Virus record (IMG/VR): IMGVR_UViG_3300033145_000623
Span: 1 to 30,592 of that record
Direction: 5' to 3' (one strand)
Length of the DNA: 30,592 nucleotides
Source of the DNA: a virus
Part shown: piece after piece, positions 1 to 30,592 of the stretch
Layout: every line of letters starts with the position of its first letter
How positions within the stretch are numbered: the first letter of the stretch is position 1
Position numbers and translations under genes: made by a program
Notes under the pieces: model-generated
Databases searched by the model: none
Seen by the model: the letters and a program-made list of their open reading frames with translations, nothing else
What the model was told of the DNA's origin: nothing

Positions 1-246
1 TCCAAACTCACAATTATTAGCAAACTTTTTATTTACAAATATCTTGTTGTCTGGTTTATCTTTTATTAAAATTTCTTCTTCTTCTTTCCAGTTTATATTA
101 TACATAAACTCATAACTTCCCCTTGCCACATCCTCACTTTTGCTTTCTTTTATTTTGTTTAATTCGTTTAATTGTTTTGATAGATTTTTTGCTGTTTCGC
201 CAGAAAGTTCTATTTTTTTTCCATCTATTGAAATGTAATTTTTCAT
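1..246 (-). CDS. Hypothetical phage protein, C-terminus cut by window edge
   Basis: Open frame of 82 codons running off the left edge with no stop. It starts MKNYISIDGKKIELSGETAK and has a Lys/Glu-rich helical middle (KNLSKQLNELNKIKESKSED). The short N-terminal strand-turn-strand followed by a charged helix is seen in small phage proteins of unknown role. The start ATG overlaps the stop of a possible 26-codon leader ORF (ATGA), which supports this start. No function can be assigned. Confidence 0.6.
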   Translation of the reverse strand, partial: MKNYISIDGKKIELSGETAKNLSKQLNELNKIKESKSEDVARGSYEFMYNINWKEEEEILIKDKPDNKIFVNKKFANNCEFG

Positions 247-323
247 ATAGTTTGTTTACATCTTTTTTTGAAAAGATACAAAGTGTACAAGTATGTATAA
301 GTTAGGCTTATTTCCATTTGCAT
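243..323 (-). CDS. Possible 26-aa leader peptide
   Basis: A short ORF (MQMEISLTYTYLYTLYLFKK, then RCKQTI) that begins right after a GGGGGG tract and ends in TGA overlapping the ATG of the next gene. The overlap suggests translational coupling. Two AACTTATACAT direct repeats lie here, one upstream of and one inside the ORF. It is not recognisable and could equally be untranslated leader. An internal ATG two codons later is an alternative start. Confidence 0.3.
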   Translation of the reverse strand: MQMEISLTYTYLYTLYLFKKRCKQTI

Positions 324-373
324 CCCCCCTTTTAAAATGTATAAGTTATTTAATTACATTGTGGGGGGGTATA

Positions 374-736
374 TTATTTTTGATGTTCTCCTTCTACACC
401 TCTTTCTATTCTTTCGTTGGTTCTTTCATTGAGCCAAAATATAGCTTCTTGCATTTTTGTAATTGCGATTGAATTTTCTCGGCAAGAAAATTTACTATTC
501 AAGTCCTTTAGCCTTAAAATGGATATACGCAACATTTCTTCAATAGTTGTTCCGTTCTCAAATGTTTTGTCTGGATTCATCTTATAGAAAGTAATCTCTT
601 GAAACTTCAAAGTGTCGTCAGCTTCTCTTCTACAATTAAAAAGGATGTATTTGTTTTTTTCTTCTGGAGGTTCTTCTAATTGCCCATCTATTCTGCCTTG
701 TGGTTTATTATCTTCCATATATTTTGTTTTACTCAT
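374..736 (-). CDS. Acb2/Tad1-like protein (putative cyclic-nucleotide sponge)
   Basis: 120 aa. Residues about 64-118 match from memory the Acb2/Tad1 hairpin family (formerly DUF7681), common in phages: a helix with EEMLRISILRLKDL, then SCRENSIAITKMQEAIFWLN and the ending RTNERIERGVEGEHQ. Characterised Acb2 and Tad1 proteins bind cyclic oligonucleotide or gcADPR signals and block CBASS or Thoeris defence. Many family members carry the same N-terminal extension seen here (residues 30-60) and are untested, so activity is inferred, not shown. Met7 is an alternative start. The gene is in the left-end accessory region, where counter-defence genes are expected. Confidence 0.65.
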   Translation of the reverse strand: MSKTKYMEDNKPQGRIDGQLEEPPEEKNKYILFNCRREADDTLKFQEITFYKMNPDKTFENGTTIEEMLRISILRLKDLNSKFSCRENSIAITKMQEAIFWLNERTNERIERGVEGEHQK

Positions 737-757
737 TATTGTTTTTGAATAAAACGG

Positions 758-1270
758 TTAGGTTATTTTTTTATACTTTACTCCGTCAACGGTAATTATG
801 TCTTTCCCACTATCTACTTTTTCAATTCCAGTAATAGCAGTAAAGATTGCCCAATCAAATTCTTTTATCTCGCTTAGCTTTTGAATTTTATTGGTATCTA
901 ACTTTTTCCATTCTTTTTCCCAATCACTTTCTTTTAATTTTAATTTGAAATCACCCATTATTTCTTTAACTTCCTTGAGGATTTCTTTATATCTTTCTTC
1001 TCCGACTTCTTGATTGAATACTCTCCATCTCTTTTGTTGGAAAGAATCTTTGTCGTTGTACTCTTTTGCAAAACAGAATAAATTATACTCTGTCATTTTA
1101 AGATTTTTGCAGAAATCGCAGAGATTGCAGTAATTGCAGGAATCGCAGAAATCGCAGGAATCGCAGGAATTGCAGTAATAGCAGTAATAGCAGTAATAGC
1201 AGTAATTGCAGGAATAGCAGGAATAGCAGTAATAGCAGTAATAGCAGGAATCGCAGTTTTCATTTTTCAT
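758..1270 (-). CDS. Cysteine-triplet repeat protein
   Basis: 170 aa. Residues 6-54 form an unbroken array of 17 cysteines, one at every third position (Cys-X-X), with X mostly Tyr, Ser, Asn and Asp. The remaining 115 residues are a charged helical domain ending in DIITVDGVKYKKIT. Cys-X-X arrays of this kind occur in uncharacterised phage and environmental proteins. They could form a metal-binding or disulfide-linked solenoid, but no function is established. A purine-rich GGGGAAG lies upstream of the ATG. There is no signal peptide, so it is probably cytoplasmic. Confidence 0.7.
   Translation of the reverse strand: MKNENCDSCYYCYYCYSCYSCNYCYYCYYCYYCNSCDSCDFCDSCNYCNLCDFCKNLKMTEYNLFCFAKEYNDKDSFQQKRWRVFNQEVGEERYKEILKEVKEIMGDFKLKLKESDWEKEWKKLDTNKIQKLSEIKEFDWAIFTAITGIEKVDSGKDIITVDGVKYKKIT
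1109..1255 (-). repeat. 9-bp tandem repeats encoding Cys-X-X
   Basis: The Cys array is encoded by tandem 9-bp units, seen on the plus strand as gcagtaata, gcaggaata and gcaggaatc variants. Copy-number change by slippage would keep the reading frame, so the length of the array may vary between relatives. Confidence 0.8.
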
Positions 1271-1291
1271 ACATTTTACTTCCCCTTTATT

Positions 1292-1486
1292 TTATTTAGG
1301 GTTGGCGGTTAGGTTATTTTTTTTATCAAAGTCCTTACAAATAGAAATAAAAAGCTTCCATTCTTCTATTTCATCTTCTGCAAATCTTATTAGTGTTTTA
1401 AAATCTTTTTTATTTAACTTTTCTAACTTTTTCTTTTTTAAGATTTCTGATAACTTCTTTATTGTAAGTATTTTTACTTCTTTCAT
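1292..1486 (-). CDS. Small hypothetical protein, Lys/Glu-rich
   Basis: 64 aa, very basic and helical (KKLSEILKKKKLEKLNKKDF), with no recognised domain. It sits between two other small accessory genes in the same orientation. There is no Shine-Dalgarno; the start follows the A/T-rich leader typical of this genome. Probably a genuine phage orphan. Confidence 0.5.
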   Translation of the reverse strand: MKEVKILTIKKLSEILKKKKLEKLNKKDFKTLIRFAEDEIEEWKLFISICKDFDKKNNLTANPK

Positions 1487-1587
1487 ATATTTTATTTCTA
1501 ATTAGTTATTGTTTTAAGCTTAAATTTAACTAAAGTTTAACTTGAAATTTTCTTCCTTTTTGGTTTAAGTTATTGTTTTATTTCTAA

Positions 1588-1770
1588 TTAGTAAACTATT
1601 TTTACATCTATGATACCTGCTCTATATCCTAATTTTTGTATTCTTCTTACCTCTTTTTCAAATTTTGGTTTTAGATTATTTGCAATATATTGGTTATCGG
1701 TAGCAACGAGTGTAATTCCCCAAGAGCCGAGAACCGCTTTGCCTTTTTTTTTAAATTCTTTTCTTTTCAT
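1588..1770 (-). CDS. Small hypothetical protein
   Basis: 60 aa with a basic N-terminus (MKRKEFKKKGKAVLGSWGIT) and a predicted beta-alpha-beta pattern ending in YRAGIIDVKIVY. No family recognised. It follows the small lipoprotein-like gene by a few bases, so the two are likely co-transcribed. Confidence 0.5.
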   Translation of the reverse strand: MKRKEFKKKGKAVLGSWGITLVATDNQYIANNLKPKFEKEVRRIQKLGYRAGIIDVKIVY

Positions 1771-1774
1771 AGTT

Positions 1775-1981
1775 TTATTTAGTTATTCTTTCAAATTCTT
1801 CTTGTGTATATGTTGTAGAATCGGAATAACACCAGAATCCTCCTGTCATTTCTTTCTTGTAAATAAGAACACTGCCGTCTTTCTTTTCTGCTTTCATAAT
1901 GAGATATTCGCATTCCTTAACGCATCCTGCTCCCATTAGAATTAGTGCTGCTAATGGAAGTAATAATAATAGTTTTTTCAT
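1775..1981 (-). CDS. Small putative lipoprotein
   Basis: 68 aa. The N-terminus is a signal peptide of the lipoprotein type: two lysines, a hydrophobic run LLLLLPLAALILMGAG, then Cys20. The lipobox LMGAG-C fits a relaxed lipobox pattern, although Gly at -3 is not the preferred Leu. The mature part is about 49 aa with two further cysteines (KECEYL and GGFWCYSD). Phage lipoproteins are often superinfection-exclusion or lysis (spanin-like) factors; neither is demonstrated here. Confidence 0.6.
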   Translation of the reverse strand: MKKLLLLLPLAALILMGAGCVKECEYLIMKAEKKDGSVLIYKKEMTGGFWCYSDSTTYTQEEFERITK

Positions 1982-1995
1982 AGATTTATTTATAG

Positions 1996-2289
1996 TTATT
2001 TATTAAGGTATCTCTTGGTATATTCTTCAGCTTCATCTACTTCATTAAATCCATATTGAGTTTTAAGGAGTCCATCTTCATGCGGAATAAAACTTAATTT
2101 AAATTCCTCATCTTTATTTTCTTGTATATATCTTTTTATTATTTTTGTAAAATATATTTTAACTTTAAATTTACTTACACAAGGTTCTATTTTCACCAAA
2201 TAAAGACCAATGAAAAAAGAAACACCACACATATAATCTTTTAAATTTTTTCCTTTTTTATTCTGGTAAAGTCTTTTTCTTGTTTTCAT
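1996..2289 (-). CDS. Hypothetical protein
   Basis: 97 aa, basic N-terminus (MKTRKRLYQNKKGKNLKDYM) followed by a beta-rich middle and a C-terminal helix (EVDEAEEYTKRYLNK). No family recognised. Start MKTR follows the A/T-rich leader used by neighbours. Confidence 0.5.
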   Translation of the reverse strand: MKTRKRLYQNKKGKNLKDYMCGVSFFIGLYLVKIEPCVSKFKVKIYFTKIIKRYIQENKDEEFKLSFIPHEDGLLKTQYGFNEVDEAEEYTKRYLNK

Positions 2290-2351
2290 AACTTTAATTA
2301 GTTTTTCTTTTTTTCATAAATTTATTAAGCTAATTTCAAATCTTGTTTATC

Positions 2352-2495
2352 TTATTTGCGTACGCACAAAAAACAACCACACAAAAAACATCTTTTATTT
2401 TTTTTGTGTTCATTGATTGTTTGTCCAGATTGTATTTCTAATTTATTCTTTACTCCACAATTAAAACAGACCTCGTTTACTATATAAATTTTCAT
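2352..2495 (-). CDS. Small zinc-ribbon-like protein
   Basis: 47 aa. It has one CxxC knuckle (VCFNCG, residues 9-14) and a second cysteine cluster near the C-terminus (RCFLCGCFLCVRK). The spacing suits one zinc ion. Function unknown; such single-ribbon proteins are common in phage early regions and may bind nucleic acid or host proteins. Confidence 0.5.
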   Translation of the reverse strand: MKIYIVNEVCFNCGVKNKLEIQSGQTINEHKKNKRCFLCGCFLCVRK

Positions 2496-2517
2496 AGTTT
2501 TATTTATTTCAGTTTTT

Positions 2518-2787
2518 TCATAGGATTAGTTTTTGCTTTATGATTTTTTTTACTAAATTAAGACAATAATTAAAAGCTCCATTTTCTCTTTCAATGTATT
2601 GTTGAAATTTATCTAATGAAATTTTTCTTTCTTTCGGTAATTCCTCTAACACCTCTTCTAAAGCTTCTTCTTTTACTTTTGTTATTTGGGTTTGAATAAA
2701 ATCTTTTATTTTGCCTATCTCGTATTTATTGTTGAGACAAAAATACATTTTAATTTTTTCAAATTCTTTTTCCCAGTTGTTTTTCAT
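2518..2787 (-). CDS. Hypothetical helical protein
   Basis: 89 aa, mostly alpha-helical and charged, with a Glu/Leu-rich segment (KVKEEALEEVLEELPKERK) that may form a short coiled coil. No recognised domain. Confidence 0.5.
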   Translation of the reverse strand: MKNNWEKEFEKIKMYFCLNNKYEIGKIKDFIQTQITKVKEEALEEVLEELPKERKISLDKFQQYIERENGAFNYCLNLVKKIIKQKLIL

Positions 2788-2841
2788 AAACTAATATAGT
2801 GTGTAATGTTTGTTCAGTATCTGTGTTTGTCATATTCGTTT

Positions 2842-2964
2842 TTATTTTTCGTGCTTACACTTTTCCGCAGATTTTTTATTATCGTGATGTTTTTTGCAAA
2901 TTAAACATATCCAACAAGTAGAACAAGTATCGCAAATATAATTTCTTTTTATTGTTTTTTTCAT
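2842..2964 (-). CDS. Very small Cys/His-rich protein
   Basis: 40 aa. The motif CDTCSTCWICLICKKHH (residues 11-27) has five cysteines spaced two residues apart plus two histidines, and a further CKH at the C-terminus. Likely binds zinc. It shares the Cys-X-X spacing with the large cysteine-array protein at 758-1270, which may or may not mean relationship. Confidence 0.45.
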   Translation of the reverse strand: MKKTIKRNYICDTCSTCWICLICKKHHDNKKSAEKCKHEK

Positions 2965-2967
2965 ATG

Positions 2968-3201
2968 CTAAATAATCTCTTCCAAGATTTTTACTTTATA
3001 TTTCTTTCCGTTTTGACCAGTACCACACAAAAAGTAATTATCTAGTGCTTTTTTATTGTTATTATGTTCAAGTTCTAATAGTTTTGTTTTCAGTTTTAGG
3101 TAGTCATTTTTATTCCATTTATCCCATTCTTGGTTTTCGTAAGTGTATGTGAGTGAGGTTAGTAGTAGATTGATTTGGTCTTTATTTAGTTCTATTAGCA
3201 T
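2968..3201 (-). CDS. Hypothetical protein
   Basis: 77 aa. The N-terminus (MLIELNKDQINLLLTSLTYT) resembles small phage helical proteins that begin 'LNKEQIELLINSL', but no function is known. Stop is adjacent to the next small gene. Confidence 0.5.
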   Translation of the reverse strand: MLIELNKDQINLLLTSLTYTYENQEWDKWNKNDYLKLKTKLLELEHNNNKKALDNYFLCGTGQNGKKYKVKILEEII

Positions 3202-3221
3202 AAGGTTATATTTATTGGCTT

Positions 3222-3779
3222 TTACTTGTTGTTTATATTATTGTTCATATATTTTGTAATTTTATATCCATTTTCTTTAAGCAAATCCATAGCCTCTTGC
3301 ATCTTGTCTTCTTCTTCTTCCAAAACAGGCTCTAAAGCTTGTGGGGGGAAAAACCAATAAAATGACTTATCTTCGTTATACATTTTATAATAATTTAGAT
3401 ACTTATCTTTTATCTCACAAACTTTCCCGACCATTTCTGATATATCATTATTCCAATATCCTGCATCAATCCTCTCTATAATCTCCTCAGCATTCTCTCG
3501 TATTCTAACTTTGTCGCCTGCTTTGAACCATTTCTCGGGTTCAAAGTAAAAAGTTTCCACGATTGTCCAGTTTTTTGAATATTCCTTTATTTCTTTTTCT
3601 GTGTAGCCAGAAAAAGTTCCAATATAGTTTTTTGCATCTTCTAAATTATACCACCAACCGCTTCTTCTATAGTTTTCATTACTATCTTTGAATGAGGCAA
3701 TAACTTGAAATTTATCGTTTTCATTTTGGAGTACTACGAAGTATCCGTGTTGTAGGTAATTTATGATTTTGTTGTACAT
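3222..3779 (-). CDS. Hypothetical protein with SH3-like segment
   Basis: 185 aa. Residues about 85-150 (WFKAGDKVRIRENAEEI, then MVGKVCEIKDK and FFPPQALEPV) look like a small SH3-like beta-barrel of the kind found in MIB/HERC2 and phage proteins: 'GDKVRI...GKVCEI...W..ALEPV'. The N-terminal part (NYLQHGYFVVLQNENDKFQV) is a separate beta-rich domain. The C-terminus is an acidic helix. No enzymatic motif. Confidence 0.5.
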   Translation of the reverse strand: MYNKIINYLQHGYFVVLQNENDKFQVIASFKDSNENYRRSGWWYNLEDAKNYIGTFSGYTEKEIKEYSKNWTIVETFYFEPEKWFKAGDKVRIRENAEEIIERIDAGYWNNDISEMVGKVCEIKDKYLNYYKMYNEDKSFYWFFPPQALEPVLEEEEDKMQEAMDLLKENGYKITKYMNNNINNK

Positions 3780-3804
3780 ATAGTTTTTTATGAAGTTTAT
3801 TTAG

Positions 3805-4440
3805 TTATGATAATTTCTTGATTACAAAACAATGACATTTATCTAAAATCTTTTTTTCTTCTTTTTTAGTTTTGCCACTTTTTGATGCATTCCGCGCACT
3901 CCACGCACTCCACGCACTCTCTGCCGCACACTCCGCACTCTCTGCCGCACACACCGCACTCCACCATGCACTCTCTACCGCACACTCCGCACTCCTTGCT
4001 GTACTCCACGCACCCTCCGCCGCAATCTTCGCTATATCTCTATTCTTCTTTGTATCATTTTTCAAAACTCTTTTAGCTGCTTCAATTGTTTCTCGTGGTC
4101 TTTTGTCGTTGGGATATTCCTTTTCAAAATTCTTTATAGTTAGTTCAGCAGAGAAGATGGCTAAAGAAATACTATCTTTCCTAGTCCATTTATAAAGTTT
4201 GATTATCTTTATTTCTTCCCAAGCTTCTTTATCACTTTGTGTTTTTGATTTTCCTTTAACTTCTACTTCAGCTATATATCCAGCACTTACATAATTCATT
4301 GCGTCAATTATATTCTTAGAGCAATGCCACCCAACCAAACATATTTGTAATGGTTCTTTGCATTTATACCAAACTCCTTTTTTGAATTTATGTCCGTATT
4401 GGGTAAGATTAGCTGAAAGTGATTTGTATCTTGTTTTCAT
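3805..4440 (-). CDS. DUF7666-like protein with Ala/Ser helical repeats
   Basis: 211 aa. The N-terminal domain (residues 1-85) includes VGWHCSKNIIDAMNYVS, AEVEVKGKS and the charged EEIKIIKLYKWT; this pattern is a widespread uncharacterised phage domain I associate with DUF7666. Residues about 140-195 are a degenerate repeat of the type AAESAWSA/ARSAECA, predicted to be a long amphipathic helix. The same domain plus Ala/Ser repeat is common in phages of unrelated hosts. Function unknown. Confidence 0.6.
   Translation of the reverse strand: MKTRYKSLSANLTQYGHKFKKGVWYKCKEPLQICLVGWHCSKNIIDAMNYVSAGYIAEVEVKGKSKTQSDKEAWEEIKIIKLYKWTRKDSISLAIFSAELTIKNFEKEYPNDKRPRETIEAAKRVLKNDTKKNRDIAKIAAEGAWSTARSAECAVESAWWSAVCAAESAECAAESAWSAWSARNASKSGKTKKEEKKILDKCHCFVIKKLS
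3891..4026 (-). repeat. GC-rich degenerate repeat encoding Ala/Ser helix
   Basis: On the plus strand this stretch repeats cgcactc, ccgcacac and ctctgccgcac blocks and is far more GC-rich than its surroundings. It encodes the AESAxxSA repeats of the DUF7666-like protein. The local composition suggests recent repeat expansion or exchange. Confidence 0.65.
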
Positions 4441-4470
4441 ATTAACGCTTTAAAATTATTTCTTTCCTAT
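4431..4470. repeat. 40-bp direct repeat, copy 1 (copy 2 at 4921-4960)
   Basis: Forty bases match 4921-4960 with two mismatches. Copy 1 covers the 3' end of the 151-aa gene and the start of the DUF7666-like gene. Copy 2 covers the 3' end of the glycosyltransferase gene and a vestigial six-codon start (ATGAAAACAAAAATAATT then stop). The repeats bracket the 151-aa gene. Confidence 0.85.
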
Positions 4471-4897
4471 CTAATAAATCTTTAAAATCTTTAATTCTAT
4501 CTTCTTGTAGCTTGATAGTATTCATTAAATTGCTTTGTATAAGTTCATTGTTTTCATCTATTATTCTTTGTGTTTCTTGTGTTTTCGTTTCATCAATTCC
4601 TAAATCAACTCCGAGATATTTCGCAAGTTTTTTAGTTGCAAGAAAATCATCTTTTAAATCCGCTATTGCTACATTATTTTGTAATCTGAATTGCTCCACG
4701 GAATCACAGCTATCTGAAAACCAGAACCTTGTATCTCCCATAAATACATCTATCCACCATTCTTTTTCTTCCCTATCTTCATTTATGCTACCTTTTTTAA
4801 ATACTATTCCACACTCTGTAATAAATTCGTACTTTCCAGTTTCTTCAAAACCTTTTTTAAGTTGTGAGATTAGAAAATCTCGTGTTATTTTTGGCAT
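4442..4897 (-). CDS. Hypothetical protein with C-terminal coiled coil
   Basis: 151 aa. The N-terminal half is mixed alpha/beta (KEWWIDVFMGDTRFWFSDS); the C-terminal third is a predicted coiled coil (residues about 105-150). No family recognised. It lies between two 40-bp direct repeats, so it could have been gained or could be lost as a unit by recombination. Confidence 0.5.
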   Translation of the reverse strand: MPKITRDFLISQLKKGFEETGKYEFITECGIVFKKGSINEDREEKEWWIDVFMGDTRFWFSDSCDSVEQFRLQNNVAIADLKDDFLATKKLAKYLGVDLGIDETKTQETQRIIDENNELIQSNLMNTIKLQEDRIKDFKDLLDRKEIILKR

Positions 4898-4920
4898 AGT
4901 TTTTATTTGTTAAATTATTT

Positions 4921-4960
4921 TTGTTTTCATATTAACGTTTTAAAATTATTTCTTTACTAT
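4921..4960. repeat. 40-bp direct repeat, copy 2
   Basis: Partner of 4431-4470. In this copy the start codon context is intact but the frame stops after six codons, so it looks like a gene junction left over from duplication. Confidence 0.85.
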
Positions 4961-6271
4961 TTCAAACTCTTTAATTGGTTTTATTAAAGCATATAATACT
5001 GAATATCCTTCAACTAAACAAGCGGGTATAACCAATAAAAGAATTGTAAAATATATTCTAACTTTTTTCAATAATCTATAATCCATATCCTCTAAATTTC
5101 TATAAGCTCCAATTAAATACATCGAAAATAATCCTCCTGTTAAAATTGCTGTTATAAATGATAACGATAATGGAAAATAACTACCTCCTATTATGACATT
5201 TAAAATAGTTACTATAACAGATAACCAAGATATCTTCCATAGAAATAAATTTATTTTTAATATAAATCTATTTTTTAATGGTATAACTTTATCACTTGCA
5301 AGTATTTCTAAACCATTAATCCATCTTCTTCGTTGTTTAACTAAATCTTTAACAGTAAATGGAGATTGTTCTCTAATATATCCTTCTACCCAACCAAATT
5401 TATAACCCTTAGAACTTGCAATTAAAGCGAAATAAGCATCTTCTGTTATAGAACCTTGTTCGGTCAAATCAAATCCTATTATATCTTCAACGATAGCAGA
5501 TACAAGAATAAAAGAACCGTGCATCCCAAACAATGGTTTTTCAAATAATGTAAATTGGAATCTAAATCTTCCTAAATCATCTCCTGTTCTTATACTATCT
5601 ATAGCTGTGATAAAAGGATTTTTAAAATAATTATACGCATTATATTTTATTTCTCCTTGTCCTATTTTTTCAATATTATAAGGATTGTTAATAAATTCAC
5701 CTATACCAATAATTACATCTTTAGTTATTATACTCTCCTCATCTAAATGTAGAAGCCATATATTCTTTAAATCTTTCTTTTTTCTTTGTTCTAATAAATA
5801 TTGTAAGGCTCTAGCTTTATATAAAGTATTATTTTTAGTTTTATATTTTAAAGGTACTGTATAATAATTTATATCCAAAACTCTATCATTAATCTTAATA
5901 TCCGTAACAACTTCTATATCATAATTAATATTAAATTGTTTGAGAATTTTTAAACTTTCTTCTATGGATCGTTTTAATGCTTTTTGATTATTTCCTTTAG
6001 ACACATATACTAAAACAAGTTTTTTTTGATCATTCCATTTTATAAATTTTTTCTTTTCTGGAAATCCTAATAGAAGCCATGAAAATAAACTTGTAGGAAT
6101 AAGTAAAATTCCTCCAAACCAAGACGATTTAATGAAAAGAAAAAATAAATCAACTATACCATCAAATGGATTAAAATAATTTATAGAAAAATAAATAATC
6201 AATAAGAAATATAAAATTATAGGAAATAATATTGATGAAAAATATATTAAATTTTTGTATAATCTATTCAT
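4946..6271 (-). CDS. Membrane glycosyltransferase, GT2, Egghead-like
   Basis: 441 aa. Two N-terminal transmembrane segments (about 8-32 and 40-70), a cytoplasmic GT2 domain, then three or more C-terminal membrane segments (about 343-430). GT2 signatures are present: the metal/sugar motif HLDEES (175-180), the acceptor region GMHGSF (249-254), the catalytic acid in SITEDAYF (274-281) and the QRRRW motif (313-317) of processive-type enzymes. The stretch GWVEGYIREQSPFTVKDL strongly recalls the Egghead/BRE-3 beta-1,4-mannosyltransferase family. It probably transfers a nucleotide-activated sugar to a lipid or surface glycan, which could remodel the host envelope. The specific sugar cannot be read from sequence. 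Unusual cargo for a phage; dTDP-sugar synthesis is encoded at 10014-10991. Confidence 0.85.
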   Translation of the reverse strand: MNRLYKNLIYFSSILFPIILYFLLIIYFSINYFNPFDGIVDLFFLFIKSSWFGGILLIPTSLFSWLLLGFPEKKKFIKWNDQKKLVLVYVSKGNNQKALKRSIEESLKILKQFNINYDIEVVTDIKINDRVLDINYYTVPLKYKTKNNTLYKARALQYLLEQRKKKDLKNIWLLHLDEESIITKDVIIGIGEFINNPYNIEKIGQGEIKYNAYNYFKNPFITAIDSIRTGDDLGRFRFQFTLFEKPLFGMHGSFILVSAIVEDIIGFDLTEQGSITEDAYFALIASSKGYKFGWVEGYIREQSPFTVKDLVKQRRRWINGLEILASDKVIPLKNRFILKINLFLWKISWLSVIVTILNVIIGGSYFPLSLSFITAILTGGLFSMYLIGAYRNLEDMDYRLLKKVRIYFTILLLVIPACLVEGYSVLYALIKPIKEFEIVKK

Positions 6272-6463
6272 TTATTTAAAATTACATTGTATCCATTTAC
6301 CATCTATTTTGATTTGTAAATACTCCTCAAGGTCTTTTTCAAGATAAGTTGGGTGTGTTATTTTCCAAAACATAAGAACTCTTCTTAAAAAAGAAGTTAG
6401 GTATTGGTCTCTTTGATAAAACCACGCTCCTTTAGGAAGTTTTGCTCTAAATTCAAGTTTCAT
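6272..6463 (-). CDS. Small hypothetical protein
   Basis: 63 aa beginning MKLEFRAKLPKGAWFYQRDQ. An upstream in-frame ATG at 6493 would add ten residues, but it lies inside the HAD-like gene; the chosen start is one base past that gene's stop, matching the packing elsewhere. Trp/Tyr-rich (RRVLMFWKITHPTYLEKDLE) with no recognised fold. Confidence 0.5.
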   Translation of the reverse strand: MKLEFRAKLPKGAWFYQRDQYLTSFLRRVLMFWKITHPTYLEKDLEEYLQIKIDGKWIQCNFK

Positions 6464-6464
6464 A

Positions 6465-6812
6465 TTAGTGTTTATTCCATTCTTTTCTATCAACGGAATT
6501 ATTTAAACGTTTTACTTTCACATTTACTTTTGCAAGATCTACATCGCAATCGTCAAAAGTCAAATCTATATCTTCTCCTTTTGTTTTTACTCTTATTTCA
6601 TCAGGTTTGAGTCCAAGTTTATCTGCCCACATTCTTGCATAATCTGTACCTCCTCCTGACCAAATTATAAGATAATTTCCTTGTGCTTGAAACCATTTAT
6701 AAATGGCTATTGTTTCGTAGTTTGGGGTATCTTGTTTTAATCCTGTTGCGATTGAAGGAAGTAAAAGACAATCATCTACATCCCAAGCAATTATTAATTT
6801 ATTATTTTTCAT
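6465..6812 (-). CDS. HAD-like phosphatase
   Basis: 115 aa. The first motif IIAWDVDDCLLLPS (7-20) gives the DxD nucleophile and acid of the haloacid dehalogenase superfamily. Motif II is IIWSGGGTDY (49-58), with Ser/Gly in place of the usual Ser/Thr-Asn. The C-terminal acidic motif is LTFDDCDVDL. A lysine that could serve as motif III lies between. The enzyme is at the small end of the superfamily with almost no cap domain, as in phage HAD proteins that act on 5' or 3' phosphates of nucleotides or nucleic acid ends. Substrate is not predictable. Confidence 0.75.
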   Translation of the reverse strand: MKNNKLIIAWDVDDCLLLPSIATGLKQDTPNYETIAIYKWFQAQGNYLIIWSGGGTDYARMWADKLGLKPDEIRVKTKGEDIDLTFDDCDVDLAKVNVKVKRLNNSVDRKEWNKH

Positions 6813-6825
6813 ATAATTTATTATT

Positions 6826-7488
6826 TTATATCTTTTCTAGGGTATGTCTTAAATCTTCATCTAAATTATCTAATTTTAACATCCAATTTATATAACTAGT
6901 ATCGTTTACTTTATTTATCTCTTGTCCTTTATATTTTCCGAATGGGAACTTTTTTAAAATTAGTGCGTTTTTAGTAATTATTTTCATTTCATCTATATTT
7001 ATCTTTTCATTTAATCTTTTAAATAATTCTCTTAAAACCAATACATCTCCTTCTGCATCATGAGCAGTTGCATTTATATCAATCTTTAAATAATATCTTA
7101 GATATTGTAATTTATGACTTGGTATAATTTCATCCTTATCTAAGTATTTACCTATCTTTAATGTGCAAATATAATCATCTATAACTAATCCATCATTTTC
7201 TAAAACCTTCAAATCAAACTTTGCATTATGAGCAACAAATATGTATCCTTGCTTAATAAAACCTTGAATCTCTTTAAACATTTCACTATCAATAAATTTC
7301 TCTTGCTCTTTAGCCATCTCATTTGTGATGTGATGAACTGCCATTGCTCCAACTTCAATCTCTTTTTCTGGATTAAATATCTTAACCTTTATATCTCCAT
7401 CTCCAATACAATAAGCTAATTGACATAGTTTAGGATCTTCTAATCCTGTTGTTTCGGTATCTATAAAACAAATTTTATCTAAATTCAT
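6826..7488 (-). CDS. DnaQ-like 3'-5' exonuclease with C-terminal DUF3820-like domain
   Basis: 220 aa. DEDDh exonuclease motifs are all visible: ICFIDTETTGL (Exo I), VAHNAKFDLKVLEND (Exo II) and ATAHDAEGDVLVL (Exo III with His and Asp). The C-terminus (FPFGKYKGQEINKVNDTSYI) is the small domain known as QSregVF_b/DUF3820, often attached to phage and bacterial DnaQ proteins. It would degrade DNA or RNA 3' ends, for proofreading or repair. An upstream GTG/ATG-type start at 7521 overlaps the preceding gene; the ATG at 7488 follows that gene's stop by one base and is preferred. Confidence 0.88.
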   Translation of the reverse strand: MNLDKICFIDTETTGLEDPKLCQLAYCIGDGDIKVKIFNPEKEIEVGAMAVHHITNEMAKEQEKFIDSEMFKEIQGFIKQGYIFVAHNAKFDLKVLENDGLVIDDYICTLKIGKYLDKDEIIPSHKLQYLRYYLKIDINATAHDAEGDVLVLRELFKRLNEKINIDEMKIITKNALILKKFPFGKYKGQEINKVNDTSYINWMLKLDNLDEDLRHTLEKI

Positions 7489-7489
7489 A

Positions 7490-7657
7490 TTATTTGTGAT
7501 TAAATTTATTAATTTGTTCAAAACAATATTTATCTATTAACATTATTGATTCACCTTTATCATTATAAATCGTTTCCATATTTTTATATAATTTAAGTTT
7601 ATAATTACAAATTGCACAACATTTATTTTGATTTTCGTATAATTGTTTTTTAGTCAT
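7490..7657 (-). CDS. Small Cys-containing protein
   Basis: 55 aa. The N-terminus (MTKKQLYENQNKCCAICNYK) has a CCAIC knuckle like the first part of recombination endonuclease VII-type HNH proteins, but the catalytic His/Asn half is missing. It is either a truncated relative or an unrelated zinc-knuckle protein. Stop and downstream ATG are separated by one base. Confidence 0.5.
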   Translation of the reverse strand: MTKKQLYENQNKCCAICNYKLKLYKNMETIYNDKGESIMLIDKYCFEQINKFNHK

Positions 7658-7658
7658 A

Positions 7659-7850
7659 TTATTCTTTTATAATACCTAAAGCAAATTCTACTTTTTTTAA
7701 ACAATCATTACATAAATCAAAACATCTAAATGTTTCATTTATACCTGAGAAATAACCTTTTTCTTTAAATTCAACAAAATTACCATTTATTCTACCATAA
7801 TCTATTAATTCTTTTTCACATTTATTGCAAAAATATTTTATTTCTTTCAT
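7659..7850 (-). CDS. Small zinc-ribbon protein
   Basis: 63 aa with two CxxC knuckles, YFCNKCEKEL (6-15) and LCNDCLKKV (46-54), that could bind one zinc ion. No catalytic motif. Sits four bases after RtcB's stop in the same operon. Function unknown. Confidence 0.6.
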   Translation of the reverse strand: MKEIKYFCNKCEKELIDYGRINGNFVEFKEKGYFSGINETFRCFDLCNDCLKKVEFALGIIKE

Positions 7851-7853
7851 AAA

Positions 7854-9059
7854 CTAATTCTTTATTACAGCCAAAGGAGTAAGTTTTACCAAGACCTCGA
7901 CCAAGTCTTTTTGATTATCCATCACAGTTTCTATATCTTTATAACTTCCTACTGCTTCATCTAAATCTTCAACTCCCCTAATTGAATGTATAACTCCCAT
8001 ATCATCTAACTTCTTAACTTCTTCTTTTAAATTTAATTCTTTCTTAGCTCTTGTTCTACTCATCTTTCTACCTGCACCGTGAGAACAAGACATAAAACTT
8101 TCAAGGTTTCCTTTGCCTTTTACTATGTATGAAGGTGAGCCAAGTGAACCGGGAATTATACCTATTGTATCTTCTCTTGCAAGTGTCGCTCCTTTCCTGT
8201 GAACCCATACATTTTCTCCGAAGTGATTTTCAAGTGAAGCGTAATTGTGGGCTATGTTTATCATTTTTTCTTCTCCAATCAGACTATCGTAAATATGAAA
8301 CCCATCTATTAAATCTGTAAATATATCTTTTACCCTCTCCATCATCAACTTCCTATTAGCAAAAGCAAAATCTACACAATACTGCATTTCTCTTAAATAT
8401 GCTTGTCCTTCTTCGCTATTAACTGGTAAGTATGCAAGTTGCCATTCTTTAGGAACTGGACTGTGCCACCTCTTGTTTAGTTCTATTGCTAAATCGTTGT
8501 AATGTTTTGCTACTTTTAATCCAAGGTTACGAGAGCCAGAGTGTATCATTATCCAGATGTGTCCGTCGTCGCCCCTCTCTATGGAAATAAAATGATTGCC
8601 ACTTCCGAGCGTTCCAAGAGATTTTAGGGCATTATTTTTTTCGTCTGAACAAATATTTTTCCAATTTTTTAATCCTCCATAACAAAATTGTTTAGTCCAT
8701 TCTGGCATTAAATACTCATCTTGCATTTCTTTGTGCTTATTCATCCCAACTGGAATTACTTTCCTAATTTCACCCATTATTTTCTTTAAAGTTTCTGTAT
8801 CAATTTCAGTTAAAGAAGTTTTTACAGCACAGAGACCGCAGCCAATATCTTTTCCGATTATGTTGGTTACTATAACATCTTTAGTCGCTACTACAGATCC
8901 TATTGGACAGCCGAAACCTTGATGGGAATCTGGCATTATTGCGATGTGTTTGTAAATGAATGGGAGATTTGCAAGGTTCTTCACTTGCTCTAATGCTCCA
9001 TCTTCTATATCGTCAAGCCACATTTTTATTGGTTTTTTTTCTGTTGAGATTACTTTCAT
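7854..9059 (-). CDS. rtcB: RtcB-type RNA ligase
   Basis: 401 aa, full length for the shorter RtcB lineage. Family signatures appear in order: AIMPDSHQGFGCPIG (40-54), KDIGCGLCAVK (70-80, metal-binding Cys), SLGTLGSGNHF (147-157), MIHSGSRNLG (171-180), NIAHNYASLENHF (268-280), VHRKGATLA (286-294), FMSCSHGAGRKMSR (322-335, with the guanylylated His) and AVGSYKDIETVM. RtcB joins RNA 2',3'-cyclic phosphate or 3'-phosphate ends to 5'-OH ends using GTP and Mn. In phages it can reseal tRNAs cut by host anticodon nucleases, an inferred role here. It has its own near-consensus sigma-70 promoter, and that 68-bp promoter block is duplicated at 24551-24618. Confidence 0.95.
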   Translation of the reverse strand: MKVISTEKKPIKMWLDDIEDGALEQVKNLANLPFIYKHIAIMPDSHQGFGCPIGSVVATKDVIVTNIIGKDIGCGLCAVKTSLTEIDTETLKKIMGEIRKVIPVGMNKHKEMQDEYLMPEWTKQFCYGGLKNWKNICSDEKNNALKSLGTLGSGNHFISIERGDDGHIWIMIHSGSRNLGLKVAKHYNDLAIELNKRWHSPVPKEWQLAYLPVNSEEGQAYLREMQYCVDFAFANRKLMMERVKDIFTDLIDGFHIYDSLIGEEKMINIAHNYASLENHFGENVWVHRKGATLAREDTIGIIPGSLGSPSYIVKGKGNLESFMSCSHGAGRKMSRTRAKKELNLKEEVKKLDDMGVIHSIRGVEDLDEAVGSYKDIETVMDNQKDLVEVLVKLTPLAVIKN

Positions 9060-9078
9060 AGTTTTATTTTATAATTTT

Positions 9079-9128
9079 ATTATAGCATCTTTTTAAAATT
9101 TTGTCAAGAGAAAATTGGGGATAACTTT
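9079..9128 (-). promoter_or_regulatory. Sigma-70 promoter of rtcB with upstream GTTATCCCC element
   Basis: -35 TTGACA at 9102-9107, 17-bp spacer, extended -10 TGCTATAAT (hexamer at 9079-9084). Just upstream of -35 is AAAGTTATCCCCAATTTTC (9110-9128). Expected transcript start is about 15 bases before the ATG, with no Shine-Dalgarno in the leader. Confidence 0.88.
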
Positions 9129-10017
9129 ATAACAAAACTTCTTGTTTAAGTCTATCCTCTCCAATCTTGCAGTATTCTTCTGATAATTCACAGCCTATAA
9201 AATCTCTTCCTAAGTCTTTACAGGCTCGTGCGGTTGTCCAGCTTCCCATGAAAGGGTCGAGGATAATATCGTTTTTATCTGAAACAGAATGTATAATTTT
9301 AGAAATTAAGGTAATTGGTTTTTGGGTTGGATGCTTCTTTTTATCAATTTCTACTGGTATTTCCCAAACATCACTGCCACCTTTTTCTACAAGAGATAGG
9401 TTTTTATCATTTAATCTAACATATTCATCAAATCTATTATCTAAATTTAAGATTTTTTTAAGATTTTTATAGTTTTTAAAAAGTGGTATGTTCCCTGTTT
9501 CAAAAAATAACCATCCTGCGTTACCACATCCTTTATATATTTTAAGTCCCATTTTTTCTTTTATTTGCTTTGTTGTTAATTTTTTTTCTTGCCTTTTTTT
9601 ATAAATATATTCTCCAAAACCAATGTATATCTTTTTATTTAATCTTGTAATAATTTCATGGTTTCTACTATATCCACCATTTTTTTTATACCAAATTATT
9701 ATTTCATTAAATTTCATTTTTTTACTAAACAATTTTAAAACTTTGGTAATCATAAAAAATTCTCCAAAAAATATAAGATTCCCATTGTTTTTTAAAATTC
9801 TTTCACTTTCTTTTATCCATTTTTCTGACCACTTAGTAAAATCATTCCAGTTTTCAAAATTATCATTCTTAAATTCTTTACCCATATTGTAAGGCGGATC
9901 CGTCAAAACTAAATCAACACAATTATCTTCCATTTTTTCCATTAGTTTTAAGCAGTCGCCACAGACTACTTGGTTTATTCCGTCTTTCCAATTTTTTAAA
10001 TCTTTTAAATGTTTCAT
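9127..10017 (-). CDS. DNA adenine/cytosine-N4 methyltransferase with embedded HTH
   Basis: 296 aa. Order of motifs is that of beta-class amino-methyltransferases: DPPY (40-43) near the N-terminus, HPTQKP (229-234), then the SAM-binding motif DPFMGSWTTA (254-263). The motif normally reads DPFxGSGTT; the second Gly is Trp260. Between the two halves, residues about 134-200 (FGEYIYKKRQEKKLTTKQIK, then ETGNIPLFKN, LKKIL) resemble an XRE-type helix-turn-helix, so the target-recognition region may be a HTH insertion. Probably methylates phage DNA against host restriction. No cognate nuclease is nearby. It overlaps rmlB by ATGA. Confidence 0.9.
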   Translation of the reverse strand: MKHLKDLKNWKDGINQVVCGDCLKLMEKMEDNCVDLVLTDPPYNMGKEFKNDNFENWNDFTKWSEKWIKESERILKNNGNLIFFGEFFMITKVLKLFSKKMKFNEIIIWYKKNGGYSRNHEIITRLNKKIYIGFGEYIYKKRQEKKLTTKQIKEKMGLKIYKGCGNAGWLFFETGNIPLFKNYKNLKKILNLDNRFDEYVRLNDKNLSLVEKGGSDVWEIPVEIDKKKHPTQKPITLISKIIHSVSDKNDIILDPFMGSWTTARACKDLGRDFIGCELSEEYCKIGEDRLKQEVLL

Positions 10018-10991
10018 AACTTTATATCAGACCACCATTTAATATTTTCCTTATACCAATCTATGGTTTTTCTTAATCCTTCATTAAATTCTATTATAGG
10101 TTTCCATCCTAATTTTTTAATCTTAGATGAATCAATTGCATATCTCCAATCATGACCTCTCCTGTCATCTACATATTTAATCATTTGCTTTCCTTGATTC
10201 ATTGTTTTTAAAATTTTATAAGTAAGTTGCAAATTTGATAATTCACAATCTCCACCAATACAATAAGTTTCTCCAATTTCTCCTTTTTCTAAAATCAAAT
10301 CTATTGCCTTACAATGATCTTCTACATAAATCCAATCTCTTATATTAGAACCATCTCCATATAAAGGAACTTTTTTATTTTGCATTAAATTAGTTATAAA
10401 TAATGGAATAACTTTCTCTGGAAATTGATAAGGTCCGTAATTATTAGAACAATTAGAAATCGTTGCTTGTATTCCGTAAGTGTTAATATAAGAATTAACT
10501 AAATGATCTGATGATGCCTTTGATGCTGAATAAGGACTTTTTGGGTCATATCGAGATTCTTCATTAAAGGGTTTTTCATCTTTCATAAGTGAACCATAAA
10601 CTTCATCTGTTGAGATATGATGAAATCTCACTTCAATATTATTTTTTACCCAATTCAATAAATTATAAGTTCCGACAATATTAGTTCTAATAAATTCTCC
10701 TGGATCTTTAATAGAATTATCTACATGAGATTCTGCTGCAAAATGAACAATAGTATCAAGTTTAAATTCTTCATGAATTGCATCTAATTTAATTGATAAA
10801 AATTCATCTACAATATCACAATCAACAAAATAATATCTTGGATTATGTTTTATGCTTATTAGATTATTTCCAGAAGCCGCATAAGTACAAGAATCAAGAT
10901 TTATAACCATTATATCTTTTTGTTTTAAAAGGTAGTGAATAAAATTTGTTCCAATAAATCCACATCCTCCTGTAACTAAAATTGTTTTCAT
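10014..10991 (-). CDS. rmlB: dTDP-glucose 4,6-dehydratase
   Basis: 325 aa, full length. Rossmann NAD site TGGCGFIG (7-14), then FAAESHVDNS, the catalytic HISTDEVYGSL, the YSASKASSDHL active-site Tyr-x-x-x-Lys, NNYGPYQFPEKVIPLFI and RDWIYVEDH, all typical of RmlB/RfbB. It converts dTDP-glucose to dTDP-4-keto-6-deoxyglucose, the entry to rhamnose and other 6-deoxysugars. RmlA, RmlC and RmlD are absent from this window, so the product must feed host enzymes or phage genes elsewhere. It may supply sugar for glycosylation by the membrane glycosyltransferase at 4946-6271; that link is inference. Junctions on both sides are ATGA overlaps. Confidence 0.93.
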   Translation of the reverse strand: MKTILVTGGCGFIGTNFIHYLLKQKDIMVINLDSCTYAASGNNLISIKHNPRYYFVDCDIVDEFLSIKLDAIHEEFKLDTIVHFAAESHVDNSIKDPGEFIRTNIVGTYNLLNWVKNNIEVRFHHISTDEVYGSLMKDEKPFNEESRYDPKSPYSASKASSDHLVNSYINTYGIQATISNCSNNYGPYQFPEKVIPLFITNLMQNKKVPLYGDGSNIRDWIYVEDHCKAIDLILEKGEIGETYCIGGDCELSNLQLTYKILKTMNQGKQMIKYVDDRRGHDWRYAIDSSKIKKLGWKPIIEFNEGLRKTIDWYKENIKWWSDIKL

Positions 10992-11206
10992 AATACTATA
11001 TTTTTAACATTACCAAATTTAATTATTTTGGTTGTAATTTCTTTTAGTTGATATTTTTTATTTACAACTGTTAATTGAATTGCCTTACATTCGTCCTTAT
11101 GAGTTATAACGAAAGAATCTCCTATTATTGGTCCAGACACTTTCCACTCATCAGATTTTATTTTTGGATACTTTATTTTTAGATATTTTAGGAGTTTTGT
11201 TTTCAT
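10988..11206 (-). CDS. Small hypothetical protein
   Basis: 72 aa, basic, with a predicted beta-strand-rich body (GDSFVITHKDECKAIQLTVV). Overlaps the start of rmlB (ATGA) and the end of the 97-aa gene, so translation is probably coupled. No family recognised. Confidence 0.55.
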   Translation of the reverse strand: MKTKLLKYLKIKYPKIKSDEWKVSGPIIGDSFVITHKDECKAIQLTVVNKKYQLKEITTKIIKFGNVKNIVL

Positions 11207-11496
11207 ATAAATTTCTCTAAATATTTAATTGTGTCTTCACTTATAACCATTTGTTGTAAGTAGAATTGATAAGCAGGTATTACGCCATATTCTTGAACAT
11301 ATTTACCCTCTGAATCTATATAAATTTTTAAACCCTCTATTGGATCTTCTCCAAAAAATGCTTTGGCGAAGTCGTGGGAAAAAATGATGTCAAATTCACT
11401 AATCTTTCCATTTTCCCATAACCAAAGAATTCCTTTTTTCCATCCATTTCCAGTAGCCTTTTTAATAACCTTTTTTAATATTGTTTCGTTTGTCAT
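11203..11496 (-). CDS. Conserved phage hypothetical protein
   Basis: 97 aa. Contains NGWKKGILWLWENG and DIIFSHDFAKAFFGEDP, a pattern I recognise from many unannotated phage proteins ('FSHDFAKAFWGE'). Function unknown. Overlaps the downstream gene by ATGA. Confidence 0.65.
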   Translation of the reverse strand: MTNETILKKVIKKATGNGWKKGILWLWENGKISEFDIIFSHDFAKAFFGEDPIEGLKIYIDSEGKYVQEYGVIPAYQFYLQQMVISEDTIKYLEKFI

Positions 11497-11530
11497 ATTA
11501 TTTCTTCATTGATTTTTTTAATTCGACCTT

Positions 11531-11818
11531 TTATTTATAAATTGTAATTAAATATTTTTGTACAGATCTATCAGGAGTATCCCAATTCAATCTAAAGATA
11601 AATAGATAACCTTGATATAATCTCATTTTAATATATCTTTGATTTCTATAAAATTTTAAAAATACTTTTTGATTAAATTTTGAAATATACTTACTTTTCA
11701 TCTTCTCATTACTATTCCAAGCTTTTATAACTATTTTTTCAATCTTATATTTTTTACAACCAAATCTCTCTATCAATCTTTCTTCTGCGTGTTGAGTGAT
11801 TATAAATTCTTCAATCAT
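11531..11818 (-). CDS. Hypothetical protein, possibly RelE/DUF4258-like
   Basis: 95 aa. Starts with ITQHAEERLIERFGCKKYKI, a His-Ala-x-x-Arg helix like DUF4258 or RelE-fold proteins, and ends with beta-strands (KYLITIYK). The resemblance is short and no antitoxin gene is adjacent. Start overlaps the stop of the HNH gene by ATGATTGA, supporting TGA as a true stop. Confidence 0.5.
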   Translation of the reverse strand: MIEEFIITQHAEERLIERFGCKKYKIEKIVIKAWNSNEKMKSKYISKFNQKVFLKFYRNQRYIKMRLYQGYLFIFRLNWDTPDRSVQKYLITIYK

Positions 11819-12155
11819 ATTTTTCTATAATTTCTTTATAATATTTTACTCCTACTTTCATTATCTTTGTTCTTCTTCTTGTTAATTGATCAAACCAATC
11901 TTGACCACGAGATTTTATAATTGCTCCTATAAATTGTGAAGCTCTTGCTGAATGAAAACCTAAATGACATCCAACACATACGGGTATCATATTTTCTTCT
12001 TCGTATCTTAGAGCTGAGCTTGAACTTTTTGGGAAAAAATGGTGACCACAAATTGATGGTTTTTCACATAGTTCGCAGTTTGGATATTTAGCTCTAAACC
12101 ATATTTGGAATAATTTGTCGGCTTTGTTTCTATAGTAACTTATTTTTTTTGCCAT
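11811..12155 (-). CDS. HNH-type nuclease, NinG-like
   Basis: 114 aa. Starts with a basic helix that includes ADKLFQIWFRAKYPNCELC; then CxxC, GHHFFPKSSS, the Asn of EENMIPVCVGCHLGFHSA (59-76), and a C-terminal helix. The Cys pairs plus His-His...Asn...His layout is that of a compact His-Me finger nuclease similar to lambda NinG/Rap, which cuts recombination intermediates. The SD-like GGAGG lies only one base before the ATG, which is unusually close and leaves the exact start uncertain. Confidence 0.75.
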   Translation of the reverse strand: MAKKISYYRNKADKLFQIWFRAKYPNCELCEKPSICGHHFFPKSSSSALRYEEENMIPVCVGCHLGFHSARASQFIGAIIKSRGQDWFDQLTRRRTKIMKVGVKYYKEIIEKYD

Positions 12156-12161
12156 ACCTCC

Positions 12162-12287
12162 TTATATTAAAGTTGATTGCTTAAGATAATCCATTGGACA
12201 CTCTTGTTTATTTATTCTATTGCCCATTTCCTCGTCGGCTTTTTTATTAGACCAGTATTCTAAACGCTTCTTGGCTATTATTACCAT
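12162..12287 (-). CDS. Small hypothetical protein
   Basis: 41 aa (MVIIAKKRLEYWSNKKADEE, then a conserved-looking MGNRINKQECPMDYLKQ). Its ATGGTAA start overlaps the stop of the HNH-HTH gene, and its TAAGGAGG end forms the SD-like sequence of the next gene. Both junctions suggest it is translated. No known function. Confidence 0.55.
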   Translation of the reverse strand: MVIIAKKRLEYWSNKKADEEMGNRINKQECPMDYLKQSTLI

Positions 12288-13135
12288 TTAACTTTATTTT
12301 TATGTTTTGAAATTCTATCAACCCATTTTCTAAAATCCTTTAAAGTGAAATCTCTTTTAGCATAATTGCACGCTTTACAACAAGTGACAGTATTTTTCTT
12401 TGTATATCCCAAATTACTATCAACTCTATCAATGCCATTATAAATAAATTCTCCGAAACATTCCTTATGTTTATATATTTGTTTTGGTTCAAGTCCACAA
12501 TAAAAACAATTACTTTCCATTATTTGTTTGGTTTCTTCTTCAGATAGTTTATATTCTAATCCTCTTGTTTTCGCACCCCTTATATAACTTCTTAAAACCT
12601 CTCTAAATGAAGCATATCCATAACCCAAACTTTTTTCTCGTGTCAAAATTGTATTACGATAACATTTACAACTTACAGTATTACCAGTTTTTAATTTATT
12701 TGCATTTACGGTCGTAGTATTTCCACAATCACAGATGCAAAGCCACTTACTTTTACCTACATATTTTTGGGCTACTAAAAATCCAAACTTTTGTCCTGTT
12801 ATATCTATAAAGTTACTATGTCCAGTTTTTATTTTAAATCTTTTAAAATATTTCCAAATTGTATGGGGACTACAATTAAATATTTGTGCAATTTCTTTTT
12901 GTGTTTTTTTCTTTTTAAAATATAAGTTTTCTAGCTTTATTTTTGTAATTTTGTCTGTTCCTCTATAAATTCTCTGTGATTGAAATGTAGTTCTTTTTTT
13001 AATTTTTAAACTATCCATACATCTACCTATCGCAGAACGAGAAACATTAAATTCTTTAGAAATTTTATCTAAAGTCATTTTTTTATTATGATACAAGTAG
13101 TATAATTGTTCTTTTTGTTCTTTTGTGATTTTCAT
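12281..13135 (-). CDS. HNH endonuclease with two HTH domains and a Cys-rich DNA-binding module
   Basis: 284 aa. Two helix-turn-helix units (residues about 18-45 and 75-105), then an AP2-like/zinc module WLCICDCGNTTTVNANKLKT (131-150) with SCKC, typical of phage homing proteins, then an HNH domain: C210xxC213, the His-Me Asp in GIDRVDSNLGYTKKN, CCKACNYAK (252-260). This is a free-standing homing-type endonuclease. It has its own promoter, so it is probably a mobile insert that can be transcribed separately from the methyltransferase operon. Confidence 0.85.
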   Translation of the reverse strand: MKITKEQKEQLYYLYHNKKMTLDKISKEFNVSRSAIGRCMDSLKIKKRTTFQSQRIYRGTDKITKIKLENLYFKKKKTQKEIAQIFNCSPHTIWKYFKRFKIKTGHSNFIDITGQKFGFLVAQKYVGKSKWLCICDCGNTTTVNANKLKTGNTVSCKCYRNTILTREKSLGYGYASFREVLRSYIRGAKTRGLEYKLSEEETKQIMESNCFYCGLEPKQIYKHKECFGEFIYNGIDRVDSNLGYTKKNTVTCCKACNYAKRDFTLKDFRKWVDRISKHKNKVKW

Positions 13136-13143
13136 ATAGTATA

Positions 13144-13172
13144 ATTATATCACAAGTTGCGTTTTTTGTCAA
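13144..13172 (-). promoter_or_regulatory. Sigma-70 promoter of the HNH-HTH gene, near-leaderless
   Basis: -35 TTGACA at 13167-13172, 17-bp spacer, -10 TATAAT at 13144-13149. The ATG begins at 13135, so transcription should start only a few bases before it and give a nearly leaderless mRNA. Confidence 0.8.
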
Positions 13173-13176
13173 ATAA

Positions 13177-14406
13177 CTATAATAATTTTTTCTGCCTTGT
13201 ATAGTAGTTCCATCTTTTTTGTCCGACTTCACAATAATGCTTATCCTGTTCAATAGCAACTATATCTTCAAACCCTGCGAAAAAACCACCGAGTGCTTCC
13301 GACAAAACTCCTGCAAATGGAACTAAAAGTTTTCTAGGAGCATACTCTTTTGGGGGTAATAATAGTTTAGCCAAATAAGTTGTGAGGTCTATATTTTTTA
13401 AAGTTGGGTGATCGCATTCAATAGTTCCATCACAAGTTCTTTGCTTTTTCGGAGCTTTACTGCAATAAAACACTGGATCTGCTGAGTCTATTTGCTGTGA
13501 GACTTGCTTGAAGAATCTGCTACAACCACCTAAATCATTATGCCCTCTAACATGTTTTGATGTATCGCTACTTCCCCAAATACTTCCTTTATTAGAAACC
13601 TCTTGTTTTTTACTTTTACTAACCCCACTCTGCCTATCAACAACCCCTGCCATTTCTTCGGAGAGGATGAAGTTTGAGGGGTATCTTGAGTTTGGGTTTT
13701 TATCTTCTTCTCTAATTTCCTGTGAACCTTGTCTTGCTCCACCTGCTAAAGTTCCTGCTTTTCTTAGCTTGTGAGGTTGTCCTTTTTCTTTACAAGGAAT
13801 ACGTCCCCCATCAATGTTAATCGCCCCAGCACCAGTTTTTGTGATTGATTCTATTGGTTTGCCCTCATAAGGTTTCTGAAACACACATATAAACTCAAAT
13901 GCTGGTTTAAGGGCTTGGAGTCCGTATTTGTGGTGTTGCCATTGTTTTGCGAGGGGGTCGGTTGGTTCTGATAATAGTTCGTTATTATTTCTATCGCCAC
14001 TTAAAGCACTCGTGTTTTTTTGTCCTGTTTGTTTTTTACTTAATGGATTTTTCTTTTTATTCATTGTTTCTTTCTTCTGTATCTGCGTATCAATCCTCGT
14101 CCCTTTCGGGAATCCTGAGCCAAAAAGGTAGCCAATAGCAGGATGAATCAAGAATCCCGCATCTTCAATCGCACAAGCCATTCTATGATAGCCACGAGTT
14201 CCAGCAAACGCCATACAGAACGCACCGGGGTGGAGGTGGGGCATAAGGGCTTTCCAAGTGGAGGGGTTGAAGGCTATGCCTGTGTTGTCCCATTTCTTAC
14301 CCATAAAGCCTAATTCGTATGGTGGATCCATAATAGCTGAATGGAATTTTGGACCATTGTAGGTCTTGCACCACTCTAAGATACATTGATTTTCTATTTT
14401 AATCAT
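13177..14406 (-). CDS. Site-specific DNA amino-methyltransferase (DPPY)
   Basis: 409 aa. Motif IV is SAIMDPPYELGF (23-34). The long middle contains GAGAINIDGGRIP and SRYPSNFILSEEM, then YCSKAPKKQRTCDGT, as in a well-known phage/ICE family of N4-cytosine or N6-adenine methyltransferases. Motif I comes near the C-terminus (LLVPFAGVLSEALGGFFAGF), with VPFAG in place of DPFxGSG. It overlaps the C5 methyltransferase C-terminal ORF by 8 bases. No partner nuclease. Specificity unknown. Confidence 0.88.
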   Translation of the reverse strand: MIKIENQCILEWCKTYNGPKFHSAIMDPPYELGFMGKKWDNTGIAFNPSTWKALMPHLHPGAFCMAFAGTRGYHRMACAIEDAGFLIHPAIGYLFGSGFPKGTRIDTQIQKKETMNKKKNPLSKKQTGQKNTSALSGDRNNNELLSEPTDPLAKQWQHHKYGLQALKPAFEFICVFQKPYEGKPIESITKTGAGAINIDGGRIPCKEKGQPHKLRKAGTLAGGARQGSQEIREEDKNPNSRYPSNFILSEEMAGVVDRQSGVSKSKKQEVSNKGSIWGSSDTSKHVRGHNDLGGCSRFFKQVSQQIDSADPVFYCSKAPKKQRTCDGTIECDHPTLKNIDLTTYLAKLLLPPKEYAPRKLLVPFAGVLSEALGGFFAGFEDIVAIEQDKHYCEVGQKRWNYYTRQKKLL

Positions 14407-15487
14407 ATAATCTTTTTATAATTTCACAAACTACATTTGAAACGACTCCGTTACCGCACATTTTATAACGCTGCGAGTTTGAGATTTCAACCTTTTCTCC
14501 TTTTTCATTTATTCCATATTTTGTGTGTCCATCTTCCCAACTCATCAATCTTTCACATTCTGTCGGGGTTAGTCTGCGGATTCTTGTGCCATTTAATGTG
14601 TGCTGTTGCATTCCAGTATCAAGAGTTTGTGCGATTCCTTTCCCAACTCTACCTCTACGAGTTTTTGAGTTTGGGACTGATAAGTTTATTGAGTCGCCCT
14701 CTTTTGCGATAGCATAACCTTTTTTGGTTGCTTCTTTTATCATAACTCCGTGCCTATCCTGTGCTGTCAATGTAAATGACGGGTCGCCGTTTTCTTTAAA
14801 GCGTCTTCCGTTCTGTCGCTTGTTTGGTCTGTCGGGAGTAAGGACTGGAATTATTATCGGAGTATGTCCTCCACCTGTACCCATTGCTTGTGTTAGCGCT
14901 GGACTTTTATCTTTCATTATTGCTGCATTTTTTTGAGTTCCGCCAACAACAAAAGGTATAACAACCTTTTGTCCATTTCTTTCAGATTTGCTTCCTGTGT
15001 TGGGTGTTAGTGTGCAAGTTATGTTGTCTTTTCTTGATTTAGAATTGTAATCATCGTAAATAAATGGTTGTCTATCTTTTACAGCATACAACCCAGTCCT
15101 TGCACCTTGTCCACCTCCTTGTGCAGATAGACAAGAACTTAATCCATCTGGGTCATAAACTCTTTCTCCTTGTGATGAATTTCTACTTAAATCTTCATTA
15201 CTTTTTTTCCATTTTTTAGAATTATTTAAACTTCCAATGTATTTTAATTCTTTTTCTTTTATGTAATTCCCATCCCCGTGTTGCTTATGTTCCGTAGCAG
15301 TTAAGCATCGTGCAATTTGGGTGGTCTGTAATTTCTCTTCACCCTTCCTAATAGCATTTTTGTCATCTTCTCCGAGAGGAAATACTTTTCTAGAACATTT
15401 TCCTGTAAGATTTCGCTTAAGCTCGGAGTATCTTTCCCATCGTGTAAGTGGAACTGGAAACAATGAAATTTGATTTTTGGATTGCAT
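14399..15487 (-). CDS. Cytosine-C5 methyltransferase, C-terminal half (TRD, motifs IX-X)
   Basis: 362 aa. The C-terminus carries motif IX (IRRLTPTECERLMSWEDGHT) and motif X (NSQRYKMCGNGVVSNVVCEI). The long region before it is a target-recognition region built of loose repeats of type (S/A)xxLTxxxG..G followed by a hydrophobic strand: ARCLTATEHK, SSCLSAQGGGQG, TCTLTPNTGS, PALTQAMGTGGGHT, SFTLTAQDRHG, AQTLDTGMQQH. Motifs I-VIII are in the upstream ORF at 15531-17093, so the enzyme is split as in the two-subunit M.AquI. The ATG at 15487 is one start; a -1 frameshift from the small upstream frame is another way to enter it. Confidence 0.88.
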   Translation of the reverse strand: MQSKNQISLFPVPLTRWERYSELKRNLTGKCSRKVFPLGEDDKNAIRKGEEKLQTTQIARCLTATEHKQHGDGNYIKEKELKYIGSLNNSKKWKKSNEDLSRNSSQGERVYDPDGLSSCLSAQGGGQGARTGLYAVKDRQPFIYDDYNSKSRKDNITCTLTPNTGSKSERNGQKVVIPFVVGGTQKNAAIMKDKSPALTQAMGTGGGHTPIIIPVLTPDRPNKRQNGRRFKENGDPSFTLTAQDRHGVMIKEATKKGYAIAKEGDSINLSVPNSKTRRGRVGKGIAQTLDTGMQQHTLNGTRIRRLTPTECERLMSWEDGHTKYGINEKGEKVEISNSQRYKMCGNGVVSNVVCEIIKRLYD

Positions 15488-15493
15488 AGTAAT

Positions 15494-15534
15494 CTTTTTT
15501 TTAGTTTATCTATTGTTTTTGTTGGTTTTTTCAT
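15494..15534 (-). other. Short overlapping start plus A8 slippery run before the MTase C-half
   Basis: An ATG at 15534 overlaps the TGA of the N-terminal methyltransferase ORF (ATGA). Its frame reads MKKPTKTIDKLKK, then meets eight adenines at 15495-15502 in the phase A_AAA_AAA. A -1 slip there continues straight into the C-terminal ORF (KITMQSKNQISLFP). Without a slip the frame runs to 15301 as a 77-codon ORF of no recognisable kind. Either programmed frameshifting, a leader, or independent starting at 15487 is possible. Confidence 0.45.
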
Positions 15535-17093
15535 AAAATTTCTTCCTTAGATAATGTGTCAAGTCTTTTTCCTACTATAAATACACGATTTCTTGATTGC
15601 GGAACAGAGAAATTTTTCGCATTCAAAACTTCAAAATCAATCGCATAATTTGCTTCACACAACTCTTCACAAATTATCTCCATAGTCTTTCCTTTATCGT
15701 GCGAAAGAAGTCCTTTTACATTTTCTAACAAAAACATTTTTGGTTGTTTGACTTTCAAGATTCTTATAACCTCATAAATTAAAGTTCCTCTCATATCATT
15801 AAATCCTTTTCTTTTTCCAGCAATTGAAAATGCTTGACAATTATGAAGAACGAGATTATTAGCTACATAAGAGTTATCTTCTTCAACCTCTATATTATAT
15901 ACTTTAGTTGATTTATTTATTCTTTCTTTAGAAACAAATCTGCCATAAAGATTTCTATCAATCCACAAACTATTATCTTGTTTATGTTTAACTTTATCAA
16001 AACCTATTGTCCAAGTATCTTTTTGATTAACAATCCTACCTTCTATTATAGTTGTTTTGGGTCTTTTGCAATATGTTATACAATAAGGTGTTTTATATAA
16101 TCTATGTATTATTTGCCCTAATTGATAAATTAAAATCTTACTTACACTTGTTGCACGATATACTCCATTTGAATAGCATCCATCTCCACTTATATAACCA
16201 TCTATGAAATATTGTAATTTATTTTTAGGTAAATTCATTAACCAAAAGGGTATAACCTTATTTGCTGCACCTTTACCACACTCTAAACATAGATTCATAA
16301 ATCTTTCATCTATTATTCTACATTTATATACTGTTCTCTCTTCTGTTTTTCCTATAGAATATTTTGATTTTTCCGCTACCTGCAAGAACTCTTTTAATTT
16401 ATGCTTACCTATACAAAAAATAACTTTATGATTATAAGAATTAATTCTATTCTTTCTCTTACCATTATTTATAAAGCCATCTGCTATATATCTACCAATA
16501 AGCCAACATTCTTCAATGGTTAATTCTTTTTTATTAGAACTATACTTATCACTCCATGTACCAAAACCTATAAAATCATCTTCTCTTAATTCATTAACCA
16601 TTATCCATTCACTTTTAGAGAAAGTTCGTTTATTTACTCTATCTTTTGCATCAAACACTCTAATCATTTTTTTACAATAGAGTGGATGTTCTTGTGTAAT
16701 CTGTAATAATGGTGATCCTTGAACTTTAAGATTATAAAAATGATCACTTTTTCTATTCATCGTTTTAACTACTTTCTTAAATCTATTTTTATGGGTTAAT
16801 ACCATATCACCAACTTTTATATCCTTAATCTCAATATGTCCTCTTTGTGTAGTAATAAGAGTATTGGCTAAAACACAAGGAAAACCACCAACTAATAAAT
16901 CAAAATCTGGTAATTCTTCTGGGATTATTTTTGTGCAATCTCCATAGTTTTTTATATTTGGAAATTTATATTTAAGAACAGATGAAGCGTATTTATCTAT
17001 TTCGCTCATCCCTACACATTCTGCATCTTCGTATGCTTGATGTATTCCCAACCCAAATCCTTCCACACCTGAGAACATTGAAAAATATTTCAT
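15531..17093 (-). CDS. Cytosine-C5 methyltransferase, N-terminal half, interrupted by an intein
   Basis: 520 aa from the ATG at 17093 (an in-frame ATG at 17135 would add 14 residues but lies inside a hairpin). The start MKYFSMFSGVEGFGLGIHQA is motif I (FxGxG). The catalytic motif IV reads GGFP, then a 346-aa intein, then CQAFSIAG. After splicing this restores GGFPCQAFS. Next come motif VI (FLLENVKGL) and motif VIII (NFSVPQSRNRVFIVGK), and the ORF ends soon after. The spliced host part is about 174 aa; the TRD and motifs IX-X are in the next ORF. The product should methylate cytosine C5 as a heterodimer or after frameshift fusion. It is transcribed from the promoter at 17175-17221. Confidence 0.93.
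   Translation of the reverse strand: MKYFSMFSGVEGFGLGIHQAYEDAECVGMSEIDKYASSVLKYKFPNIKNYGDCTKIIPEELPDFDLLVGGFPCVLANTLITTQRGHIEIKDIKVGDMVLTHKNRFKKVVKTMNRKSDHFYNLKVQGSPLLQITQEHPLYCKKMIRVFDAKDRVNKRTFSKSEWIMVNELREDDFIGFGTWSDKYSSNKKELTIEECWLIGRYIADGFINNGKRKNRINSYNHKVIFCIGKHKLKEFLQVAEKSKYSIGKTEERTVYKCRIIDERFMNLCLECGKGAANKVIPFWLMNLPKNKLQYFIDGYISGDGCYSNGVYRATSVSKILIYQLGQIIHRLYKTPYCITYCKRPKTTIIEGRIVNQKDTWTIGFDKVKHKQDNSLWIDRNLYGRFVSKERINKSTKVYNIEVEEDNSYVANNLVLHNCQAFSIAGKRKGFNDMRGTLIYEVIRILKVKQPKMFLLENVKGLLSHDKGKTMEIICEELCEANYAIDFEVLNAKNFSVPQSRNRVFIVGKRLDTLSKEEIL
15840..16877 (-). mobile_element. Intein with LAGLIDADG homing endonuclease in the MTase active site
   Basis: 346 codons, from Cys1 to Asn346, with the +1 residue being the methyltransferase catalytic Cys. 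Block A: CVLANTLITTQRGHIEIKDI then KVGDMVLT. Block B: LLQITQEHPLYCK (TxxH). Two LAGLIDADG helices: CWLIGRYIADGFI and LQYFIDGYISGDGC, each with the acidic metal ligand. Block F: VYNIEVEEDNSYVANN; block G: LVLHN followed by C. All splicing residues (Cys1, block B His, penultimate His, Asn, Cys+1) are present, so it should self-splice, and the endonuclease looks intact. Confidence 0.95.
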
Positions 17094-17146
17094 AAAAAAA
17101 ATCTTACACGATATTGAATAAGAACCCCAATACATTCGTATAAGAT
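17094..17146 (-). promoter_or_regulatory. Hairpin plus T-run in the MTase leader (attenuator-like)
   Basis: In the transcript, ATCTTATACGA (from 17146) pairs with TCGTGTAAGAT (ending 17101), extended inside by TATTG/CAATA, and is followed directly by about eight U residues and then the ATG at 17093. This has the form of an intrinsic terminator placed in the 5' leader. The alternative start at 17135 lies within the hairpin. Confidence 0.6.
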
Positions 17147-17174
17147 TTGATTAAGCATGGGATTTTATATGTAT

Positions 17175-17221
17175 ATTATACCATTTTTTTTCAGTTTAGT
17201 CAACAGAAAAATGTGGATAAC
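17175..17221 (-). promoter_or_regulatory. Sigma-70 promoter of the C5 methyltransferase operon
   Basis: -35 TTGACT at 17198-17203, 17-bp spacer, -10 TATAAT at 17175-17180. Upstream is GTTATCCACA (17212-17221), a variant of the GTTATCCCCA element at other promoters and identical here to a DnaA-box core TTATCCACA. Confidence 0.85.
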
Positions 17222-17222
17222 T

Positions 17223-17744
17223 TTACTTTTTTTCTTCATTATTCATCAATCTTTCTCTGAATCTTGTAATGAATAAATCTTTATCTATATCACCATATTC
17301 TTTAAGTAAATTATAAAGAGTATCCAATATTTCCTGTGTTTTAAATTTTCGTTTTGTTGCGACTGTTTTTTCACTTCTATTACCTAAATATTTTGTTGTG
17401 ATTTTATTCCATGAAGTATTTTTACCTTCAGGTAATTGTTCAAGAACTTCATCAAAATTATTTGCTTTGAATTGTGTGTAAAACTTTATGCAAAAATAAA
17501 TATCTGCTGTTGATATTGCAAGATCTTTTGAAATTTGTTCAACAATTCCTTTACCGTATATCTTGCTTCTTTCAAAATTATTATTTTCGTTACTTACTCT
17601 TTGACCTAGTTCCCACTTACCTTGAATGAGTTCAATTCTTGAATTAAATCCTCTTTCTACTATTATTGCCTTACATTCTTCTACAAGATTCTCATACCAA
17701 TCTTGTCCTTGTAATTTATTTATAATTTCTATTTCGTTTTTCAT
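17223..17744 (-). CDS. Hypothetical protein, helical, DUF1016-N-like segment
   Basis: 173 aa. The central part (ERSKIYGKGIVEQISKDLAI, then STADIYFCIKFYTQF) resembles the helical N-terminal domain of YhcG/DUF1016 proteins ('GxGxIxxLSxDL...'), but no nuclease domain follows. The C-terminal part is charged and helical. Last gene of the helicase block, ending where the C5 methyltransferase promoter element begins. Role unknown. Confidence 0.55.
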   Translation of the reverse strand: MKNEIEIINKLQGQDWYENLVEECKAIIVERGFNSRIELIQGKWELGQRVSNENNNFERSKIYGKGIVEQISKDLAISTADIYFCIKFYTQFKANNFDEVLEQLPEGKNTSWNKITTKYLGNRSEKTVATKRKFKTQEILDTLYNLLKEYGDIDKDLFITRFRERLMNNEEKK

Positions 17745-17759
17745 ATTTTTTCCCTCATA

Positions 17760-19025
17760 TTATTTATTTAAACTTTTAACTTTTTCGACTGCTTTATCTA
17801 ATGAGTCTGGCTCTCTAAACACATTATTTATATTATCATATTTCAATTTAAAAGAGCGTTTATAAACTCCTTCTCTTCTATCTATTTCAACACTTAAAAT
17901 AGTATTTCCTGTTAGAATATATTCTCTACCATCTCTTTCAAATTCACGCCATATCATTAAAACTTTGTCTGAATCTTGAGCAACTGCGGAACTTTCTTTT
18001 AAATCTTCAACTGTTGGTATTGTCCATTTTTCAATCTTTCTAATATGATGAACTAAGAAAATTACAATATCATATTTTAATGCAATTTTTTTAATTTTTC
18101 TAATTATTGTATCAATTTCAATTCTCTTATCACTTACTCGTTCACTGTCTTTCAGGAATCCTAAATGATCTATAAAAATAACTTTAACATTATGTTTAAT
18201 TTTTGCTTCAGCAATTCTCTCCTCTATCCAAGCAATATTATCATTTTTAATTATATTTGGAACTAAGAATAATGGAAAATCATTTTTATTAAATTTACTG
18301 AATAATTGCTTCAATGTCATTTCATAACTAAACCATAAGCATAAATGTTTATCTTCTTTTGAAATATTTTGTGTCATTGTTTGAATTAGAGAAGTTTTTC
18401 CACATTTTGTTGGACCTGAGATTATAATAAGTTCTCCAGGAAAAAAACCATTTAACCAATTATCTAATGTTGGAAATCCTGATTTTATTATTTCTTTACT
18501 TTCATCTTCTTTTGCTTGAATATCTAATGCTATTTTTTTCTCAAAAGAATCTATTATTCTATCATCTTCATTATATTTGAAAAGATTTTTATTATTTCCT
18601 AAATCTGAGTATTCATTAAATATTTGTTCAATTTCTTTTTTATTATTTTCTATATTATTTCCTTGTCCGATATTTTGACTAAATTCATTTAATTTAAAAA
18701 ACATCTTTCTCATTATTGAAGTTCTTTTTACTTCTAAAATATAATTACTTAAATTAGAACTAGTTGTTACTATATTTGTAAGCGAAATTAAATGAGATCT
18801 TCCTCCTATATGTGTCAATACTTCTTTTTTTTCAAGATATGAAGCTAATATAGCCATATCACTACTCTTAGTTTCTTTAATGCCTGAAAAAATCATTTTA
18901 TTTTTATCAGAATAGAAATCATCTTCACTTAAAGAAGTTAAAACTTCTTCTACTTTTTTATGATCAATAAGTAGACAACCTAAAATACATTCTTCTATTT
19001 CTATATTTTGTGGTGGTTTTATCAT
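17760..19025 (-). CDS. dnaB: Replicative DNA helicase, DnaB family
   Basis: 421 aa. N-terminal helical domain starting NIEIEECILGCLLIDHKKVE (7-26) as in DnaB-N, a linker, then a RecA-like core: Walker A ISGPTKCGKTSL (202-213), Walker B VIFIDHLGF (282-290), the sensor FLVHH (323-327) and DLKESSAVAQDSDKVLMIWR (341-360), the typical DnaB H4 region. It unwinds the phage replication fork 5' to 3'. No separate primase gene is visible in the window. Overlaps the MT-A70 gene by ATGA. Confidence 0.94.
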   Translation of the reverse strand: MIKPPQNIEIEECILGCLLIDHKKVEEVLTSLSEDDFYSDKNKMIFSGIKETKSSDMAILASYLEKKEVLTHIGGRSHLISLTNIVTTSSNLSNYILEVKRTSIMRKMFFKLNEFSQNIGQGNNIENNKKEIEQIFNEYSDLGNNKNLFKYNEDDRIIDSFEKKIALDIQAKEDESKEIIKSGFPTLDNWLNGFFPGELIIISGPTKCGKTSLIQTMTQNISKEDKHLCLWFSYEMTLKQLFSKFNKNDFPLFLVPNIIKNDNIAWIEERIAEAKIKHNVKVIFIDHLGFLKDSERVSDKRIEIDTIIRKIKKIALKYDIVIFLVHHIRKIEKWTIPTVEDLKESSAVAQDSDKVLMIWREFERDGREYILTGNTILSVEIDRREGVYKRSFKLKYDNINNVFREPDSLDKAVEKVKSLNK

Positions 19026-19585
19026 AATTTTATATTGCTTTTAATTTCGTCTCCCCATATATCCCAACCTTTTGTTTTTTTTCTTGCAAATAATTCTATG
19101 CGGGGTAAGTCGCCCATTAATTCTACTATTCTTTCCCTTGCTTCATTTGGTTTTTTACTATGTTTCTCTCTTTGAGTTTCAATTAAAGATTTTATATTTT
19201 TCTTTTTAATTAATTTATGGATATCTCCTTTCGTTGCCAATAAACATAATTCAATTCCACTCTTCATAGTATATGCTCCCATAAAACAAACTGGTTTATT
19301 TGTTTTTGTTTTTTTAGCCCAAGCAAAACCTATTGTCTTATATTTAAACCCCCATTCACTTATTACTTCTATACATTTAACTAAATGATAATCTGTCGTC
19401 CAAATAAATAAAATACAATTATCATTTGCTATTTTATTTACTGCAATTTTTTTAATAGATTCCGAACCCAACACATTATATGGAGGTCTTCTCATTCCTT
19501 TTACAGTGGTACAATTTGGCTTTGCATCATTATCGTTATAATAACTCCAAGGTGGGTCGGCATATATTATTTGATATTTTTTCAT
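19022..19585 (-). CDS. MT-A70 family adenine-N6 DNA methyltransferase
   Basis: 187 aa. MT-A70 layout: YQIIYADPPWSYYN (4-17, DPPW catalytic motif), NCILFIWTTDYHL, TIGFAWAKKT, the ATKGD strand and the end GDLPRIELFARKKTKGWDIW. This family methylates adenine-N6 in DNA, often at phage-specific sites. It is located inside the replication block, with ATGA overlaps on both sides. Confidence 0.92.
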   Translation of the reverse strand: MKKYQIIYADPPWSYYNDNDAKPNCTTVKGMRRPPYNVLGSESIKKIAVNKIANDNCILFIWTTDYHLVKCIEVISEWGFKYKTIGFAWAKKTKTNKPVCFMGAYTMKSGIELCLLATKGDIHKLIKKKNIKSLIETQREKHSKKPNEARERIVELMGDLPRIELFARKKTKGWDIWGDEIKSNIKL

Positions 19586-19860
19586 TTTCTCTTTTTAAAA
19601 TCATTTATTAGTTCGTTTTTCCAAAAACAATATCCATGAATAAATTCGTACATTTTTGGATCTGGATAATCATTATACCAAAAACCTATTTCTTTTTGTT
19701 TTTCAAAAAATTTAACCCAATTTGATAAATTATCTCCAATACTTATTTTTAGATCAATAATTCTTTCAATTTTTTCTTTACAAAAAGGACAAATTTTAAA
19801 TTCTGCTAATTTTTTAATTGTGTAATCTTGTGGTTCTTTTAAGTTTAATAAGGTTTTCAT
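19582..19860 (-). CDS. Small hypothetical protein with CxxC
   Basis: 92 aa. One CPFCKEKIERI knuckle (24-34) without an obvious second pair, and an aromatic-rich C-terminus (GYCFWKNELINDF). Its start is preceded by a 110-base leader with a conserved motif, so expression may be regulated. Function unknown. Confidence 0.55.
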   Translation of the reverse strand: MKTLLNLKEPQDYTIKKLAEFKICPFCKEKIERIIDLKISIGDNLSNWVKFFEKQKEIGFWYNDYPDPKMYEFIHGYCFWKNELINDFKKRK

Positions 19861-19872
19861 AATTCTTAATAT

Positions 19873-19958
19873 ACGCCGTCCTAAGCGATTTTATTTTTAG
19901 AGTTATATATATTACCATTATTTAGATATACTCTTTGCTATGAGCCATTTAGAGCGAT
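19873..19958 (-). promoter_or_regulatory. Leader with repeated TCGCTTA...ACGGCGT-type motif
   Basis: Two related 17-mers lie here: acgccgtcctaagcgat (19873-19889) and gagccatttagagcgat (19942-19958), as written on the plus strand. The first is nearly repeated at 27618-27634 in another leader. No convincing promoter is visible, so this may be an operator or RNA element. Confidence 0.45.
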
Positions 19959-19969
19959 AAAAATCAATG

Positions 19970-20791
19970 TTAGATATGATCTATATACTTAGAAACTGTC
20001 TCTAATGTCCATTTAATGATTTTACCGTCTTTTTTTAACTCATCATCTAAATAATAAAATGTATCAATAATTCGTTTGTAATCCGAATCTTGCTTTCCTT
20101 GATTTTTGATATAGCATTTAAGCATTGATGCGGCTTTGGTATTTCTTTGAATGAAAAATTTTATCTGATCTTCATTTTCAAACTTAACTCCGTAATGTTT
20201 TGCAAAATATCCAATAATCCAAATATGTTTAGATTTACTCTTTTTGAAATATGATAGAAAATTTCCCGTCCGAAAACATTCGGACAATATTTCCTTTTCT
20301 ATTTCTACTTCCTTTTCTATTTCCCTTTCTACTTCCTCTTCTATTTCTTCAAACACACCTACCTGTGTATCAGACACACCTACCTGTGTTATACTTTTTC
20401 CCTTATTTAAGCCATTATTTTTTTTAATCTCTTGAATTAGATTTTTTATTTTAATTGGAATATCTTTTAATCCATTTTCTATTCCTTTTTGAATATTTCC
20501 ACTACTTTTCTGATGTTTTGAGAAATTAACGACATAAATCCAACCATGAATATAATAAATTTTATTGGCGTTTGATAATCTTGGCAATAAAGTTTTTTCT
20601 AAATTTTCTTTGTCAATTCCAGTATCAAGAGCAATTTGTTTTAGTGGTATTTCGTAAATTCCACAAATATTCGTATATTGATTAGTAATCAAATATAAAA
20701 ATAATAATTTCTCCAATGAATCTAAATTAGAAATAAATGTATCTGACCAAAATTTTGTATTTAACATTCTATTTTTTCTCATATTTGACAA
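19970..20791 (-). CDS. Replication initiator, DnaD-like N-terminal winged helix
   Basis: 273 aa. Residues 1-110 (RMLNTKFWSDTFISNLDSLE, LLFLYLITNQYTNICGIYEI, IYVVNFSKHQ) form the phage winged-helix domain found in DnaD-like and O-like initiators. A linker follows with a Glu/Ile-rich segment (EEIEEEVEREIEKEVEIEKE) and a 7-residue repeat TQVGVSD/TQVGVFE. The C-terminal domain is helical. The linker DNA carries direct repeats that could be the origin, as in lambda O. Expected to load the DnaB helicase encoded downstream. Confidence 0.75.
   Translation of the reverse strand: MSNMRKNRMLNTKFWSDTFISNLDSLEKLLFLYLITNQYTNICGIYEIPLKQIALDTGIDKENLEKTLLPRLSNANKIYYIHGWIYVVNFSKHQKSSGNIQKGIENGLKDIPIKIKNLIQEIKKNNGLNKGKSITQVGVSDTQVGVFEEIEEEVEREIEKEVEIEKEILSECFRTGNFLSYFKKSKSKHIWIIGYFAKHYGVKFENEDQIKFFIQRNTKAASMLKCYIKNQGKQDSDYKRIIDTFYYLDDELKKDGKIIKWTLETVSKYIDHI
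20353..20389. repeat. Two 16-bp iterons inside the initiator gene, candidate origin
   Basis: acacacctacctgtgt occurs at 20353-20368 and 20374-20389, a 21-bp period, with ACAC/GTGT dyad ends. Just left is a tract of TTCCTTTTCTATTTC repeats (about 20291-20350). Iterons inside an initiator gene are the arrangement of lambda-type origins. Confidence 0.5.
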
Positions 20792-20857
20792 GCTTATTTT
20801 AAAAAACAGAGAGCTAATAAGATAATTTAATTTGAGGGAATCAAAGCATTTTATTAG

Positions 20858-20880
20858 GTCACTACCTTATAGGTAGTGAT
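20858..20880 (-). terminator. Hairpin after the SSB gene
   Basis: TCACTACC and GGTAGTGA pair over 8 bp around a 5-base loop just after the SSB stop codon. The following sequence has only a weak T content, so it may be a processing stem or weak terminator. Confidence 0.45.
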
Positions 20881-20883
20881 TTA

Positions 20884-21510
20884 TTAGAATGGTACTTCCT
20901 CTGGTGTTGTTTTTCCTGTTTCTTTTGGTGTTTCTGGAGTTGTAACTTTTTCTGTCATTTTTGTAATGATTTCAGAAATAGGTTTAGTATTTTCTTCAAT
21001 GAGTTTCAATTCATCTGGTGTTAATTCTGTATTATTTCTTGAGGGAATAACATTATATTCTGTTTCAAGTCCTGATCCTGTTTTTGTAATATTCATATCA
21101 TATCCAGGGGCATCTTCAAAAGCATATTCTTCATTTTGAGCAAATGTTGCAATTTGATCTTGAATAGTTGGACCATAGTTGAATAATTTTACTAAACTAT
21201 CTTTTCTATCAATAGCCCAAGTATAATATTTCTTTCTTGGTCTAAATTTATGCATTTGTTTTTTTAATTCGACTATTTCATCTTTATTGTTTGGATCTAC
21301 TTTATTTAATTTGTCAGATAATTCTTGTCCATGTTGACAATATTTACATCCATTATCAAGTCCTATACAAACAACTGATTTCTTAATTTCCTCATCATAA
21401 TGTTGAATAACTTCTTCATATCCAGAAATAATTCTTATTTTATTATCTCCTTGTTCTAATTTTAACCAATTACCACTATTACTACTTGGTTGATGATCTT
21501 TATAATTCAT
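20884..21510 (-). CDS. ssb: Single-stranded DNA-binding protein, gp32-like
   Basis: 208 aa from the ATG at 21510; a GTG at 21528 is a weaker alternative. The N-terminal basic-aromatic part has a cysteine site (SVVCIGLDNGCKYCQHG), and the core reads RPRKKYYTWAIDRKDSLVKL, LFNYGPTIQDQIATFA, GYDMNITKTGSGLETEYNVI: the pattern of phage gp32-like SSBs. The tail is acidic and ends PEEVPF, like the DDDIPF tip of bacterial SSBs that recruits partner proteins. Coats ssDNA during replication and recombination. Confidence 0.85.
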   Translation of the reverse strand: MNYKDHQPSSNSGNWLKLEQGDNKIRIISGYEEVIQHYDEEIKKSVVCIGLDNGCKYCQHGQELSDKLNKVDPNNKDEIVELKKQMHKFRPRKKYYTWAIDRKDSLVKLFNYGPTIQDQIATFAQNEEYAFEDAPGYDMNITKTGSGLETEYNVIPSRNNTELTPDELKLIEENTKPISEIITKMTEKVTTPETPKETGKTTPEEVPF

Positions 21511-22351
21511 AATATTTTTTAATTTCACTTTGATTTAATTTTTTAATTTTAGCCACTTTAAATTCCACAGGAAAGACATGATTTTTTGGAGACGCATTTG
21601 GAAATTTCTTTTTAAAAAGTAAAGTTAATAACTTTAATTCTTCAAGATATTCTTCCTTATTTTTAATTTCCAAAAAACTATAACCTTTCTTTGTGGTATT
21701 CCCAAGATGTAATATCGCAGGAATCCCTCGACCTTTATTATCTGCATAATTATAACCAACAACTTGTATTCTATGACCATCACTTATACTCTTAGATGAT
21801 TTCCAATCTATCGTATATAATCTCCCATCTATAATACAAGTATAATCCAATGTTCCAGCAAAACCTAATTCATCATTCCAGACCGTTCTTTCTATCGAAA
21901 TAGTTTCTGGTTTATATTCTTCATACCAATCTAAGAAACTTTTGAGACATTTTTTAATTTTTAAAGCTCTATTTGATCTAAAATGTTGATTTATGTATTC
22001 TCCTAGAATTTTTTCTCCATTTAAGATTTTTTCTATTGCTTCGTGAATAAAACTACCATCTTCACCAGCTTGTGTTTTTATTTGGTAAGCAGTTTCATTG
22101 CCAACATCTCCAACCCATTTCATTAAACCATAACCTGTTGGATTAACTTGAGATAACATATATGTCATTGATGGTTGAAATCTCTTTGTTCCATCTGGTA
22201 AGGTAACTTGATAAAAACGCTCGTCAAAACAATATACATCAACTCTTTCTATTTCTTGTTTGATTTCTTTTTTATTTTCTAATGCTTCTTCAGCTCCAGC
22301 TTCTTTCATTTCGTCAAATTTTATATCGTTTTTTAAAGTATTTGGTTCCAT
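21500..22351 (-). CDS. PD-(D/E)XK exonuclease, RecB/Cas4-like
   Basis: 283 aa. The nuclease motifs are visible: the early His-Glu in GSFIHEAIEKILNGE, then GFAGTLDYTCII with the first Asp, and LYTIDWKSSKS (Asp-x-Lys), followed by HRIQVVGYNYA, the Gln-x-x-x-Tyr signature. This is the RecB/AddB nuclease fold. In phages such proteins act as recombination exonucleases with an SSB next door, as here. The N-terminal 35 residues are charged and probably disordered. It overlaps the SSB gene by 11 bases. Confidence 0.85.
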   Translation of the reverse strand: MEPNTLKNDIKFDEMKEAGAEEALENKKEIKQEIERVDVYCFDERFYQVTLPDGTKRFQPSMTYMLSQVNPTGYGLMKWVGDVGNETAYQIKTQAGEDGSFIHEAIEKILNGEKILGEYINQHFRSNRALKIKKCLKSFLDWYEEYKPETISIERTVWNDELGFAGTLDYTCIIDGRLYTIDWKSSKSISDGHRIQVVGYNYADNKGRGIPAILHLGNTTKKGYSFLEIKNKEEYLEELKLLTLLFKKKFPNASPKNHVFPVEFKVAKIKKLNQSEIKKYYEL

Positions 22352-22365
22352 ATAATTTTAGTTAT

Positions 22366-22533
22366 TTAATTTAAAAATTTTTTAGCAAGTTGTTCTTGTA
22401 ATTTTTTATCTGCTCTTTCTTTTTGGATTTGTTTTATATAGGCATCTCTTCCAAATATAAGCCATAAATCAAAATGTTTTACCCAGTTTGGTTTTTTCCA
22501 TTGTTTTGGTTTTTTTAATTTTACTGGAATCAT
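22366..22533 (-). CDS. Small basic protein
   Basis: 55 aa, rich in Lys and Trp (MIPVKLKKPKQWKKPNWVKH, then a helix QIQKERADKKLQEQLAKK). First gene after a promoter with a repeat array upstream, so it leads the replication operon. It might bind DNA, but no family is recognised. Confidence 0.6.
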   Translation of the reverse strand: MIPVKLKKPKQWKKPNWVKHFDLWLIFGRDAYIKQIQKERADKKLQEQLAKKFLN

Positions 22534-22539
22534 ATTATA

Positions 22540-22568
22540 ATTATATTATAATTTTTAGTTTTTATCAA
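22540..22568 (-). promoter_or_regulatory. Sigma-70 promoter of the replication operon
   Basis: -35 TTGATA at 22563-22568, 17-bp spacer, -10 TATAAT at 22540-22545. The first ATG is at 22533, so the mRNA would be nearly leaderless. The upstream element AAATTATCCCCAATTT is the end unit of the 21-bp repeat array. Confidence 0.8.
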
Positions 22569-22570
22569 TC

Positions 22571-22668
22571 TCTAAATTGGGGATAATTTATTCTAAATTA
22601 GTAATAATTTATTCTAAATTAGTAATAATTTATTCTAAATTAGTAATAATTTATTCTAAATTAAGGAT
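22571..22668. repeat. 21-bp tandem repeat array upstream of the replication promoter
   Basis: Units of ctaaattagtaataatttatt repeat three times with perfect identity (22593-22655). They are flanked on the left by a variant with ggggataa (22571-22592) and on the right by ctaaattaaggataacttt (22656 on). End units match the GTTATCCCC promoter element. Either operator cluster or origin iterons. Confidence 0.75.
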
Positions 22669-22959
22669 AACTTTGCCTGACATTATGTCTTCAAGACAAT
22701 CTTGACATATTTTTATGTGAGATAATTTTTGGTTTTGAGGGATGCTTAATTCCTCTTTTTTGAAATGGTTTTTACATTGGAAACATTCATAATTTTTAAT
22801 TATTTTTTTAATCTCATCTTTCAAAAATTGTTTTCCAGCTTGAAAACCATCAATATAATCTTTATTATCTTTGTCTTCAGAAATAATTAAATCTAATCCA
22901 AATATTTTACCAGCATATTTATCTAAATCTTTTATTATTTTTTTTAAAATATCATTCAT
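22651..22959 (-). CDS. Hypothetical zinc-binding protein
   Basis: 102 aa from ATG 22959, which follows the upstream stop; a longer form from 22989 would overlap it. C-terminal knuckle pairs YECFQCKNHF and IKICQDCLED could bind one zinc. Its stop codon lies inside the 21-bp repeat array. Confidence 0.55.
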   Translation of the reverse strand: MNDILKKIIKDLDKYAGKIFGLDLIISEDKDNKDYIDGFQAGKQFLKDEIKKIIKNYECFQCKNHFKKEELSIPQNQKLSHIKICQDCLEDIMSGKVILNLE

Positions 22960-22963
22960 ATAT

Positions 22964-23107
22964 TTATTTTTTATCTCTTCTAAAAACATGAAGTATTTTT
23001 AAAAGACAAGTTAATCTACAAACATGACAATGAAAATACCACCTACCTTCTTCTAAATATTTATAACAAGGTCCTCCACATTGCGGACATTTAATATTGT
23101 AGTCCAT
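22964..23107 (-). CDS. Small zinc-ribbon protein
   Basis: 47 aa with KCPQCGGPCYKYLEEG and WYFHCHVCRLTC: two CxxC knuckles and a third Cys. The layout is that of a zinc ribbon as in transcription-factor-like small proteins. Its stop is five bases before the next ATG. Confidence 0.6.
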   Translation of the reverse strand: MDYNIKCPQCGGPCYKYLEEGRWYFHCHVCRLTCLLKILHVFRRDKK

Positions 23108-23201
23108 ATGATTGAATTAAGAATAAATTATAGTAGTGCATAATCAAATTACTTGCCATTGAAGCTATTATTATTAGAATAAGTACTTTAATTATTTGCA
23201 T
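23091..23201 (-). CDS. Tiny membrane peptide (uncertain)
   Basis: 36 aa from ATG 23201 (a start at 23282 gives 63 aa). One hydrophobic helix, IIKVLILIIIASMASNLIMH. It overlaps the start of the zinc-ribbon gene by 17 bases. Could be a real membrane peptide or a chance ORF. Confidence 0.3.
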   Translation of the reverse strand: MQIIKVLILIIIASMASNLIMHYYNLFLIQSYGLQY

Positions 23202-23328
23202 AAATTTGTAAATCTGGTTGACAGAATTATATAACTCGAGATTGATTCTTATCAACCAGAAATACGATATAAAGAAACTCATTAATACTTTTAACGCTAT
23301 TTAATTTGCAAGCAATATGAGCTTATTT

Positions 23329-23910
23329 TTATTTATAATAATTTGGATTTGCTTGAATTAACGGATCACACATCCATTCTTTTTGATATCCAGTTTTAAT
23401 TCTCCACATTGTCCATTCGGTAGCACATCTTATATCATCTGTGCATTCATCTGAAACTTCTGGATGAAAAATATCATTGATTTGAAAAATCCCTCTATCT
23501 ACTGTTTTAATATAATGAGTGATAACTTTTTTGCCATCTATCCAAGCCCATACTGGAGTTTGATTCTCTACTCTATTGAACTTTTCGTATTTAAGATATT
23601 GACTTTCACAATTCGCTAATCTTAGTAAATAATCAATCCAAGGGAAATTATGTTCTTCTGCAATTTGTCTAATATATTCTTTATTAGATTGATTTCTTAT
23701 TTCTGGCATAGTTTCTCCCTCGCAGATAACCTCATCTAAGTCGCACAATTGTTTCTCTGAGGTTTTTGCCTGTACATCCGGTACAATGGTTGGATTCGAA
23801 ACTTTGTGGCTTAAGAACCCAAGAGATAAAGTTATTGCTATTGTGATTAAAGCAATTATTTTTAATCTCTTTAATTCTTTTTTTCTTCTTATTGTTATAT
23901 ATTTTTTCAT
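23329..23910 (-). CDS. Membrane-anchored lysozyme-like transglycosylase
   Basis: 193 aa. A basic N-terminus and one transmembrane helix (IIALITIAITLSLGFLSHKV, about 18-37) anchor it or serve as a signal. The catalytic domain has the Glu of LRLANCESQYL (96-106), then DRGIFQINDIFHPEVSDECT and CATEWTMWRI with disulfide-like cysteines, an SLT/goose-lysozyme-like layout. It would cleave peptidoglycan glycan strands. A clear SD (GGAGG, five bases before ATG), rare in this genome, precedes it. The upstream leader is a large structured RNA. The same domain pattern is familiar from Patescibacteria genomes, a weak hint at the host. Confidence 0.85.
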   Translation of the reverse strand: MKKYITIRRKKELKRLKIIALITIAITLSLGFLSHKVSNPTIVPDVQAKTSEKQLCDLDEVICEGETMPEIRNQSNKEYIRQIAEEHNFPWIDYLLRLANCESQYLKYEKFNRVENQTPVWAWIDGKKVITHYIKTVDRGIFQINDIFHPEVSDECTDDIRCATEWTMWRIKTGYQKEWMCDPLIQANPNYYK

Positions 23911-23922
23911 ATTTTCCTCCGC

Positions 23923-24129
23923 TCATCTATATAGTTGTGGGGGCAAGGATTTGACGAGATTTATTCTCCCTATGGGCTTAATAAAAAGATACTCCTTCGG
24001 GGCTTTACTTTTAAGCTATTAAGCTCGTATAGTCACCTTGCACCGATATACTTTAATAGGGTATATCTGACATTTTTAAGAAAACATCATGCGTTACCTA
24101 ATTCCGCCACCCCACAAATATATAGATGA
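23923..24129 (-). ncRNA. Structured RNA, tRNA-like cloverleaf with an 80-nt insert in the T-loop
   Basis: Read on the minus strand. A basal stem of 11 bp (24129-24119 with 23933-23923), a mismatch, then 8 bp TTGTGGGG/CCCCACAA. Then in tRNA order: T8-G9-like TG; a D-arm GCG-GAATTAGGTAA-CGC (24107-24091); a hairpin in the anticodon position, TGATGTTTT/AAAATGTCA with G-U pairs (24089-24068); a variable-arm hairpin GATATAC/GTATATC (24067-24045); and GCAAGG (24041-24036) pairing with CCTTGC (23948-23943). Removing 24034-23955 gives the canonical T-arm GCAAGGTTCAAATCCTTGC. The anticodon loop is not a normal 7 bases and there is no CCA. Strand is probable, not proven. Confidence 0.55.
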
Positions 24130-24156
24130 ACTTTTTGTTTTTATCTCCTATTATAA

Positions 24157-24227
24157 GCGGGAGTTAACGCTAGACTTTTCCTCCATCCCGCCCTATCATC
24201 TACCTGTTCTCAAGGGTTTAGATAGGG
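24157..24227 (-). other. Structured, GC-rich intergenic segment
   Basis: Two hairpins: GCGGGA/TCCCGC (24157-24162 with 24186-24191) and CCCTATC/GATAGGG (24191-24197 with 24221-24227), sharing one base. The loop contains GGAGGAAAAGTC, like the P4 region of RNase P RNA or the start of a tRNA, but nothing else confirms either. Together with the cloverleaf it fills the 320 bases between two genes. A frame of 11 codons exists but is unconvincing. Confidence 0.4.
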
Positions 24228-24232
24228 TAGGT

Positions 24233-24546
24233 TTAGATTTTATTTAGTTGAATCTTAACTGCATCTGAAACATAATCTCCTATTGAATTTCCGTAGGCAT
24301 TTTTAACAGCTTCAATTGCACCTACTTCATCATCAAATTGTAACATTCTCCAATTATAGTATTTTTTAGCTCTAACAAATTCTATTTTTATAGAATCAGA
24401 TTGAAAAGAAACATCTGTATATTGAATAAGTTCCTTAATTTCTGCTTCTGACTGATTATAAATTTAGCATTCTCTTTATCCTTTTCACATTCTTCAGCAT
24501 ATTGACAATCTTCACATTCGCAATCTTTATTATGTTCATCTTCCAT
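24233..24546 (-). pseudogene. Frameshifted hypothetical gene
   Basis: From ATG 24546 the frame reads MEDEHNKDCECEDCQYAEEC and on to NAK, then becomes nonsense. A -1 shift near 24463 joins a good frame, IYNQSEAEIKELIQYTDVSF ... MLQFDDEVGAIEAVKNAYGN, ending at 24233. No standard slippery heptamer is in phase, so an indel (biological or from assembly) is the likeliest cause. The N-terminus has four Cys in CEC-x2-C...C. First gene after the duplicated promoter at 24568-24614. Confidence 0.65.
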
Positions 24547-24567
24547 ATATTTTTATTTTATAATTTT

Positions 24568-24614
24568 ATTATAGCATCTTTTTAAAATTTTGTCAAGAGA
24601 AAATTGGGGATAAC
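24568..24614 (-). promoter_or_regulatory. Sigma-70 promoter, copy of the rtcB promoter
   Basis: -35 TTGACA at 24591-24596, 17-bp spacer, extended -10 TGCTATAAT (24568-24573), upstream GTTATCCCCAATTTTC (24599-24614). Bases 24551-24618 are identical to 9062-9129. Confidence 0.88.
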
Positions 24615-24615
24615 T

Positions 24616-25017
24616 TTAAGTTTTATAATTGGATGTTGGTATAATAATTCCTTGTCCAAATGACCAGCTAATTATGTAATTGATATAATCTTTAAATTCA
24701 TTTAAAGTTAAATCATTTAGGCTTTTTATTTCTATATATTCTATATACTCTGGTCCATTATAACTAAATGTTTCAGATAAGAATCTATGTTTTAAAATTG
24801 AATGTACTCTATCTGTCTTTAATTCTTTTTTTAATGTAGGAATAATAACCCCCCAATAATATCGATTCTGGTTCTCCGATCTTGATAACTTACGAATATT
24901 TATTTTTATCTCAATATGTTTACCATTTAAAGATTCAATATGTTGTTGCATTGATTCTCTATGCTCTGTAACTAATTTATTGTCTTTTACTTCGCCGTAG
25001 AATTTTTGAGTATTCAT
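24616..25017 (-). CDS. NinB-like recombination-associated protein
   Basis: 133 aa. Central signature LSRSENQNRYYWGVIIPTLK (44-63), the RSxxQNxxYW motif of phage NinB/YbcN-type proteins, and a C-terminal LNEFKDYINYIISW then IIIPTS typical of this family. NinB-type proteins bind DNA or assist phage recombination. The N-terminal strand-rich part (FYGEVKDNKLVTEHRESMQQ) is also seen in this family. The gene ends at the promoter of the frameshifted gene. Confidence 0.75.
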   Translation of the reverse strand: MNTQKFYGEVKDNKLVTEHRESMQQHIESLNGKHIEIKINIRKLSRSENQNRYYWGVIIPTLKKELKTDRVHSILKHRFLSETFSYNGPEYIEYIEIKSLNDLTLNEFKDYINYIISWSFGQGIIIPTSNYKT

Positions 25018-25018
25018 A

Positions 25019-25477
25019 TTATTTATTTTTTATAAATTTAAACTTAAATTCTTTTGAATATCTTCCTCCATTATATTTTACGCAACAACGAGTACAAGCA
25101 ACATTTATTTCTTTATGATATTGAGATTTGTGTCCACATTTTGGACAAATTACTGTATATATTTGAGAAGTTATTAGTTTTCTTGAATCCCAACATCTTT
25201 TTCCATCACATCCTATTTCTATAGCTTTAAGTTTCCATTGCTTCATATGTCCTGCAAATGGACCACATAATGCGTGAGCAATTTCGTGTAAAAGTGTATT
25301 TACGAATATTTCTTCAGAATTTAATTTTGTTAATTCTTTTGATATTGTTATCTTTTTGCGTGCATAATAACAACATCCAAATCTTCTTTTAGCATTACTA
25401 AAATGAAATGTCCAATCATCTAATTTGTGTTTTTTGAAATACTCTTTTGTTAATTTTTTTGCTATATTAAGATTCAT
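25019..25477 (-). CDS. SprT-like zinc metalloprotease
   Basis: 152 aa from ATG 25477, which directly follows the previous stop; a GTG at 25486 adds three residues. Motif VNTLLHEIAHALCGPFAGH has the HExxH zinc site, with another His (GHMKQWKLKAIEIGCDG) as third ligand. The C-terminal zinc ribbon is VICPKCGHKSQYHKEINVAC with CTRCC. SprT-domain proteases cleave proteins crosslinked to DNA in eukaryotes (Spartan); the bacterial and phage role is unknown. Confidence 0.88.
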   Translation of the reverse strand: MNLNIAKKLTKEYFKKHKLDDWTFHFSNAKRRFGCCYYARKKITISKELTKLNSEEIFVNTLLHEIAHALCGPFAGHMKQWKLKAIEIGCDGKRCWDSRKLITSQIYTVICPKCGHKSQYHKEINVACTRCCVKYNGGRYSKEFKFKFIKNK

Positions 25478-25478
25478 A

Positions 25479-25661
25479 TTAAACACTTATCAAAACTTGT
25501 ATTAAATAATTATAATCTTTGCTCATTGCTTCATCTCTTACCTTTGCTATTTCTTCGTCTGTCCAATCGGCTTTCTTTGCTTCTCTTTGAAAATATCCTA
25601 TTAGAAAGAAAGCGTTTCCATCTTTTTCTCCTAAGTTTAAGTTTAGTTTTTCTTTTGGCAT
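25479..25661 (-). CDS. Conserved small phage protein
   Basis: 60 aa: NLNLGEKDGNAFFLIGYFQR then WTDEEIAKVRDEAMSKDYNY. This pattern ('DGNAFxLLGxFQ...GWTxEEI...EA') is frequent in unannotated phage early proteins. No function known. Stop abuts the SprT gene. Confidence 0.65.
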   Translation of the reverse strand: MPKEKLNLNLGEKDGNAFFLIGYFQREAKKADWTDEEIAKVRDEAMSKDYNYLIQVLISV

Positions 25662-25680
25662 GTATTTTCTTATTTTAGTT

Positions 25681-26283
25681 TTAAATTATTTTAATATATT
25701 TATCTAATAGGTCTGGGATTGCTGTATATCTTGTTCTTGCTCCAGGTCGCATAAAATATTTATCACCTCGTATTGTTCTAACTTTGAAACCGACTAAAGA
25801 ATTACCAAAAACACTCTCAGACAAAACTACAATTCCCTCATTTTCATTTAATACTTTTTCAAGAATTTTTCTTGTTGTTTTAATAAATCCTTTTGCTTTT
25901 AATTTTCTATCTTTTAGGATATGGTTTGCGTTAAATACCGCCCTTGATACATTTTCTTCTTTGTCTTTTGGTAATTGCAATTCTTTCATTATTATGTCCA
26001 CCGCAGAAGTAATAGATATTTGTGGTTTTGCTTTTTCAATAGCATCTTCTATGATTTTTAATTCTTTTTCGGTTGGACTCTCGTCAAAATCGTATTCTTT
26101 GTTAAACATATTCTTTTTTGATTCATAAGGAGCTATATGCGGAAGTACTCTTCTTAGTCTTGCAGGAATAACTCTTCCTGAATTACATTTATTGCAACAT
26201 TGTCCATCTGCAATCGGTAAAGCATTATTACCCCATTCTGTGTATTCTTTTTTACATATTACGCAGATTTTATTGTTTTTCAT
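25681..26283 (-). CDS. Phage protein with N-terminal zinc finger
   Basis: 200 aa. The N-terminus KICVICKKEYTEWGNNALPI, then GQCCNKCNSGRVIPARLRRV is a small zinc finger widely found in phage hypothetical proteins. The rest is helical with a C-terminal alpha/beta domain (YFMRPGARTRYTAIPDLLDK). Overlaps the upstream small gene. Function unknown. Confidence 0.6.
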   Translation of the reverse strand: MKNNKICVICKKEYTEWGNNALPIADGQCCNKCNSGRVIPARLRRVLPHIAPYESKKNMFNKEYDFDESPTEKELKIIEDAIEKAKPQISITSAVDIIMKELQLPKDKEENVSRAVFNANHILKDRKLKAKGFIKTTRKILEKVLNENEGIVVLSESVFGNSLVGFKVRTIRGDKYFMRPGARTRYTAIPDLLDKYIKII

Positions 26284-26488
26284 ATTCTATTGTAATAAAC
26301 TTAGTGTATCCAAATTCTTTAACTTGACCTTTCCATTCTTCTTCATTATATTGAAAAGCCCATCTTTTGTTAAAATTCTTAATCATTTCAGCTCTTGCTT
26401 CTTCATAATTTTCAGAGATAATTACTACATAATCTAATAATTTTTCTATTGGTTGACCGAAACCAAATGTAAAATAGTATTTTTTCAT
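26270..26488 (-). CDS. Conserved small phage protein
   Basis: 72 aa: KKYYFTFGFGQPIEKLLDYV, SENYEEARAEMIKNFNKRWA, FQYNEEEWKGQVKEFGYTKF. The same pattern ('YYFTFGxGQ...AR..M...FG.KWAFQY') occurs in many phages. Function unknown. Confidence 0.65.
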   Translation of the reverse strand: MKKYYFTFGFGQPIEKLLDYVVIISENYEEARAEMIKNFNKRWAFQYNEEEWKGQVKEFGYTKFITIEYEKQ

Positions 26489-26497
26489 AATTTTGTA

Positions 26498-26517
26498 AGG
26501 GCGGGATAACCCGCCCT
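26498..26517 (-). terminator. GC-rich hairpin between genes
   Basis: AGGGCGGG and CCCGCCCT pair over 8 bp with a 4-base loop, 10 bases after the stop at 26528 and just before the ATG at 26488. There is no T-run on the minus strand, so it may be a processing or stabilising stem. Confidence 0.55.
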
Positions 26518-26527
26518 GATTTAAATC

Positions 26528-27034
26528 TTAAAAAGTAAATTCATCGAGGAAGTTCTCACATTCTTCTTTCCACGATAATGCATTGCCATTACCATACTCT
26601 TTTTGCATTTCTTTCGCCATTTTTCTTATTTCTTTCGGATTTAAGATTTCCTGATGTTCATTAAATTCCGCAATACTCATCGCTTCGCTCGTCCAATCGT
26701 GATAACTCGTAGTATGAGCGAATGCCATATCTATTTGGCGGTCTATTATCTCGCCCTCATCTGCGGATAATAGACCGCAATTATGCGAAGATATTTGTGA
26801 ATTTTCGGGAGAGATAAATATTGTTTCTTCCATTACTCTGTCGTTTTTTTCAAAATCTATATAGGTTGCGTCGTCTGCGTAAGAGTTTCTTGCTTCTTTT
26901 ATTTCATCTGGACTTGCTTCCTTGATTGCGACCATATACGGACACGAAGCATCGTGGTCGGTGATGATTGATGGCTTATTCTCGTTGTCCGCATTGCGAA
27001 CGATGAGAACCTCCTCATTATCTTTGTTTTTCAT
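26528..27034 (-). CDS. Hypothetical protein
   Basis: 168 aa from ATG 27034 (MKNKDNEEVLIVRNADNENK), which has AGGA nine bases upstream. An in-frame ATG at 27079 has GGAGG at a good distance but lies inside a long hairpin, adding 15 residues. Acidic protein with a mid-section ATYIDFEKNDRVMEETIFIS and a C-terminal Lys/Glu helix. No family recognised. It is unusually rich in CG and GC-containing codons compared with neighbours. Confidence 0.6.
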   Translation of the reverse strand: MKNKDNEEVLIVRNADNENKPSIITDHDASCPYMVAIKEASPDEIKEARNSYADDATYIDFEKNDRVMEETIFISPENSQISSHNCGLLSADEGEIIDRQIDMAFAHTTSYHDWTSEAMSIAEFNEHQEILNPKEIRKMAKEMQKEYGNGNALSWKEECENFLDEFTF

Positions 27035-27045
27035 ACTTTTTTTTC

Positions 27046-27098
27046 CTATCGTGGAGGAAGGAAGATAAGGTCTTATCATTCCTTATCCTCCACGATAG
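27046..27098 (-). promoter_or_regulatory. Long leader hairpin with perfect 13-bp arms
   Basis: CTATCGTGGAGGA (27046-27058) is the reverse complement of TCCTCCACGATAG (27086-27098). The inner part AAGGAAgATAAG / CTTATcATTCCTT continues the pairing, so about 22 of 25 positions pair. The stem hides a GGAGG and an in-frame ATG at 27079, so it may control which start is used. Confidence 0.7.
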
Positions 27099-27128
27099 AA
27101 GATAAGATGCCTTTCGGCTTAATTTATT

Positions 27129-27326
27129 TTAATTTATTATTTTTTTTGTTGAGGGGTCTATTACCCCTACTGCTAATCCAATATAAATTCCAATTAATTC
27201 TTGAGGTGATATTTTGTGGATTACAGATTTGATATACCCCAAGCTTTCGCCCTCGCAATGCTTTTCTAGTCTATCGGCGTTTTTTTTGCAATTGAGAATG
27301 AATTTTTTAGTTTCTTGTTTTGTCAT
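27129..27326 (-). CDS. Small hypothetical protein
   Basis: 65 aa: TKQETKKFILNCKKNADRLE, then PQELIGIYIGLAVGVIDPST, with one hydrophobic stretch. First gene behind promoter 27381-27427. Unrecognised. Confidence 0.55.
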   Translation of the reverse strand: MTKQETKKFILNCKKNADRLEKHCEGESLGYIKSVIHKISPQELIGIYIGLAVGVIDPSTKKIIN

Positions 27327-27380
27327 ACATTTTATAGGTTATTATAATTTCTTAATTTCGACCTTTTATTCTATAATTTA

Positions 27381-27427
27381 ATTATAATATCTTTTAGATA
27401 TTTTGTCAAGGGAAAACTGGGGATAAC
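27381..27427 (-). promoter_or_regulatory. Sigma-70 promoter with GTTATCCCC element
   Basis: -35 TTGACA at 27404-27409, 17-bp spacer, -10 TATAAT at 27381-27386, with GTTATCCCCAGTTTTC upstream (27412-27427). Drives 27129-27326 and 26528-27034. Confidence 0.87.
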
Positions 27428-27431
27428 TTTT

Positions 27432-27581
27432 TTATAATTCACATTTGAGATAAAGATATAAGTTCTCGTGCTCTTTCATTTCTTTTTTATAATCCTTACC
27501 AAGTACGATTTTTAAATCAATTTTTTTATTTAATTGATTTATACGCTTAATAACTTGTTCTTTGGTTTCTTGCTTAGACAT
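27432..27581 (-). CDS. Small hypothetical protein
   Basis: 49 aa: MSKQETKEQVIKRINQLNKK, then DLKIVLGKDYKKEMKEHENL, helical. N-terminus resembles the neighbouring 65-aa protein (KQETK). It sits behind a long leader. Confidence 0.5.
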   Translation of the reverse strand: MSKQETKEQVIKRINQLNKKIDLKIVLGKDYKKEMKEHENLYLYLKCEL

Positions 27582-27757
27582 ATATTTTAGGTATAATACT
27601 TGTTTAAAGCCCTCTAAACGCCGTTTTAAGCGACTTTTTAGGCTTTTCGCTATATTTGTACCTTCTTTTATTATATATAGGTATTTTTGCCTTATTTACC
27701 TATATGTTTTTTATTTTTGTTTTTAAAAGATATTATAATATAATTATATTATCTATA
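27582..27757 (-). promoter_or_regulatory. 175-base structured leader
   Basis: Non-coding leader between promoter 27763 and the small gene. It contains a 9-bp hairpin ATATAGGTA/TACCTATAT and the motif acgccgttttaagcgac (27618-27634), close to that at 19873-19889, plus AAAGCC/GGCTTT arms around it. Suggests RNA-based or repressor control. Confidence 0.5.
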
Positions 27758-27762
27758 CATAT

Positions 27763-27791
27763 AGTATAGCATACTTTTAGAAATTTGTCAA
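27763..27791 (-). promoter_or_regulatory. Sigma-70 promoter
   Basis: -35 TTGACA at 27786-27791, 17-bp spacer, extended -10 TGCTATACT (27763-27768). Upstream reads GTTTACCCC, a weak form of the shared element. Confidence 0.82.
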
Positions 27792-27801
27792 GGGGTAAAC
27801 A

Positions 27802-27830
27802 TAAAATCGTCTCTTTTTGAGACGATTTTA
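27802..27830. terminator. Hairpin terminator after the lysis operon
   Basis: TAAAATCGTCTC and GAGACGATTTTA pair over 12 bp with a loop of five T/A. It lies 38 bases past the holin stop and just before the next promoter, so it probably ends the late transcript. T-rich arms would help in both directions. Confidence 0.7.
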
Positions 27831-27867
27831 TTAAATAGATTAGTTGAGGTTGATTCGACTCTTCTAT

Positions 27868-28092
27868 TTATTTTTGGAGTATTCCTCCGATTATACCTAT
27901 GCTAAGTTCTAATAGTAATTTGAATCCACCACGAAGAGCTAAGAAGATTACTCCAATAATACTTCCATCTTTGAAAGCATCTAATGTAATATCTCCCCAA
28001 TTAGCTAATAATACTGCGATCAAACCAACTAAGAATGTTAATCCTGAACTTATTAAGTATCTTTTCCAATTTTTTTTGATTGTATCTATCAT
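27868..28092 (-). CDS. Holin-like membrane protein
   Basis: 74 aa, two hydrophobic segments (RYLISSGLTFLVGLIAVLLA at 12-31 and GSIIGVIFLALRGGFKLLLE then SIGIIGGIL at 43-72), a positively charged N-terminus. Size, topology and position just after the endolysin gene fit a small class II-type holin, which would permeabilise the membrane for endolysin release. No family signature is certain. Confidence 0.6.
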   Translation of the reverse strand: MIDTIKKNWKRYLISSGLTFLVGLIAVLLANWGDITLDAFKDGSIIGVIFLALRGGFKLLLELSIGIIGGILQK

Positions 28093-28109
28093 ATTTTTTT
28101 TGTTAATAA

Positions 28110-28859
28110 TTAAGAGAATGGTTTTTGACCTTTAATATATTCATCTTTTTTTAATTGTGTCCAAATATCATACATTGATGGATTAAGTACTGTGTCAATG
28201 TCCCACCCACCATATATAATAGCATTTGATTCCTCACAAGATAAGAATGGAGATGCGTGTCCGATTCTTTTCAATAGTTTATGTACATATCTGCCACCCT
28301 CTGTCCAACGATTATGTATATGTTGAGGTGCAAATCTGAACCAAAACTCTGTAATCCAAACTTGTTCTCTACCATATCTATGATATGTTCTTGATTTATT
28401 CCAATGCTTTCCTTCTGTAAAGAATGGCGCGGGATCTATTGCTCCTCTGTATCCATTGTCTTTGTTAATAGTAGCTCCGTTCAATGTTCTTTTTAGTCCG
28501 AAATGTAGATGATCGCCGGTTGTATATTTTCCTGTGTTGTCAGCTCTTCCAATTAAGTCTCCAGTTTTGACTTTTTGTCCAGCTTTTACATTAACATCAT
28601 ATAGATGATAATAAACTGTATAATATCCTTCTCCTTTGTTTGTTGTTAGAATTTGAACACTTACTCCACCAGTTCCATCTTTTCCTGCCCAAGTTATCTT
28701 TCCATCGTGAGAAGCATAGACAGGACATTTTCTTTTTGTGCGAAAGTCAATTCCTGTATGTCCTTTGAGTCCCATTTTTTGATAAAAATCTACCCAGTTC
28801 ATTCCGAATAACTGCGTAACTCTTATTTGTTTTAATGGTAATGTTAATTTTATTTTCAT
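28110..28859 (-). CDS. M23-family peptidase endolysin
   Basis: 249 aa. The peptidase M23 (LytM) core: GHTGIDFRTKRKCPVYASHD (33-52) with the zinc His-Asp, VYYHLYDVNVKAGQKVKTGD, and TTGDHLHFGLKRTL with the HxH pair. This zinc endopeptidase cuts peptidoglycan cross-bridges. C-terminal 100 residues (RTYHRYGREQVWITEFWFRF) are a Trp/Tyr-rich extra region, perhaps wall binding. No signal peptide, so it needs the holin. It overlaps the HNH gene by four bases (ATGA-type). Confidence 0.9.
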   Translation of the reverse strand: MKIKLTLPLKQIRVTQLFGMNWVDFYQKMGLKGHTGIDFRTKRKCPVYASHDGKITWAGKDGTGGVSVQILTTNKGEGYYTVYYHLYDVNVKAGQKVKTGDLIGRADNTGKYTTGDHLHFGLKRTLNGATINKDNGYRGAIDPAPFFTEGKHWNKSRTYHRYGREQVWITEFWFRFAPQHIHNRWTEGGRYVHKLLKRIGHASPFLSCEESNAIIYGGWDIDTVLNPSMYDIWTQLKKDEYIKGQKPFS

Positions 28860-29338
28860 ATATTTAATTTTTTATGAATCTTATTATGACAACTCTTACA
28901 AAGTACCTGTAGATTACTTTTTTTATGATTATTTTTATCTAAGTCAATGTGGTGCATATCAATATTTCTATTATACTTTTTATAATGTTGAATTTTTGTC
29001 ATTCCACAAGAAACACATCGTTCTTTATCTCGTTGCATTACAGCATCATAATTTCCACCAAAATACCTTTTAACTTCTGATTTTCTGGCTCTTATCAAAT
29101 GAGCATCTTTATTTTTGAGATATTCTAAATGTCTATCTCTTTTATTATTAGCCCTTAATCTACATGTTTTATATTTCTCTGGACTATTCTTTTTAAATGC
29201 TTGATAATTACAAGGTTGTGAACAATATAATCGTTTATTTTTTGGATAAAATTTAATTTCTTTACCACATATTTTACAATTTCCATAAATTATCTTTCCA
29301 GAACTTTTTAAATTTTTTAAACTTTTTTTGTTGAACAT
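28856..29338 (-). CDS. HNH endonuclease with N-terminal zinc finger
   Basis: 160 aa. N-terminal zinc finger NCKICGKEIKFYPKNKRLYC with SQPCNYQAF, a basic helical linker, then HNH: RCVSCGMTKIQ, IDMHHIDLDKNNHKKSNLQV, LCKSCHNKIHK. All catalytic His/Asn residues are present. A homing-type free-standing nuclease inserted just upstream of the endolysin, with its own promoter. Confidence 0.88.
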   Translation of the reverse strand: MFNKKSLKNLKSSGKIIYGNCKICGKEIKFYPKNKRLYCSQPCNYQAFKKNSPEKYKTCRLRANNKRDRHLEYLKNKDAHLIRARKSEVKRYFGGNYDAVMQRDKERCVSCGMTKIQHYKKYNRNIDMHHIDLDKNNHKKSNLQVLCKSCHNKIHKKLNI

Positions 29339-29363
29339 ATATTTAGATTTAATATCTAACTAT

Positions 29364-29392
29364 ATTCTACACCATTTACACCAATAAATCAA
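29364..29392 (-). promoter_or_regulatory. Sigma-70 promoter of the HNH-endolysin-holin block
   Basis: -35 TTGATT at 29387-29392, 17-bp spacer, -10 TAGAAT at 29364-29369, leader about 20 bases. It lacks the GTTATCCCC element, so it may be timed differently from the early promoters. Confidence 0.7.
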
Positions 29393-29405
29393 GTACTTTA
29401 TCTAT

Positions 29406-29525
29406 TTAATATGATTTATATTTTAATTTTCTTTTATAACTCCCTTTACCTTTTTTTAGAGTATGTTTTTCTGAGCGTCTTGTAGGTTCTTTTCTAATGC
29501 TTTTGTAAATTTCTAATATTTTCAT
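29406..29525 (-). CDS. Small basic protein
   Basis: 39 aa, very basic: MKILEIYKSIRKEPTRRSEK then KKGKGSYKRKLKYKSY. The pattern K-x-R-K-x-P-x-R...K-x-Y-x-R-K is found in small phage proteins encoded near structural genes. Starts right after the tail gene stop. Confidence 0.55.
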   Translation of the reverse strand: MKILEIYKSIRKEPTRRSEKHTLKKGKGSYKRKLKYKSY

Positions 29526-29526
29526 A

Positions 29527-30105
29527 TTACGAAAGGGTCAGCGACCAGTCGATTGTAAGCGTTTCGACATTTGACTTAGCAATACCTGTTCCACTATTAA
29601 GTAATACATGACTTAGAAGGATTCCACTATCTGCGGCTCCAGTTGCATCACAAAATATCCCAGCTTCAGTATAAGTTCCATTACACTCTGTCGCTGAATA
29701 AAATCCAGTTACATAAGCTATATTATCAGCATTTGTATGACTTGCCGTTGTATTTCTATAAACTTCTGTTTCTAAGGTTGTATCTCCATTTGCTACAGCT
29801 GTATTTCCAGTTCCAAGAGCTATATAATCTACAAGCATTGTATTGTCTGGAGAAGAAGCTGTAAGATTATTTGCAATAAGTTTTCTACCACAAGTAGGAA
29901 TTATATTTTCAAATTCTAATACTTCAGTTTTACAAATTTTATTTAATTTTCGAACCAAATGAATAAAATCACATCCTTTATTTCTTAAAAAGATAATTTT
30001 ATCTTGTAATTTTTGTTGTTCAAGGGTTTCAATTTTTGCTTTTGTAAATTTATAAACTCCTTGAATACAAACTGGTTCAGTATGTTTTGATTTTATATTA
30101 TTCAT
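29527..30105 (-). CDS. Tail or baseplate-associated protein
   Basis: 192 aa. N-terminal part is charged, then VDYIALGTGNTAVANGDTTL, ETEVYRNTTASHTNADNIAY, TEAGIFCDATGAADSGILLS and the C-terminal LTIDWSLTLS. The 'ALGTGTTAP...TALETEV.R' layout is typical of phage tail-fibre or baseplate-linked proteins. The ATG at 30105 follows the upstream stop directly; an earlier in-frame ATG at 30186 would overlap that gene. Confidence 0.7.
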   Translation of the reverse strand: MNNIKSKHTEPVCIQGVYKFTKAKIETLEQQKLQDKIIFLRNKGCDFIHLVRKLNKICKTEVLEFENIIPTCGRKLIANNLTASSPDNTMLVDYIALGTGNTAVANGDTTLETEVYRNTTASHTNADNIAYVTGFYSATECNGTYTEAGIFCDATGAADSGILLSHVLLNSGTGIAKSNVETLTIDWSLTLS

Positions 30106-30109
30106 ATTT

Positions 30110-30592
30110 TTAGCCGAGTCTACTACCACCGATAATGAACACTCGTTTATAACCAGATGGCGTATATGGTCCAGCCACAAATTCAACTTCCCAATCTAAG
30201 CTTTGAGCTGTAAATGTTTCACTCATTGTCATAGATTCAGATTGTAAATTATGTTCTATACTTGCAGTTACTGTATCTGTTATTGTAATAATCTCATCAT
30301 GAGTATCTATTACATCAAGTATTTCATTTTCGTTAATAGTTATTTTTTTATTTTCTGTATTTATTAAATCTCTAAAAAAATCTATAATACCATAAGTTTT
30401 CGTTGTTACTAATGATATGTCATAAATAAATTCCGATTCAGTCCACATTTTGAATGTAACTCTATTTATAATAAAGTATTCATCAATTCCATAAGCATCT
30501 GAATTGATTCTAATTCTTTGACCTGCAGCTAATCCACTATTATAAGTTTTAAAACTAGACTCGGAAAGAGTTGTAGCATAATTATCAAGTTC
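30110..30592 (-). CDS. Tail protein, N-terminus cut by window edge
   Basis: At least 160 codons, open to the right edge. The visible part includes SGLAAGQRIRINSDAYGIDE and FIINRVTFKM, a pattern of phage tail-tip or baseplate proteins, followed by a Thr/Glu-rich stretch (TITDTVTASIEHNLQSESMT) and GPYTPSGYKRVF. Probably the C-terminus of a larger tail component. Confidence 0.65.
   Translation of the reverse strand, partial: ELDNYATTLSESSFKTYNSGLAAGQRIRINSDAYGIDEYFIINRVTFKMWTESEFIYDISLVTTKTYGIIDFFRDLINTENKKITINENEILDVIDTHDEIITITDTVTASIEHNLQSESMTMSETFTAQSLDWEVEFVAGPYTPSGYKRVFIIGGSRLG

Follow-up and report, generated by a model that had tools for sequence, protein, structure and literature searches.

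Identification of an intein inserted at the active-site cysteine in a phage methyltransferase

The insert that splits the active-site motif of a C5-cytosine methyltransferase (MTase) gene in the phage contig analysed here (30,592 nucleotides, hereafter the window) is very probably a class 1 intein with a two-motif LAGLIDADG endonuclease, belonging to a widespread family that occupies the Pro-Cys-Gln codons of MTase motif IV; it would be a selfish, non-regulatory element, and its host MTase is interrupted again downstream. The identity of the intein, its boundaries and the reuse of the catalytic Cys rest on sequence, a structure model and comparative genomics.

The host gene, ORF A (15531-17135, 534 aa; all features of this locus lie on the minus strand), encodes C5-cytosine MTase motifs I-VIII split by the intein. 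Because the homologues begin at Met15 (MKYFSMFSG, 17093), the precursor is likely 520 aa long with its start Met at 17093, rather than 534 aa. The N-extein (16878-17093, PF00145 positions 1-71) runs from motif I to GGFP of motif IV and shares 43–46% identity with the MTases of SPbetaL3, MMB025 and Drs3. The intein (15840-16877, 346 aa), delimited by domain matches, alignment and model, consists of a Hint splicing domain with a LAGLIDADG endonuclease. The C-extein within ORF A (15534-15839), recognised by its identity to homologues, runs from CQAFSIAG (IV) to RNRVFIVG (VIII) and then to the stop, and is 65.6% identical to the Drs3 MTase over 15839-15570. At the N junction DLLVGGFP is followed by the intein start CVLANTLI, and at the C junction the intein end NLVLHN is followed by CQAFSIAGKR. 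The first-pass annotation had placed the intein at 15840-16877 (residues 87-432), and these boundaries are exact to the base; it had also proposed that the insertion lies at the catalytic Cys doubling as the +1 nucleophile, which agrees with the P-C-Q of motif IV spanning the junction.

ORF A matches PF00145 of Pfam on either side of the insert (9.7e-56) and TIGR00675 (9e-64). The insert matches the Pfam families Intein_splicing (6.5e-8), Hint_2 (5.1e-7) and LAGLIDADG_3 (2.4e-4), and the NCBIfam model intein_Cterm at a score exceeding the cut-off (2.8e-6). Sequence and alignment place the N-terminal splicing nucleophile Cys1, with Pro at -1, at 16875-16877, and block B TQEH (T61 and H64, invariant in the alignment) at 16686-16697. 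The first LAGLIDADG motif lies in the WLIGRYIADGF region with the catalytic D133 (16473-16505) and the second in the FIDGYISGDGC region with the catalytic D232 (16176-16211), both from alignment and profile match. The penultimate His345 and terminal Asn346 (15840-15845, Asn codon 15842-15840) were located by the intein_Cterm model and the alignment, and Cys+1, the catalytic Cys of PCQ (15837-15839), by superposition of the C-extein on M.HhaI. Across 44 aligned same-site inteins C1, T61, H64, H345 and N346 are invariant and the LAGLIDADG acids D133 and D232 nearly so, all of them being present in the window intein; the invariance of Cys1 and Pro -1, set by the parsing rule, and of HN, set by the search pattern, is partly selection, while T..H was not imposed. 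The insert thus combines Cys1, block B TxxH, HN with Cys+1 and a Hint fold, as class 1 inteins do, with the two motifs and catalytic acids of a LAGLIDADG homing intein, and ORF A has motifs I-VIII of a C5-cytosine MTase, including PCQ and ENV, and the M.HhaI fold. Judged from the sequence, this set of motifs is not chance, and the claim of full splicing blocks and two LAGLIDADG motifs is borne out, all residues predicted to serve splicing and homing being intact.

The modelling of the intein that had been proposed gave a confident AlphaFold model (intein alone, pLDDT 95.6, pTM 0.91), for which the top solved folds are intact endonuclease-bearing inteins, namely TliVMA (7qsu, E 1.7e-19), PI-SceI (1vde/1ef0), PI-PfuI and PI-PkoII, with I-DmoI as a structural match for the endonuclease part. 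A profile search with the window intein retrieved PI-PkoII (1.4e-19), PI-SceI (2.5e-12) and the DnaX and DnaB mini-inteins. The best structural matches, PI-SceI (VMA1) and TliVMA, share the Hint domain with an inserted LAGLIDADG endonuclease, but their host is a V-type ATPase and their sequence identity to the window intein is 13–18%. The NrdD intein of Lactococcus phage 949 is about 30% identical along the intein, but its host is an anaerobic ribonucleotide reductase. In the model of the whole precursor, which is of lower confidence (pTM 0.69), the extein half matches M.HhaI (1.6e-8, 42–46% identity) and also M.HaeIII, and by the M.HhaI match the residue at +1 for splicing corresponds to the catalytic Cys in motif IV.

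Recurrence of the insertion site in viruses and prokaryotes

A search for inteins in motif IV of phage C5-MTases, as the first-pass annotation had recommended, found many at the identical position. In tblastn of ORF A against phage records, 50 contained a single place that accounted for 80% or more of the query with its intein, while the spliced extein alone matched 1,765 phage records. The P-C...HN-CQ junction was seen in five records (Lactobacillus phage Nyseid, Propionibacterium phage B22, Mannheimia phage 587AP2, a faecal phage and the P1-type Dmt), and a scan with a degenerate DNA pattern for HN-CQ[A/D]xS[I/V/M]AG returned 81 stretches from viruses and 37 from prokaryote genomes sampled at one per species. 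Both junctions could be parsed in 105 loci, representing 78 distinct inteins from viruses, bacteria and one archaeal metagenome-assembled genome (MAG). Every parsed case has T..H and uses the catalytic Cys as its +1 nucleophile. Nearly all of these inteins are 308–363 aa long, and two are 141-aa mini-inteins without the endonuclease region (L088:3212-3634 and L129:6582-7004, the latter in a Methanomethylophilaceae MAG).

Uniqueness of the insertion site is rejected by the tblastn search, the pattern scans and the parsed loci. The suggested novelty of the site stands only in part: with 105 loci it is not rare, and no description of a C5-MTase motif IV intein was found in the open-access literature searched. 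The insertion allele is recurrent and apparently undescribed in that literature, with prior notice elsewhere possible; the element is of a known kind, a homing intein, and the site itself is apparently new to description. Among known systems, the actinophage methylase intein described in passages of PMC9957025 is likewise a LAGLIDADG-bearing intein in a phage DNA methylase and moves between phages. The mycobacteriophage DNMT-1/2 inteins in the corresponding passages of PMC5050341 also lie in phage DNA methylases, but their hosts are listed there as N6/N4 methylases; those passages of the two papers make no mention of cytosine-C5 enzymes or of the catalytic-Cys site.

Presence and absence of a same-site intein in P1-type phages

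The dmt gene of OP279344 (annotated as P1) holds a 341-aa intein, and the same element is found in RCS47 and Ro157c2YLVW. Like the window intein, it lies between Pro and the catalytic Cys and has Cys1, TxxH, HN, Cys+1 and LAGLIDADG motifs; relative to the window intein it is a distant member of the same-site set, and its host Dmt forms a single long ORF together with a fused adenine MTase, in contrast to the interrupted MTase of the window. The exact empty site, CCT followed directly by TGTCAGGCATTCAGT, occurs in dmt of P1 NC_005856, of P7 and of an E. coli plasmid. Removal of the 1023-nt intein from dmt of OP279344 joins CC(A/T) to TGTCAGGC and leaves the same length as in P7 and E. coli ETEC4085, whose genes are intein-free. 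A match to P1-type dmt occurs in 493 E. coli records, of which 152 carry the intein, each copy being at least 99% identical though the genes vary more. Precise intein-free alleles and a sporadic distribution, as expected of a homing intein, are found for this P1-type relative; for the window intein itself, the intein-free homologues found are distant. Since P1-type dmt genes that are otherwise nearly identical differ in whether they hold the element, the intein appears dispensable to these phages, and the same-site intein is, judged from the P1-type relative, mobile as well. In addition, Dmt of P1 NC_005856 (L143) reads LVWGTPC where P7 and others have LVGGTPC, a Gly to Trp change in motif IV beside the empty site.

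The window locus by itself is ordinary. What matters is a recurrent intein allele in a textbook enzyme family together with a natural presence/absence series in P1; this series, available in E. coli, allows one to ask whether an intein at a catalytic residue costs or delays activity, how Pro -1 is tolerated and how the site is invaded.

Lateral movement of the intein

The intein tree groups the window intein with those of a Lachnospiraceae MAG (L141) and two viral contigs (L092 and L069) (SH-aLRT 93), which are the closest to it (40–48% identity over the full length). Their host MTases belong to a different group from the window MTase, L069 being itself interrupted at a GA repeat, and their exteins do not group with the window extein (AU p = 0.0105, lnL difference 29), a conflict that is weakened by the long branch of the window extein. 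Because the intein and extein groupings conflict, the window intein is, with the same long-branch caveat, considered to have moved between MTases. Furthermore, the exteins of L026 and L029 are 73% identical while their inteins are 33% identical, a contrast that we read as intein turnover at one site. Empty sites, near-identical copies, tree conflict and turnover are together the marks of a homing element.

The MTases closest to that of the window (L264, L271, L225 and L230) are intein-free single ORFs from phages sharing the MT-A70 gene with the window. Regarding near relatives of the window phage, the DnaB query gave none, the MT-A70 query gave relatives 64–73% identical and none with an intein in the flanks examined, and a query with the MTase at 13177-14406 gave distant matches only. 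No close relative of the window phage, and with it no empty allele of the exact window gene, was found.

Interruption of the methyltransferase downstream of the intein

ORF A stops at 15531, twelve residues past motif VIII (RNRVFIVG), and its frame holds neither the recognition domain nor motifs IX-X. The stop overlaps an ATG in the sequence ATGA (15531-15534), with AAGGA 9 nt upstream, a possible site of termination-reinitiation. ORF B (15301-15534, 77 aa), in a third frame, contains SLSEILQENVLEKYFLSEKM, which resembles the segment after motif VIII of SPbeta-type MTases (phrog_16143, 4.6e-4). An A8 homopolymer (15495-15502) separates ATGA from ORF C (14399-15487, 362 aa), which differs in frame from ORF A and encodes the target recognition region and motifs IX-X (PF00145 positions 230-322, 6.1e-8; TIGR00675, 1.3e-11). 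With A9 (or A6) in place of A8, the ATG at 15534 would be in frame with ORF C, and slippage might occur at this tract. Programmed -1 frameshifting was considered as well: heptamers of the form X XXY YYZ and of the correct phase were sought by eye at both frame changes and none was found.

Intact MTases mapped onto the window DNA follow frame 1 down to 15540-15570; those of SPbeta and MMB025 type then match frame 3 (15429-15328) and those of SAC12B type frame 2 (from 15412), and the remainder lies in frame 2 through to the end. Over 15412-15330 the frame of ORF B resembles SPbeta-type MTases (LREILEEYVDEKYYLS) and that of ORF C resembles SAC12B-type ones (HLRGRSTRKVFPI). One of the two may be a shadow, the +1 reading of a SAC12B-type gene naturally yielding an SPbeta-like peptide. 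Two different known peptides from after motif VIII, KVFPLGED-like and EKYFLSEKM-like, are encoded by the same DNA in two frames, in this part of the window and also in L061 and L088; it looks as if one MTase subfamily is shifted in frame against the other, and shadow frames of this sort may underlie phrog_16143. When plasmids were searched with a hybrid of B and C, nothing was found.

Because ORF A stops after motif VIII, a single-chain active enzyme cannot result from splicing alone. The statement that the enzyme is inactive until the intein leaves needs qualification: removal is at most necessary, and it is not sufficient, as a different frame encodes the recognition domain and motifs IX/X. 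Similarly, a spliced product of about 20 kDa is expected from ORF A, yet it would be just the N-terminal portion of a C5-MTase (motifs I-VIII). Many other intein-bearing MTases of the set continue in a single frame to motif X. The window locus probably encodes at best a two-piece enzyme (spliced ORF A plus ORF C); it is likelier to be a gene that is damaged or phase-off but retains a complete intein, and as sequenced the MTase is probably non-functional.

Of two readings, we prefer a damaged or off-state gene to an enzyme that works as two subunits. The former reading, in which the MTase gene is a pseudogene or has assembly indels past motif VIII and the intein persists only as a homing element, seems reasonably probable to us. 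It is consistent with the frame changing twice over some 250 nt when compared with SPbeta-type MTases, with the intact appearance of the remaining long genes of the window, and with Mannheimia phage 587AP2, which likewise keeps an intein in an MTase ORF ending soon after it; against it, ORF C retains good conservation of motifs IX-X. In this metagenomic contig, assembly errors could also account for the downstream breaks in frame.

A working enzyme of two subunits, spliced ORF A and ORF C, made by termination-reinitiation at ATGA and possibly phase-variable via A8, is considerably more doubtful. Split C5-MTases exist, for example M.AquI and M.EcoHK31I. In the window, two adjacent ORFs hold the motifs, the start of the second is ambiguous, and their joint action is putative. 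The ATGA overlap, the upstream AAGGA, the A9 that would link the ATG at 15534 to ORF C and the conserved motifs kept in both halves speak for such an enzyme, as do the intein-bearing relatives L061, L069, L073 and L088, interrupted at G9, (GA)n, (GACA)n and G9, respectively. However, the ATG at 15534, as assembled, opens ORF B with its stop at 15301, the closest relatives have the MTase in a single ORF, and the segment 15570-15410 is without a clear counterpart in them.

The simple repeats in these four relatives lie 3' of the intein at the frame break, and G-tracts are also present in L095 and L118, two further intein-bearing phage C5-MTase genes. The occurrence of repeat tracts in such genes suggests phase-variable MTases. 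In Mannheimia phage 587AP2 (L015) the intein-bearing MTase ORF ends a short way past the intein and is followed by overlapping genes for an MTase C-terminal part and an HNH endonuclease.

Predicted splicing and the question of regulation

Splicing and homing of the window intein are predicted activities. From the residues present, splicing would begin with an N-S acyl shift at Cys1, followed by transesterification to Cys+1, the catalytic Cys, cyclisation of Asn346 and an S-N shift, which would leave a scarless GGFPCQAF and restore motif IV. The endonuclease would cut intein-free alleles at the site, and repair would copy the intein in. According to passages of PMC5050341, conserved active-centre codons are the preferred homes of inteins in mycobacteriophage proteins; in the window enzyme, the intein would reside at an invariant site where imprecise removal would destroy the catalytic residue, and regulation would not be the reason. 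The Pro at -1 of the same-site inteins is imposed by the MTase motif. In another intein, according to a work cited in a passage of PMC8891592, Pro -1 attenuates N-cleavage 1000-fold; as it is unfavourable for the first splicing step there, efficient splicing is not guaranteed here.

It had been proposed that splicing acts as a switch for DNA methylation. In such a switch or timer, which we regard as improbable, the precursor would accumulate and C5 methylation would wait for a signal, or for the slow kinetics at Pro -1, before the intein exits. The catalytic Cys is the +1 nucleophile throughout, so the unspliced form should lack an assembled motif IV; Pro -1, fixed by the MTase motif, slows the N-S acyl shift in the intein of PMC8891592, and mycobacteriophage inteins with tuned splicing rates are described in the passages of PMC5050341. 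Against this, P1-type phages with and without the intein in dmt indicate that phages do without it, the intein turns over at the site, and the window enzyme is broken downstream. The sporadic occurrence of a related element among near-identical P1-type phages, and its jumps from one MTase to another unrelated one, are as expected of a selfish homing intein. On these comparisons the intein is a selfish element of wide distribution, and none of the results supports a methylation switch. It is only a slight chance that the catalytic Cys as +1 together with the obligatory Pro -1 makes splicing slow or conditional, with intein-bearing P1-type phages methylating C5 later than their intein-free siblings; if true, the delayed methylation would be a timer set by the intein. 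The reading of residues 87-432 as an MTase insertion domain, which the first-pass annotation had named as a refutation of its proposal, is practically eliminated by the Hint and LAGLIDADG fold, the intein matches and the empty sites in P1-type dmt, and nothing was found in its favour.

Besides this locus, at least three more genes of the 30.6-kb phage contig resemble DNA MTases (N6/N4-type and MT-A70; 9127-10017, 13177-14406 and 19022-19585), and the contig also has genes for an RtcB ligase (7854-9059) and an RmlB-like dehydratase (10014-10991).
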